50,355 nt of DNA, from the IMG/VR virus record IMGVR_UViG_3300017963_000345, positions 1 to 50,355 of that record, one strand, 5' to 3'. A program made the translations under genes and the position numbers. Each line of letters begins with the position of its first letter. The stretch's first letter is position 1. The DNA comes from a virus. The notes under the pieces are model-generated. The model was not told the DNA's origin. It ran no database searches and saw nothing but the letters and a program-made list of their open reading frames with translations. Below are positions 1 to 50,355 of this stretch, one piece after another.

Positions 1-65
1 AAAACAGACCAATCCTGGTTGGCTCCATTGGCTGTTGTATCGAGTCTGTAGCGAAGAGTTTGCAC
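1..65 (-). CDS. Partial gene at window edge, probable structural protein
   Basis: A reading frame opens with GTG two bases after the stop of the 558-aa gene. GGAG lies five bases ahead of it, and the frame stays open to the window edge, giving about 21 residues that begin MQTLRYRLDTT. Its position directly after the baseplate genes in the same orientation suggests another tail or baseplate protein. Only the first codons are visible, so no function can be assigned. Confidence 0.5.
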   Translation of the reverse strand, partial: MQTLRYRLDTTANGANQDWSV

Positions 66-67
66 CG

Positions 68-1744
68 TTACTCCAGAACGCCGAAGTATGGATCAGGCAG
101 TAGACCAGGGTCATCGCCGCCGTAAATCGGATGGTTTGGTTTTACAGGTGAAGAGACCGTATGATCGATTCTAATGGTAGATAGTAGTTTTGTGTCTGGA
201 CCTTCGTAGCAACACTCTTGATTTTGCGGTAGCAATGTTTCATCTGTATAGGTGTCCAGACAACCACCGCCATCGAGTCGTTTCGATGTAGATGTCCCTG
301 ACCAGTAATCAGTAAGTTGGTCTATATCATACGTAGAATCAAAATTGCCGCTCACCTGATGAAGAGAAAACTTGTGCTTCAGGTCAATCAGGAAATTCTC
401 TACGTCGGTTTGTGTTGATGAAGCGGTTACGGTGAACGAAAGAGTGTTTGCGGTATCTGCTGGAGAGTGAATCGTAGTATCGGCCAGGTGGGCCGCGTAT
501 ACTGTAGCAGCATCCTGACAGAAAGCAATCAACGTTGGTAAATCTGAAGGCAAGGCAGCAGTGATTTGATGACTACCTCCAGCCGCATGATGCCAAGTAG
601 GTGTAGCATCTAGATCATGAGCATTGAAGTCAGTTTTGATTTCAGTAGACAACGTGATGGCGGTGGCCTGGTTGTAAGCATCTTCTGACGTTACTACATT
701 TGTTTCGTCAGAGAGCAAGTGACCCGCGACATCAAACGTACCAGAGTCAAGGAATTTGTACGCTCCTATACCGGGGTACTCAACCTGCATATCGAACGGA
801 TTAGCCCAAACACAAAAACTGGGGTAGGCGTTTAGTTGCATCGCCCCAGCAAAGGTCAATCGGTCCATACAACCAATTGCGTCCAACAGTCCGCGAAAGC
901 TGCATGCCTGCCCAGTGTTGTCGAACAAGTGTTGTTGGTAGATCTCAGAACCCGGCTGAGTGATCATGATTTTGTTTTCGTCAAACGAAACCAGGTCCCA
1001 CTTGTCGGAGTTGTTGATGTAACGTAGGAATGCATGCCATCGGTGTAGACACAGGTTAGGTATCCACACGTGAAAGTCCCAAGCTAGCTGATCGTCCCCG
1101 GATGTGTATGGTTGGTACAACTCTGGCTGCCATACTGTGGGATTTCGAGACTCTACCACCACAGGAGTCGTCGAGGTGAAGACACTGACGAAGTCGCGTA
1201 CTCCACCTTCTCGGGTAGCCTCACCGAACATAGTATTGGCGGCAGCTTTGAGCGACATACTACGAAAGCTGCGAACGTCCGGTAGCTCTTTCCGCCAAGG
1301 AATCAGCCACTCGATTACGAAAGACGACCAAGGCGATGTCCAGAGGTTGAAGTACTTATCTGTGATTCGTCCAGCAACCTCGTAGTACTGCTGAGCCAAC
1401 GCATCCATCAACGTGACTAAGAAGGTCGCGACTACAGTCAGACTTACAGGAGCATCAATGCCGTTGTCTACCAGTATGTCGTTACGTGCAGGTGGCTCTG
1501 CCAGAGGCAACGTAACTACATCTCGCTCACCTCTGGGTACATGCGTTTTGACGAGCCTACCGTTGATAAAAATGTTTACGGGAGCAGCTGTGTCGGTAAT
1601 CAGAACAAACGGGGATTCATCAATCGAACGAGGAAGCATCTCGTCGATTGTCTGCAAATAGAACGAGCCCGCCGGGATGATGTTGACCATCCCCTCCCTA
1701 ATATCGTCATGCAAACGGTCGTCTGGGTAGAACTCGAGAGACAC
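68..1744 (-). CDS. Baseplate-associated structural protein (558 aa), downstream of baseplate J
   Basis: A large acidic protein translated directly after the baseplate-J gene; its GTG start shares one base with the J stop (TAGTG), and GGAGTA precedes it. In P2-like and other myophages this place downstream of J is taken by a baseplate or fibre-connecting protein, so I infer a baseplate or tail-tip role. I do not recognise the N-terminal half. Residues about 365-458 form a His- and Ala-rich module (FNAH, then YAAHLADTTIH, then ADTANT) that also occurs in the structural protein at 38216-38884. The C-terminus is Cys- and Pro-rich (ECCYEG, GGGCLD). No signal peptide or membrane segment is visible. 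Virion protein is likely; the exact role is unknown. Confidence 0.7.
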   Translation of the reverse strand: MSLEFYPDDRLHDDIREGMVNIIPAGSFYLQTIDEMLPRSIDESPFVLITDTAAPVNIFINGRLVKTHVPRGERDVVTLPLAEPPARNDILVDNGIDAPVSLTVVATFLVTLMDALAQQYYEVAGRITDKYFNLWTSPWSSFVIEWLIPWRKELPDVRSFRSMSLKAAANTMFGEATREGGVRDFVSVFTSTTPVVVESRNPTVWQPELYQPYTSGDDQLAWDFHVWIPNLCLHRWHAFLRYINNSDKWDLVSFDENKIMITQPGSEIYQQHLFDNTGQACSFRGLLDAIGCMDRLTFAGAMQLNAYPSFCVWANPFDMQVEYPGIGAYKFLDSGTFDVAGHLLSDETNVVTSEDAYNQATAITLSTEIKTDFNAHDLDATPTWHHAAGGSHQITAALPSDLPTLIAFCQDAATVYAAHLADTTIHSPADTANTLSFTVTASSTQTDVENFLIDLKHKFSLHQVSGNFDSTYDIDQLTDYWSGTSTSKRLDGGGCLDTYTDETLLPQNQECCYEGPDTKLLSTIRIDHTVSSPVKPNHPIYGGDDPGLLPDPYFGVLE

Positions 1745-3171
1745 TACTCTACTCCAAAGTTCACCGATAGGGTCGGATACTCAGTCAATCCGTTCAGACT
1801 GATGAACTCAATGTCTTGCTTGGCGTCGTCAAGTCTAGCAAAGTGGGTGAGCTTGAAGTTCTGTACTCCATCCACAGAACCTTCTACAGCACGCTGATAG
1901 TCAGTTGGATCCAAATAGGTAACGAACTGCTGATAGGCCTGAGACGGGTTATTTGGGTTTCGTAGATAACCTTCGGTGAAGGTACGAACATCAGAAATTA
2001 TATCGTCCTTGTCTGTAGTGACGAACGTTGTCAGCTCTCCTGCTATGTAAATATCGATCGAGTCTGCCAGCCGAACCAAAGTGTCGCTGCCGAATAGTTT
2101 GAAGCGATCTTGCAGCAGGGAGTTGACGTTGTAAACTACGTCAAAGTAAACGTAACGTACTTCCCATGTTTGGCCTGGCTGGAGAGGTGTAGCCAACTGT
2201 ACGCGATCGTTAGCTGACGGTGAGCCACGCCAAGCTGCATCAGTATCAACATCCAAAGAGAAAGGAACTACAACACCGTCCACCGCGACAAACACCACGG
2301 ACAGGACAGGCTTTCGTTGAAAAGTAAGGAACGTCTCTCCACCATCGGCGACACCACGATCAATAGTCTCTCGAGTCCTATCGGTGATCATGTAGATATC
2401 GTAGCCGAGCTTACCTGATGTCTGTCCTAGACGGCTGTAGTTAACGTAGTCCGTAGAAGGAATGGTAGAGTAGTCATCAACACCAGTAGGACTGATGGAC
2501 GTGATGATGTTTTCTAGCTGGCCCGCGGCGTCCTGGTTAGCTCCCTGCATGGCAGCCCACAAGATGTCTCGCATCTGGTATTTGTCTGGAGGATCTTCAC
2601 CTTGACTTGCATAGTCTCTATTGACACACCCATCAAAGTCATCCTGCACTGTTTGGATTCTATTGATAGTGTTGGGAGGAAGATCGTAATCAACGCCTGC
2701 AGCGATAGCTTCGCACAGTACAGGAATTTCGTAGTTTCCTGTACTGGAGTTAAAGTAGTAGTCAGCCAAGTCTCCATTCATCTCAGCGTCTTCGATGACG
2801 GTAAAATTGAATCTTCCGTCATCGGTACTTACGATGGTTCCGGTAGCGGCGGTGTAGGTGACTCCAGCTTCGGGTCGAGTGGAACGAAAGAAATACACTG
2901 TTACTTGGGAAACTCGAGCTACGTTTGGATCCTTACCGAAGTTAAGCGCCAGCTCGAACATGTCTTCGTCAAGAATCAACGAAGGGTCTTGCAGCTGGTA
3001 TAATCGGCCCAGGTACGCAGCAAAGTTCTCCATACGAGAACCTTCTACAGAGGCGCCATAGATCAACGTGGCTAGTGGACCTTTCTGTACGTCGATACGA
3101 GAGTCGTTAGACGTAACAGACGCGGAGAGGTCAGTAAGGAAGCCGTCAATGTCTCTAGGTGATTGGGGCAT
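1744..3171 (-). CDS. Baseplate J-like wedge protein (T4 gp6 / P2 gpJ family)
   Basis: A 475-aa protein with baseplate-J features: an N-terminal helical part ending near GKDPNVARVS, a central beta region where G-x2-YTAATGTIVST precedes a glycine- and aspartate-rich strand pair, and then AAGVDYDLPPNTINRI, matching the conserved 'G..YN.p.gtI..i' segment of the family. In T4 and P2 this protein joins wedges around the hub and drives baseplate reorganisation on host contact. The start is ATG with AGGATCTC just upstream. It lies between a gp25-like gene and the 558-aa gene, the usual W-J-I order of myophage baseplate operons. Confidence 0.82.
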   Translation of the reverse strand: MPQSPRDIDGFLTDLSASVTSNDSRIDVQKGPLATLIYGASVEGSRMENFAAYLGRLYQLQDPSLILDEDMFELALNFGKDPNVARVSQVTVYFFRSTRPEAGVTYTAATGTIVSTDDGRFNFTVIEDAEMNGDLADYYFNSSTGNYEIPVLCEAIAAGVDYDLPPNTINRIQTVQDDFDGCVNRDYASQGEDPPDKYQMRDILWAAMQGANQDAAGQLENIITSISPTGVDDYSTIPSTDYVNYSRLGQTSGKLGYDIYMITDRTRETIDRGVADGGETFLTFQRKPVLSVVFVAVDGVVVPFSLDVDTDAAWRGSPSANDRVQLATPLQPGQTWEVRYVYFDVVYNVNSLLQDRFKLFGSDTLVRLADSIDIYIAGELTTFVTTDKDDIISDVRTFTEGYLRNPNNPSQAYQQFVTYLDPTDYQRAVEGSVDGVQNFKLTHFARLDDAKQDIEFISLNGLTEYPTLSVNFGVE

Positions 3172-3177
3172 GAGATC

Positions 3178-3690
3178 CTACAAAGGCGTACCTACGCCCG
3201 GAACAGAAGTACCCGAGGCATCTACGCTGGCGGGTAATTGCTGGCTGAGGTCAATATCGAAACCGGTCTCTACCTGCTCGTCTGAATCTGTCTGGCAGAT
3301 GCTATAGAAGGCCCAACTCAAATCACCGATCTGCCAAACATTGATCGAAAGGATGTCGGATATATACTCTTCGTCATCTACTTCGGGATCATCTTGCTGC
3401 GCGTCCATCAAACGACTAAGGGATGATTCAGCCATCTGTTGGATCATCGACTGGATACCCATTTGATTGTACGCGTACACGTTCCCATCTATCTGATAGA
3501 ACTCGCTGCCGGTAGAGTGCCAAGGAGGGTCAAACGGATCAAAGTTGTTTAGGTAGGTTTCAGCAGTATCTTGGAGACACTTCTCCAACCCTTCAACCTC
3601 TTCTAGTCGTCCTTGAGGAGACAGAACAAGATCTCCTCCCGCCATTTTGAATGTAACGCTCATGGGTAGGCCAACAAAACTCTCTTCCAT
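3178..3690 (-). CDS. Probable gp25-like baseplate wedge protein
   Basis: A 170-aa acidic protein. I place the start at the ATG at 3690 because AAAGAG lies eight bases upstream. An internal ATG at 3663 overlaps the previous stop as ATGA and would give a 161-aa MSVTFKM product, and a GTG at 3699 is also open. The pattern SPQGRLEEVEG, a central helical stretch, and a C-terminal ISVxQIGD...ICQTDSDEQV-like run are compatible with the T4 gp25 / P2 gpW fold, which forms the wedge core with gp6. It sits immediately before the baseplate-J gene, as in other myophages. The assignment rests on length, position and weak motif likeness. Confidence 0.55.
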   Translation of the reverse strand: MEESFVGLPMSVTFKMAGGDLVLSPQGRLEEVEGLEKCLQDTAETYLNNFDPFDPPWHSTGSEFYQIDGNVYAYNQMGIQSMIQQMAESSLSRLMDAQQDDPEVDDEEYISDILSINVWQIGDLSWAFYSICQTDSDEQVETGFDIDLSQQLPASVDASGTSVPGVGTPL

Positions 3691-4193
3691 GACCGCCACT
3701 CTTTACGTTGAGCGTCAGTCAAATTGGAAGCGTAACGAGCTTCAGCAATTGTATTGACTTTTTTGTAGAACTTTAATTTGTCAATACTGTTTCTTATCTT
3801 ACCTATTCCCTTAGTTATGGTGTAGAGAATAGGGTAGATACCTTCGGAGTAAAGTCGCTGGGCCTCGGTAGCGTCACCCAAGTCATCACGAAAAGCAGAA
3901 AACCCGGATATGACTGTTTCCAATTCAGCCAAAGCTGCGGTAGAGTTAGCCAACTGCTTTGTTGCGGCTCGTGCAACTATAGTGTCGTGGTCTCCTTTAC
4001 TGGGGTTGACTGCTAGCAGCAGATCCAGATACTGTGCGGCTTTCTGCTTTACTTCAGACCCGATGAGAATCAGGGCATCCTCAGTGTCACCAGAAATGCC
4101 TTGTGACTCGCCTGTATCGGCGTTGAAGTAGCTTGGTGGGTTTTGTTTTCGTTTCTGTCCGAGGAGGGTTAGTTGCGCGTCGGTGAGCGGCAT
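3660..4193 (-). CDS. Unknown helical protein of the baseplate operon (177 aa)
   Basis: I do not recognise this 177-aa protein. It is mostly helical and charged, with long Ala-, Leu- and Glu-rich stretches (residues about 40-105) and a basic C-terminus ending in a WRSWKRVLLAYP-like tail. It is the first gene after the late-promoter-like motif at 4227-4247, with a 34-base leader and AGG nine bases before the ATG. It overlaps the gp25-like gene. Position suggests a wedge or assembly protein, in the place of T4 gp53-type proteins, but no sequence motif confirms that. Confidence 0.6.
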   Translation of the reverse strand: MPLTDAQLTLLGQKRKQNPPSYFNADTGESQGISGDTEDALILIGSEVKQKAAQYLDLLLAVNPSKGDHDTIVARAATKQLANSTAALAELETVISGFSAFRDDLGDATEAQRLYSEGIYPILYTITKGIGKIRNSIDKLKFYKKVNTIAEARYASNLTDAQRKEWRSWKRVLLAYP

Positions 4194-4226
4194 CTGGATA
4201 CACCTATAACTACGCTGTTGGGTGCG

Positions 4227-4247
4227 CTCCTATTAAAGAGTAACGTG
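4227..4247 (-). promoter_or_regulatory. Late-promoter-like motif, copy 1
   Basis: Read on the minus strand: CACGTTA, two bases, CTTTAATAGGAG. It lies in the short gap between the 791-aa gene and the 177-aa gene, 34 bases before that gene's ATG. It matches the other four copies at the CACGTTA core and in most of the TAGTAGAG half, with TTTAATAG replacing TCTAGTAG. Confidence 0.6.
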
Positions 4248-4263
4248 GTTATCAATGCGTAAG

Positions 4264-6639
4264 TTAGATGAAGTCTTCTATGGCGTCGGTAAGAGCGCCG
4301 AGGGGGGACGGAAAGCAGCTGGAGTTGGTTTCGGCATCCTCGTCTATAGTTTCTTTGGTGTCCTGAACATCTCCAAACAGCTCCTTGATGGCTTTGTCGA
4401 ACTGATCCACTAGTTCGATCTTGGCCTCCACGGACTGACCAAGTTCCTCCATGACCTCTTTAATACCTCGAGTAACTTCATCGGTGGTGGATGTTACGGT
4501 CTCTTTTATGCTGCCGGTGAACTGCTGAACCGTTTCTTCTACCGTCTCGGTAGGTAAAGTAGTAGGAGCATCCTCCAGACTAGGAATAGTAGACAAAGCG
4601 CCCGTCAAGTCGGTAGAAGCGTCAATAATAGACTGCACTGTTGCTGGAGGACAAGACAAATCAGGAGAAGAAGCATCTTTGCAGGGGTTAAGCAGTCCGC
4701 CAAGATCAAAACCTGTCAGGCTTCCCAGCAGCTTCTGGACGATACACAAAGGTACTTGGATCGTCTTCATCATGGCTTCGAACGCATCAGTGATGGTTTC
4801 GTCTAATTCAATAGACAGACTTTTGAAAGCTTCCTTCAATAGGTCGGTTGGAAGGGGTAGCCCTCCCAGAATACCAGACAAGTCAGGCAGAGAGTTTCCG
4901 CCGCCAGAGCCTACTGCGGGTAGATCGGGTGCACCTGTGTTTGCTGTGCCGGTACCTAAGAGGCACTGGGCGAGATCGTTACCGAATAGGTTGTCTGTAA
5001 GGCTAGCTACGTTCTGTACTTTATTGAGGATGCTTGACACTGTCTTGGTCAAGCTTCCTACCATCACATCGAAGATACGGTTAGCAAAACTAATACCGCT
5101 ACTGAGGGCACCGTAAGCGCTTTCTATCTTTTTGGCTGGATCTGGCAACTGATCAAAAGGTAGGTTGGGCAAGTCTAGGTTGCTTAGGCCTGGAATCTCA
5201 AATCCATTGATGTTATCAGCAGACAAACGAGACTCAGACCTGGCACAAGCTTTGCCCCTAGTAGACAACTCTTTGGATAAATTCTGGTCATCCGTCAGCT
5301 TAGATACATCCACAGCCTGTAAAGCCACGATGGGCGACTTGACTTTATTGGTCGTTCCGTTGCTTTGAACGGTCGGTTTCTTGGTAAGCAGCCTCGTCAG
5401 TGCCTCTACTCTATCGCTCATAGGAACCTTGTGGGGTATTTTTACTCCGTCTACCTGCAGCTGTAGCAGTTCCTCCAACTCAGCGTCTGTGAACAGGAGA
5501 TCATCCAACAAGGTGAGACTCTCAACCAAGTCCACCTCGGGCGCTTGCTCGTCCAGATAGTCTTCCTGTACCGCGTCATCGCCGCTCAATATCTCTCCGA
5601 TATAGTCTTCAGGGATACCCCAACGAACAAGCTTGTCGTAGGCGGCTTGAGTAGTCTTTACCTGCTCCGGCCAGAATATGTAGTGGTGCAGCGACGTAAC
5701 ATCCCCACCATAAGTAGCCGCAGTGGTATTGATGTTCGTATCGATGTTTCTGTACATCTCAGCTACTGTCGATATTGGTTGAGTTACTCCACAGATATTC
5801 TGGTATGTGGTAGTGGTTACGTTCTGCGTGGTCAACATAGTAGGCAAAGCTACCTGCATTCCCGCCAGAATCTCTTTGGTTCGCTGCAGGTTGTTGCCTG
5901 TCTTCTCGTAAATTTTGTTGATCGCAACCAAATTGGTTCCATCTATGATCAGCAACTTCCCGTTGACGATGGTATACTCGTCTTCGCTTTGGATATAAGC
6001 AGCCAGATCAGCCTCGGTTTCGATGACTGGTATATCTACCCCACGCATCAACTCCTGGTAAGTTGGTTGACTGAAAGTCTTAGCCACGCCATCGGCTGCA
6101 TTTTCAGTAGCTGTGACGCTGCGATCCTTACCACCAGCAAGGTAGGTGGCTCCGGTAGGCTCATTGGAGTCAGTACCAGCGCCCACCAACGTGCCTTCAA
6201 CCAAAGCAGCCACATCGGGAACGTTGTTCCAAAAAGTTAAGTCGGTAGCAGCGTTGGCAGAAATAACGCCGGACACGTCGGAAGACAGATACAGCGTTAT
6301 AGTGTTTCCATCTACAGCCGCACCAGGAAGGCGCGGATTAAGTGTAGCAGGAGTAGTTGTGGTGTCGACTGCAGGTCCTAGGTACACATATGATATGTTA
6401 ATCTGATTTCCTTGGCGACCAGCCTGCTTGGCAGTCCATTTGATTTGGTTATCAATTGTACTACCGATAGTAACTGAAGCCGCTACAGGATCACCCAATA
6501 AATCATTGAGTGCTGTCTCCACCGTGGCTAGCTGTTGGTTGAACGTCTGTCTGACTTCGTTCTCAAGGTACTGTTTTAGCGTGTTCAGCGCCTCAGTGGC
6601 TTCATCATCTATAGTACATCTTTGGTATACAGAGGGCAT
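4264..6639 (-). CDS. Large structural protein with tail-sheath-type Gly/Asn domain (791 aa)
   Basis: The N-terminal 40 residues look like a coiled coil. Residues about 52-170 resemble a domain common in phage sheath and adhesion proteins: a TAKxAGxxGNxI start, a D-G-N-x-I-T-x-Y-L strand, AAL-V segments, and a closing TYLAGGKD. The central third (about 230-420) is mixed alpha/beta. The C-terminal half is rich in Leu, Pro, Ser and Thr with paired cysteines (CLLG, NPCKD, SCPP, SSCFP) and a long helix near residues 700-765. It lies between the spike and the wedge genes, so a baseplate or tail-tip role is likely. SD is weak (GGTGA). The match to the sheath-type domain is by eye; the overall function is unknown. 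Confidence 0.65.
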   Translation of the reverse strand: MPSVYQRCTIDDEATEALNTLKQYLENEVRQTFNQQLATVETALNDLLGDPVAASVTIGSTIDNQIKWTAKQAGRQGNQINISYVYLGPAVDTTTTPATLNPRLPGAAVDGNTITLYLSSDVSGVISANAATDLTFWNNVPDVAALVEGTLVGAGTDSNEPTGATYLAGGKDRSVTATENAADGVAKTFSQPTYQELMRGVDIPVIETEADLAAYIQSEDEYTIVNGKLLIIDGTNLVAINKIYEKTGNNLQRTKEILAGMQVALPTMLTTQNVTTTTYQNICGVTQPISTVAEMYRNIDTNINTTAATYGGDVTSLHHYIFWPEQVKTTQAAYDKLVRWGIPEDYIGEILSGDDAVQEDYLDEQAPEVDLVESLTLLDDLLFTDAELEELLQLQVDGVKIPHKVPMSDRVEALTRLLTKKPTVQSNGTTNKVKSPIVALQAVDVSKLTDDQNLSKELSTRGKACARSESRLSADNINGFEIPGLSNLDLPNLPFDQLPDPAKKIESAYGALSSGISFANRIFDVMVGSLTKTVSSILNKVQNVASLTDNLFGNDLAQCLLGTGTANTGAPDLPAVGSGGGNSLPDLSGILGGLPLPTDLLKEAFKSLSIELDETITDAFEAMMKTIQVPLCIVQKLLGSLTGFDLGGLLNPCKDASSPDLSCPPATVQSIIDASTDLTGALSTIPSLEDAPTTLPTETVEETVQQFTGSIKETVTSTTDEVTRGIKEVMEELGQSVEAKIELVDQFDKAIKELFGDVQDTKETIDEDAETNSSCFPSPLGALTDAIEDFI

Positions 6640-6643
6640 ATCG

Positions 6644-7861
6644 TCACCGAGTGAACCTGACTTCGGTCGATAGAACAGAAGACATAGAACCAGACAAACT
6701 ACCTAAACCAACAGACAGGGTAGCTAAGGCGGCTTGACTCGCGCCGGATAGATTAGTATCCGCAGCCAAAATGGATGTAGCTGATTGCATCATACTAATC
6801 AACGGGGTCAGTATTGTAGTGGTCAAGGCGGTACCCAACACAGCCGGCTGGGATGGAGCAGAACCAAAACCAACACTAGAGCTGTTGACCTGTACCTTAG
6901 GAGATCTGAACGTAAGGCTGGTACCATACTTCTGGGTGCTTGACTGCACGACACTAAAGTCTAGTTTCTTCGACGTGACCTTAACATCGTTTTTAGGCCC
7001 AAAATCCAGGTCGGTGGTCTTGGCTTTTGAAGTGTTACGTAAGATCATGTTAAGCTCTTCATCTATATCGAACGTCAAATCACCCTGTTGTCGGTGAGCT
7101 ACGTAACGACGTAGACGAAGAGCTTTATTGGTCTGTGAGTTCTTGATAGGTTGCTGTGAGGCATCGTATAGATGACCTTCATGCAGATTGATTAAGTCTT
7201 TGCCTTCATCGTCACGAATCCACCTACCGTACTCGTACTGGAACTGATCCCCCGATTTTAGATATACCTGCCTCGAGTACGGTTTCTCAGTGTCGGCCCG
7301 TTTGACTAAACCAAACCGCTCCTCGTGCGCCAATTCGGTTGGGTCGTTTTGGTCCAACTGACGTTTGTATGTCGGAGAACGAGAGGTAAGCTCCAGCTCC
7401 GTCTGCATAAGGTTGTGTTCTACGATTCCACCCAAAGCGGACAGGTCTCCATCTTCACTAAAATGCTGGTATGCATATTGAGGTGTCATCACCTCAATTT
7501 CCCCAGGACGAAGCTCACGAAAGATGAGGTTGTTTGAGTCATCTTGAGCCTGCTTTACCAGGCCGCCTTGATGGTGGTCAACGTAACCCCAAATCTCTGC
7601 TTGGCTGGGCTCACGTATCTTCTGCGTTACTACCTTTACGCCAGCCTCTGGCATAGCCCTGATCCAACTGTTACGTCCCATGAACGGATGCCGCACCGTC
7701 ATAGACGTAGTGCCGGGTTCTCCGTACATCTCCACCTTGACGGTTTCTATCTCAGGCTGCACCGACCTAACCACACCCCTTACCGGAATATGCGCTACCT
7801 TAGATGGGGCATTTTCATCCTGCTGTCGCGCTTCGCGTAGGTCTATACGTGTAACTGCCAT
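6644..7861 (-). CDS. Baseplate spike / gp5-VgrG-like OB-fold protein
   Basis: A 405-aa protein. Residues 25-95 (VRGVVRSVQPE, then VKVEMYGEPG, then VRHPFMGRNSWIRAMPEAG) fit the OB-fold of gpV/gp5-type spikes: five strands with an 'R.P..G' turn. The middle has repeated beta segments (LTSRS, LKSGDQFQYEYGRW, DLTFDIDEELNMIL, DVKVTSKKLDF), as expected for a trimeric beta-helix. The C-terminus is a small-residue helix (about 345-395) ending in VRFTR. Such spikes pierce the outer membrane and hold the hub. The ATG overlaps the hub stop as TAATG, so the two are probably coupled, which fits their physical contact. Confidence 0.75.
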   Translation of the reverse strand: MAVTRIDLREARQQDENAPSKVAHIPVRGVVRSVQPEIETVKVEMYGEPGTTSMTVRHPFMGRNSWIRAMPEAGVKVVTQKIREPSQAEIWGYVDHHQGGLVKQAQDDSNNLIFRELRPGEIEVMTPQYAYQHFSEDGDLSALGGIVEHNLMQTELELTSRSPTYKRQLDQNDPTELAHEERFGLVKRADTEKPYSRQVYLKSGDQFQYEYGRWIRDDEGKDLINLHEGHLYDASQQPIKNSQTNKALRLRRYVAHRQQGDLTFDIDEELNMILRNTSKAKTTDLDFGPKNDVKVTSKKLDFSVVQSSTQKYGTSLTFRSPKVQVNSSSVGFGSAPSQPAVLGTALTTTILTPLISMMQSATSILAADTNLSGASQAALATLSVGLGSLSGSMSSVLSTEVRFTR

Positions 7862-10800
7862 TAGTCTTTGTTTGCTCCACGGTTGCCTCGCTGCTTAGTA
7901 CCAGCCTTAACTTTAGCGTCTAACTTGCGGTGAGTCTTCTCTGTATACGCCCTACCGCCTGTTTGTTGTGGTGTGCCGCTAACGTCTTTGCGTTGAGTCA
8001 ACTTAGCCTTGTTGGCTTTGAACGTAGTGTAGCAGGCACGTTTAGCCGCCTTCTTTTTCCGCACGTTGCCTATCTTCCTAGCTGAACCTACGCAAGCATA
8101 GTACTCAAGAGAAATCTTCTGTCTCAATACAGCGCTGTTATTTCCACACACACTAGAACCAGTCGCAGTATCGAAGTAGTTTTCTGGTCTAGCTTCTCGG
8201 TACGCCTTGTACTTCTCGGCAAAGTCCTTGATGATTTGCTCTGGACGAAAGAAGAATAGTGGGTTGGTTTGAACACCCCAGTCGTTTGGGTTGACCGACC
8301 ACCGGTATTTTTTAGACCTACTCAACATGTAGTCTACAGCTTGATCCACCGTAGTTATCTTCGCTCTGCCGGAGCTATTAAGTCGATCAAAATAACGCTT
8401 CCACTTCGAGCTCAACTGGTTTTTGTTTACGTTGTTAACACCACCAGTAAGCTTCATCTTCATCTGAGTACGTAAAAACTCATGGTTGGTTTTCAGTATC
8501 TCTTTGTAAGCAGACGTGTCTCCACCAGCTCTATCCATACCCGAAAACTCATGAGCTGGGATCTTAGCTCCAGGCCTATATACCAACATACCGAAGTGAA
8601 GGTGAGACTGTACGGTCCCAGACGATCCCACCTTTACGAAAGGAGTGTCAGGCGGAATGGACCTGATGTCCTTAGGAGTACCAGGATCTCCGATCCAATA
8701 CTTCTTTCCACCACTCTGATTGGGATAAGGGATAAGATCACCGCAGTGAACGTAACTAAGCCGACAAGCCAGTTTAGCTTGGCTGTTTCCTGGCAGCGTA
8801 ACATACCCAAACGCCTGCACCACCAGACCACTGTGAGACCCGTAGTTGCGGTTAATTTTAGGCTTGAACTTGTACTGCTCTTTTATCTTGTCGTAGATGC
8901 CTTTAGTTACGCCATCTAGTTTGAATTTAATTCCTTGACCGTCAGAAGTGTATTTGAATACATAAGAACCACTTTTTTTGATAGCGAACAACTTATCGCC
9001 CTCAGACGGCGGTCCCAGTATGGCGGCAGTGGTTGGAGGCGCCTCCAAAATAGAATAGGTGCGAGACCATATGTACTTATTGGATGGGTACCTGGTGAAA
9101 CCAGTCCCTATCATAATGTTAGCAGCATGTGCCGCTATAGGACAGTAAGCCGTTTTGCCGTGAATACCGCTACCGTAGAAGTCAACACCAGAGTGCCATC
9201 CCCAGAACTTCCCTTTATGGCGTCTACGGCCTCCATACTTGTCCTTGCCTTTGAATCCATAGTTCTGGCTAGATAGTCTTCCGTTTGGATTGACGTAACG
9301 GTAGAAACCCCACTGGTTGAACTCGCGGCTGGTTTTCTTTGAAGATCGGCCATACGGCCACGGATTATATAAGTTGCCGTAGTAGTCGCTTGACGCTTTG
9401 GTTTTGGTTGGGTTGTTTTTGTCTACCCCTCCGGACGTAGCGTAGCTTAGACTAGTGTTGTCCAAGGAAGCGGCTGACTCTGGATTACCTTTGTTGGGTG
9501 GAGGCCGCTGAGTACGACTGGCGATGTAATTGGAAGCACCTCTAGGCTGAACAGGCAAAGAACCAGCAGATCCTCCAGCGCCTTGTGTTTGATTGGTATA
9601 GGTCTGAGCCTGCCTGAATGTAGTGTCAACCTGGTCGGCGTAACTGTAGCTAGCAGACAGCCATCTATCTTTAAGATACGGGCCACAAGACCAATTAGTA
9701 GCATCACGTGGTTTACGCTGGCCGGTTGTCTCCATTACTGATTTCCGCAGTGCCTGGGATTCTAGCCCTACCGTCGCACCTCGAGCAGCTCGAGCAGCAG
9801 CCGATAGTTTATTGCCAGGCAAGTTAACAAGCGGATTGGACCCAAACCGGATATTCTGACTTACATCTCCGGTAAACAAACCACTGTAGTCTACTGGAAG
9901 TCTAGTGCCACCTGCCATGTGACGGAACGTACCATCGTTGTTGAGTCCACGTACATAATGAAGATCTAACGAAGTAGTACACTCACCCAAAGGCACCATT
10001 GAGTAACTCACCGACTTAACCAACGCCATCCTCTGTCTATGTACCACATGAGTAGGACGATTGGGTAGCATGAACGGACGAAAGTCGTGCTGAACCGACG
10101 CAGCCTCCATACGACCAAGTTCTCGCTGAATCTCGAGCAAACCAAACGCTATACGAGTAGCCTCACCTTGGCCGGTAGAGCCTTCGTTCTTAAACACACT
10201 ACCTACACCAGGCAGCTTGATGTTGATGTTACGCACACGCACGCCGACACGACGAGCCAAAACGTTGGCTACGATAACGGTCTTCTTGTACGTATCTTGC
10301 ATCAACTGGCTGCCAGTAAGACCCTCCAGAACTCGCTCTGTTTCCTTGCCTGTTATGATCCAAGCAGTGTTCAACTCGCCTTGCTCTGAAGCTAACTTGA
10401 AGCTCCGTATACCCTTAACAACAGTGTATGCTCCCTGAAAGATCCGACCGTAGTCGTAAGGCAGAGAGTTATAGTTGGGAAACTCGAAAGACAGGTCCCC
10501 GTACGGAGTTACATAGAACTGGTAGTCAAGCGTCTCGCACAGCTCGTTAAGTAACTCCAACCGTGTCTGGAAGTCATACGTAGTAGCCCCAAAAATGTTG
10601 TGCGTGATATCCTGCTGTACAATCGACAAAGCGCCAGTACCATTCGTAGGCAACAGCATGTGCATAAACGCATGCAGCGGACTGTACGGAGCTTTCTGTG
10701 GATCAGAATCACCGTGAGACTTCGTGCCTACCTCCGTAACCTCACGATAGGTCAGCGGCCTCCCGATGACGCCAAACACCATATTTAGATTCCACTTCTG

Positions 10801-13164
10801 AAGAGCTTCTCTATCGTACGCTTTGAGCTTATCTTCATACCCCTTGGAGATAGGCAAGTGGGTGAGGGTGAGCCACTCAACCGCACCCTCAAAACTCATC
10901 CCGGCTAGCGGATGTGGGTTCTTGTTGGCGGCCCGAATGAGATCGCCGTACATACCTACCGCTATTTGGTTGAAGCGTGCAGTAGTATGCGTAACATCAG
11001 CCACAGTGGAACTAGACTCGGAATTCTTGGTGGGGTTGTTGGCTCCCTGCCGTCTAGCTTCCTCTATTTTTTTACGAACCGAGTCGTTCTCTGCCCTACG
11101 CCGAACACTACTGTCTTTGCGTAAAGCCTGAACCTCGGCCTGCTCGGCCTTTTTCAATTCGGATCGTATCTGCGCGTATAGATCGTTGAACCGCCTGACA
11201 GCGTCATCTATCTTAGCTTTAGCGACCTTAGACTTGGCTATAGATCCTCCATTCTTACTGACGTACTGAGTAAAAATCTTAGATACCTTGGCTATAGCTC
11301 CTGTCTCAAGAATAGCAATAGTACCACCAGCAGAAGATAGCAACAGTAGTTTAGCAGTATTGAAAGTAGCTAATATATCTCTGTCCACTTCAGCCTGTAT
11401 CTTACCGGGAACGTCGGAGAAGAAACCGCGCACAGTAGTCAACACATACTGATTGAGTAGGTAAATTCTATTAGTGTTGGGGTTCTCAGCAAACTTTGCG
11501 TTTTTGTAGATATCTGGATACTGACTACTGACGGTATTATCCAGAGAGGACAGCCCAGGATTAACCAAACGAAATATGTTGTTTCTCGGTTGGGGGTTGC
11601 CTAAATCAACACTTGATGTAGTCTGAACAAAGCGGTTGCTGTTGTATTCTCCTAAGTACAACGCAGCTACGTCGGCCGCCTTCTTACCGGTGGTCAACAA
11701 AAAGCTATTGGCTTTCTGGATAGCCTCATCGGCACTAACAAAAGTCTTGGACGAGTACTCAACTTTGATAGTGTCCTTACCGGTCCTCTTCAGAATCCCG
11801 ATGACACCAGTAGCATCCTTCAACTCAGCCAACGATTTAACTATTCCACTGAACACTTCAGGTTGCTTATCTGCACCTAGCTTAACTGTACCTCCAGCAT
11901 AGATAGACTTCATCTGAGCGACCAAGTAGGCTACCTTCCCTCTAATGTCGTCTTGAGCCTTTTTGGTGCAAGCATTATAATTCTGCCCCTTCGTACACTG
12001 AGCAGTAAAAGCAGCTGACACAGCCGCGTTGTACAGTGCATTTAGATCTCTATTGATACCTAAATCTGAAGTTACGTCTAAAAACGACTGTGTAGAAGAT
12101 ATGCCTTTGCTTTTATCTTTTTTCGCTTGCTCTCGCTGCTCTTTGAAGACGGCAGAGTTCTGGTCTTCTCTGCTTTTGCCGTCAGAAACGGATGATGTAG
12201 GCTGCATCCGCACCCGCATACGATTGAGGAGCCCACGCCAGTCGTAGCACCTAATGTTCATCAAGCGATCACCCATAACCGGGTCATCCTCGAAATCGTA
12301 CTCGTCTACGAAACCTGTAAACGCAGGAGCCCACAGCTCATCTACCTGCTGTCCTTTGATGTTCGGGCATGGGTAGTCTTTGCTGCCTGGAATTTTGCAT
12401 AGACCGGTGATATGCGGAAGGCGGTAGAACACCCTAACGCAATCATGCTTATTGATTACACTGTGAAAGGGGTTCAGGGGATATAACCAGAAACCCGCTT
12501 CATCGATTTGCTGGTCAGCCGCTCCAGGTCGAATGCGCTCATACTTGCGTTTGTAAATCAGGTACTTGGCAACCTCATCGGTGTTGCGGGTGATTCTACC
12601 AGGGGTGGTTACAAGTCTCTTCTTTCCTGCTAGAGGCACTCGCCAACCGCTGAGATCTAGCTTTGAGCAGACGTTGGCTGGAGTCAGAATGAACGCATCA
12701 TGGTTGTTGTTGAGGCTAAACGTACAAGTGTTCATTCCACCTGTAGTCTGAAGCGTCCACGACATAGCACCACGAACGTATGGCGTCACCTCTACACCCT
12801 CAACGAAAACGCGGAACTCGCACTCGCGCACACTGTAGTTCTGCTCTCTAAAAACTATGTGGCGAAGCTGGTCGCAGATCCATTTCTTGTTACCTCGAGA
12901 GTTACCGCCGTAAACAGCGGTCGAGGGATAGCAGCGATCACCACCTAACCCGTTCAAAGCTAGGCGGCGCCTATTGTAACGAGACACACGCTCTCTTAGT
13001 TTGCGGGCCTCCAGTAAAGCCAACTTATAATCAGCTCTGGCTTTGGCTTTAGCTTGAGTGGACGTACTGGCGGTTTGTAGTGCCTGCCCGACCGTAACTT
13101 GGTTGGCTTTGTTGGTCTTAGCTTTGGAGGGTGTAGTACTGGCGGGTTTGTTTGGGTTGGCCAT
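7861..13164 (-). CDS. Giant baseplate hub protein with M23 endopeptidase domain (1767 aa)
   Basis: Residues about 110-320 look like a hub (gp27/gpD-like) region: VFVEGVEVTPYVRGAMSWTLQTTGG, FTGFVDEYDFED, IRCYDWRGLLNRM. A long helical, Lys-rich linker follows (about 330-770), then a second hub-like block around 770-1130 (SKGYEDKLKAYDR, LSFEFPNYNSLPYDYG). Near residue 1323 HSGVD and near residue 1519 HLHFG supply the H-x3-D and H-x-H zinc ligands of M23 (LytM) peptidases, so residues about 1290-1540 should be a peptidoglycan endopeptidase. The C-terminus is strongly basic. This is a hub that carries its own tail lysin, expected to cut the wall during DNA entry. It overlaps both neighbours (TGATG, TAATG). 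Confidence 0.85.
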   Translation of the reverse strand: MANPNKPASTTPSKAKTNKANQVTVGQALQTASTSTQAKAKARADYKLALLEARKLRERVSRYNRRRLALNGLGGDRCYPSTAVYGGNSRGNKKWICDQLRHIVFREQNYSVRECEFRVFVEGVEVTPYVRGAMSWTLQTTGGMNTCTFSLNNNHDAFILTPANVCSKLDLSGWRVPLAGKKRLVTTPGRITRNTDEVAKYLIYKRKYERIRPGAADQQIDEAGFWLYPLNPFHSVINKHDCVRVFYRLPHITGLCKIPGSKDYPCPNIKGQQVDELWAPAFTGFVDEYDFEDDPVMGDRLMNIRCYDWRGLLNRMRVRMQPTSSVSDGKSREDQNSAVFKEQREQAKKDKSKGISSTQSFLDVTSDLGINRDLNALYNAAVSAAFTAQCTKGQNYNACTKKAQDDIRGKVAYLVAQMKSIYAGGTVKLGADKQPEVFSGIVKSLAELKDATGVIGILKRTGKDTIKVEYSSKTFVSADEAIQKANSFLLTTGKKAADVAALYLGEYNSNRFVQTTSSVDLGNPQPRNNIFRLVNPGLSSLDNTVSSQYPDIYKNAKFAENPNTNRIYLLNQYVLTTVRGFFSDVPGKIQAEVDRDILATFNTAKLLLLSSAGGTIAILETGAIAKVSKIFTQYVSKNGGSIAKSKVAKAKIDDAVRRFNDLYAQIRSELKKAEQAEVQALRKDSSVRRRAENDSVRKKIEEARRQGANNPTKNSESSSTVADVTHTTARFNQIAVGMYGDLIRAANKNPHPLAGMSFEGAVEWLTLTHLPISKGYEDKLKAYDREALQKWNLNMVFGVIGRPLTYREVTEVGTKSHGDSDPQKAPYSPLHAFMHMLLPTNGTGALSIVQQDITHNIFGATTYDFQTRLELLNELCETLDYQFYVTPYGDLSFEFPNYNSLPYDYGRIFQGAYTVVKGIRSFKLASEQGELNTAWIITGKETERVLEGLTGSQLMQDTYKKTVIVANVLARRVGVRVRNINIKLPGVGSVFKNEGSTGQGEATRIAFGLLEIQRELGRMEAASVQHDFRPFMLPNRPTHVVHRQRMALVKSVSYSMVPLGECTTSLDLHYVRGLNNDGTFRHMAGGTRLPVDYSGLFTGDVSQNIRFGSNPLVNLPGNKLSAAARAARGATVGLESQALRKSVMETTGQRKPRDATNWSCGPYLKDRWLSASYSYADQVDTTFRQAQTYTNQTQGAGGSAGSLPVQPRGASNYIASRTQRPPPNKGNPESAASLDNTSLSYATSGGVDKNNPTKTKASSDYYGNLYNPWPYGRSSKKTSREFNQWGFYRYVNPNGRLSSQNYGFKGKDKYGGRRRHKGKFWGWHSGVDFYGSGIHGKTAYCPIAAHAANIMIGTGFTRYPSNKYIWSRTYSILEAPPTTAAILGPPSEGDKLFAIKKSGSYVFKYTSDGQGIKFKLDGVTKGIYDKIKEQYKFKPKINRNYGSHSGLVVQAFGYVTLPGNSQAKLACRLSYVHCGDLIPYPNQSGGKKYWIGDPGTPKDIRSIPPDTPFVKVGSSGTVQSHLHFGMLVYRPGAKIPAHEFSGMDRAGGDTSAYKEILKTNHEFLRTQMKMKLTGGVNNVNKNQLSSKWKRYFDRLNSSGRAKITTVDQAVDYMLSRSKKYRWSVNPNDWGVQTNPLFFFRPEQIIKDFAEKYKAYREARPENYFDTATGSSVCGNNSAVLRQKISLEYYACVGSARKIGNVRKKKAAKRACYTTFKANKAKLTQRKDVSGTPQQTGGRAYTEKTHRKLDAKVKAGTKQRGNRGANKD

Positions 13165-13751
13165 CAGGATCCTCTACGGCGGCCTCGCTGTTTCAACTGC
13201 TGCACTTGTTGCGTTGAGGCATTACCTATATGCAACTGATCAGAAACATTAACGCGTTTGGTAGCCGTTACTTTGGGACCAAAAATTGTTTTGATGCGTT
13301 CACGCATGATGTCGGCCTCATAATCTTGGAGACCCAAATCACGTAGCAAAGCACGTTCCATGCGAAGCAGGAGCAACTGGCGATATGTAGCATTGAATTC
13401 GTCGGCACGGAAGACGCGCTGCACATCTCCAGCTTCGTCTTCCGACTGTCCTTCGTCTATACGACGTTGGACCAACTGACGATGTACTTCTACTTCGAAA
13501 CGAGCAGCGGCTCTAGCGACTTCGTCTGAGCGGTTGAACTCATTCCACAACAAATCTAAGATCTGCTGTTCGCCTTCGGTGGGTGGTTTCGGTTCGGGCT
13601 TAACCCGTAAAGCGGGTCCTGCGCCTTCAACCGATTCAGGTAGGTTACTGGCTTGTGGAGTCGGAGCCCGTCGTATCCGCCTCTTCCGGTAGCTCGGACG
13701 GACGGATTTCCCCCGTCTTCCAGTTGATTTGTTTTTGATCTTCGACGCCAT
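13164..13751 (-). CDS. Basic/acidic coiled-coil protein preceding the hub (195 aa)
   Basis: I do not recognise a family. The first 30 residues are very basic (KRRIRRAP region), followed by a Pro-rich linker and a long helical part (residues 60-160) with alternating charge, ending in a Gln- and Arg-rich tail. The ATG at 13751 has AGAGAAGT just upstream, and the first 107 bases lie inside the preceding gene in another frame. No internal ATG exists before residue about 129, so the long overlap seems real unless a rare start is used. The stop overlaps the hub start as TGATG. It may be a hub or baseplate assembly factor. Confidence 0.6.
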   Translation of the reverse strand: MASKIKNKSTGRRGKSVRPSYRKRRIRRAPTPQASNLPESVEGAGPALRVKPEPKPPTEGEQQILDLLWNEFNRSDEVARAAARFEVEVHRQLVQRRIDEGQSEDEAGDVQRVFRADEFNATYRQLLLLRMERALLRDLGLQDYEADIMRERIKTIFGPKVTATKRVNVSDQLHIGNASTQQVQQLKQRGRRRGS

Positions 13752-13986
13752 ACTTCTCTACCAACATCTCGCTCAGCTTCTGATGCTTGAGCGCCATCTG
13801 CTCTAACTGTTGCTGCACGCCATACTGTCGCTGATCTAGGCAGGCCTCGGTAGCATCTATAGTCTGCCTCTGCTGATTCAAAGTCTTCTTCTGTTGCTCT
13901 ATCAACATGAGTTGGTGCTCCAACAGAGCCAACTCGCTGCTATAGAATTTGCACTCGAACAGGTCTTCTTTGGACAACTTAGCCAT
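13645..13986 (-). CDS. Gln-rich coiled-coil protein of tail operon (113 aa)
   Basis: A small helical protein. Residues 15-75 form a strong coiled coil (EHQLMLIEQQKKTLNQQRQT, QQQLEQMALKHQKLSEM); the tail is acidic and Ser/Thr-rich (ELPEEADTTGSDSTSQ). I take the ATG at 13986, with GAGG nine bases upstream (GAGGATTTG before ATG); an in-frame TTG one codon earlier is possible. It sits between the fibre and the 195-aa gene and overlaps the latter by 107 bases. Coiled-coil size and position are compatible with a fibre-attachment or chaperone protein, but that is inference. Confidence 0.65.
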   Translation of the reverse strand: MAKLSKEDLFECKFYSSELALLEHQLMLIEQQKKTLNQQRQTIDATEACLDQRQYGVQQQLEQMALKHQKLSEMLVEKYGVEDQKQINWKTGEIRPSELPEEADTTGSDSTSQ

Positions 13987-13993
13987 CAAATCC

Positions 13994-15703
13994 TCACTGA
14001 AGGTTTACCAACGCCTCTACCAAACCTTTTACAGTTTTTCCTTCACCGAGGAGGGTGCCTTTTGCTTTTCCGATGATGGTTCCCGGTTTGGGTTCATAAT
14101 CAACTACAGCACAGCCGTCAGGACCAGACACCAGGAATTCGCCGTTGCCTTGAATGTCACCCTGAGCTGTCGAACACATTACCGGTACAATTCCCGTTAT
14201 GGCCATACGGTTGAGATTGTTTTGCTTGGTGATTCCACCGAAGCAGTGCATCCCTTCATAAACCACAATGCGTTCTTGGAGGTATAGATCTGCAGAATCT
14301 TGGTGGTCCACTACACGAACAATCTTAACGAAATGATTGCGGTGTGTACGAATGTACTGCCCCACCGAATCGGCTACGTCACCGCGAACCTTAAGGCAGT
14401 CGGTTTGGCCAAGATTGTCTGTCTGCACACGCAACTGAAACTCACGAGAGCGATCGTAATCGTTGGCGGTACCCAAAACAACTCCAGGCTGGGTGGCTAC
14501 AACTCCAGCCACACTGGTCTGACCTACATCAGTCGATTTGGTGAATTGACCTTGCTGTAGGCACAAAACAGTACCAGGATCGTACTCGGCATCCGCTACG
14601 ACTAATTCGGCAACGTCAGCACCAGCGGTTTGGTAGGACTTACCCGAGTCCAAGTTAGCATTACCGTTACTGTCAATGTTGAAGACACCACCACCAGCAC
14701 TATCCAAAACACGCAGATAATAAAACCCGCCTCCAGCAGCTGTGTTGCATTGCATAACCACAGCCGCAGTACCAGGACTTCGACTCGACTTACGATCGTA
14801 GAAGTAAGCGCAACTGGCATTCGTGTTGGCATCGTCACCTACAGCGGCAAAGGTAGCGTTACCGAGGTTACTAGGATCGCCCCAAGTCTCACCCGCCTTA
14901 CCGCCTACAATAGTTTGGCTGTAGTAACTACTGGCCGCGTTAGATCCCCTAATGTACAACCGACGAACAGAAGAACCATCGTGAGTTGGACGAATGGTGT
15001 ACGTATACACACCTGCACCCAAGCTGTTCCGCTCAATAGCCAACGACTCTGGGTTGGGTGTAGCCAAATAGTCACCAACATGGAAACGAGTAGCTGATGT
15101 CATGTCGCTCCACCCACCACGAAGGGACGTACCCGCTTGGTCAGTAACTTGAACATTTGTATCCGCTTGGACGCCTACACTAGTAGGGCTATCAAGACGC
15201 ACACCCGGCAAAGCGTTACCTACAGCAGTAAACCCACCAAGCAGACCACCAAAGTGGTCGCTGGAATCAGTACCAAGTTTGATAGAACCGTTGTACTTAG
15301 CCCCAGCCAGAGAAGTCCGCGGTCCCACAATAAGCTCAGCGGTCCTGAAGGTAGGCCCATCAGCACGTTGAGAAATCGTGGCCAACTCGTTACCAGCATC
15401 AGTGACAGGAGGATCAGATTGGTCTTCAGCAACACGAAAATAGCGCTGAGTCACCAGCGGTGAGTCGTCATTATTCGCATCAACGAAAACGTTCACATCC
15501 CCATCACCACGGATAACATCCGTAGCAGCGGAAACACCACCAAACGTAATAGTATCAAGTATATCCGAGATATCTTGGTCGGTAGCGTTATTTGGAATCT
15601 GCTCTAGTTTGGATACATCAGAACCAGAGCTGATGACACCGCCACGCTGCAGGGACTGTAGCACGCCACGGAGGACTTTTTCAGTTGCCAGGGGTGAGGC
15701 CAT
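13994..15703 (-). CDS. Tail fibre protein with C-terminal autonomous folding domain (569 aa)
   Basis: The N-terminal 60 residues are helical and may attach to the baseplate. Residues 60-350 are rich in Gly, Thr, Ser, Asn and Asp with repeated strand-turn patterns, typical of a trimeric fibre shaft. From about 345 the sequence follows a C-terminal module common in phage fibres and bacterial surface proteins: GADVAELV, YDPGTVLCL, TSVAGVVATQPGVVLG, then CAVVDYEPKPGTIIGKAKG and a final VKGLVEALVNLQ. It is the first gene behind the late motif at 15732-15752, with a leader of about 30 bases and AGG spaced eight bases from ATG. Likely the receptor-binding fibre. Confidence 0.75.
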   Translation of the reverse strand: MASPLATEKVLRGVLQSLQRGGVISSGSDVSKLEQIPNNATDQDISDILDTITFGGVSAATDVIRGDGDVNVFVDANNDDSPLVTQRYFRVAEDQSDPPVTDAGNELATISQRADGPTFRTAELIVGPRTSLAGAKYNGSIKLGTDSSDHFGGLLGGFTAVGNALPGVRLDSPTSVGVQADTNVQVTDQAGTSLRGGWSDMTSATRFHVGDYLATPNPESLAIERNSLGAGVYTYTIRPTHDGSSVRRLYIRGSNAASSYYSQTIVGGKAGETWGDPSNLGNATFAAVGDDANTNASCAYFYDRKSSRSPGTAAVVMQCNTAAGGGFYYLRVLDSAGGGVFNIDSNGNANLDSGKSYQTAGADVAELVVADAEYDPGTVLCLQQGQFTKSTDVGQTSVAGVVATQPGVVLGTANDYDRSREFQLRVQTDNLGQTDCLKVRGDVADSVGQYIRTHRNHFVKIVRVVDHQDSADLYLQERIVVYEGMHCFGGITKQNNLNRMAITGIVPVMCSTAQGDIQGNGEFLVSGPDGCAVVDYEPKPGTIIGKAKGTLLGEGKTVKGLVEALVNLQ

Positions 15704-15731
15704 TGAACAAACCTATACCATTTGAGGGAAA

Positions 15732-15752
15732 TCTCTACTAGAGATTAACGTG
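15732..15752 (-). promoter_or_regulatory. Late-promoter-like motif, copy 2
   Basis: Minus strand reads CACGTTA, two bases, CTCTAGTAGAG, a perfect copy of the inferred consensus. It lies 29 bases before the tail-fibre ATG and would head the whole tail operon. The half CTCTAGTAGAG is itself nearly palindromic. Confidence 0.7.
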
Positions 15753-15797
15753 CTGTGGTAAGCTAAACAAAGAAAGCAAGCGGGTCGAGCTTTTGTG

Positions 15798-15826
15798 TTG
15801 ACATGCTCATGTATTTCAGTTATCAA
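15798..15826 (+). promoter_or_regulatory. Sigma70-like promoter for the plus-strand accessory operon
   Basis: TTGACA at 15798-15803, a 17-base spacer, and TATCAA at 15821-15826 (4 of 6 to TATAAT). A transcript would start near 15833, about 13 bases before the ATG at 15846, keeping the GAGGAGG ribosome site within a very short leader. Confidence 0.65.
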
Positions 15827-15845
15827 TACACAGAGGAGGAGCAAG

Positions 15846-16013
15846 ATGGAACTCACAGACAGGCAGATCGATCAGGTTACTTTGGTGATCAAGATGCTCC
15901 GGGCGGACGCGGATAGCCACCGAAACAAAAAAGACTGGGATCGGGCCGGTTATTTGGACGGACGGGCGGATGATCTTGAGGATAGCTTGGATGAACACAG
16001 GAAAACCAAATAA
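15846..16013 (+). CDS. Small acidic/charged protein, first gene of accessory operon (55 aa)
   Basis: Fifty-five residues starting MELTDRQIDQ, highly charged and predicted helical, with a C-terminal GYLDGRADDLEDSLDE stretch. It is preceded by a very strong ribosome site (GAGGAGG, seven bases before ATG) and by a sigma70-like promoter, so strong early expression is expected. The TAA stop overlaps the remnant of a QV-repeat gene that follows. I do not recognise a family. Small, highly expressed early proteins of this kind often act on host machinery, but nothing in the sequence shows a target. Confidence 0.7.
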   Translation: MELTDRQIDQVTLVIKMLRADADSHRNKKDWDRAGYLDGRADDLEDSLDEHRKTK

Positions 16014-16080
16014 CCAACTGGGTTAAAGGTCAAGTCCATGGACAAGTCCGCGAGCGGGTTTGAGGCAAGTCAACGTATAA
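16010..16080 (+). pseudogene. Broken QV-repeat gene (copy A)
   Basis: From 16010 the frame reads ATA then codons for TNWVKGQVHGQVRERV, then TGA at 16061-16063. This matches the opening of the two intact family members (MTNW, I or V, K, then QV repeats). The start codon is ATA rather than ATG. Restoring one base after TG at 16062 (TGAGG back to TGGAGG, the sequence used in copy B) continues the frame as W-R-Q-V-N-V and stops at TAA 16078-16080, directly followed by the next ribosome site, as in copy B. Two small lesions therefore explain the loss. A single G to A change would have altered both this start (ATG to ATA) and the previous gene's stop (TGA to TAA). Confidence 0.7.
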
Positions 16081-16090
16081 GGAGCAGACA

Positions 16091-16525
16091 GTGTACTCAA
16101 ACACACAAGATCTCTGGAAAAATCAGAGCTATCTAACAGGATATCAGTGGGGGTACGAAGTAAGCCGAAGTAACTATCAGAAAGCGCAACAACAACTGAA
16201 ACTGATGCAAGACATTTCGACCTCTAGTGAGATAATGAGAGGAATCCATGATGGTGTCTTGATGGGAACTAGGGACAGGCCGACTATTCGTCATCGTCGG
16301 TACGTAGGCGAACGTTACCGACGAAGGCAAGAGCGTCGGCGCGCACATGCACGGCGCCGCGGAATCAAGTACCCTATCCGATGTGTGTGCTGCTCATGCA
16401 AGCAAGACATCGGCATCAAGTGGACTCAGACCTATCAACCCAACGCGGTTTCGCACGGATACTGTACGGAATGCACCGCAGTACAAAACGCCAAAATAGA
16501 CCGATATCTCGAGAGGACAGCGTGA
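16091..16525 (+). CDS. Basic protein with C-terminal zinc-ribbon-like cysteines (144 aa)
   Basis: Starts at GTG, with AAGGAG eight bases upstream. The N-terminal half is helical and polar; residues about 65-95 are very Arg-rich (RHRRYVGERYRRRQERRRAH), suggesting nucleic-acid contact. The C-terminal part has CVCCSC and, about 25 residues on, CTEC, a plausible four-Cys zinc site. It belongs to the plus-strand accessory operon, and its TGA overlaps the GTG of the next gene (GTGA), which suggests coupling. I do not recognise a family. Nucleic-acid binding is inferred from charge and cysteines only. Confidence 0.75.
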   Translation: MYSNTQDLWKNQSYLTGYQWGYEVSRSNYQKAQQQLKLMQDISTSSEIMRGIHDGVLMGTRDRPTIRHRRYVGERYRRRQERRRAHARRRGIKYPIRCVCCSCKQDIGIKWTQTYQPNAVSHGYCTECTAVQNAKIDRYLERTA

Positions 16526-16974
16526 AAAACCAACCAGCAACAGCATTAGAAAAAGCTCTAGAAGTTGCGTACCAAGCACACCAAGGACAACGTAGTTTCG
16601 CGGGGAGACCTTATATTTTTCATCCTATCAGAGTGATGGAGCAAATGGACACCGACGAGGAGCGTATCGTAGCGTTGCTGCACGATACCGTCGAGGACAC
16701 CTACGTTACGTTGGATCACTTGGCTGATTGGTTCAGCTCAACGGTCGTGGAAGCGGTAGACGCTTTGACCCACAGAGATGGTGTTCCGTACCTGGAGTAT
16801 ATCGAGAAACAGGTCGCGCTCAACCCGTTGGCGACTAAGGTCAAACTGGCGGATCTGCAGGACAACATGCGCGTAGATCGTTTACCGAAAGTAACCGCAG
16901 GCTCAGCCAAACGGCTTATTCAATACGGACAGGCGGTTCAAATTCTGAAGAGGAGACAACATGAGCTACGTTAG
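16522..16974 (+). CDS. MESH1/SpoT-type HD hydrolase, probable (p)ppGpp 3'-pyrophosphohydrolase (150 aa)
   Basis: The 150-aa frame starts at a GTG overlapping the preceding stop (GTGA), with GAGAGGA just upstream. It has the full metal and catalytic set of RelA/SpoT hydrolase domains in the right order and spacing: H34 in FHPIRV, H54-D55 in LLHDTVEDT, E58-D59, and D111 with N115 in VKLADLQDNM. Its length and lack of a synthetase domain fit small alarmone hydrolases and MESH1. The predicted reaction removes the 3'-pyrophosphate from (p)ppGpp, using Mn2+, in the cytoplasm; MESH1-like enzymes can also act on NADPH. In an early phage operon this would blunt the host stringent response; that role is inference. 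Confidence 0.82.
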   Translation: MKNQPATALEKALEVAYQAHQGQRSFAGRPYIFHPIRVMEQMDTDEERIVALLHDTVEDTYVTLDHLADWFSSTVVEAVDALTHRDGVPYLEYIEKQVALNPLATKVKLADLQDNMRVDRLPKVTAGSAKRLIQYGQAVQILKRRQHELR

Positions 16975-17455
16975 GTCGATCTCCCCAATCCCACTTGATG
17001 AGCCATGTAGTACGTGCGGGCGCTTGGACGAAAGTCAGTATCCCGGTGATTGGTTTGATCGAGAAGAAGCTTGCTTCGACCACCAGATGCGGTGGGCCAA
17101 CGGGCCGTGGTGGTGTCGCTGGCTTAAAAACTTCATTCAGTTGGCGTTCAGACGCAAAAGGGGAGGACTGACCGGTCGCCCTGTACGCTGGATGTTCCGC
17201 CTAGACAAGTACAGTAATGGGTTCTGCCCTGAGTGTACCTCTCACTGGTACATCTGGGCGGACGAGAACAAACTGCACGTCTGGGCCTCCCAAATCGACG
17301 ATCTCCCAGCCTATTCGGTTGAGGAAGTCAAGGAAATCGTCGAGCAGGAGGACTACCAGCGGATCCCTGGATTCGATCTGTACGGTGACCAGGGGGTTCT
17401 GAAAGCATCACTGCTTGCATACTTGGAAGACGAAGCAGGAGAGGAGTCACGATGA
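16961..17455 (+). CDS. Trp/Cys-containing protein of accessory operon (164 aa)
   Basis: Starts at ATG with GAGGAGAC upstream, inside the last codons of the HD hydrolase gene. It has two Cys pairs, CSTC near residue 16 and CPEC near residue 89, separated by a Trp-rich basic region (WANGPWWCRWLKNF), so a split zinc ribbon is possible. The C-terminal half is acidic and helical (VEEVKEIVEQED). Its stop overlaps the ATG of the QV-repeat gene as ATGA. I do not recognise a family. Confidence 0.75.
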   Translation: MSYVRSISPIPLDEPCSTCGRLDESQYPGDWFDREEACFDHQMRWANGPWWCRWLKNFIQLAFRRKRGGLTGRPVRWMFRLDKYSNGFCPECTSHWYIWADENKLHVWASQIDDLPAYSVEEVKEIVEQEDYQRIPGFDLYGDQGVLKASLLAYLEDEAGEESR

Positions 17456-17622
17456 CCAACTGGATAAAAGAGCAAGTAGTCTATAGACGGGTTTATGAGC
17501 GAGTCTGGAATCAAGTCACTGACCTAGTCTGGAGGCAAGTCGATTGGCAAGTCGGTAGGCAGGTCCGTGGGCAAGTCTGGGGGCAGGTCAAGAGGCAAGT
17601 CCTGTTAAACGAACGTAGATAA
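17452..17622 (+). CDS. QV-tetrapeptide-repeat protein, copy B (56 aa)
   Basis: A 56-aa basic protein that opens MTNWIKEQV and then consists of four-residue units whose last residue is nearly always Val and whose third is usually Gln (NQV, WRQV, DWQV, GRQV, RGQV, WGQV, KRQV), ending LLNERR. The unit is a 12-bp DNA repeat in which Q-V is mostly CAAGTC. The first half is more diverged (RRV, ERV, DLV) than the second. A four-residue period with Val at every fourth place could make a hydrophobic stripe on an extended helix, or a beta structure; the fold is unknown. The ATG overlaps the previous stop, and AAGGAGACAAC follows for the next gene. It is a paralogue of the genes at 42909-43100 and 16010-16080. 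Confidence 0.8.
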   Translation: MTNWIKEQVVYRRVYERVWNQVTDLVWRQVDWQVGRQVRGQVWGQVKRQVLLNERR

Positions 17623-17631
17623 GGAGACAAC

Positions 17632-17835
17632 ATGACAATGTACAGACTTATTTGTGTAGAATGTAGAGACCACCAACCAGAGTTCGACTGCTTTGACGAA
17701 AACGAACTCTACTACTGTCTGGAGGAGTTCACCTGCAGTTGCGGATGTCAAGACGCCGAGGTAGAGAATATGGACGACACCTTCGCAGCAAGCGGCACAC
17801 AGTCTAGGAGCTACGATGTCCATTCCATCCTGTAA
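17632..17835 (+). CDS. Small acidic Cys-rich protein (67 aa)
   Basis: Starts at ATG with AAGGAG six bases upstream (AAGGAGACAAC before ATG). It contains CVEC near residue 8, then C19 and C29, and a C-S-C-G-C cluster near residues 35-39, so it probably binds a metal ion. The rest is acidic (FDENELYYCLEEF). It overlaps the start of the next zinc-ribbon gene by 20 bases. No family recognised. Confidence 0.7.
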   Translation: MTMYRLICVECRDHQPEFDCFDENELYYCLEEFTCSCGCQDAEVENMDDTFAASGTQSRSYDVHSIL

Positions 17836-18169
17836 CCACTGCGGAGAGCAGATGCGCGCCGACACTGAGCGTCAGTACGGTTTCGGAGAACATACTCCCA
17901 GCGTCAAGATTTGGCGTTGTCAGAAGTGCGGTTGGATCCGGCCGGTGCTCACACAGGGAGATCTCGACGCATGGCAAACCGCGAAACCCTACGAGGCACC
18001 CACAGAAAATAAAAACAACCTCGAGTACGATATGGAACAAATCAACGGGGAGCCTAGAGGTCAACCAGGCCATCCCGCCAAACAACACAAATGCAGCTGC
18101 TCAGGAGGGTGTAGCTGTGGCAGCGGAAGCAAAAAGACATGCGGAGGAGGATGTAGTGGCTGCGGCTAA
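17816..18169 (+). CDS. Zinc-ribbon protein with metallothionein-like C-terminal tail (117 aa)
   Basis: Residues 6-38 hold CNHC and CQKC, spaced as a classic zinc ribbon. The tail from residue 91 is Cys/Gly/Ser-rich with seven cysteines in 24 residues (C93, C95, C99, C101, C109, C113, C116) and a preceding His, like a small metallothionein or a metal-cluster site. It is the last gene of the plus-strand operon and meets the minus-strand 166-aa gene tail to tail, with a 4-base overlap and no obvious terminator. No family recognised. Metal binding is inferred from the cysteine pattern. Confidence 0.75.
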   Translation: MSIPSCNHCGEQMRADTERQYGFGEHTPSVKIWRCQKCGWIRPVLTQGDLDAWQTAKPYEAPTENKNNLEYDMEQINGEPRGQPGHPAKQHKCSCSGGCSCGSGSKKTCGGGCSGCG

Positions 18170-18666
18170 CCAGGACTTCTAAACTGAGCCCACCTTAAGT
18201 TATCATCCAAGCTAGACTGCAGTTTGATCGATTCCCGAGCGGAAGCAATACGCTTCTGCGCCATAGTACATACGATGTCAAGTGACTCCCAACGGGTCTT
18301 TACCTTGATCAACAGAGGAGCTGCCGTCATGAGAGCTTGCTGCTGAGCCGGACCGGTAGCCTTGGCAGAAAGCGAACCAGCACGAGTCAAGGCGCCAATC
18401 AACTGATACTCGACTGAGCTGATGATCTGAAGAGATCGCTTAGCATCATGATGAATCGCCACTACACGATCAAGCCTGGCTTCCATCTCAGCCAAAGCTT
18501 GCTGAGTTTTTCGAACCGTTGCAGGCTTTTCGAAGTCAACCGTACGGCTCATCAATTTACCAACGTCCAGATAACCCTTGACCTCTGCCGCCAGTTGATC
18601 TAGCCGAGGCTCGTTCATTTGCCTGGCTTTATCCTTTACCTTGTCCAGTAGTTGATCCAAATCCAT
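18166..18666 (-). CDS. Unknown helical protein (166 aa)
   Basis: A 166-aa charged, all-helical protein with long amphipathic stretches (residues 1-45, 50-75, 115-150) and no cysteine-rich or catalytic motif. Its ATG overlaps the stop of the upstream SNSSSSSF gene (TGATG), so the two form an operon read from the promoter at 19714-19742. It ends tail to tail with the plus-strand operon. I do not recognise it. Confidence 0.7.
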   Translation of the reverse strand: MDLDQLLDKVKDKARQMNEPRLDQLAAEVKGYLDVGKLMSRTVDFEKPATVRKTQQALAEMEARLDRVVAIHHDAKRSLQIISSVEYQLIGALTRAGSLSAKATGPAQQQALMTAAPLLIKVKTRWESLDIVCTMAQKRIASARESIKLQSSLDDNLRWAQFRSPG

Positions 18667-19301
18667 CAGCTGTGCTCCAAATCGAAGCCAGGCCGAGAAG
18701 CTTCATTGCTACGTTTACGATCAACCTCACGACGTAATGACGATAAAGTCGAGTGTCTCTGCTTTAATTTGTTGACAAGGTCATTACGATCAAGTCCCTG
18801 ATCGGCCAACAACCAAGCGAGTAAATCTTGATCGCGGAGGTGAGCAACAGAGCAAATAGGGCACATAATCGAAGGAACTTCATAGCGAAGTGATCCATAT
18901 TCTCCATATTTATCAAAGTACCGTTCAAGCAAATCATCAACGTGCTCAAACGTTTGCTCGGTAAGCCACACACGCTGCTCTGCTGCATCTTCTAGTATAG
19001 TATGATAACGCTTTACAAAGTAAGTACGATGCTGCTCGTCGCGAATTTTATGAGCAAACGAAGGATGGTCTGGGTTGTACTCATTAGCATAAGCAACTTT
19101 GTCATCAACCAAACAACTAATCAGCTGATCAACATCATCTACATCAATTAAAAAGTCTTCTCCGAACTCATGTCCAACCGCGCAGCAGTACATACAAGCA
19201 TCGCTCAGAGAAGCATCGTACCCGGAATATACTTCGCCTGTTACTTGACAAATGAAACTGCTGCTACTGCTGTTGCTTACAAAACCTAGCCTGATCTTCA
19301 T
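18666..19301 (-). CDS. Protein with GFVSNSSSSSF N-terminal signature (211 aa)
   Basis: The first residues read MKIRLGFVSNSSSSSFIC. From memory, a short N-terminal 'R-x-G-F-V-S-N-S-S-S-S-S-F' signature recurs in phage and bacterial proteins of unknown function. Two Cys pairs follow (CMYCC near 37-41 and CPIC near 146-149), with an acidic DVDDVDQLISCLVDD stretch between them. The ATG has AGGAGGATCAA upstream, an excellent ribosome site, after a structured leader of roughly 410 bases. Function is unknown. The Ser run could be a post-translational or recognition signal, but nothing shows which. Confidence 0.75.
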   Translation of the reverse strand: MKIRLGFVSNSSSSSFICQVTGEVYSGYDASLSDACMYCCAVGHEFGEDFLIDVDDVDQLISCLVDDKVAYANEYNPDHPSFAHKIRDEQHRTYFVKRYHTILEDAAEQRVWLTEQTFEHVDDLLERYFDKYGEYGSLRYEVPSIMCPICSVAHLRDQDLLAWLLADQGLDRNDLVNKLKQRHSTLSSLRREVDRKRSNEASRPGFDLEHS

Positions 19302-19713
19302 TTGATCCTCCTGTTCTGTAGCCTATTTTACAAACATATACGCATACTGGCCTTCGGGCGGGGCCTCGACCTCCTAGCGGCTCCTCGCTATAGACTCCTG
19401 CCCCTGAAGGATCTCGTCCCACATTTTGCACGTCAGCTTTCGTTAAGTCACAGAACCCGTCAGAGGTTACATACCAACAAAACAAAGCTCGGTTGAAATT
19501 GAATTCAACAAACAACTAGGAAGGTCAGCTGCTGCTGCAAGCACAGATTTTGCTAACTAGCTTCAGCTGCTTGGCTTCTGGCCGATCAGCTATTGCTACT
19601 CAGCAGCAACTGCTTAGCAACTGCAACAGGCAACAAGGTACCAATCAAATTAACCTGACTAGCTACTGCTGCTAAAGCTAGCAGCTTCAGCCTAATACAA
19701 GCTAAGCGCTTCT
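19302..19713 (-). ncRNA. Long structured leader or ncRNA, AGC/GCT-rich
   Basis: About 410 bases between a near-consensus promoter and the SNSSSSSF gene, with no convincing gene. The distal half (19500-19700) is full of AGC, GCT and CTAG words and short inverted repeats. One 7-bp pair (19668-19674 with 19679-19685) competes with a 6-bp pair (19659-19664 with 19676-19681), so alternative hairpins are possible. The proximal half contains the hairpin at 19351-19410. An 83-codon TTG-started frame at 19264-19515 looks spurious. It could be a regulatory leader, a separate small RNA, or an origin-like structured region. Confidence 0.45.
19351..19410 (-). other. Nested stem-loop in the leader
   Basis: Nested complementary segments: CCTTC/GAAGG (19351-19355 with 19406-19410), GGGGC/GCCCC (19360-19364 with 19400-19404) and TAGCG/CGCTA (19375-19379 with 19386-19390). 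The structure ends about 50 bases before the start codon at 19301. No T-run follows, so it is not a terminator. Confidence 0.5.
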
Positions 19714-19742
19714 ATTATGGCATCCGTAATTGAGTCTGTCAA
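19714..19742 (-). promoter_or_regulatory. Strong sigma70-like promoter
   Basis: Minus strand reads TTGACA (19742-19737), a 17-base spacer, and CATAAT (19719-19714), matching 11 of 12 consensus bases with ideal spacing. It points at the leader and the 211-aa and 166-aa genes. Confidence 0.7.
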
Positions 19743-19929
19743 GGGTTAATTTGAAGTAGTTTAGAGGAAGAGAGAAGCCCAGAAGCCCCTCAGTAGGAAG
19801 CTCCTTAGCCTGAAGCGAGCCACCATCAAGCTAAGAGAGTCCAACAGGAGAGGTAAAAGAGAGGACTAGGTAGTGATCAGATACACCGGTGCTGTTGAGG
19901 AAGAGATTCCAGCAGGGTTGGTCAGTAGT
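19743..19929. repeat. Intergenic stretch with imperfect direct repeat
   Basis: No gene is seen here. The ends carry a similar block, GGGTT followed after 7 or 4 bases by AGTAGTTTAG (19743-19764 and 19915-19933); the second copy includes the stop codon of the 530-aa gene. The stretch between is purine-rich on the plus strand, with no obvious terminator. Confidence 0.35.
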
Positions 19930-21522
19930 TTAGCGGGGAATTTGAACCAGAGGCGGAGCCCTGGCGGAGGGTCTGTAGGGGTTGACCCAGGAGACTAGCT
20001 TGAGGGGTTCTTTGAAGTGTACCCGCTGACGGGGTTTACGATAACGCTTCAGGCAGTACTGCAGCAAGAACGTTTGGACTATCGTGTTGACGTTATCAAG
20101 TTGAAGCTGTTTGTAGTCTTCAGTTGCTTCTTCTGCCGACACCGACCACTCCGAGTCCCAGCGCAGCAACCCTTTAGCCCACAGCATCAGCCGACGCCGG
20201 TAGTCTTTAGAGCTAGTGTCGATTTGGTCTGTCCAGTTGTCCAACCAGATGCCGTGTTGAGGATCAGCACTGCACAGCTCGGCTATGTGTCCTGGAGTCA
20301 GATGCTGCTGCCACAGTTCAGGACTCCAGCGGAATTGGCGCTGGTCCGTCAGCATAGCGCCAAGCAGCTCTCGTCGTCTTGGCACGCGCTTACCTTTGGC
20401 GTCGACTGTGTAGTAGTAGTGTTCCCACTCCCAAGGACTCGCGTAAGCCTCTGGTACGTACTTGACGAACTTACGGTCCCCTTCGACCCGCTTGCTCAGT
20501 ACAGTATCACCTTCTTCAGTCGCACCCTTTTTGGGCTTGTCGTCTACAGGCTCTCGAGGCCACTGCTGGTTACCTTCGATCAGGTAATGCTCGTAAATAC
20601 GCTTCCAGAAGCCAGGTAGATTGCGTTGGATACTACGCAGCGCATCCAAAGACAGATCCAGCTCGTTCGTAGGATGGAAGAAGTAAGCGTCGTTGCCTTC
20701 TTTGGTGACACGACGAAGTCTAAGCTCAATGCGCCGGGTGTTGCACGCTTTGAGCTGTTTGTGCCAGTGCTGCTCCACTGCGTCGTAGCGAGCCGCTTCC
20801 TTGGCCTCAAGGGGACGAGGGCCACATATGGACTTGGGTCGTCTGGGGCGCTCCCCAGGCAGCCCTATGACCTCCAACACCTCATACCCCTCCAAGAGCT
20901 GCTGATAGTCACCGTCAGGGCTCGTCAGTCCGTTGATCGGCCAGCGAGCCAACTCTTTACGTTCGCCTACATCAGGCCAGTAGATGTGCTTGAACGCACC
21001 TTGACTACGTACTCCGCTGTCGTAGCCCGATACGTAGGCCATAGAGTAAGTGAGAAGGTGCTGGAAGGCCCTGACGTGTTGTGGGTTGTCTAGACAGTAT
21101 CGCCACGGTTGCGTGTGCTGAACGAAGAAATCAGGCCGCCTGTACCACCGGTCACGACTCTTGTCATAGTCATCGTATTTGTCGTAGACGTTAATTTCAC
21201 GTTCTTTGCTGTGGCAATATGCCTTGCAGTTCGGCGGGCGGCGGATGGAGTTGGTTAGCTCGAGCTGACAGCTACCTAAGTAGCTTTTGATCGTTAGGTT
21301 GATCTGCTCGGGGCAACGTTGGTACCAGCGTTTTGTGTCGACAGACAACACCAGCGGAGCCATGCGGAAGTTGTTGCCAGAGAACTTGATGTGGTTCCAT
21401 AACCGCTTCGGCATGATCGGATGAGACAACTTGGTCGTAGCTGGAGTACTGCGGTAGTACTCCTTCTGCAGAGGCGACCATACGGCCCGAGTCCGTGACT
21501 TTTGGACAGGTCGTTGCTTCAT
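19930..21522 (-). CDS. Unknown Trp-rich basic protein (530 aa)
   Basis: A 530-aa basic protein with an unusually high number of Trp, Tyr and Arg residues spread along its length (for example DRWYRRPDF, SPWEWEHYYY, FRWSPELWQQH, GIWLDNWTDQ). No helicase, nuclease or polymerase motif is seen, and I recognise no family. A late-promoter-like motif (21548-21568) lies 25 bases before the ATG, unlike the neighbouring replication genes, so it may be made late and may be a virion or DNA-packaging protein. The ribosome site is weak. GC content and codon use do not obviously differ from its neighbours. Other possibilities, such as a replication initiator or a terminal protein, cannot be excluded. Confidence 0.65.
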   Translation of the reverse strand: MKQRPVQKSRTRAVWSPLQKEYYRSTPATTKLSHPIMPKRLWNHIKFSGNNFRMAPLVLSVDTKRWYQRCPEQINLTIKSYLGSCQLELTNSIRRPPNCKAYCHSKEREINVYDKYDDYDKSRDRWYRRPDFFVQHTQPWRYCLDNPQHVRAFQHLLTYSMAYVSGYDSGVRSQGAFKHIYWPDVGERKELARWPINGLTSPDGDYQQLLEGYEVLEVIGLPGERPRRPKSICGPRPLEAKEAARYDAVEQHWHKQLKACNTRRIELRLRRVTKEGNDAYFFHPTNELDLSLDALRSIQRNLPGFWKRIYEHYLIEGNQQWPREPVDDKPKKGATEEGDTVLSKRVEGDRKFVKYVPEAYASPWEWEHYYYTVDAKGKRVPRRRELLGAMLTDQRQFRWSPELWQQHLTPGHIAELCSADPQHGIWLDNWTDQIDTSSKDYRRRLMLWAKGLLRWDSEWSVSAEEATEDYKQLQLDNVNTIVQTFLLQYCLKRYRKPRQRVHFKEPLKLVSWVNPYRPSARAPPLVQIPR

Positions 21523-21547
21523 CTGATTATGTAGGTTGCAATAATCA

Positions 21548-21568
21548 TCACTACTACATCATAACGTG
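21548..21568 (-). promoter_or_regulatory. Late-promoter-like motif, copy 3 (diverged)
   Basis: Minus strand reads CACGTTA, two bases, ATGTAGTAGTGA. The CACGTTA core and the TAGTAG element are exact and correctly spaced; the flanking bases differ. It lies in the 58-base gap between the UvrD-like and 530-aa genes, directly after a CTGTAAAACA element. Confidence 0.5.
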
Positions 21569-21580
21569 TTTTACAGCCAG

Positions 21581-23818
21581 CTAGGATTCTTCTGCATCTT
21601 CCACAACAGAACGCATTCGAGCTTCCTCAGCTGCCAGTGCCTCCAAATCACCTTTGGTTGCGGTCCCCATACGTTTTCGTTCCCGTAGTCGCAGGAGCTG
21701 ATCGACAGAGGGATCTGGCGGAGTTCTGAAAGCGAAGAGTTTGTTTCGTTTGGTTCTGGTTAAGTAACGCTTGTTGGTTGTTCCAGCCTGCAGGGTTTTG
21801 TTTTGGTCCACCAAGGAAACAAAACTCAGTGTATCTCCTGCTTCCCGAATGAACTGACTAGGTGAGCAGTTTATTGCGCCGCCATGCATACGACGCATCA
21901 GCGGGTATGTAACGAACAGCCGTTCTTCTGCTCGCGTTATTGCGACATAGAAGACGCGCCGCTCCTCTTCGAAGTGTTGCTTGACTTCGTCAGTACTAAG
22001 CTCGTCCCCGTCATCAGAACGAGGGTTTAGCGGCATGATACCGTTCACAGCTCCCCTGACGAACACTACCGGAAACTCCATACCCTTCGCTGCGTGGCCG
22101 GTCAAGAAGGTGACGCTGTTGTCCTCTTCTTGCTTCCCTCGCTTGTCGTTTTGCTGCATCAACGCTGCATGTTCTAGAAATCCAGCCAACCCTTGCCCAC
22201 GCTTTCCTTTACTCAATTCGTCGTAGGTAGTGGCGGCTGTGATCAACTCATCCAGGTCCTCCTTCATCCGCTCGGACCGCTCTTCTTCTTTGATGTTCTC
22301 TGCCATATAGCGGTAACCTGAATTCAGGATGATGTGCTTGATAAAAGGTGCAGCGGACTTCCGGGGGTCACCTTTTCGTAGCTCACGGTAGAGGCTTTTA
22401 AGTTTTCGGTAGCCTGATAACGCGGTGGAGTTGACAACGTCAACATACATGCCCTTGCGCAGGGTTTTCATCAGACTAAATTCGTGCTTATCGGCTTCGG
22501 CAGCAAACCTTGCGAAGTTGACTGGACCTATGCCCCTGGTTGGTTTGTTGTAGATACGCGTGAAGGCCGAGTCGTCGTGTGGGTATACAACCAACCGACA
22601 GTAAGCCAGGATGTCTTTGATGTGAGCACGACTGTAGAAGTTGATCGAGCCGATGACTCGGTACGGAATGTTCCTCGCCACCGCCTCGTCCTCTAAAGAC
22701 CGACTCAGGCTACGGATACGATAGATAACGGCGAAGTCCTTCCAAGTGTATTGACCTTTACGAACAAAATCTCTGATCGAGTTGATGATGCACTTGGCTT
22801 CTTCCTCGACGTTTTCCGTCTCAACGACCAAAGGACCTGGACCGTCCTTCCGATTAGCCACGATTTCTTTGGCGTGCAGCCGTTGGTTGTTTTGGATGAC
22901 CCGGTTAGCCGCGGCTGCGATGCCTGGAGTAGATCGGAAGTTGATCTGAAGCATGTATGTTTTTGCTTCTTCGAAAGAGCTGTAGAACCGATCTGCATTG
23001 TGAATGTCTGCGCCTCTCCAGCCGTACACCGACTGGTCGGAGTCCCCCACCACCACCACATTTTTGCGAAACTTAGACATCAAGCGAATCAATTCAAACT
23101 GAGCGAAGTTGGTATCTTGGTACTCATCGACCATCAGATAGTGTAGATGCTTCGCAAAAAACTTCTGCTTCTCTTCAGAGCGACGAAGTTTTCGGACAAC
23201 CCGCACTATTAGGTCATCAAAGTCAAGCAGGTTATTTTTGCGGAGTAGCCGTTGGTACTCTCGATAGTAAGGCACAAACTGTGTAAATTTGATCTTGCCT
23301 GGAGTTTCTTCCTGGATGCGCTCTACATCTCCAGGTGTTAGGACCAGGTCTTTTTGAGCGGATATCCATCTGCGTACATGCCCTACATCACCAGCTCCAG
23401 ACTTTTTCTTGACGTCTTTCTCAGACACGCCCGTCACTTTGGCCATCGCCAACGTTAGCGTTTGTTTAGCATCTGCTTCGTCCGCGATGCCGAAGTTTTT
23501 ACGTACCCCGTAGAATTGATAGTCTGCACGGAGAAGACGAACACATAAACTATGGAATGTAGACAACCAGACACAACGACCTAATCGAGGGTCTACCAGC
23601 TTCTTAACCCTCTCCTTCATCACGTTGGCTGCCTTGTTGGTGAACGTAATTCCAATGATGTTGTTGGGATCAACTCCCTGATCTATCAGATAGGCTATTC
23701 TTCTGGTAACGCAAAACGACTTTCCGCTACCTGGCGCTGCCGAAACAAAAGCTGGCCCATTGAGGTGCTTAATAACAACTCTCTGTTCGTCTGTGGCGTC
23801 CTGCAGCAGGGGATGCAT
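21581..23818 (-). CDS. UvrD/Rep/PcrA-like SF1A DNA helicase (745 aa)
   Basis: All SF1A motifs are present in order: I APGSGKS (about residue 30), Ia TFTNKAA, II VDEYQDTN (about 232), III GDSDQSVYGWRGAD, IV INFRST, V TGHAAKGMEFPVVFV (about 577) and VI VAITRAEERLF (about 628). The length is that of UvrD, PcrA and Rep. These enzymes unwind DNA 3' to 5' and act at forks and in repair. Here it lies at the end of the replication block, just after the sliding clamp, so a role at phage forks is likely. Its ATG overlaps the previous stop (TAATG). The P-loop has S in place of the final T, a conservative change. Confidence 0.93.
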   Translation of the reverse strand: MHPLLQDATDEQRVVIKHLNGPAFVSAAPGSGKSFCVTRRIAYLIDQGVDPNNIIGITFTNKAANVMKERVKKLVDPRLGRCVWLSTFHSLCVRLLRADYQFYGVRKNFGIADEADAKQTLTLAMAKVTGVSEKDVKKKSGAGDVGHVRRWISAQKDLVLTPGDVERIQEETPGKIKFTQFVPYYREYQRLLRKNNLLDFDDLIVRVVRKLRRSEEKQKFFAKHLHYLMVDEYQDTNFAQFELIRLMSKFRKNVVVVGDSDQSVYGWRGADIHNADRFYSSFEEAKTYMLQINFRSTPGIAAAANRVIQNNQRLHAKEIVANRKDGPGPLVVETENVEEEAKCIINSIRDFVRKGQYTWKDFAVIYRIRSLSRSLEDEAVARNIPYRVIGSINFYSRAHIKDILAYCRLVVYPHDDSAFTRIYNKPTRGIGPVNFARFAAEADKHEFSLMKTLRKGMYVDVVNSTALSGYRKLKSLYRELRKGDPRKSAAPFIKHIILNSGYRYMAENIKEEERSERMKEDLDELITAATTYDELSKGKRGQGLAGFLEHAALMQQNDKRGKQEEDNSVTFLTGHAAKGMEFPVVFVRGAVNGIMPLNPRSDDGDELSTDEVKQHFEEERRVFYVAITRAEERLFVTYPLMRRMHGGAINCSPSQFIREAGDTLSFVSLVDQNKTLQAGTTNKRYLTRTKRNKLFAFRTPPDPSVDQLLRLRERKRMGTATKGDLEALAAEEARMRSVVEDAEES

Positions 23819-24111
23819 TAGAGGATTCCGTCCTTCTTGAGTTGGGCCTCGTGCTCGAGTTGTGCTACTGTTCGGCGCAGCTCGTCCAGGTCTTTGATAG
23901 TAGGCTTGTAGCCCCTAAGCCGCTTGAATCGCGCCTTGAGGTCTCTACGTTCTTGCTCCTCTTCAGAGATCTCACGCGCGGGCATAGCAGGCTTATCGTC
24001 GCCCTCTTCTACCAGGATGAACTGATGAGCTACAGATTCGGTGTCGGGTACTTCAGGAGCTGGAGCCGCTTCGTAGTCACGAACGCTCATGTGTTGCTTC
24101 TTCGAGGCCAT
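23818..24111 (-). CDS. Small acidic coiled-coil protein before UvrD (97 aa)
   Basis: A 97-aa protein with a Pro/Ala/Glu-rich first half and a charged coiled coil in the second (residues 50-95: EEEQERRDLKARFKRL, LDELRRTVAQLEHEAQL). AAGGAACC lies nine bases before the ATG. It is coupled to the UvrD gene by a TAATG overlap, so it may be a helicase partner or accessory factor. No family recognised. Confidence 0.65.
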   Translation of the reverse strand: MASKKQHMSVRDYEAAPAPEVPDTESVAHQFILVEEGDDKPAMPAREISEEEQERRDLKARFKRLRGYKPTIKDLDELRRTVAQLEHEAQLKKDGIL

Positions 24112-24169
24112 TTTGTCGTTGGTTCCTTAGGTGTTGGTTTTGAGGGTTGTTAGTTTGGAAGAACACAAA

Positions 24170-24643
24170 TCAGGTTCCATCCTTCCATGCTTCTCTAAAC
24201 AATTGGTACGATGCGTGATCTGGCATGTCAACGTCCAACTGCTCTTCTGTTAGTTTTCTACATAACCACAAGTAGTCAAAGTCACCCATACCGAGTCGGG
24301 CCAGACGAATGTCATCATCATCGTAAATCAGCTTGAGTTGGCGGCTACGAATATCCGACAGCTCAGAGTAACTGACGCTGATGTATCTGGTGTAGTGGTG
24401 CACCGTAGGCGCTCCAGAGAACAGCATACAGTAGCCCACTAACCGTTCTCTACCTTTCTCGTCTCCATACACACCGAACAATACGATAGTATGATGCTGA
24501 CACAAGGACAGTAGTTTGGGTCGCTCTGTTGCCGTCAACTCTTTTACTTTGAGTCCAATACAGCGAGGGGTAATCTCGGTGAAGATGTGGTTGTGCATTC
24601 CAATCCACAGCTGTCCGATGCGCTCGGTAATCCGGCTAATCAC
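24170..24643 (-). CDS. Unknown protein, possibly acetyltransferase-like, after the clamp (157 aa)
   Basis: The frame is open upstream into the clamp gene, but a GTG at 24643 overlaps the clamp stop as GTGA and gives 157 aa; an ATG at 24595 (141 aa) is the alternative. The central part (VLFGVYGDEKGRERLVGYCMLF, then YISVSYSELSDIRSRQL) resembles the strand-turn-strand plan of GNAT acetyltransferases, but the acetyl-CoA loop (R/Q-x2-G-x-G/A) is not clear. It could also be an unrelated small alpha/beta protein. It lies between the sliding clamp and the 97-aa gene in one transcription unit. Confidence 0.55.
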   Translation of the reverse strand: MISRITERIGQLWIGMHNHIFTEITPRCIGLKVKELTATERPKLLSLCQHHTIVLFGVYGDEKGRERLVGYCMLFSGAPTVHHYTRYISVSYSELSDIRSRQLKLIYDDDDIRLARLGMGDFDYLWLCRKLTEEQLDVDMPDHASYQLFREAWKDGT

Positions 24644-25755
24644 TCCGCCAGCATCATCGCTAGGTAGTCGATTATCGCCGGGTCTTCCTTCACTGTGATC
24701 CGCAGAAACTTTTGATCCCATGATTCCACCGTCAAAGGCATAGAGGTAGGTGCAACTTTGACAAACTCCTTGAGGTATTGTGCTCGGATAGGAATACTTA
24801 GCGCACCTTCTGTCGTAACGTCTTTTGTTTTGATGAGACTCTCAGCTGCGTTGGCTACCGCCAACTGTCGCAGTTTGATTTGACCTTTGGAGGAAATAGA
24901 GAACTCCATCTCGGCTTCCGCTGCTTTCTTGCCTACTGGAGCTACGCGATCCAACGCGTCTTTGAGTTCTCGTCCTTCAATTGTAAAGCGGCAGGCCAAC
25001 TCACCTGATGTAGCCTGAGTAATGGCGTCCTGCGTGCTCATGTACTGCTTGTCTACCGTCGGATGGAATAGGTCTAGATCTCCGCTACTAAGCCGAACCA
25101 AACTACCGTCTTCCGACCCGCCAATCATGATGGCATCGCCGTCGACTTCTTTGATTACCTTAGCCAGAAGGCTTTGACCCAAAATGAAGTGGCTAGCCTT
25201 CTTGGCTTTTATCGCCGTACTTTTGATTTCATAGCGCCCGTAGCTCAGGTGGTCCAAACCGCAGTATTCAAAGTACTGGTTATCGAACGTCAGCTGGACG
25301 TCGTAGTCGCCTTTGATTTCTGATTTGTACGTGGCGAACTTGGCTCCAGCTTTCATCACCAAAGTAGGAAGCTTAGCGGTAGGTTTGACCGTGGTGGTAG
25401 TGTTCTGTTGTTCTTTGACGTCGCTGGCTGCGTTGTTGTCTTGAGCCCATACGTACTTGGTGCGTTTATCCTGGATCTTGATTTCCGCTGATCCCGCATC
25501 AATAGTAACGTCACCTTGCAGCTTCATCCCAGCCAGGTCCTTGGCGTTGACGCCGCACGAACCAGCCCGCAGGAGTTTACCGGGAATGCGCTTGACGACG
25601 TAAGCCCCCATCTTGGCGGATTCAACTACAAGAGAGTCTTCTGTTGCAGTTAGGCAGCAAGGCTGACGGTCGTCGTTTGAATCTCCGAAGGCGTGAACCG
25701 CCAACACGGTTGTGATGGCTTTGGTCAGATCTTTGGCTTTTACTCGTGTCTTCAT
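24640..25755 (-). CDS. dnaN: DNA sliding clamp, DnaN (beta) type (371 aa)
   Basis: At 371 aa it has the length of bacterial beta clamps (about 366) rather than T4 gp45 (about 228). The MKTRVKAKDLTKAI opening, the mid-chain strand pairs (DVQLTFDNQYFEYCG, DAIMIGG), the third-domain segment AVANAAESLIKTK, and a C-terminus IDYLAMMLAE in the place of the usual YVVMPMRL fit the three-domain beta fold. A dimer would encircle DNA and tether the phage polymerase. The protein is divergent, with an inserted Asn/Thr-rich loop near residues 110-125. Its ATG overlaps the exonuclease stop (ATGA), linking the two replication genes. Confidence 0.75.
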   Translation of the reverse strand: MKTRVKAKDLTKAITTVLAVHAFGDSNDDRQPCCLTATEDSLVVESAKMGAYVVKRIPGKLLRAGSCGVNAKDLAGMKLQGDVTIDAGSAEIKIQDKRTKYVWAQDNNAASDVKEQQNTTTTVKPTAKLPTLVMKAGAKFATYKSEIKGDYDVQLTFDNQYFEYCGLDHLSYGRYEIKSTAIKAKKASHFILGQSLLAKVIKEVDGDAIMIGGSEDGSLVRLSSGDLDLFHPTVDKQYMSTQDAITQATSGELACRFTIEGRELKDALDRVAPVGKKAAEAEMEFSISSKGQIKLRQLAVANAAESLIKTKDVTTEGALSIPIRAQYLKEFVKVAPTSMPLTVESWDQKFLRITVKEDPAIIDYLAMMLAE

Positions 25756-26585
25756 GTCACCAGCCTGATGTCTTCGTTGTCAACTTGGTCTCCATACTGG
25801 GCTAAAAACTTCTTCAGCCTTGTCGCGTCGCCTTGGTATTGACGTTGTTTGAGTTGGCCCAGACGAGCGCGGGTTACTTCTACGTGACGTTTTACAGTCG
25901 AAACAGATGCTTTGACTTTTTCTTTGTCTTTTCCTGTCAGATATTCAGCGGTAGAAACTACTTCTGCTAGACGCCCAACATCACCTTTGGTTTCTTGTAC
26001 CAAACGGAGCAGTTTCTTTTTGTGAACACGCTCGACTGCCCTAGGAATCTGATCTGACGGATCTCCCAAGATGGCCTTCATCAGGGGTATTTCGTTAGGC
26101 TGCACTCCCAGCAGCCGTTGGCAGGCGTGTCGATCAACGTCAGTAGTACTGCGTTTAACCGTTGCGTGCACCGTTACTCGTGAGTTGATTAGTTGCCACA
26201 GGTCACGATCGTTTGATACAATGACGCACGTTTCGTTAGGATGTTCGTGACAGTAAGTTGCGATGGCGTCATCAGCCTCACCGTCTGGCGCCTTGATGAG
26301 ACGACATGCAGTCAGTTTCAGCATTTTGATAGCTCGAGTTCGTGCATCGTTGAACTCTGGAGACGGAATACGACCAGCTTTGTATTCAGGTAGTGTACGT
26401 TGGCGGATCAATGTACCAGATCCTTCAAGAGCATAAACCATCTCGTGGTGCGGATACTGCCTTCGTAACTTGGCTAGCATGTTGATCAGAAGCCCGAGAT
26501 ATCGATCAGGCGCCACCGAAACAGCCCTCGCTACCACGTTCGACAAATCAACCAGCAGTACAGCTTTGCTTTGAAGGATACGCAT
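25752..26585 (-). CDS. FEN/T5-type 5'-3' exonuclease (RNase H-like, 277 aa)
   Basis: Motifs of the FEN family are in place: LLVDLSNVV with D13, EADDAIA (about residues 103-109) after a helical arch region, SNDRDLWQL (about 124), and LGDPSDQIP (about 175), which supply the acidic two-metal site; a basic H3TH region follows. Such enzymes remove RNA primers and flaps during lagging-strand synthesis. I use the ATG at 26585, with AAGAAGAG eight bases ahead, rather than the TTG one codon earlier. Its TGA overlaps the clamp ATG. The Lys/Arg-rich C-terminus should bind DNA. Confidence 0.88.
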   Translation of the reverse strand: MRILQSKAVLLVDLSNVVARAVSVAPDRYLGLLINMLAKLRRQYPHHEMVYALEGSGTLIRQRTLPEYKAGRIPSPEFNDARTRAIKMLKLTACRLIKAPDGEADDAIATYCHEHPNETCVIVSNDRDLWQLINSRVTVHATVKRSTTDVDRHACQRLLGVQPNEIPLMKAILGDPSDQIPRAVERVHKKKLLRLVQETKGDVGRLAEVVSTAEYLTGKDKEKVKASVSTVKRHVEVTRARLGQLKQRQYQGDATRLKKFLAQYGDQVDNEDIRLVT

Positions 26586-26599
26586 CAACTTGACTCTTC

Positions 26600-26628
26600 T
26601 TGCAAAGTGTTGGTATTTACAACATAAA
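26600..26628 (+). promoter_or_regulatory. Weak sigma70-like promoter for the plus-strand mini-gene
   Basis: TTGCAA (26600-26605), a 17-base spacer and CATAAA (26623-26628) would start RNA near 26635. A TTGACA at 26632-26637 with CATAGT 16 bases on is another candidate, but it would start RNA inside the ribosome site. Low certainty. Confidence 0.3.
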
Positions 26629-26677
26629 GACTTGACAAAAGCAACTTTTCTGTCATAGTAGGTAGGAGAGGTGTATT

Positions 26678-26833
26678 ATGCGATTGAATCGCCGACAAAT
26701 CAGAATGTTGAACCGATACCCACGAGCGACTCGTGTGTGGCGGCAAGCGGGCGTGCGTTTGTCTCCCTCGACTAGAGTTGTAACCAACGGTAACACGGTT
26801 CGCGTCGTACGGCGCAGTAACGGCCAAGGTTGA
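26678..26833 (+). CDS. Tiny basic protein on the opposite strand (51 aa)
   Basis: A 51-aa frame, MRLNRRQIRMLNRYPRATR then VWRQAGVRLSPSTRVV, ending in RRSNGQG. It is strongly basic (about a quarter Arg), so it may bind nucleic acid. AGGAGAG lies about seven bases before the ATG, the best ribosome site in this gap. It is the only plus-strand gene within 18 kb of minus-strand replication genes and fills most of the 310-base gap between the DnaB-like and exonuclease genes. A competing minus-strand frame (26585-26902, TTG start) exists but looks less protein-like. No family recognised. Confidence 0.55.
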   Translation: MRLNRRQIRMLNRYPRATRVWRQAGVRLSPSTRVVTNGNTVRVVRRSNGQG

Positions 26834-26898
26834 GTCTGGTCGTTCGATAGCCTTGTCCTGAGCGCCTTTCTGGCGTTGACGGTATCTTATGCCCAAAA

Positions 26899-28329
26899 TC
26901 AATATCCTCTAGCAGCTTCTTCGCCGTCCAGGTCTACGTCTAGCAGTGGGTTGTCAAAGTCTGCTGAAGGTTTACCGCCCTTCTTGCTTTTGCCTTTCCG
27001 CTTGTTTCGGTTCTCTACGTAGCTAGACATACCAGTCTGCACGCCACCGGTAGTTCGGATTTGCATCCTGGCCAGGTCAAACTTAGCTGGAATTACGCCA
27101 CCACGCGCGTGGCGTGCTTTCCCTAAACGAAGCTCTACCTTACCTGTTTCTTGTTCTTCTTCGCCGAACCGCCACCACATCCAGTAGTCGGCATCTTCTT
27201 CAGGACCAGTGCCGTATTTGGTTCGCTCGTCTTTAGATAGTTGAGTAAGCAATACTATAACGGGTCTTGGGTTGAGTCGTTTGGCCATTTGCTTGAGGTA
27301 GCGGGAGTGCTCCTTTTGTGCCTTCCACATCTCCTGTTTGCCTGAACTAAACAAGCTCAGGTAGTCGACGTAGATAATGTCATAACCGAACGGACCCATA
27401 TCGAGTTCGAGGTTCTCTGGTCGGTAGTCGCTGTCTTTTAGTTCCCAAGGAGAGAAGAAGTTCCCGTGCTTCTGTGACGTCTCCAGCTCGAATTGCTTCC
27501 ACTGCTCCCACACAGAACGTCGGTCTTCTTTGTCACCGAAGTCCCTGCGGCGCACGTTGTTGGCTCTGGTGTTGGTGACGTTAGCGATCATGCGCTCCAT
27601 CAACTGCTCTTCGTCCATCTCTAATGAAGCCAACCCTACGTTGTAGCCGGACCGGAACTGTTCTACCATCATCTGCAGGATCATCGCGGTTTTGCCGCCG
27701 CCGCGCGGAGCCGATATGACGACCAAGTCACCGCGACGCCAGCCTGTCAGGTGTTTATCTAGGTGGGTTAGACCGGTTCGAATGAACTGATCTTTGCGCT
27801 TCTTCATCATCTGGCGAAGCCACTGCTTGACTTCTTCCTCTGACCTGTTGCGCCCGAAGTGAGTGACGGACTTCTCTCTGTTCTCTCGAAGTTGCTTTAC
27901 AACATCAAGTAGAACGGACTCAGCTTTTGAGATAGTGCTTTCTTGATACTGCCCAGTACACAGCTCGGTGATCGCTTTGGCGCCGTCGTAAAGAGATCGG
28001 ATCTTGCGGAAGTCCTGTACTATCTGGAGCATCCGATCGATATGACGGCGAGGTATCTTTGCCGCTTTCGTTTTGGTGTTGCGGCTGCATTTCAGAAACT
28101 CTTTAGCTTCTTTGGATAGCGTTGGATCGGCCCCAAAGATAGCGACGTCTCCCAGTTCCTTCCCAAACTTCAGCAAGGCAGTCATGCGGGCTCTTATCTC
28201 TTGCCCTTCTTCCGTACCAAAGTCTTCATGCTGGCAGTTAGCCAAGATGTAGTTTCGTGCTCTATCGGATCTATGTTGCAGAGCCGTAATGAGCAGCTTG
28301 CGTTCTGTGGCGGCATCAGCAGTTTTCAT
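26899..28329 (-). CDS. DnaB-like replicative helicase (476 aa)
   Basis: The C-terminal RecA-like domain has Walker A SAPRGGGKT (about residue 210), a following 'GLASLEMDEEQLMERM' (the conserved FSLEM segment of DnaB), Walker B YDIIYVDYLSLF (about 320), and HSRYLKQMAKRLNPRPVIVLLTQLSK with the DnaB-type Q-L-S/N motif. The N-terminal 150 residues are helical. The start at 28329 is chosen because it overlaps the upstream stop as ATGA; the frame is open further upstream. It would form a hexamer and unwind DNA at the phage fork. It directly follows the probable loader gene. An acidic tail ends the protein. Confidence 0.9.
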   Translation of the reverse strand: MKTADAATERKLLITALQHRSDRARNYILANCQHEDFGTEEGQEIRARMTALLKFGKELGDVAIFGADPTLSKEAKEFLKCSRNTKTKAAKIPRRHIDRMLQIVQDFRKIRSLYDGAKAITELCTGQYQESTISKAESVLLDVVKQLRENREKSVTHFGRNRSEEEVKQWLRQMMKKRKDQFIRTGLTHLDKHLTGWRRGDLVVISAPRGGGKTAMILQMMVEQFRSGYNVGLASLEMDEEQLMERMIANVTNTRANNVRRRDFGDKEDRRSVWEQWKQFELETSQKHGNFFSPWELKDSDYRPENLELDMGPFGYDIIYVDYLSLFSSGKQEMWKAQKEHSRYLKQMAKRLNPRPVIVLLTQLSKDERTKYGTGPEEDADYWMWWRFGEEEQETGKVELRLGKARHARGGVIPAKFDLARMQIRTTGGVQTGMSSYVENRNKRKGKSKKGGKPSADFDNPLLDVDLDGEEAARGY

Positions 28330-28895
28330 GAGGGGTCCGCGATAAATCCGACTGCGTCGGGACGAAGGCAAAGGCGGTTAACACAGAACGAGTAAGGATC
28401 TTTGCAGCCAGCCACTACCACTAGCTTGGCAGGTCTCCTCCAACGCAACAACAAATCACGTACCTGTTCTACTCGTTCGTTGCTGCTGTGGTTCATCAAA
28501 TTGTGTACTGCATAGATGTTGGTCTCTTTTGGTAGACGCTCTCTGGCATACGCAGCATCAATCATCTGTACAAAGGCGCCCTCTCCGGCTGCTTGACAAA
28601 GTACAGAACTAGCAGCCGCCAAAGCACCTTCATCGGTCGGGAAAGACCCCAACACAACCAACTGCCTCATTGGCTCTACGATGACCTGACGAAGTGCTTG
28701 TCGTTGTTGAGCGGCCGTTACCTTGGGTCCTTTTTTCTGCGTACCGAAACCACAACTACGGAACTTCAGCTGTTTCAAGATGGTGTCCCAGTAGCGTGCC
28801 GGTATGCCAGCACGGGCCCACTCGGTTTCTTCTACCGTACGGGCCCGAGCAAGGTCTACTTGAGGATCCCGCTCGTTATTTGTGGTTCTTTTCAA
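28326..28895 (-). CDS. Probable helicase loader, DnaC-like with degenerate P-loop (189 aa)
   Basis: It ends in an ATGA overlap with the DnaB-like gene, the classic loader-helicase arrangement. Residues about 20-45 (ARTVEETEWARAGIPARYWDTILKQLKF) resemble the 'a.IP.ry....l.ny' segment that precedes the ATPase core in DnaC/IstB loaders. The core keeps strand-like stretches (RQLVVLGSF, AKLVVVAGC), but the expected Walker A is only VLGSFPTDEGA, with no GK-S/T, so ATP binding may be lost. It starts at TTG (28895) with GAGGA upstream. A loader is my best inference; a DnaB-binding regulator without ATPase activity is the alternative. Confidence 0.55.
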   Translation of the reverse strand: MKRTTNNERDPQVDLARARTVEETEWARAGIPARYWDTILKQLKFRSCGFGTQKKGPKVTAAQQRQALRQVIVEPMRQLVVLGSFPTDEGALAAASSVLCQAAGEGAFVQMIDAAYARERLPKETNIYAVHNLMNHSSNERVEQVRDLLLRWRRPAKLVVVAGCKDPYSFCVNRLCLRPDAVGFIADPS

Positions 28896-29289
28896 GAAGC
28901 TTCCTCGCTTCGTTTAGCACAGTCAGCGTTAGTTCGGTGAGAGGATCTATAGGTTGGGCACGATCAGCTTCGGCTTCCATAATGTCGCGTAGTGCATCCA
29001 AGGAGCCCTGAGCCTCCAGCACATCCTCTTGCATCTGGTCTACAGTTGTCTCGAGCGTTTTGACTCTACTGAGCAGGTCTTGTACCAGTTCTTCCAACAA
29101 AGTCTGCTTAGGATCAAACTCATATGGCCATTTGATTGTTGTTCCCGTCTCGTGTGGAACTTCATCGACAGGAGGAGCCGCATATACATACACACCTCCG
29201 AGACCGGTTACGTTGGTTGTATCATAGCGACAGCGTGTTTCAGTACCGCAACCCCCACAAGTACATTTTGTCTTGACATCGTCACTCAT
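28876..29289 (-). CDS. Zinc-knuckle coiled-coil protein (137 aa)
   Basis: The N-terminus has CTCGGCGTETRC (cysteines at 9, 11, 14 and 20), a likely metal site, then a Pro-rich linker and a coiled coil from about residue 60 to 105 (LLEELVQDLLSRVKTLETTV). It overlaps the loader gene by 20 bases and the previous gene by ATGA. No family recognised. In this context it may be a replication accessory factor. Confidence 0.65.
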   Translation of the reverse strand: MSDDVKTKCTCGGCGTETRCRYDTTNVTGLGGVYVYAAPPVDEVPHETGTTIKWPYEFDPKQTLLEELVQDLLSRVKTLETTVDQMQEDVLEAQGSLDALRDIMEAEADRAQPIDPLTELTLTVLNEARKLLEKNHK

Positions 29290-29702
29290 GCTTCGTCTCC
29301 GTTTTGAGGTTTTTCTTCCAGTTTTACAGCAACAGCATCTACGTCAGCATGACCAATTACTCTGATGGTGCGTACGTTGGCGTAGCATATCCGTTCTATC
29401 TTGGTCCTATCGACAGTCCCCGTTTCGGCGTCAACTCGGTGTACCGCCAACACAGCTTTGTTAGGCCGATACATAGTATCGTCGTAAGCCATCACGTTGA
29501 CTACCAGGTAACGGAACTCCGTCGTATAGACATTGCCAAGCAGGTTTTTTCGTTGCTTCTGCTCTAACACGATCACATCGCCTGCTTTAACGAAAAACGT
29601 TTCGCGGGTAACATGGTTAATCAAGTCAGTAGCTTCTGCTTTTAGTTGTGCAGCTTCCGCTAACAACGCTGCTGCTTTTTCTAGTTGATCGTCATAATCC
29701 AT
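29286..29702 (-). CDS. Unknown protein with N-terminal coiled coil (138 aa)
   Basis: MDYDDQLEKAAALLAEAAQLKAEATDL forms a short coiled coil, followed by a beta-rich domain (AGDVIVLEQKQRKN, FRYLVVNVMAYDD, AVLAVHRVDAE, ICYANVRTIRVIGH). The opening resembles that of the 68-aa gene at 33608-33814 (MDYRDTL...LNAEAKDLRR). The ATG overlaps the SF2 helicase stop (TGATG). No family recognised. Confidence 0.65.
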   Translation of the reverse strand: MDYDDQLEKAAALLAEAAQLKAEATDLINHVTRETFFVKAGDVIVLEQKQRKNLLGNVYTTEFRYLVVNVMAYDDTMYRPNKAVLAVHRVDAETGTVDRTKIERICYANVRTIRVIGHADVDAVAVKLEEKPQNGDEA

Positions 29703-31309
29703 CAGAAATCAAACCTGCTTTGGTGGCTCTTAGGTAGCCAACTCTTCCCGCCCTTAGGCATCGCAAGCCCGTCGGACTTTTCCACTTCCCATCCTTCACT
29801 CTCTACTACCTTGACCACTTTACGGAACGCGCCTGATAGCTGTCCACCTTCGTCTACGTAGTAGCGGATCAACGGAACCAGTTTACCTTCGTCAGGACGC
29901 CTGGTACGACCAAAGATTTGTTTGATGCGGTGTTCGGCTGCTACGGGGGTCACTAGATGTAAACAGTCCAGTGGCTTAATCGACACCATAGCGTCCAGAA
30001 CCTTGCCTGCGCACAAGCACCGGTACTTGCCTGCTGCTACGTCTTTGTAGATCTGCTCCCGCCTTTTCTTGGGAACAGAGCCGTCGGCGTACGCTACATC
30101 GTATCCAACTTCTTTGAGGTGGTCATGGACAGCCCTGATGATTTGCTTGCGTTCGCCTACCACAGCAATCAAACGCCCATCATCAATGTCAGCTGCCACG
30201 TTTCGGACGATACAGTCGATGCGATCTTGATCATCACAAAGCAGTGCTAGCAATTTACCCCAGATCCAATGACGCTTGTACTTCGAGTGGACAATCTTAT
30301 CTGGCGCTACGAAGCCAGTACCAATGAACTTGACGATCGGGCGCATCTGGTCTGCCTGTAGTTTTGCCACCACGGGCCCCAGAATACGATAAGCGAGGAA
30401 CTCTCGATGGTCGGGGCGTTCGGGTGTGGCGGTCAGCCCAAGCCAGCTCAGGGGCGCCCACAAGCTGAAGACGCGGATGAATTCTGGCGCCACCAGCTCG
30501 TGTATCTCGTCCGCTATAACGAGCCCAAATCTAAACTGGTCTTGGATTAGTTTGCGGTAACCTTTTCGATGCAGGAACGTCTGTACGGTGGCGATGCAGA
30601 TAGGGTAGTCGGCTTTGTGTCGGTAGGGACCAATTAGACGCCGACCTAGTTGCTCCTCGAGTTGATTGACATTGGTGTGCTGTCGGAACTCTTTCTCCCA
30701 GTGGGCCTCACCTTCGCCTCGTTTGGACAGAATCAAAGTCTTCAGTCCCATACGACAGCAGCAACCCATGCCGATTATCGTCTTTCCGGCTCCGGTTTGT
30801 CCTAATACTAACCCTGACCCAGCACGACACCAGGCATCTACACAATCATTCTGCCGCGGCCACCTACCGTCCTTCAGTACATGTTGGCCCATCTGCAGTC
30901 GAAACCCCAAGGGACTAACAGAACGAAGGTCTACTACATCGCGCAGTTGATTTTGGATAAGTCGCTGGTCACCGCGTGGTAAGCCTATCCAATCGGTATC
31001 CTGGCCAGTCAAAATGTGACGGACTGCATCAATCGTATGTGGAATAGTAACCTTCTCCACTTTCGGTTTACCTGATCTGTTCAGGATAGGTTCGCCTTCT
31101 TCGTCCACCACACGCCTCCATTGGGTTTCGTCCCAATGATGCCGAAAGTTCTCCAGCAAGCCGGGCGAAACTTCGGTCTCGGGCAGGTACAATCTGTTGG
31201 CCAGTATGGTTCGCATGTATTTAAAAGGACCGCCTGCCCGCCCACCCAACACAGAACCACTTATTCTGGAGGTCGGGTGGACGTGGAGGCGATCGATCCT
31301 AGTGTCCAA
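29702..31309 (-). CDS. SF2 DNA helicase, UvsW/XPB-like (535 aa)
   Basis: SF2 motifs: I GQTGAGKT (about residue 171), II ADEIHE (about 268, the DExH box), III LTATPERPDH (about 294), and VI QIFGRTRRPDEG (about 466), with IV/V around VVGERKQ and CLCAGKVLDAMVSI. The arrangement is that of T4 UvsW and related helicases, which remodel branched DNA and D-loops and switch origin use. The N-terminal 130 residues are unlike UvsW and unrecognised. The start is uncertain: TTG at 31309 overlaps the previous gene; the first ATG is at 31216. Its stop overlaps the next ATG. Confidence 0.88.
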   Translation of the reverse strand: MDTRIDRLHVHPTSRISGSVLGGRAGGPFKYMRTILANRLYLPETEVSPGLLENFRHHWDETQWRRVVDEEGEPILNRSGKPKVEKVTIPHTIDAVRHILTGQDTDWIGLPRGDQRLIQNQLRDVVDLRSVSPLGFRLQMGQHVLKDGRWPRQNDCVDAWCRAGSGLVLGQTGAGKTIIGMGCCCRMGLKTLILSKRGEGEAHWEKEFRQHTNVNQLEEQLGRRLIGPYRHKADYPICIATVQTFLHRKGYRKLIQDQFRFGLVIADEIHELVAPEFIRVFSLWAPLSWLGLTATPERPDHREFLAYRILGPVVAKLQADQMRPIVKFIGTGFVAPDKIVHSKYKRHWIWGKLLALLCDDQDRIDCIVRNVAADIDDGRLIAVVGERKQIIRAVHDHLKEVGYDVAYADGSVPKKRREQIYKDVAAGKYRCLCAGKVLDAMVSIKPLDCLHLVTPVAAEHRIKQIFGRTRRPDEGKLVPLIRYYVDEGGQLSGAFRKVVKVVESEGWEVEKSDGLAMPKGGKSWLPKSHQSRFDF

Positions 31310-31847
31310 ATTCCATTTGGTTGTAACGGTGCATGATCTCCAGCAGAACGGCTGGATTCTCGATTTTACCAGTCACGTGGTCAAACACCGGCACGTATTC
31401 TTGCTGCTGGCGCGACCACAGCATCGCTTTGGGAATCTCGATCTTGCCTTCAGTTCGGTTAAGCCGGACCTGAATGCCCGCTACGATCGTCATACTGATG
31501 ACCACACAAATAGGATACCATTCGAAGATGCCCGTCTGTACCTCTCGGATCTGACTTCTAGTCATCACACACGACAGCTGCTGTACCGTAGCTTCTTCGG
31601 GCATCGACAAGTACTCTTGGTCGTTAATCAAGTCGACCCCGAAGATGCGCGCTATGTTTTGACCTAGTGGAGCCAAATACTTCTGCTCCCAAGGCAACAC
31701 CCAAGCAACGTCGTCGCGGTCCCACTGATCGTTGGGCCAAAATTTCATCAACTGCTTGAACGGCTGAATGATAGGAGTACCCTCGGGCGGCCCAATGGGT
31801 TTGTCGTCGGGCCACTCCTCCATAGGCAGCTTTAGTTTTTCTGTCAT
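31299..31847 (-). CDS. Unknown protein (182 aa)
   Basis: A 182-aa protein with a Pro-rich acidic N-terminus (WPDDKPIGPPEGTP), a Trp-rich middle, and a hydrophobic stretch around residues 112-125 (WYPICVVISMTIVAGI) followed by a basic beta-like segment. The hydrophobic run is short, with no clear signal, so a membrane role is uncertain. GGGAGGACTGAG precedes the ATG, a strong ribosome site. No family recognised. Confidence 0.65.
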   Translation of the reverse strand: MTEKLKLPMEEWPDDKPIGPPEGTPIIQPFKQLMKFWPNDQWDRDDVAWVLPWEQKYLAPLGQNIARIFGVDLINDQEYLSMPEEATVQQLSCVMTRSQIREVQTGIFEWYPICVVISMTIVAGIQVRLNRTEGKIEIPKAMLWSRQQQEYVPVFDHVTGKIENPAVLLEIMHRYNQMEFGH

Positions 31848-31848
31848 C

Positions 31849-32328
31849 TCAGTCCTCCCTCGCCGGGTATATTTTGACTTCTCGAGGTTTGTTGATCAGG
31901 TTGCCTTCTAGGTCAAACTCATCTTCGTCCTCAAACCCAAAACTATTCCACAGGTCGTTTTGGTTGGTTCCCTTGACCACTACTTCACCCGCAAACGCAG
32001 GAGCCGACGTTGTTGGAGTAAACTGCTTTTGTTTGATTCCGTCGTCTGTGATCTGCATGAGGAAGCACCGAAAGTGACCGTACTGGTCACGATCAAGCTC
32101 CCACGCGATCATCATGACTTGGTCTGACGAGATCCAAAATGACCACGCAGCCGGTTGGGTTGGGTCGAACTCAAATTCCGTGATGGGAACTCCTTGGAAC
32201 GAAGGAGCGAACGGTTTGCCGGGTTCAAACATCTCGCAGACATCGCCATTGAGTCCTTCGGTGCGACTACACAGTTCGCCTTGTCCCAGAAACTTACGGC
32301 AGTCTCGGCAGTGGTGGCTATTCGTCAT
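31849..32328 (-). CDS. Unknown protein with N-terminal Cys/His cluster (159 aa)
   Basis: I start it at 32328 (MTNSHHCRDCRKFLG), overlapping the previous gene by 11 bases with AGGAA upstream; the frame is open 12 codons further. C7, C10, C20 and C30 plus two His near the start could hold zinc. The remainder is beta-rich with an acidic FEDEDEFDLEG loop. No family recognised. It lies in the run of unknown genes between the reductase and the SF2 helicase. Confidence 0.65.
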   Translation of the reverse strand: MTNSHHCRDCRKFLGQGELCSRTEGLNGDVCEMFEPGKPFAPSFQGVPITEFEFDPTQPAAWSFWISSDQVMMIAWELDRDQYGHFRCFLMQITDDGIKQKQFTPTTSAPAFAGEVVVKGTNQNDLWNSFGFEDEDEFDLEGNLINKPREVKIYPARED

Positions 32329-32902
32329 TCTGTTCCTGCTGCTTAGCCTCAATGGCCTTGGCAATAAGCTCTCGCTCTGACGAAGAGAGTTCAGAGAAAT
32401 CGACGCCAGAACGTAGCTTGTCGAAGATCTCCCTTTCTTTTACATCCAGTGTACCCAGATCTACCATTTGAATAGGTCGATCTGACTCAGAAGCTTCTGC
32501 GGCTTCAAACGCCTCAGCCAGTTGCTGCTCGATCTGCTCGAAGTAGTCATCTCCCAACAGTTCATCGTATTGTTCAGTCTTGATCCATACCTTGGATTTA
32601 TCTCGGTTGAACAGTCCTTCTTGGTACTCAAGACCTCGAACGTAGTAGTGACCACGACGAGACTGCTTTATCGCTAATATGGGTTTGATGGGTAGGCGTT
32701 CGGTTGCGGGCGTAACTGGACCCTCGGCCGCATCAGCAAATCCAATCTCGGCGTAGAAGCCTTCGTACTGGTAGATGTCAATACCTAAGCGCTTTTGGAA
32801 CTGATCTGCTTTGTATGGTCTTGGTGTTTCGCCCGGGTTACTTTTCGGCATGTACCCAAAGATTCGCTCTGCCAATAAATCAAAGTCAGACCTGCTCGTC
32901 AT
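32318..32902 (-). CDS. Unknown charged protein (194 aa)
   Basis: I choose the ATG at 32902 (MTSRSDFDLLAERIFGY) because GAAGAAG precedes it; the frame is open 21 codons further into the previous gene. The middle holds KPILAIKQSRRGHYYVRGLEYQEG, a basic strand-rich stretch, and the last third is strongly acidic and helical (LAEAFEAAEASESD, SSSERELIAKAIEAKQQEQ). No family recognised. Confidence 0.65.
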   Translation of the reverse strand: MTSRSDFDLLAERIFGYMPKSNPGETPRPYKADQFQKRLGIDIYQYEGFYAEIGFADAAEGPVTPATERLPIKPILAIKQSRRGHYYVRGLEYQEGLFNRDKSKVWIKTEQYDELLGDDYFEQIEQQLAEAFEAAEASESDRPIQMVDLGTLDVKEREIFDKLRSGVDFSELSSSERELIAKAIEAKQQEQNDE

Positions 32903-33608
32903 CTTCTTCAGTTCCGTCCAGGTCGGTCTCGTCAGGATCGAGTCCATCATCGTATCGGTACTCATCTTCTTCCTCCTCCAATGGTCCTATATGTGCTGTT
33001 ATGATGTTGCCCATAACGTCCCGCAGTTTGCCTAACGCCAAGAAACGATAGTCCACCTGCACGAACGCATCAATGTCTTCTTCCTCGGTCTGCTTTACGG
33101 TACGACACATAATCATGTGTTCCGTCACCGTGACGTCTTGCCGGCCGTCTTGTACTGGTGTTAATCGACAGTACAACATGATGCTGTACTGTCCGTCGGG
33201 CCAAGCTTGCACTCCCAGAAAGTCATTCATCTGGTTGGGGTTCATCAACGGGGCTGCTAGCAATGGTAGGTATACCGGCGGTTCCAGCAGCACAACCTCG
33301 TCTGCCCTCTTCTCCACACCGTACGCCATCACGATGTTGTTATGACGAAACAGTCCTTCGAGCGATTGGTACTCAGGAGGCACCACCCCTGCAATCACAA
33401 CATCGGTATCTTCCACCTCTACTACGATCGAAACTTTACGATAAGCTTCTCTACCCTGCTGACCGTCTTCAGTTTCCTCTACGATGACGAACCAGTCGTC
33501 GGGTTGAATGTCGTCTTGTTGGGTACAAACCACAAAAGATCTATCTCCCGACGCAATGTCTTCATAGGTCTCTACATCTACTTTACGTCGTATGGTTTGC
33601 TCTGCCAT
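32886..33608 (-). CDS. ASCH/DUF3850-like protein with acidic tail (240 aa)
   Basis: The N-terminus follows a pattern I associate with ASCH and DUF3850 domains: VDVETYEDIASGDRSFVV, then QQDDIQPDDWFVIVEE, then VSIVVEVED, the 'I..G.K..EvR..d....vGD.l.l.E' layout of a PUA-like beta barrel. Such domains bind RNA or modified bases. The C-terminal 35 residues are almost all Asp and Glu. The family match is by eye and moderate. The ATG overlaps the previous stop. Confidence 0.55.
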   Translation of the reverse strand: MAEQTIRRKVDVETYEDIASGDRSFVVCTQQDDIQPDDWFVIVEETEDGQQGREAYRKVSIVVEVEDTDVVIAGVVPPEYQSLEGLFRHNNIVMAYGVEKRADEVVLLEPPVYLPLLAAPLMNPNQMNDFLGVQAWPDGQYSIMLYCRLTPVQDGRQDVTVTEHMIMCRTVKQTEEEDIDAFVQVDYRFLALGKLRDVMGNIITAHIGPLEEEEDEYRYDDGLDPDETDLDGTEEDDEQV

Positions 33609-33814
33609 TAGTCAATTACCGTCGGGAGTTTGGCGTACAGCTGGTGTAGAGCAGAGTAGACTGAATTGCGTCGCTCTGTAAGCTCATCGACCGCATGTTC
33701 ATCGTGACAACCATACCGACGAAAAAATCGACGCAGATCTTTAGCTTCTGCGTTTAACTGCCTGGCTTGGTGTTCGGTACGCTCTATAGCGTCGAGGGTG
33801 TCTCGGTAATCCAT
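33608..33814 (-). CDS. Small helical protein after the reductase (68 aa)
   Basis: A 68-aa helical protein (MDYRDTLDAIERTEHQ) with a basic middle (KDLRRFFRRYG). AAGGAG nine bases before the ATG is a strong site. It resembles the N-terminus of the 138-aa protein at 29286-29702. It lies directly after the reductase gene. No function known. Confidence 0.65.
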   Translation of the reverse strand: MDYRDTLDAIERTEHQARQLNAEAKDLRRFFRRYGCHDEHAVDELTERRNSVYSALHQLYAKLPTVID

Positions 33815-33829
33815 CTTTGTTTCTCCTTA

Positions 33830-36556
33830 TCAACACCTGCTGTAGCCGCAGTTGCGGCAGTATGGGCATTTGCCCGGAATGGTTACAAGCGTATGGTTGC
33901 CGCAATCAGGGCAGTAATCGTACGGCAGCTTGACGCCGTCGGCTTCTGCTTGCTTAGCTGTTCGTTCTAGTTCTTCCTGGTACTGATCTGTTGCTTCTTC
34001 TGCATCACCATTGGTGTCACCATATAGGACATAACTGGCGATTTTATCGAACGCGGTGCGGTCACCGCTAACTTCCCTCAACTCGTCCAGCAGGTCGCGC
34101 ATCTGCTCGAACCCGAATGGGATGTTGCTCATTGGGAAGTCTGCTGATAAATACCTGTCGATGATTTTAGCGATGGTATCCGGTAGAGAATGTTTGGTGT
34201 TGGGACCAAAACCAACTTGACCCCTACCCAGGATACCCATCAGTTGGTCCCGGATGATCTCGAGGCGGGTATGCTGGTTGACGTGGCGGTTGTTAGGCCA
34301 ACGCAAGATAACGCTGATCAACCTTCCAATTGCTTCAGTGTCAGCCGACACATCACCCCTGCTGGCCAGAAGGAAGATGTCTCTGGGCTCTCCTGATCGC
34401 GAATCGTGCCGCAGCGTGGCGTGCAAGTTGCCTACGGGAGACTCTTCCGAGAACGTAACGGAGTAACCGACGTCAGGACGCTCCAAGATGACGCCGAGAT
34501 CGTCTCGACCTTCAACCACCTCTACTTCTACTTCTTCCGGTTCCGGTTCGTTCAGGTACAGTACCTGCTCGTCTCGAGAGCCATCACGATAAACGGTTCC
34601 GCCTTTACAGCCCAGTTCCCACATCAGCCGATATGCCGTCGATATATCCTCGGGTGTAGCCGAGTTGGGCACATTCACGGTTTTGCTCAAGCTACTGTCT
34701 ATCCATCGCTGCATCGCCGCTTGTGTTCGCACGTGCTGTTCTGGTGTGATGCCTTTTTGTGCCGTCACTACGTAATCAGGCCACTGCTTGCGGTCAGTGC
34801 CAAACTTGTTGGCGATCTCATCTCCGACTGGTGGACGTTCCGTCACGATACCGATACGTGTCGTCGATGTATACTCTAACTCGAAGAAAGGTTCGCAGCC
34901 TGATGAGGTGCGCAGAAGGCTAGCGACACTGCCTGTGGGTGCAACGGTATTGACAGTTACATTACGGATACCGCCGGCCTCTTCTAGACGGTCCCGAACC
35001 GCCTTGGCGTGTCGTTTCATAAACCCGCTCTTGGGAAACAGTTCGGCATCAAACGCAGGGAAAGGTCCGCGCTCAGCAGCTAAGTCTATGGAAGCCAGAT
35101 AACTTTGGCTAGCGAAATGCTTCATCAACCGATCAGTAAACTTGAGAGCTTCGTCAGAGCCGTATCGTAGTCCCAGCCGCAGCAGCATCTCACCATAACC
35201 GAGCAGTCCCAAACCAACTCGGCGCTCTTTGTTCTGCTGCTGCTCCACCAGTTTATCATGGTGCTGGTTTAGATCATTGACGTTGTCTAGGAAGCGTACG
35301 CCAGTACGACATGCAGCGGCCAAACCATCCCAGTCGACCTGTTTGGCCGCCACGGTGGCGGTGCGTTCCTGCTCCGGAAACTGGTCATCCTGCAGCACAA
35401 ACTTAGATAGGTTGAGATGACCGAGGTTACACACAGCCGAATCCGTCAGGACCTGTTCTGCACATGGATTAGTTCCTACCAAGGGAGCGTAGTAGTAACT
35501 GTTCGACAGGTCGTTGCAGCGTTCCATGAAGAGAATGCCAGGCTCTCCAGACTCCCACGCCCTTTGGATGATCTGATTCCATAGCTCCCGCGCTTTGATG
35601 GTTTGATACACTACAACAGGTTTGTTCAGCTGATCTCGCCACCGCCACAGGTCACCATCCCACAGTTCGTCATAATCTGGATCATCCAAGTCAGGGAAAA
35701 CCAAATCCCAGTCACCGTCCTGCTCAACCAACTTCATGAAATCGTTGGTCAGCATAACGCTGATGTTGGCGTTTTTGAGTAGGTTTCGGTTTCGGCTCAC
35801 CACCTCGCCAGAGGGGGTTTTGAATTCTTCACGCAGCGCCTTGACCTGGATGAACTCCAAGATGTCTGGGTGCCAGCACCACTGACAAATCATGGCTGCG
35901 CCCCTTCGACTTCCGCCCTGCTCTACCGCGCCCGTGATCTGGCTGAACTGTTCTGCCCAACTGACGCTACCCGAGCTGCGGCCGTTTACTTTACGTACGA
36001 TAGCGCCCCTGGGACGCAGAACCGAGAGTGGGGTACCGACGCCTCCACCTCGTGAGTACGTCTCAAACAAGCGTCCCCAGTGCGCCGTGATGGCGGCCCT
36101 GGAGTCACCCTGTGGATTGAACACGTAGCAGTTGAACAAAGTCAGCGTATAGTCGGGTCGACCCAAACCAGCCAAAATACGACCCGCCGCGATGAACTTT
36201 TCATTGACCATCAAGTCGTATACGGTATCGGCAAATTCTTTGCCTTTAGGGTCTTCTGCTGCAACAGCATCTGCGACCCGTCGACAGATCTCGGCGTAGG
36301 TTTTTTCGATGATGTACTCGAGCCGATGGCGCGGAATTCGTATAATGGTTTCCTTATTGTCATTGTCAATACGAACATCGTAGTGTTGATCCGGATGCAC
36401 CTTCGTTACAGTTCCAATCTCCCTCGACTCGACTTTGCGCGCTTCGCGGTCAAACGTCCTCTCGATCGACGCAACTACCAGGTCACCTTGTCGAAGTTGT
36501 TGATCACTGGATTTTCGGGCGTAGCGGTCCAAGCGGATACGATCACAATACTGCAT
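33830..36556 (-). CDS. nrdJ: Adenosylcobalamin-dependent (class II) ribonucleotide reductase (908 aa)
   Basis: Class II large subunit. It has FNCYVFNP (first active-site Cys), the NPC-A-E-Q box (about residue 363; usually NPCGE), AVCNLGHLNLSKF, VAPTGSVAS (about 540), a TSCPD-like region after residue 650, and a C-terminal zinc ribbon CPDC...CPYCRNC plus a final Cys that regenerates the active-site disulfide. It reduces ribonucleotides using B12, so no NrdB partner is needed, and none is seen. Residues about 18-80 (LRQGDLVVASIERTF...EIGTVTKVH) form an extra beta-barrel-like insert near the N-terminus, which is unusual. AAAGGA lies before the ATG. It supplies dNTPs for phage replication and implies the host provides cobalamin. 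Confidence 0.93.
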   Translation of the reverse strand: MQYCDRIRLDRYARKSSDQQLRQGDLVVASIERTFDREARKVESREIGTVTKVHPDQHYDVRIDNDNKETIIRIPRHRLEYIIEKTYAEICRRVADAVAAEDPKGKEFADTVYDLMVNEKFIAAGRILAGLGRPDYTLTLFNCYVFNPQGDSRAAITAHWGRLFETYSRGGGVGTPLSVLRPRGAIVRKVNGRSSGSVSWAEQFSQITGAVEQGGSRRGAAMICQWCWHPDILEFIQVKALREEFKTPSGEVVSRNRNLLKNANISVMLTNDFMKLVEQDGDWDLVFPDLDDPDYDELWDGDLWRWRDQLNKPVVVYQTIKARELWNQIIQRAWESGEPGILFMERCNDLSNSYYYAPLVGTNPCAEQVLTDSAVCNLGHLNLSKFVLQDDQFPEQERTATVAAKQVDWDGLAAACRTGVRFLDNVNDLNQHHDKLVEQQQNKERRVGLGLLGYGEMLLRLGLRYGSDEALKFTDRLMKHFASQSYLASIDLAAERGPFPAFDAELFPKSGFMKRHAKAVRDRLEEAGGIRNVTVNTVAPTGSVASLLRTSSGCEPFFELEYTSTTRIGIVTERPPVGDEIANKFGTDRKQWPDYVVTAQKGITPEQHVRTQAAMQRWIDSSLSKTVNVPNSATPEDISTAYRLMWELGCKGGTVYRDGSRDEQVLYLNEPEPEEVEVEVVEGRDDLGVILERPDVGYSVTFSEESPVGNLHATLRHDSRSGEPRDIFLLASRGDVSADTEAIGRLISVILRWPNNRHVNQHTRLEIIRDQLMGILGRGQVGFGPNTKHSLPDTIAKIIDRYLSADFPMSNIPFGFEQMRDLLDELREVSGDRTAFDKIASYVLYGDTNGDAEEATDQYQEELERTAKQAEADGVKLPYDYCPDCGNHTLVTIPGKCPYCRNCGYSRC

Positions 36557-36595
36557 CGGGCGGAAATCCTTTCGCCGTAGTGGTTATTCTGGTTG

Positions 36596-36605
36596 TGTTT
36601 TACAG
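36596..36605 (-). promoter_or_regulatory. CTGTAAAACA element upstream of the reductase
   Basis: Minus strand reads TCGACTGTAAAACA (36610-36597), 40 bases before the reductase ATG. The same words precede the RuvC-like gene (37784-37771); a shorter CTGTAAAACA lies at 21576-21567, and TCGACTGTAAAA also occurs at 25901-25890, 135 bases before the clamp. Possibly a middle-promoter or processing element. Confidence 0.3.
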
Positions 36606-36612
36606 TCGATCG

Positions 36613-36783
36613 TTAGTCGTCGGAAGGCTCAGTGGCAGGTTCGATGGTTTCGGCTGGAGCATGACAACCGCAATTGCCGCAGTGGTGCTCGTCGCGCTTA
36701 GGTACCGATAGAGAGCCGGTACGGAAAGAGGTCTTCTTGGTTTCGCCGTCACAGTTAGGACAGCTGTGCTCATCGTCGCACAT
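36613..36783 (-). CDS. Small zinc-ribbon protein before the reductase (56 aa)
   Basis: A 56-aa frame with CPNC at residues 8-11 and CGNCGC at 35-40, the spacing of a rubredoxin-like or zinc-ribbon fold, plus an acidic tail. AAAGGAAG eight bases before the ATG supports translation. It sits immediately upstream of the reductase in the same direction. The cysteines could be redox-active and serve the reductase, but a purely structural zinc site is equally possible. Confidence 0.65.
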   Translation of the reverse strand: MCDDEHSCPNCDGETKKTSFRTGSLSVPKRDEHHCGNCGCHAPAETIEPATEPSDD

Positions 36784-36785
36784 GG

Positions 36786-37250
36786 TTACTTCCTTTGCTT
36801 TTGTTTGAGTTTGATGATGTTTTTTAATTGCTGTACTGGGATCACCAGCTCGGATTCTCCCAAAACATCGTCCGCCTGTACCATCCCTTTAATGGTTGCA
36901 GTGTCGCCGTGACGTTGTATGTCATCCACCGAGATCAACTCAACCAGTTCAGGCAAAGAACCTTCCATCTCTGGTTGTTGCTGTTGCCGTCGTAAGTTAG
37001 TAGCTTCGTCGCGAGCGTTCTGGAGCTGCTGTTTCAGCCCTGCTACCTGAGCATCAGCTACTCTGAGTTTTCTTTCATATTCATCTATCTGACTGCGCAG
37101 CTTCGTTGTTTCTTTACGAAGCTGCACCACCTCATCGGTAGGTACTTCTGGAATTGGATTAGCGAGTACTTTCTCGCCGCCCTTCAACACACGGGGCAGT
37201 TTAGCTGCAGCTGATGGTTGTCGGTGGTCTATGATTTTGTGTTTCCCCAT
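36786..37250 (-). CDS. Coiled-coil protein (154 aa)
   Basis: A basic N-terminus, then a long coiled coil from about residue 40 to 92 (VVQLRKETTKLRSQIDEYER, ending RRQQQQPEM), then an acidic beta/helical C-terminal domain (ELVELISVDDIQRHGDTATI) and a Lys-rich end. It lies between the RuvC-like nuclease and the zinc-ribbon gene. It may be an oligomeric DNA-binding or scaffold protein; no family recognised. Confidence 0.65.
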   Translation of the reverse strand: MGKHKIIDHRQPSAAAKLPRVLKGGEKVLANPIPEVPTDEVVQLRKETTKLRSQIDEYERKLRVADAQVAGLKQQLQNARDEATNLRRQQQQPEMEGSLPELVELISVDDIQRHGDTATIKGMVQADDVLGESELVIPVQQLKNIIKLKQKQRK

Positions 37251-37255
37251 TTGTT

Positions 37256-37765
37256 TTACTCTGTAAATACAACCAAGCTACAATACTTCGCTACGTTGGC
37301 TGCGTCTGCTTCATGCTCTGTGGGTAAGTGTTGAAACTCGGGACACGTGTGCATCGAGAGTTTGCCTTTGACTTTCGTTGCTCCGTGATAGCGACCTGCC
37401 CAGGTTTTGTGGACTGATGGTGTGACGAGGTAACATGGAATAGATCGCTCCATGCAACAAGCCAGCAGTACGCCAATCATCAGATTGACTCGCTCCATAT
37501 TTCCAATGAAACCTTTGCCTCCCCTAAGTTGATACCTCTCTACTCCACAGCGGTCGGGTTTGTACCAGTCAAGTTGTTTGGCCACGTGTTCCGAAAACAG
37601 TTGGAGCCCTTCCGTCACATCCCCGTCACCAATACCATCTATTACGTCTGTATCCTTCAATCCGTCGGGCCCGTAGATGCCTAAAGCACAGTTGTGCTTA
37701 CCTGGATCCCACCCAATAACACGATGGATAGGAATAGACAAGGCAAGTGGTTTCTTTCGGGCCAT
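37256..37765 (-). CDS. RuvC-like Holliday-junction endonuclease (169 aa)
   Basis: The RuvC pattern is clear: VIGWDPGKHNCALGIY with D20, GVERYQLRGGKGF with a Glu near residue 76, and a C-terminal HEADAANVAKYCS with E152 and D154, giving the four-carboxylate RNase H-type site. The length fits RuvC (about 170). Phage enzymes of this type cut branched DNA before packaging or in recombination. It is the first gene of the replication block proper, preceded by a CTGTAAAACA element nine bases before the ATG. Confidence 0.8.
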   Translation of the reverse strand: MARKKPLALSIPIHRVIGWDPGKHNCALGIYGPDGLKDTDVIDGIGDGDVTEGLQLFSEHVAKQLDWYKPDRCGVERYQLRGGKGFIGNMERVNLMIGVLLACCMERSIPCYLVTPSVHKTWAGRYHGATKVKGKLSMHTCPEFQHLPTEHEADAANVAKYCSLVVFTE

Positions 37766-37770
37766 GTAGA

Positions 37771-37780
37771 TGTTTTACAG
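37771..37780 (-). promoter_or_regulatory. CTGTAAAACA element before the RuvC-like gene
   Basis: Minus strand reads TCGACTGTAAAACA, identical over 14 bases to the element upstream of the reductase. It ends just before the ATG at 37765, so it cannot leave room for a long leader here. Confidence 0.3.
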
Positions 37781-37792
37781 TCGAGGCGGGAA

Positions 37793-38197
37793 TTACTCGT
37801 CAGTGTCGGCAGGTTTTTTCGCTACAGCCTTCTTTACTGCTGCTTTTTTGGTACGCGGCTTACGTGCAGGCTTTTTCGCTGCCTCTTCGGCCTTTGCCAG
37901 CTTGGCTTTGAGTTCCTCAGCTTCTTTTTCTGCTGCTTGTTTTGCATCAGCAGCTTTAAGTAGATCTTCTCGAAGAGCTTCTACAATATTGTGGTGCTTC
38001 TGCGCCTGCTCTAACTCGGCCGCCAACTGGTCCTCCAGCTCGTTCACCTGCGCGAGCAGTTTTGTATTGACATGCTCAAGCCTCACTACCGTGTCGGCCA
38101 GGTTGACCTTAGGGTTGTTCATCGAAACCGATTTGTCAGCGCCAGGCGAGGCCTGCTTGATTTTGCCAGATCGGCTCATAAAAACTTTCTTGCCCAT
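37793..38197 (-). CDS. Coiled-coil protein with histone H1-like Lys/Ala tail (134 aa)
   Basis: Residues 35-100 form a coiled coil (LADTVVRLEHVNTKLLAQVN, LKAKLAKAEEAAKK). The last 30 residues are Lys-, Ala- and Pro-rich (KKPARKPRTKKAAVKKAVAK), like histone H1 tails and bacterial Hc1-type proteins. It is expected to bind DNA through the tail and oligomerise through the coil. A strong ribosome site (AAGGAGATAGTC) precedes the ATG. It may compact phage or host DNA or scaffold replication; this is inference from composition. Confidence 0.7.
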   Translation of the reverse strand: MGKKVFMSRSGKIKQASPGADKSVSMNNPKVNLADTVVRLEHVNTKLLAQVNELEDQLAAELEQAQKHHNIVEALREDLLKAADAKQAAEKEAEELKAKLAKAEEAAKKPARKPRTKKAAVKKAVAKKPADTDE

Positions 38198-38215
38198 GAC
38201 TATCTCCTTATTTGG

Positions 38216-38884
38216 TTAGCAGTACCCCAATAGGGTCGCTACGTTCATTTCTACTGCGCTGGTAGGATCCAGCCAGGTTTTGTGACTGTGGTACGCTATG
38301 TATAGTTCTTGTAGAGCCGCAATACTGGTCGCCCAAGTACCCGCAACCACAGGTGTGATGGTGTTCCATGTGTCGGCTACTGGGTGCGCTACAGCAGACG
38401 CAATGTGTGCTGCGTACTGTGTTTGCGCATCACCAATCCAGGTAATCAGCGTGGCTAGGTTGGTTGGTACTGCTGCTGTAATGCTACCCACAGCAGAGTC
38501 ATGCACGGCTACGCTATCGAAGTGAAGCTGCATCTCCTCGTTGAGAGACACCGCCATCGCTAGTGCGTGGGTTTGTGCTAGCGTTCCGTACTTGGCGTCG
38601 ATCAAGTAGTCCAGCGCGTACTCAGCGTCGTGGTTCTTGTCTTGGTAGTGGTGTACTGAGCTGAGGGTGAACACCTTCAACAAACCGTTGGACACATACT
38701 CAGCGACCCATTGTTTAACACCAGGGTCAAATTGACTGAACGCTTGAGCTGGAATGTCCAGTACAGCACCTGGCTTCATGTCAATCAGAATAGGAAACGC
38801 TGCCGTACCGGCGCCCCAATTGGTTCGTGTCGACACAATTGCTTGGTTAGGTCGACCTTTGGATACGTTCATAAGTCGGATCAT
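38216..38884 (-). CDS. Phage structural protein with HLA-type module (222 aa)
   Basis: I start it at 38884 (MIRLMNVSKGRPNQ), with AGGAACC seven bases ahead. Residues 1-75 look like a beta-rich virion domain (GAVLDIPAQAFSQFDPGV); residues about 108-205 form the same His/Ala module as in the 558-aa baseplate protein (FDSVAVHD, then YAAHIASAVAHPVADTWNT). It is transcribed from the late motif at 39858-39878 after the 313-aa gene. Probably a neck, tail or baseplate component. Confidence 0.65.
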   Translation of the reverse strand: MIRLMNVSKGRPNQAIVSTRTNWGAGTAAFPILIDMKPGAVLDIPAQAFSQFDPGVKQWVAEYVSNGLLKVFTLSSVHHYQDKNHDAEYALDYLIDAKYGTLAQTHALAMAVSLNEEMQLHFDSVAVHDSAVGSITAAVPTNLATLITWIGDAQTQYAAHIASAVAHPVADTWNTITPVVAGTWATSIAALQELYIAYHSHKTWLDPTSAVEMNVATLLGYC

Positions 38885-38892
38885 GTTGGTTC

Positions 38893-39834
38893 CTACAAAG
38901 GAAAATAGGTGGCTGGTTCGTACTTCTGAAAGATCGTGGTGTTGATATCCCACGACGTCAGAAGGTCTTGTGGCGCAAAATCAGTCACACCGTTAATACG
39001 CCACCTGGTACCATCGTTGACTTTAGCTATCCAGTCTTCTGTCGTGATGGCTGTAATGGTATTGTCGAGGTAGAAGTTTTGCTCCTGCCAATCATCGTAT
39101 GAACCGAATTCTTGTAACATGTTCGCTTTACGCGTACGCGGGATGTTGGCTTTAATTACGTAGTCTTCTAAACGATCATAGCGGATGTACAGCATCGCAA
39201 ACCGAGGTGATTCAGCAGCCACCGATGGGCGGTTGAGCGTGATTTTGATGTCTACCCACGGATTGAATAGACGCTGCTTCAAGGCAGTCTCGGTGAACTC
39301 CACGTAGTCTTGGTCTGATGGAGCCTTCAAGAAGGCGTTGATGTCGGTGCCTCCAGGTTTGTCCGTCAAAGCGAAGATGTGGTCTATTGTTCCTACGTTG
39401 GTTTTGATGTCCATACGGCTCACCAGAAAACCTGAGGTGGCTCCAGGCATCAAAACGAATTGGCGTGGTCGACTACGGCGATCGTAGTCAACGATTACGT
39501 TCATGGCTCTGATGGACGGATGAGTAACGTCCACTACCTCGGTGTGTGTACCATACTTCTGGTAACCACCTACTTGGCCCGTTCCCCAGCAGCAACGACA
39601 CGCGCTGTTAGGGCTTACTTCGATATCGAAACAGCTACAGCGGCGGCTGCGTCCTTTGGGTAGTCGGCTGTAGAAGTAGATGTTCGTCACAACAGTCTCT
39701 ACCGCAATTTGATTCTCTACCGCGATGCGTGGAATCAATTGCTCAGTGGCGATGTTGTGAGCGTGTTCACGCAGTACGTCTTGGCCGACGTGTACGCGAT
39801 CATCACGTTTTGGTCTGTATAATCGAGATGCCAT
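38893..39834 (-). CDS. Virion neck/connector-type protein with Cys knuckle (313 aa)
   Basis: I use the ATG at 39834 (MASRLYRPKRDD); upstream codons would run through the promoter-like motif. Residues about 75-100 hold CSCFDIEVSPNSACRCCWGTG, a C-x-C then C-x-C-C-x-GTG cluster like the zinc knuckle seen in several myophage neck or head-completion proteins (C..C.GTG.v.GGY). The rest is beta-rich and resembles virion proteins. It is the first gene of a leftward late block that diverges from the rightward block at 39920. The knuckle match is by eye. Confidence 0.6.
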   Translation of the reverse strand: MASRLYRPKRDDRVHVGQDVLREHAHNIATEQLIPRIAVENQIAVETVVTNIYFYSRLPKGRSRRCSCFDIEVSPNSACRCCWGTGQVGGYQKYGTHTEVVDVTHPSIRAMNVIVDYDRRSRPRQFVLMPGATSGFLVSRMDIKTNVGTIDHIFALTDKPGGTDINAFLKAPSDQDYVEFTETALKQRLFNPWVDIKITLNRPSVAAESPRFAMLYIRYDRLEDYVIKANIPRTRKANMLQEFGSYDDWQEQNFYLDNTITAITTEDWIAKVNDGTRWRINGVTDFAPQDLLTSWDINTTIFQKYEPATYFPL

Positions 39835-39857
39835 GTTTTCGTACGAGAGATAAACCT

Positions 39858-39878
39858 CTCCCACTAGAGTTTAACGAA
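39858..39878 (-). promoter_or_regulatory. Late-promoter-like motif, copy 4 (divergent pair, left)
   Basis: Minus strand reads TTCGTTA, two bases, CTCTAGTGGGAG. It lies 23 bases before the ATG at 39834 and 13 bases from the oppositely oriented copy at 39892-39912. Confidence 0.65.
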
Positions 39879-39891
39879 GTTATGCGTTGGT

Positions 39892-39912
39892 CACGTTATC
39901 CTCTAGTAGAGG
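39892..39912 (+). promoter_or_regulatory. Late-promoter-like motif, copy 5 (divergent pair, right)
   Basis: Plus strand reads CACGTTA, two bases, CTCTAGTAGAGG, a perfect match. It ends seven bases before the ATG at 39920, so its AGAGG also serves as the ribosome site; if RNA starts inside the motif the leader would be under 20 bases. Confidence 0.7.
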
Positions 39913-39919
39913 AAATTAC

Positions 39920-41092
39920 ATGTCTGAATTCATTCGTGGGACTCAGGCAACCTTCACAGCCAACTTTTTTGACTATGACGGTTCTCCGATGGTCCCGGCT
40001 GATACAGAAAATTGGCCTGCCGTTACGATAACAGATCCTGACGACACCGTTATCGCGACCGGTGTAGGTACTCGTATTGACGATGGCAAGTATCAGTTCA
40101 TCTGGTTTGTGCCTACGTCGGCTTCGCTTACATCCGACGGGCAGACCTGGAGTATTGATTGGAGCTTTGTTACTACCAACGGGCATACCAGAACTTCAGC
40201 TGAGAAGTTTACCATCGTTGATAGAATCGAAGCCACACCAGAAGAGCGTAGTCATACCTACCTGACTAGTGACGGCGGAACCATCAGGGCGTTGATTCGA
40301 TGCGAACGGCAACTCGAAGAAGTGCAGCTCGAGATCAAAACTGCTACCGGTAGTACACTGCAGACCATTCCTGGCAAGGCTACCAACGATACTGAAAGCT
40401 CCGCCTGTAATCCCAATCGGCTCATCAGCGAGGTAGCTCAGGGCGGCGAGTATCTGTACTACTACGACGTAGGTCCCCTAACAGCAGGTGAGTACCAATT
40501 CCACTGGAACACGTTGGAGTCGGTAGTTTCGGAGAGGAACCTGATCGTACAGATCGCTAGAGCAGCCCCAGCGCTGTTCTGGCACTACAACGCTGAGCTT
40601 CGTACGTTGATCGATAAGCTGCAGAAGAGCCAGGATATCGTTCAGGCGTACACTGATGCTGATGTCTACAGTTACGTCAAGGGCGGTCTGGACATCCTGA
40701 ATTTCTTTAACCCGCCTACCGATTTTGTGTTGTCCGATATCCCCTTGACAGGTTCCAGGGGCCTCAGGACAGCGCTGATTTACACGTCGGCTATTCACGC
40801 CATTAACGCACAGCAAATTTTAGAGGTCGAGCTGTCGTTTGATCATTCAGGTCAGACAGTAACACTCGGCTACAATCACGACTATTCGGGCGTATTGAGC
40901 AGCCTACAGGCAGTGCTAGAAAGATTTGCAGAAGCCAAGATGCACATCTTCCGTAAAGCCCAGGGAGCTGCTTTCTCGGGCGCCCGAATCAAGAACTATA
41001 GGTGGACCAACAGAGTATTCCGACTGGACAGCTCGCTGAGAGGCATAGTACCGCCGGGTGGCGCTGCTTTGTGGCGCAACCTAGGCATCTGA
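39920..41092 (+). CDS. Structural protein with tandem Ig-like domains (390 aa)
   Basis: The start is set at 39920 (MSEFIRGTQATFTANF) because AGAGG lies seven bases ahead. Residues about 1-100 and 110-220 each follow an Ig-like plan (FTANFFDYDGSPM, TITDPDDTVIATG, GKYQFIWFVP; then GEYQFHWNTLES), typical of domains decorating phage virions. The C-terminal half is alpha/beta with Leu-rich helices. It opens the rightward late block (39.9-42.9 kb). Likely a tail or head-tail structural protein; the exact role is unknown. Confidence 0.65.
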   Translation: MSEFIRGTQATFTANFFDYDGSPMVPADTENWPAVTITDPDDTVIATGVGTRIDDGKYQFIWFVPTSASLTSDGQTWSIDWSFVTTNGHTRTSAEKFTIVDRIEATPEERSHTYLTSDGGTIRALIRCERQLEEVQLEIKTATGSTLQTIPGKATNDTESSACNPNRLISEVAQGGEYLYYYDVGPLTAGEYQFHWNTLESVVSERNLIVQIARAAPALFWHYNAELRTLIDKLQKSQDIVQAYTDADVYSYVKGGLDILNFFNPPTDFVLSDIPLTGSRGLRTALIYTSAIHAINAQQILEVELSFDHSGQTVTLGYNHDYSGVLSSLQAVLERFAEAKMHIFRKAQGAAFSGARIKNYRWTNRVFRLDSSLRGIVPPGGAALWRNLGI

Positions 41093-41116
41093 CAACCGTA
41101 GAAGGAGAAGCAGCAC

Positions 41117-41896
41117 ATGAATGGACTAGATTTGCAGGAACTGATTAGACAGAACAAACCGATTTACGTGATGAACAAGACCGGTCGCTATTTGAACGAG
41201 CCAGGACCTTACGTGCTGGAGATCAAAGACAGTGGAAACAAAAGAGCAGCACAGGTAATCATTCCTGCGACCAAGTATCCTTTCCTGGTGTCTGCCCACG
41301 TTCCAGCCAAATTGCTGGCAGATTCAACCGAGTTTTATAGCGCACTATCGAAAGGCATTCTGGAGCTGGTTGATCCTGACAAGGCTCGTGAGGTCATGCA
41401 GTCGCCAGTAGCGCAAAAGGTGCAGGAGAATGCTCTTCGTAAATTCCAGCCCGTTAAACGTGACAACCGGAACATCCCGCCCGAATTGCTAGGCACTGGC
41501 GATCGACCAGATCATCGTCCTCCTGGCGCCGATCGTGGTATCTCTGGTTTGCCTCAAGAGCAAAGCATGCCGTTGGTAGTAGCGGAGACCAAAGGCGAAG
41601 AGGCGGACCCGGATTCAGACGTCAGCCCACGTATTCTACAGTTGGTGATGGACCTGCAGTCTGATAAGGATCTCTACGAAGAGAAATTCCTAGACCTCGA
41701 TGGAATGGAGAACCTCACGGCACTTGACTACGGCTACCTGCTGAGCAACTGTCGAGACTTCCCCAAAATCGTACAGCTGGCGAAAACAGCACTATCCGAC
41801 TTGGTAGGCGAAGATGGTGTTGAGGAAATCGAAGCCGAGCAGGAGATCGAAGAAGCAGCTCCCAAGTCACGCAAAAGACGTAAGCGCCGTAAATAG
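41117..41896 (+). CDS. Structural-block protein with basic tail (259 aa)
   Basis: A beta-rich first 90 residues (YVLEIKDSGNKRAAQVIIPA), a Pro/Arg-rich linker (residues 110-150), a helical acidic part, and a C-terminal RKRRKRRK. AAGGAGAAG precedes the ATG. It lies between two virion-type genes, so it may be a tail-assembly or tube-associated protein. The basic end could bind DNA or the acidic partner. No family recognised. Confidence 0.6.
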   Translation: MNGLDLQELIRQNKPIYVMNKTGRYLNEPGPYVLEIKDSGNKRAAQVIIPATKYPFLVSAHVPAKLLADSTEFYSALSKGILELVDPDKAREVMQSPVAQKVQENALRKFQPVKRDNRNIPPELLGTGDRPDHRPPGADRGISGLPQEQSMPLVVAETKGEEADPDSDVSPRILQLVMDLQSDKDLYEEKFLDLDGMENLTALDYGYLLSNCRDFPKIVQLAKTALSDLVGEDGVEEIEAEQEIEEAAPKSRKRRKRRK

Positions 41897-41931
41897 CGCT
41901 TACTTCCCCTCCCACCTAAAGGACACCTTCC

Positions 41932-42912
41932 TTGCCTGAAGTCAAAAACGTATACACGAACAAAGTCAACCGGGGATCTCCTTACCAGAGAACTCAGACG
42001 TCGCTGGAACAGCTAATAGCTAAAGCTCATGCCGCTCTGGAGAAAAACAAATTGGACGTGTTGGGTAAGCCTAGGCTTATCCGTCACGCTCGCGACTCAA
42101 TGGTAGTGACTACCACCGCTTGGAACAGGTACAGCCCAGAGAATGGCATCTTTCTTTATGCCAATCCTTCGGACATGCGCTGGTCTATGCCGCGCCGTGG
42201 AACCAACATCAAAACAGCAGCCGGCACCGTACGTAACGTTTGGAGAAACCGCTATCGTGGTACCTACTACGACGAGGGTACCGTAGGGATCACGTTCCAG
42301 TCGGGCAACATCATGCCTGCGATGGGCTACCAGGACAATATCGAATTGAGTACGGCTGATCGCGTCGCGCAGGCGGTAGCTGCTCCTAGGGTACCTCCAG
42401 GGTTATTGAACTTCTACAAATTCATCGAGCTACTGGACCAGCCGATGTTGCTTGGTCCGGCAGGCAACCGTCATGTATTGATTCATCACAGTCGAGTGTT
42501 TCCAAATTTGTACATGGAAGGTTACTTCTTAGAGGACAGTTTCAACTTCTCTGAGGTGTCGACTGACGGCAACCGTCTGCAGTGGGAAGCAACGTTCCAG
42601 ATTTATCGTACTGAGCCTCCCTTGTACGGCAGCAGAGCCGCTAATGGTTTAATACAAACCTATCAAGGTTGGATCAGTAACTCGGCACAGGATGAACAGA
42701 TTGGTTGGGAGAACTTAACTCAGTATCTGTACGTTGATGGCGTTAGCGACCTCCCAGGAACGTTCCCTGCAGGCAATCCCAAGCAAGGCCCTACTTCAGC
42801 CAAACAACCCACCACGGTTGCGTCGCTGTCGGACAAACAGAAAACACTGGTAGATCAAGCGGTCAACAAAGTCAAAAACGATCGTTCGATAGCTCCGCTG
42901 TTCGGGTTTTAG
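41932..42912 (+). CDS. Probable tail/baseplate structural protein (326 aa)
   Basis: Starts at TTG with AAAGGA eight bases ahead. The central part contains RRGTNIKTAAGTVRNVWRN, then GTVGITFQSGNIMP and NFYKFIELLDQP, FPNLYMEGYFL, FNFSEVSTDGNRLQWEATFQIYRTEPP: strand-rich, with a charge pattern often seen in tail-tube or baseplate-adaptor proteins of myophages. The C-terminus is helical and basic. It ends the rightward block, its stop overlapping the end of QV-repeat copy C on the other strand. The family is not certain. Confidence 0.65.
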   Translation: MPEVKNVYTNKVNRGSPYQRTQTSLEQLIAKAHAALEKNKLDVLGKPRLIRHARDSMVVTTTAWNRYSPENGIFLYANPSDMRWSMPRRGTNIKTAAGTVRNVWRNRYRGTYYDEGTVGITFQSGNIMPAMGYQDNIELSTADRVAQAVAAPRVPPGLLNFYKFIELLDQPMLLGPAGNRHVLIHHSRVFPNLYMEGYFLEDSFNFSEVSTDGNRLQWEATFQIYRTEPPLYGSRAANGLIQTYQGWISNSAQDEQIGWENLTQYLYVDGVSDLPGTFPAGNPKQGPTSAKQPTTVASLSDKQKTLVDQAVNKVKNDRSIAPLFGF

Positions 42913-43100
42913 TCACGAACCTGCCTCCGTAGCTGCCCCCGGACTTGCCAATCGACTTGCCCCAGGACTTGCCCCTCGACTTGCTCCCAGACTTGCCCTT
43001 GGACTTGCCCATCGACTTGCCCCAGGACTTGCCCCAGGACTTGCCTCTCGACTTGCCAGTGGACTTGCCAGTGGACTTGCTTCTTTACCCAGTTGGTCAT
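42909..43100 (-). CDS. QV-tetrapeptide-repeat protein, copy C (63 aa)
   Basis: Sixty-three residues: MTNWVKKQV followed by about 14 four-residue units ending in Q-V or a close variant (HWQV, ERQV, LGQV, DGQV, QGQV, WEQV, EGQV, DWQV, RGQL, RRQV) and a final RD. It is a paralogue of the gene at 17452-17622. The DNA repeats every 12 bases with CAAGTC nearly fixed. No ribosome site precedes the ATG; instead a TTGACA/TATCTT promoter ends six bases before it, so the RNA should begin at or next to the ATG and be leaderless. Product role unknown. Confidence 0.8.
   Translation of the reverse strand: MTNWVKKQVHWQVHWQVERQVLGQVLGQVDGQVQGQVWEQVEGQVLGQVDWQVRGQLRRQVRD
42930..43080 (-). repeat. 12-bp tandem repeat, CAAGTC plus six variable bases
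   Basis: Copy C of the QV family at DNA level: Gln is CAA and Val is GTC in nearly every unit, while the other two codons vary (often ending in GG). Such fixed synonymous choice suggests recent unit duplication or selection on the DNA or RNA as well as on the protein. Confidence 0.7.
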
Positions 43101-43106
43101 ATAAGG

Positions 43107-43135
43107 AAGATATCACGAAGGTGGGTGGTTGTCAA
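43107..43135 (-). promoter_or_regulatory. Sigma70-like promoter for QV copy C
   Basis: TTGACA (43135-43130), a 17-base spacer and TATCTT (43112-43107). The usual start point seven bases downstream is 43100, the A of the ATG, which implies a leaderless mRNA. Confidence 0.6.
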
Positions 43136-43137
43136 CA

Positions 43138-44118
43138 TTACCGCGGGCTGCTTGCGTTGGCGGCTCCCGCCACCTGACCAGCCAGCCGAAGGCCCTGTAG
43201 CTTCGCGGCTTCATCAGAGGAGATCTCGCTCTGCGCGACGGGACGCTGCACGGCAAAGCGAGCTACGCGGATCGGCGCTGCATTGATTTGCTGCTTTGCT
43301 TCCTCAAGCTTGTCCGCAGCCGCCATCACTTCCGCGTTGAGACGAGTAAACCGCCGAGTACGCTCTCGGATGTCGTCGGTGAGTGCCTGAGTAGACAGCT
43401 GCTGCAGACGCTCCTGCAGCTGCTCTGGCGTCACTTCCTCGCCCAGCTCCTTGTTGATTTTGGTGCGAATCCGATCCATACGAGTCTCGGCTTTCGAGAT
43501 CGCGTTGGCACGCTTCTTCGCCGCTTTGACGGCCAGCTCCATTTTGGTTGCTACGCGCTCAGGCAGAATGTCGGCGAATCCGTTCATCCGCTTGACGATG
43601 TCTCGGATGGTACCAGGATCGGCCGACTGATAAGCACGCTCCAGCTCTTCGAGCCCGTCCCGCAGCTCGTCCAGTACCGCCTCCAGCTCCTGCACGTTAT
43701 CTCCGGTGATGCGAAACACCATACAAGAGAAGTCCACCCGTACCGTCTCAACAGCGTTGTTGAAGGCACGGAAGATGTCGCGCCACTCGTCCCGATACTG
43801 CTGAACCTGATCCCGCTTATCCGCCGCCACCACGATTCCAACCGGCGTGTGCCTACCTAGCTTGGTCGCATCGCGTTTGCAGCGGCTCTGCAGGCTCGCG
43901 GCCTCGTTGAACTCCTCCTCGTTGTCGATGATCTTCTTGGTAGTCCATTTGGTGCGGACTTCGCCATCCTTGGTCGCATCGAGCTTCTCTTCATCCTCAC
44001 GCGTGTAGTGCTGCCCGCCAGAACGACTGACGTTGACCGCCACCAGCAGGCAGGGACGGAGGTCCATACAATCGAGGCCTTGGCGGTTGGGCTGGATGGT
44101 TTCGTTGGTGTCGGTCAT
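43138..44118 (-). CDS. Coiled-coil protein paired with the AAA+ ATPase region (326 aa)
   Basis: A 326-aa charged protein. The first 130 residues are mixed (LRPCLLVAVNVSRSGG, WTTKKIIDNEEEF, FRAFNNAVETVRVDFSCMVF); residues 135-285 are a long run of helices with coiled-coil character (VQELEAVLDELRDGLEELER, AVKAAKKRANAISKAETRMD). The tail is Ala-rich. It follows its own promoter at 44163-44190 and lies just downstream of the AAA+ operon. I do not recognise a family with confidence; a partner or substrate adaptor of the ATPase is a guess from proximity. Confidence 0.7.
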   Translation of the reverse strand: MTDTNETIQPNRQGLDCMDLRPCLLVAVNVSRSGGQHYTREDEEKLDATKDGEVRTKWTTKKIIDNEEEFNEAASLQSRCKRDATKLGRHTPVGIVVAADKRDQVQQYRDEWRDIFRAFNNAVETVRVDFSCMVFRITGDNVQELEAVLDELRDGLEELERAYQSADPGTIRDIVKRMNGFADILPERVATKMELAVKAAKKRANAISKAETRMDRIRTKINKELGEEVTPEQLQERLQQLSTQALTDDIRERTRRFTRLNAEVMAAADKLEEAKQQINAAPIRVARFAVQRPVAQSEISSDEAAKLQGLRLAGQVAGAANASSPR

Positions 44119-44162
44119 TGGGCTCTCCTTGGTTCCGATGGAACTCGTTTGGTTCTTATGAT

Positions 44163-44190
44163 TCTATAGCTGGTGTATGGATGTTGTCAA
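44163..44190 (-). promoter_or_regulatory. Sigma70-like promoter for the 326-aa coiled-coil gene
   Basis: TTGACA (44190-44185), a 16-base spacer and TATAGA (44168-44163; 17 bases would give ATAGAA). It points at the ATG at 44118, leaving a leader of about 38 bases with AAGGAGAG before the start. Confidence 0.6.
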
Positions 44191-44205
44191 CACAAAATGA
44201 CGGTA

Positions 44206-44403
44206 CTATTCGGCGTCTCGTTCTTCCGGACAGTAAGCTACGCTGAATGCAGCCAGCCGCTCTACGATCGGGTTGCAGTTGCAGCCGTCGGTGCACTCTT
44301 GGCCAGGATGACACAACCACCGGTGAATCTGACTGTCGTCAGCGCCGCCATTCAGAAGTGTTTCGATTTGCTGCTGAAGGTTTGGTTTACTCATGTCGAT
44401 CAT
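44206..44403 (-). CDS. Small Cys-rich protein (65 aa)
   Basis: A 65-aa protein starting MIDMSKPNLQQQ, or 62 aa from the second ATG at 44394. It has a helical first half and then CHPGQECTDGCNC, a His/Cys cluster like the repeated H...CxC motifs of the 351-aa protein at 46561-47616. It is the last gene of the AAA+ operon. Metal binding is inferred. No family recognised. Confidence 0.65.
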   Translation of the reverse strand: MIDMSKPNLQQQIETLLNGGADDSQIHRWLCHPGQECTDGCNCNPIVERLAAFSVAYCPEERDAE

Positions 44404-44409
44404 CTTTGG

Positions 44410-44670
44410 TTAGCAGTAGCCCCAGCCGCGAACCCACCGACGCCAGGGGTGTTGTTGCTCGTCGATTGGGTTGCCGTCGGGATCGTGGGAGAAATCGCCC
44501 TCAAGCTGCTCAGCTCGCAGGTTGTGTTGTTGAAGCAAACTGAGACGTTGCTCGGGTGGCATACAGCCAGCATCCGCCACAACGTAGCAGCCGAACGCTC
44601 GGATGAGGTCAGCCGCTTCGTAGCGGTCCTTGGCTCGTGCGATTCTATCGAGGTAGTTGAGTCGGCTCAT
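44410..44670 (-). CDS. Small protein of the AAA+ operon (86 aa)
   Basis: Eighty-six residues from the ATG at 44670 (MSRLNYLDRIARAKD), chosen because AAAGGAGACC sits just upstream; the frame is open further but runs into the ATPase gene. N-terminal helices are followed by CYVVADAGCMPPEQ and a Trp-rich end (WRRWVRGWGYC). No family recognised. Confidence 0.65.
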   Translation of the reverse strand: MSRLNYLDRIARAKDRYEAADLIRAFGCYVVADAGCMPPEQRLSLLQQHNLRAEQLEGDFSHDPDGNPIDEQQHPWRRWVRGWGYC

Positions 44671-44693
44671 GGTGGTCTCCTTTATTTCTCCTT

Positions 44694-46271
44694 TTATTTG
44701 AGGCTGCCGAGGCGGCGAACCACAGACGCCTTGGTGGCTTGGACGGCTGCCTCGGGATCGTTGGCTTGCTGAGCAGCATCGCGCCACCGTGCCAGATTAT
44801 CGTCCACCTGGAAGGTGTCATCCACCTTCGTAACCTTAGCCAGCTCGCTGACGATGTCCTCTGTCGCCATCTCACGGTTCTCCGCCATGGCGGTGAGAGC
44901 GGCTTCCTCGAAGCAAGCTTCGATCTCGGCGCCAGAGCACTTGGAGCTGGCCGCTACGATAGCGGCGTGGTCGAGGGTGCCTGACTTCGGGTATCGGTCT
45001 GCGAACACCTGCACAATGGATTCACGCTCGTTCTCGGTCGGGAGGTCAAACCAAAAGCTTCCGTCGAAACGACCAGCGCGCATAAACTCACTGGGGAGCG
45101 CGTTCATTCTGTTTCCCGCTCCGTAGACAAACACCTGCGCCGTCTTCTCTTGCATCCAGGTCAGAAACGTACCCAGGGACCGAGTGCCTACGCCGCCGTC
45201 AGTCTCGCCGCTGGTCTGCTCGAACTGCTTGTCGATCTCATCGATGTGTAGCACGCAAGGGCTGAGGGCCTCCGCGACCTGCAATGCTGCCTGCAGCTGA
45301 CTCTCTGTGTCACCGACGTATTTCCCGCGGATAGAGGCCATGTCGAAGCGAAGCAGTACCATGCCCCACTCGGCAGCCAGCGCTTTGGCGAAGTGGCTCT
45401 TAGAGCAGCCAGGCTTACCTCCGGCCAGCAGCCCTTTAGGCGCGCGGGTGCCATACTCGCGCTGTTTGCGCTCATCGAAACCAATCTGCCGTTTGCGCGC
45501 CCACTGCTTGATGGGATTCAGACCGCCCACACTATCGAAACTAAAGCCGGTGGTGTCGACGTAGGTGAGGCCCTTAGCCGAGACCATCTCTTTTTTATAC
45601 TGCATGAGCACCGAGGGATCCACCTCCCCGGTTCGCACGATCGACTCGCTGATGGCGTTGGACGCCTGGTAGGCTGGCAACCCCGCCAAGCTGTTGAGGA
45701 TCCGGTCACGGCTCTGCCGTGCTTTCTCCACTGCGCCTTCAAAGCCATCTGGCAGCTGCTGAAGGATCTGGTCCAAGATGTCGTCGCCCATCTCTTCCCG
45801 ATCCGGCAGCTCCATCTGCATTCGCTGCAGCGGCACATCCAGCTGCGGCGTTTCGGCGTCACACAGCACCAGCTGCACCAAACCCTCGTCGGCACGGTTT
45901 TTCATCTGCTCGGTGATGTCTTTGAGGAGCCGCGCCGCGATGGGCAGCGTCGGCAAGCGGTTGACCAACGTCAGCAGGTCGTACGTCAGCACAACCGAAG
46001 GGCCGCGGTTCCAGTCTTTGACCTCCCGCAGCAAACCATTGACCGGATCGACAATAGACGCCAGCCGCTGCCGTTCGGTGTCGTCCAGCTTGATATCGTC
46101 CGAGACCGGAACCAAGCCGTCAGTCTGCGTCCAACGGTAACAGCTGTAACCTTGGCTGATGGCGGTCTGATGGCACTTGGTCTCGAGGCGGTACTCGTCC
46201 TCTTCTACGATGTGCACGACACCTGAGCGGCTGGCCATTTTGGCGGCGAGTTCTTTGGAGAAGTTGGTCAT
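44694..46271 (-). CDS. Ycf46-like AAA+ ATPase with altered Walker A (525 aa)
   Basis: The C-terminal half matches the Ycf46 group of AAA+ proteins: FDSVGGLNPIKQWARKR, then the P-loop GKPGCSKS (about residue 290), LRFDMASIRGKYVGDTESQ, Walker B CVLHIDEIDK (about 342), the SRH with MRAGRFDGSF (about 398), and a small C-terminal lid. The P-loop has Ser where the invariant Gly of GK-S/T is expected. The N-terminal 230 residues are helical, as in Ycf46. These proteins are poorly understood; in cyanobacteria Ycf46 has been linked to photosynthesis control. A phage copy could remodel a host or phage complex. A good ribosome site and the promoter at 46304-46332 precede it. Confidence 0.8.
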   Translation of the reverse strand: MTNFSKELAAKMASRSGVVHIVEEDEYRLETKCHQTAISQGYSCYRWTQTDGLVPVSDDIKLDDTERQRLASIVDPVNGLLREVKDWNRGPSVVLTYDLLTLVNRLPTLPIAARLLKDITEQMKNRADEGLVQLVLCDAETPQLDVPLQRMQMELPDREEMGDDILDQILQQLPDGFEGAVEKARQSRDRILNSLAGLPAYQASNAISESIVRTGEVDPSVLMQYKKEMVSAKGLTYVDTTGFSFDSVGGLNPIKQWARKRQIGFDERKQREYGTRAPKGLLAGGKPGCSKSHFAKALAAEWGMVLLRFDMASIRGKYVGDTESQLQAALQVAEALSPCVLHIDEIDKQFEQTSGETDGGVGTRSLGTFLTWMQEKTAQVFVYGAGNRMNALPSEFMRAGRFDGSFWFDLPTENERESIVQVFADRYPKSGTLDHAAIVAASSKCSGAEIEACFEEAALTAMAENREMATEDIVSELAKVTKVDDTFQVDDNLARWRDAAQQANDPEAAVQATKASVVRRLGSLK

Positions 46272-46303
46272 GGTGTGCTCCGTTGGTTTGTTGCTCTCCT
46301 GGT

Positions 46304-46332
46304 TTTGTAGCAGCGGAGCTTGACAGTGTCAA
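46304..46332 (-). promoter_or_regulatory. Sigma70-like promoter for the AAA+ operon
   Basis: TTGACA (46332-46327), a 17-base spacer and TACAAA (46309-46304, 4 of 6 to TATAAT). It lies in the gap after the 67-aa gene and points at the ATPase. Confidence 0.6.
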
Positions 46333-46360
46333 TACTAAAACAACGTAGGCGGGTTTTATG

Positions 46361-46564
46361 CTATGCGGTGTACTCCGTTCCTGGTCTCAGCACCATAACC
46401 TCAACCGCGTAGTCTGAAGGCAGCTCCACTACGGTAAAAACCAGTTTGGTGCCGTTGTCCAGCTCGACTGATCTAACGTCGTAAATGGTATCTCCGTAGT
46501 CGGTTTGCGTGCGTACCTGATTCACCTTGACGATCTTTCGTCCTATGATGTCGCGAGTTTTCAT
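46361..46564 (-). CDS. Small beta-rich protein (67 aa)
   Basis: Sixty-seven residues with alternating strand-like stretches (DIIGRKIVKVNQVRT, IYDVRSVELDNGTKLVFTVVEL, AVEVMVLRPG), perhaps a small barrel. It is coupled to the 351-aa gene by ATGA and is the last gene of the long right-end operon. No family recognised. Confidence 0.65.
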   Translation of the reverse strand: MKTRDIIGRKIVKVNQVRTQTDYGDTIYDVRSVELDNGTKLVFTVVELPSDYAVEVMVLRPGTEYTA

Positions 46565-47616
46565 TTTAGCGATTGTGCCAGCACGGTGACCTCAGAAGTC
46601 AACTCACACAGACGTTTGTGCAGACCATCCAGGACGTGAAAGTCTGTACCATTAGCCCGGTTTCTGGCTTTCAGAAGAGTCTCTTTTTGGTAGTACAGCT
46701 GAATCGCTGCTTTTGACACGTACTCCGCTACGGTGCCTTGACCGCAGTTGAGGCGATCTCGGTAATTTTCGCAAACGGTGCAGTCGCACCCCCGTACGGG
46801 TGCCCGGTCGGCGTCGTGGTTGTGTGGCTCCTGTTTAGGTTTAGCCCAACCTTCGATGTGGACATAACCCCACAACTCACGGTTAGGGCCGCCAGGACGT
46901 CTACTTTTACCGTTCAGGTCGTCTTTGAGCGTCTGCTCGATTGCAGCTAGCTTGCGTAGTACTTCACCATACAAGTCGGGTTGACTTTCCCGTTCTTTCC
47001 CGCAAAGGAAGCAATTGCAGCCATCTACCGGGGTGTGCGGACTGCCGTTAGGGCGGAAATTGCAAATAGTTGGTTTGTCCGGCTTACACAAATGGCAGTC
47101 ACACCCATCGAATACGCGATGCGGAATATCCTGAGGAACTCCTTTGGGGTGCTGATAGCCGTGTGGTCGGCCAGACCGATCCTTCAGGTTACTGGTTTCT
47201 AACCGCAGCTCCTGTATTTTGGTTTTCAGGTCAGAGATATCTTTGATCGCCAACACGTGACCACTACACATGGCCTCAAAGTGGTGATCGTCCAGTCTCT
47301 TCTCCGTTTTAATCAGTCTGTTGTGCAGTCGCGTAACTTCTCGGCGCAGTCCCGCGAAGGTATCGGGCGGGGAGTACGAAGGATCACCCCCAAACAAAGG
47401 CTTGAAGTCGACGGGGCCCGTACACTTCAGCTCACGTTGTACCTGCTTCAGTTTTTTACGGCCCTCCAGAACTGAGCCCCAACTGATGCAGTCATCACAG
47501 CGACAACCAATTGGGTGCTCCTCCAGCTGTTGCTGTTTACGCTCCTTCTCTTCGTTCGTTTGGTGTGCTTTGCAGGCAAAGCAGCTGCAGTTGTTTTTGT
47601 GCCCAGGCGGAATCAT
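46561..47616 (-). CDS. Protein with five H...CxCxxC metal-site repeats (351 aa)
   Basis: Five copies of a motif His, three to ten residues, Cys-x-Cys-x2-Cys: C10/12/15 (HKNNCSCFAC), C38/40/43 (HPIGCRCDDC), C172/174/177 (VFDGCDCHLC), C200/202/205 (HTPVDGCNCFLC), C277/279/282 (APVRGCDCTVC). Each can form a CCCH-type zinc site or ligate a cluster. Between them are coiled-coil helices (about residues 90-145). It is ATGA-coupled to both neighbours. I do not know a family with this five-fold pattern. RNA binding or a metal-dependent scaffold are the main guesses. Confidence 0.75.
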   Translation of the reverse strand: MIPPGHKNNCSCFACKAHQTNEEKERKQQQLEEHPIGCRCDDCISWGSVLEGRKKLKQVQRELKCTGPVDFKPLFGGDPSYSPPDTFAGLRREVTRLHNRLIKTEKRLDDHHFEAMCSGHVLAIKDISDLKTKIQELRLETSNLKDRSGRPHGYQHPKGVPQDIPHRVFDGCDCHLCKPDKPTICNFRPNGSPHTPVDGCNCFLCGKERESQPDLYGEVLRKLAAIEQTLKDDLNGKSRRPGGPNRELWGYVHIEGWAKPKQEPHNHDADRAPVRGCDCTVCENYRDRLNCGQGTVAEYVSKAAIQLYYQKETLLKARNRANGTDFHVLDGLHKRLCELTSEVTVLAQSLK

Positions 47617-47810
47617 GATGTCTCCTGTGGTTGCCGGAGGTCTGACTGATCAAAGTAAGGCTCGGCTACAGCAGCGCGGAGGGTATAGAACTCTCCACGA
47701 ACAACACCATCCTGACACAACCAGTACAGCCCATTAGGTTGCTTGGTGATGACTCGGTGTTCGTTCTTCCATCTGTGCGGACCTGTCTTTTTCACGGCTT
47801 TTTCATTCAT
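47613..47810 (-). CDS. Small basic protein (65 aa)
   Basis: I use the ATG at 47810 (MNEKAVKKTGPHRWKNE), with AAGGAA seven bases ahead; the longer frame runs into the previous gene. It is basic in the first half, then GLYWLCQDGVVRGEFYTLRAAV, strand-like. Linked by ATGA to the 351-aa gene. No family recognised. Confidence 0.65.
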   Translation of the reverse strand: MNEKAVKKTGPHRWKNEHRVITKQPNGLYWLCQDGVVRGEFYTLRAAVAEPYFDQSDLRQPQETS

Positions 47811-47826
47811 TTGTGTTCCTTTTGGG

Positions 47827-48294
47827 TTATTCCTTCCAGCCTCCCATCCGCCAAAACACGACTGCAAAAGTATTATTATCCAGGTCGATCAAATAACCCC
47901 AGCTGCAGAACGTAGAGTTGCGTGCGAACTCGGAGTTATCTTCCAACTCCGTCACTGTGCCGTCGGCTACCAACGACAAAACGTCGGCGCCGCAGCTGTT
48001 GCTTAGTTGGGGCATCTCGTGCTCTATCAGATCTCCTTGTTCGGGTGTGATCCAATCGATCGAATCAACACCTAGTATACTCTGGTAGCGTTGCCGCAGC
48101 TCTTCTCTGCTCAGAAAGCGCGTGGCGTCTACTGCGGCCGTGAAGGCCGTACGGCCCTTTTTGGTACTCAACCGACTGCAGCAAAACCGCAATGCCTTGG
48201 CACCATGACCAGCAGGGTAGTGATCCCAGTGCCCGTACTGGGCCACACGATGAGCACCTCGCAGCACTACCGTGATGAGTCCATTGGTACTCAT
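47827..48294 (-). CDS. Conserved-type phage protein with YGHWDHYP motif (155 aa)
   Basis: The opening MSTNGLITVVLRG, then YGHWDHYPAGHGAKAL, follows a pattern I recall from a family of phage proteins of unknown function (roughly 'Y-N-H-W/F-D-S-Y-P-x-G-L-G'). The C-terminal part has AVVFWRMGG, strand-rich. ATGA coupling to the 95-aa gene. The biochemical role of the family is unknown to me, and the match is from memory. Confidence 0.65.
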   Translation of the reverse strand: MSTNGLITVVLRGAHRVAQYGHWDHYPAGHGAKALRFCCSRLSTKKGRTAFTAAVDATRFLSREELRQRYQSILGVDSIDWITPEQGDLIEHEMPQLSNSCGADVLSLVADGTVTELEDNSEFARNSTFCSWGYLIDLDNNTFAVVFWRMGGWKE

Positions 48295-48578
48295 CCACTG
48301 CCTTCCTTCTTAGGCAGAAACTCCCGCCAATACCCTTCGTACCGTGGATACTCCTGACCACGTGCTTGGCGATCACGGTAGACGTCTTCACAAGCACCTG
48401 CGAGGTGCCGGCGCAGTGAGTCTGGAGAGTCGCATAGGTCGCCGAGAAAAAGCAAGAACTGCTCAAGCCGATCTACTCGATGCTCAAGCGAATTGCAGTC
48501 AGCGATCAAGCGCAACAGATCGAACTTACCAACTACACCCTTCTCTTCCCACTTAGTTCGTTCTTCTTTGGTTGTCAT
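48291..48578 (-). CDS. Small helical protein (95 aa)
   Basis: Ninety-five residues, helical, with a coiled-coil stretch (residues 20-45: LLRLIADCNSLEHRVDRLEQF) and a basic, Tyr-rich C-terminus (YPRYEGYWREFLPKK). ATGA-coupled on both sides. No family recognised. Confidence 0.6.
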   Translation of the reverse strand: MTTKEERTKWEEKGVVGKFDLLRLIADCNSLEHRVDRLEQFLLFLGDLCDSPDSLRRHLAGACEDVYRDRQARGQEYPRYEGYWREFLPKKEGSG

Positions 48579-49144
48579 TTTGACAATTCCTCAATGCGTG
48601 TAATTCCGTAGATGAGTCGATCCTTCACATCTGCAGTGCTGCGCCGAATTGTTGGTTTGCCGGTTCCTTCGAGCCACAGCAAACACGAACGCATGATGTC
48701 GAGGAAGCGCTTTCGCCGGCTTTTAGAGGTAACCTTCAGCTCCGCTTCGTGGAGATTGGCCGCGTGGACGTCCGCCATCCAAATAGCGGCTCGTTTCCAG
48801 AACTGGGCTTCATTGTTACGCTCGTGTGAGCATAGGATCCAGCCATCTCCGTCCCACGTGGGTTTGTGGTCGCACAGGTAGCACCGGTCTGGTTGTTTAT
48901 CCGGCGCGTCTTCCTTCTTTGTTTCCTGCTCGGCTTCGCGCCTTTTGATCTCCTCTTCGAGCTGGTTCAAACTGAGTACTGCAGCCGACAGGCCATCCAA
49001 CACGATCGACACCGCCTGGATCTGATGTGCCAGAGCCGCCCGAGATGGATCTTTGCCTTCGTTATCCAGCCGGTGAAGCCTTTGCGCGTAATCCAGAATC
49101 CTCTGGATGGCGTGCTGTCTCATTTGTTCGTTAGGGTTGCTCAT
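48575..49144 (-). CDS. Unknown protein with central Cys pair (189 aa)
   Basis: A helical N-terminus (about residues 5-75: HAIQRILDYAQRLHRLDN, LNQLEEEIKRREAE) resembles the N-terminus of the 166-aa protein at 49755-50255 in order and spacing, so the two may be distant paralogues. It is followed by CYLCDHKPTWDGDGWILCSHE, a possible four-Cys/His zinc site, and a basic helical end. ATGA-coupled. No family recognised. Confidence 0.65.
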   Translation of the reverse strand: MSNPNEQMRQHAIQRILDYAQRLHRLDNEGKDPSRAALAHQIQAVSIVLDGLSAAVLSLNQLEEEIKRREAEQETKKEDAPDKQPDRCYLCDHKPTWDGDGWILCSHERNNEAQFWKRAAIWMADVHAANLHEAELKVTSKSRRKRFLDIMRSCLLWLEGTGKPTIRRSTADVKDRLIYGITRIEELSK

Positions 49145-49764
49145 TCGGTTTCTTTCTGCAGGTCTTTGACCAGCTGCTGAAGTAGCAAACGTGTACGATC
49201 GTTGTTCGATGGGCCGTGCGGTTCGTCTTCGTAGTCTTCCGGGAAGATCTCACGCCACTCGGCTTCCTGCCGGTGGTATCGTTCGGTTTCGCTCCGTACG
49301 ATCTCTAGCGCCCGCACCTCCGACAGCCACTCAGCTTCAGGGTAGTCCTCGCGCAGTGCATCCACACAGCTGTGGAAGTAAGGACGTGCGTCGGGGTGGT
49401 CTGGACCGCAAGGTACGAACGACTCCATCATATCGTACCGATGATAACCTATTCCAGGCTCGCCGTCATCCAAAATCGCGTAGCCAACAAATTGAGCAAC
49501 GAACTCCAAGATGTCGATAGGCTCGTGTGGTACAGGATAGCCGTTGAGGTTCGGGTGCTCTGCTCCCAGCACATTGAAACGCACGTAACTAGGCATCGTG
49601 ATCAGCTCGGCCGTCAACTGCTGTACCGCCTCATCGCTGATACGTTCGTTGGGACAACCGAATCGAAGCAGCTGCTTGATCCGATCAACGATGTCGTCCC
49701 ACCGCTGTGCTTCGCTGTCGATGTGCTGTTGTTTGAGTTGGTGGTTAGCAGTTGCTACAGGCAC
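49141..49764 (-). CDS. Unknown acidic protein (207 aa)
   Basis: Starts at GTG, overlapping the previous gene by 10 bases. It is acidic and helical, with a Pro/Tyr-rich centre (HPNLNGYPVPHEPIDILEFVAQFVG, YHRYDMMESFVPCGP) and an acidic C-terminus (EDYEDEPHGPSNNDR). No catalytic motif is recognised. Part of the right-end operon of ATGA-linked unknown genes. Confidence 0.65.
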   Translation of the reverse strand: MPVATANHQLKQQHIDSEAQRWDDIVDRIKQLLRFGCPNERISDEAVQQLTAELITMPSYVRFNVLGAEHPNLNGYPVPHEPIDILEFVAQFVGYAILDDGEPGIGYHRYDMMESFVPCGPDHPDARPYFHSCVDALREDYPEAEWLSEVRALEIVRSETERYHRQEAEWREIFPEDYEDEPHGPSNNDRTRLLLQQLVKDLQKETE

Positions 49765-50255
49765 GCTCGGTACTCCAAAACAACACCCGCTTCGATCAGG
49801 CGCGCGGCCAACACTTTCTGCTGCGTGTCGGACAGGTCCAGGTTATCCCGTACGCGGACGCTTTGGCTATCCAACACACGCCTCCACTCGTCGTACACCT
49901 GCTTAGCTTCACGCAGTCCTCGGTTGCAAGTATCGCGAATGGCCTTGACGGCGAGCACGATATGCTGAGGGTTGAGTTGAGTGATGTACAGATCACCGTC
50001 CTTTTTGCTCGCCTGGAAGTTTTCGTGACAAGACTCCAGCCGTCGCATTCGGATCGTCTCTTCTGTTTCCTGCAAGTCTCGCACAGCACCAGTGATTCTA
50101 CTCACGGCGGATGCGAGACGGTTCAGCTGATCACTCAGGTTACCGTGGTCGTCCTCTTCGATCTCGGCGAGCTGCTTAGCGAAATCAATGACTCGGCTGC
50201 GCGCATGCTGAATTAGTGTATCTTCAGGGTTCGTGGTCTTGGTGTTGGTTGTCAT
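49755..50255 (-). CDS. Unknown helical protein, first gene of right-end operon (166 aa)
   Basis: Charged and helical (QHARSRVIDFAKQLAEIEED, LQETEETIRMRRLES), then a region with YITQLNPQHIVLAVKAIRDT and a helical end. Its N-terminus resembles the 189-aa gene product. AAGGAGAGCAAC precedes the ATG, a strong site. It is directly behind the promoter at 50307-50335. No family recognised. Confidence 0.65.
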   Translation of the reverse strand: MTTNTKTTNPEDTLIQHARSRVIDFAKQLAEIEEDDHGNLSDQLNRLASAVSRITGAVRDLQETEETIRMRRLESCHENFQASKKDGDLYITQLNPQHIVLAVKAIRDTCNRGLREAKQVYDEWRRVLDSQSVRVRDNLDLSDTQQKVLAARLIEAGVVLEYRACL

Positions 50256-50306
50256 GTTGCTCTCCTTGGTTCCGTTGGAACGTTGTTTTGTTTCGGTCTC
50301 TATGTC

Positions 50307-50335
50307 TTTATAATGTCAATACAGGAGCGCGTCAA
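50307..50335 (-). promoter_or_regulatory. Sigma70-like promoter for the right-end operon
   Basis: TTGACG (50335-50330), a 17-base spacer and TATAAA (50312-50307, 5 of 6 to TATAAT). It would drive the eight-gene ATGA-linked operon from 50255 to 46361. Confidence 0.65.
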
Positions 50336-50355
50336 CAGAAAATCGAAATTATTTT

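Follow-up and report, generated by a model that had tools for sequence, protein, structure and literature searches.

We analyzed a window of 50,355 bases, which corresponds to a complete IMG/VR record. It encodes a baseplate-wedge-like protein, a DnaB-type helicase, a ribonucleotide reductase and a RuvC-like resolvase, and the record is probably a fragment of a tailed phage genome. A 1767-aa protein without a PHROG match is encoded amid the structural genes (positions 7861 to 13164, minus strand). Relatives of the window were sought through its ATPase gene, which gave one distant locus, and through its helicase gene, which gave none.

Two short genes of the window encode proteins made almost entirely of tetrapeptide units of the type xxQV, with diverse combinations of the two x residues (x1 and x2). 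QV-repeat gene 1 (P0001; positions 42909 to 43100, minus strand) is built of 12-bp units and encodes a protein of 63 aa (MTNWVKKQVHWQVHWQVERQVLGQVLGQVDGQVQGQVWEQVEGQVLGQVDWQVRGQLRRQVRD), in which an MTNWVKK start is followed by QV and then by 13 more period-4 units, one of them ending in QL. QV-repeat gene 2 (P0002; positions 17452 to 17622, plus strand) encodes 56 aa (MTNWIKEQVVYRRVYERVWNQVTDLVWRQVDWQVGRQVRGQVWGQVKRQVLLNERR). Its first QV is offset by one residue from the register of the remaining units, and several of its Q residues are substituted (RRV, ERV, DLV). The two proteins have in common the start M-T-N-W-[VI]-K-x-QV followed mainly by xxQV units, and their lengths lie within the range of the family described below (about 35 to 110 aa). 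A third copy (positions 16010 to 16080, plus strand) is broken. It carries ATA in place of ATG, an in-frame TGA at positions 16061 to 16063 and lacks one base; it reads T-N-W-V-K-G-QV-HG-QV-RE-RV, then the TGA and the lost base, then QV-N-V, and ends with a TAA at positions 16078 to 16080. In terms of copy number, the window holds two xxQV genes and one relic, i.e., at least two copies in one phage.

The 12-bp units of the window are built around a nearly fixed core, GGCAAGTC. Searching for GGCAAGTC-N4-GGCAAGTC with up to three mismatches gave 21 matches compared to 0.54 expected from shuffled sequences (largest shuffle, 3), and ACCAACTGGRTAAA, with at most one mismatch, occurred in the window only at the three reported starts. 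In P0002, the QV frame is the sole frame without stops; P0001 has one more open frame (ASxx), which is closed in the paralogue P0002. The start of P0002 shares four bases (ATGA) with the stop of the gene before it and is preceded by the purine-rich sequence GGAGAGGAG. The relic is alike in this respect, with a four-base overlap (ATAA) with its own upstream stop. P0001 and P0002 are real genes, and the translations together with the 12-bp unit statistics confirm the sequence-only reading, which had reported two genes and a relic sharing a TNW start and QV repeats. A predicted sigma-70-like promoter (TTGACA-N17-TATCTT; positions 43107 to 43135, minus strand) lies 7 bases before the ATG of P0001; it is a consensus match only, and about one such site is expected by chance in the region. 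Since this promoter-like element ends 7 bases before the ATG, the P0001 mRNA is possibly leaderless. Similar TTGACA-N17-TATC[AT][AT] elements are found at this site and before the P0002 cassette at positions 15797 to 15825, the latter being below the threshold of the promoter scan and spotted by eye.

P0002 and the relic are located within a plus-strand cassette (15.8 to 18.2 kb). The same cassette includes a gene for a small HD protein resembling (p)ppApp/(p)ppGpp hydrolases (positions 16528 to 16974, plus strand; PDB 7smg, E = 2.3e-34; HD_4; phrog_990), whose closest solved relative, 7smg, is annotated as a (p)ppApp hydrolase. This alarmone hydrolase-like gene is context of the P0002 cassette and not a member of the xxQV family. 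It would fit a counter-defense cassette, as a single instance that proves nothing. The proposal that the copies lie in early-type regions went beyond the evidence, which reaches only to a position on or beside small strand-switched cassettes.

AlphaFold2 modeled P0001 as one helix spanning residues 3 to 62, with a mean pLDDT of 89.4 and a pTM of only 0.42; a helix is easily predicted for simple repeats. In such a helix, given a period of 4 versus 3.6 residues per turn, the Val stripe would wind by about 40 degrees per unit, beside x1, a geometry that would favor an unusual right-handed supercoil. The membrane-active amphipath that had been proposed as one role finds no support: the xxQV proteins have no hydrophobic span, with Asp, Asn, Gln and Arg recurring in all units. 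A decoy role, proposed as well, is possible.

We then scanned viral contigs for five QV codon pairs recurring every 12 bases, allowing every codon; requiring at least four different x1x2 pairs removed trivial, exactly repeated arrays as well as chance frames (VLAQVLAQV, VQVQVQ). With trivial repeats removed, this IMG/VR scan revealed short stand-alone xxQV genes in at least 22 viral records besides the window. Two or more such genes were present in 15 of the 22 loci among the matches listed, in good agreement with the initial proposal of a protein family with several copies per phage, which proved typical. In longer stretches, we counted 10 xxQV genes (L277), 9 (L279) and about 12 (L282), and L283 and L045 together held about 14. 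Clustered genes are mostly arranged head to tail, often with a few bases of overlap, and paralogues within one phage have the same start and end caps and shuffled middles. Upstream of the QV genes in L013, L067, L096 and L282, the other forward frames of the arrays are often open (KSGT, RSGI repeats), and these open frames continue into the next QV gene.

The TNW start was absent from all other viral contigs in two scans, which may leave out near relatives. It was rejected as a family signature, the three matches of the second scan being chance frames, and a conserved TNW-QV architecture in related phages was thus not found. The usual start elsewhere is M-K-S-V-K-x-QV, though not in every member, and the window shares only [VI]-K-x-QV with it. 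P0001 and P0002 had no significant match in Pfam, PHROGs, NCBIfam or PADLOC, and for stand-alone proteins in these libraries it holds that no named family of this kind exists. Searching isolated phages and plasmids with P0001 by tblastn and blastn gave no real match, perhaps partly as a result of low-complexity filtering; other xxQV members used as queries returned only the Mycobacterium prophage prophiGD102-1 and weak matches. A match to PDB 23fj, an ARID protein, was rejected as a low-complexity PGQ[MLIV] repeat. No stand-alone xxQV gene was recognized among 115 cellular loci matching the viral-scan pattern, where the QV arrays are either trivial or inside large proteins; SLFN_AlbA_2 was matched by two of these large proteins. 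Overall, the xxQV proteins are a widespread unnamed phage family, often multi-copy and fast-changing, present in many uncultivated phages.

Conservation of Q and V was not counted as evidence, because the scan itself requires both. Their substitutions can be read nonetheless: where Val is replaced, the new residue is Ile, Leu, Ala or Met and hardly ever Gly or Asp (2 of the 66 amino-acid changes from GTC; p = 1.5e-6), and Q positions tolerate R, K and H. At x1, 364 of 391 single-base codon differences were non-synonymous (27 synonymous versus 77.5 expected), at x2 337 of 355 (18 versus 79.4), and at V we counted 83 synonymous differences versus 41.3 expected, ratios that are only descriptive, given the lack of independence between codon pairs of one array. 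The favored residues are Trp, Arg, Glu, Met and Tyr at x1 and Asp, Asn and Gly at x2. Diversification of the xxQV units is supported, and so is constraint at the protein level, the lack of which the sequence-only reading had listed among its refuting observations: Val is swapped almost only for hydrophobic residues, and the x positions show a strong non-synonymous excess.

In each array, one QV codon pair tends to predominate, and this pair varies from phage to phage and is unlike the usage in the remaining gene. Because of this, we infer that unit duplication homogenizes the arrays; homogeneity at third positions may stem partly from recent unit duplication. Within the units of stand-alone genes (loci L009 to L125), GTC represents 606 of 729 Val codons, AT-rich phages included, and in L125 it accounts for 31 of 31 array Val codons versus 1 of 13 outside the array in that gene. 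Among Val codons, GTC is the one unable to make a stop in either other forward frame. Turnover of units was seen between close relatives. In 9605 aligned bases, the only difference between L111 and L121, two records of separate data sets, is one 12-base unit in a QV gene. Comparing L076 with L097 over 2144 bases shows a 24-base indel in a QV gene together with two substitutions, and assembly error at repeats is a possible source of both unit indels. The QV genes make up about 10% (L111/L121) and 8% (L076/L097) of the compared stretches. The usual pattern of diversity-generating retroelements is adenine-directed. As a source of x variation, such an element was rejected: x1 codons end mostly in G, x2 codons mostly in T, and second-position C is rare. 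The common occurrence of W, E, M and K at x positions disfavors it further.

Three long viral QV-array proteins were tested, and all three matched PF20530 (DUF6745). In an alignment of the three with twelve others, the array is flanked by an N-terminal part on one side and by the PF20530 part on the other. In the model of a DUF6745 protein, the array was helical at low confidence and flanked by well-predicted parts. A viral 399-aa protein with a QV array (L094, positions 1191 to 2387, minus strand) had no Pfam match and looks unlike DUF6745. A DUF6745 gene was also present in 14 of the 22 records with stand-alone xxQV genes among the matches listed, and in 11 of the 22 it was within about 1.5 kb of the xxQV genes; ten of the 14 DUF6745 genes could be read as open frames, with 0 or 1 QV each. 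The same DUF6745 search matched none of 50 control viral records (Fisher p = 1.1e-9), nearly all of which came from the viral QV scan and carry trivial repeats. The near-identical pairs L111/L121 and L076/L097 bring the independent count to about 13 of 20, and the contrast stands.

This linkage of stand-alone xxQV genes to adjoining, array-less DUF6745 genes is new in this analysis. Since 14 of the 22 listed records have it, DUF6745 was counted as frequent in the xxQV family and not as defining it; it is absent from the present 50-kb record and from 8 of the 22, most records possibly being fragments. Some phages have array and DUF6745 in one protein and others have them as neighboring genes, a pattern that usually signals a functional link, and the two look like one module, fused or separate. 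The suggestion that the QV proteins are interaction proteins is strengthened by this linkage. Among Actinomycetota, DUF6745 was found in 5 of 199 species genomes. One of the five proteins (L302) has an xxAV array (HDAVHGAVDGAV) at the place of the phage xxQV array, and the array type may thus be wider than QV; the array-less ones have other sequence at this site. We found no paper mentioning DUF6745 in our literature search, and a fold search with the DUF6745 model gave no significant match. The matches of a DUF6745 protein to PADLOC 'REase_II' and NCBIfam 'ClfA' were rejected, as both fall in its repeat.

We tentatively hypothesize, at somewhat less than an even chance, that P0001 and P0002 are helical binding modules whose Val stripe is constant and whose surface is diversified, linked to DUF6745 and shaped by host conflict, possibly in counter-defense. 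Each QV protein would form a long alpha-helix, its Val stripe (with Q) being kept constant for pairing or docking and its two x residues forming the diversified surface. The stand-alone array would be the same module as the one located within DUF6745 proteins of other phages, and free arrays would act in trans, most likely with the DUF6745 protein or with one another, as variable binders of host targets, counter-defense being the likeliest role. Over time, 12-bp units would be gained and lost, x codons altered mainly at the amino-acid level, and genes duplicated and lost. The helix is predicted; from the data above we infer the pairing, DUF6745 as a partner, the host target and counter-defense. 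PADLOC returned no match pointing to counter-defense.

The arrays could also be structural spacers or scaffolds, that is, rigid helical rods of adjustable length that join or separate the two halves of DUF6745 or other phage proteins, with x variation tolerated and not under selection. Such a rod would suit an array placed between two confidently modeled parts of DUF6745, the QV-type arrays within bacterial SLFN_AlbA_2 proteins and the different sequence at the array place of array-less Actinomycetota DUF6745 proteins. We consider it doubtful, however, as it leaves unexplained the clusters of at least 10 free genes and the non-synonymous excess at x1 and x2. That the genes are slippage satellites, in which 12-bp repeats expand and contract within dispensable small genes and the frame is kept open with no selected binding function, is unlikely. 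Slippage accounts for unit indels between near-identical phages, for the homogenization of every array on one QV codon pair and for the copy of the window that is already broken, but it does not account for a Val position kept hydrophobic, strongly non-synonymous x changes, start and end caps retained by paralogues, the strong DUF6745 linkage, or arrays without stops although codons a single change away from a stop abound in them.

The proximity of QV genes to array-less DUF6745 genes could instead reflect an antitoxin-like or regulator-like activity, in which QV proteins inhibit DUF6745 (as an effector encoded by the phage itself or by a competing phage) and have diversified to match DUF6745 variants; self-inhibition could then be the role of the array where it lies in cis, as in other phages. 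This is improbable, given that DUF6745 shows no sign of toxicity and is called a toxin by no library, and that QV genes far outnumber DUF6745 genes per phage. A DNA or RNA element, with the 12-bp repeats serving as binding sites (iterons) or as an RNA signal and the reading frame being incidental, is the reading we regard as very improbable. Although the GGCAAGTC core is nearly fixed in the window and unrelated phages, AT-rich ones too, use GTC for 606 of 729 Val codons, the core varies among phages (CAGGTA, CAAGTG, CAGGTT) with QV kept, and the QV frame alone is open in P0002. Furthermore, starts overlap upstream stops, caps are common to paralogues, and the codon differences show a non-synonymous bias.

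The helical binding module would take a broader form, which we regard as rather unlikely, in an undescribed repertoire made of clusters of 2 to about 14 small helical xxQV proteins, with caps that stay constant and surface residues that diversify, which are shuffled by 12-bp units and, with DUF6745 in trans or fused, bind and neutralize changing host factors. If true, it would represent an evolvable phage protein set against host defenses. Similarly, if the linkage and the diversification mean what they seem, a four-residue helical unit would be an evolvable phage binding surface. An unnamed multi-copy family tied tightly to DUF6745 is also a direct handle on the role of DUF6745.

Among known proteins, the phage DUF6745 (PF20530) array proteins resemble the xxQV genes in their period-4 array of diverse units and in codon behavior, with one QV codon pair per array and x1/x2 variation mainly at the amino-acid level. 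They differ in that 7 to 42 units form an insert in a protein of 320 to 570 aa, whereas P0001 and P0002 are the array alone and have no PF20530 profile match. Bacterial SLFN_AlbA_2/Fic-like_C proteins likewise contain a period-4 QV array, but it consists of four to eight near-identical units with hardly variable x residues inside a large multidomain protein. Two SLFN_AlbA_2 proteins (L134, positions 1476 to 2984, minus strand; L177, positions 4754 to 6256, minus strand) carry TAQV/VEAQV-type arrays ahead of a C-terminal Fic-like_C. In Bordetella phage BMP-1, as cited in PMC2884959, the repeat number in variable region 2 of bbp36 varies between isolates and the gene is dispensable for growth; as described there, its 24-bp element and unrelated sequence set it apart from the xxQV genes.

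The mycobacteriophage tetrapeptide-repeat proteins Tweety gp54, Che8 gp57 and PMC gp51 also have a 12-bp unit (PMC2884959). The Tweety gp54 unit contains two constant and two variable residues, most of the variation falls on the first two codon positions, and phages differ in unit number (PMC2884959); unit-number mutants of Tweety gp54 overcome the Phrann gp29/gp30 defense (PMC9262239). The xxQV family shares the 12-bp tetrapeptide unit and the variation in unit number. Tweety gp54 differs in its AAxx unit, in being single-copy and in the unique N- and C-terminal regions that flank its repeat; the xxQV proteins of the window have no terminal regions of the Che8 gp57/PMC gp51 type and show no sign of common descent with Tweety gp54. 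By analogy, the xxQV proteins may work like Tweety gp54, though they are not the same family, and this resemblance to a protein whose unit number is reported to tune counter-defense makes the xxQV hypothesis testable.
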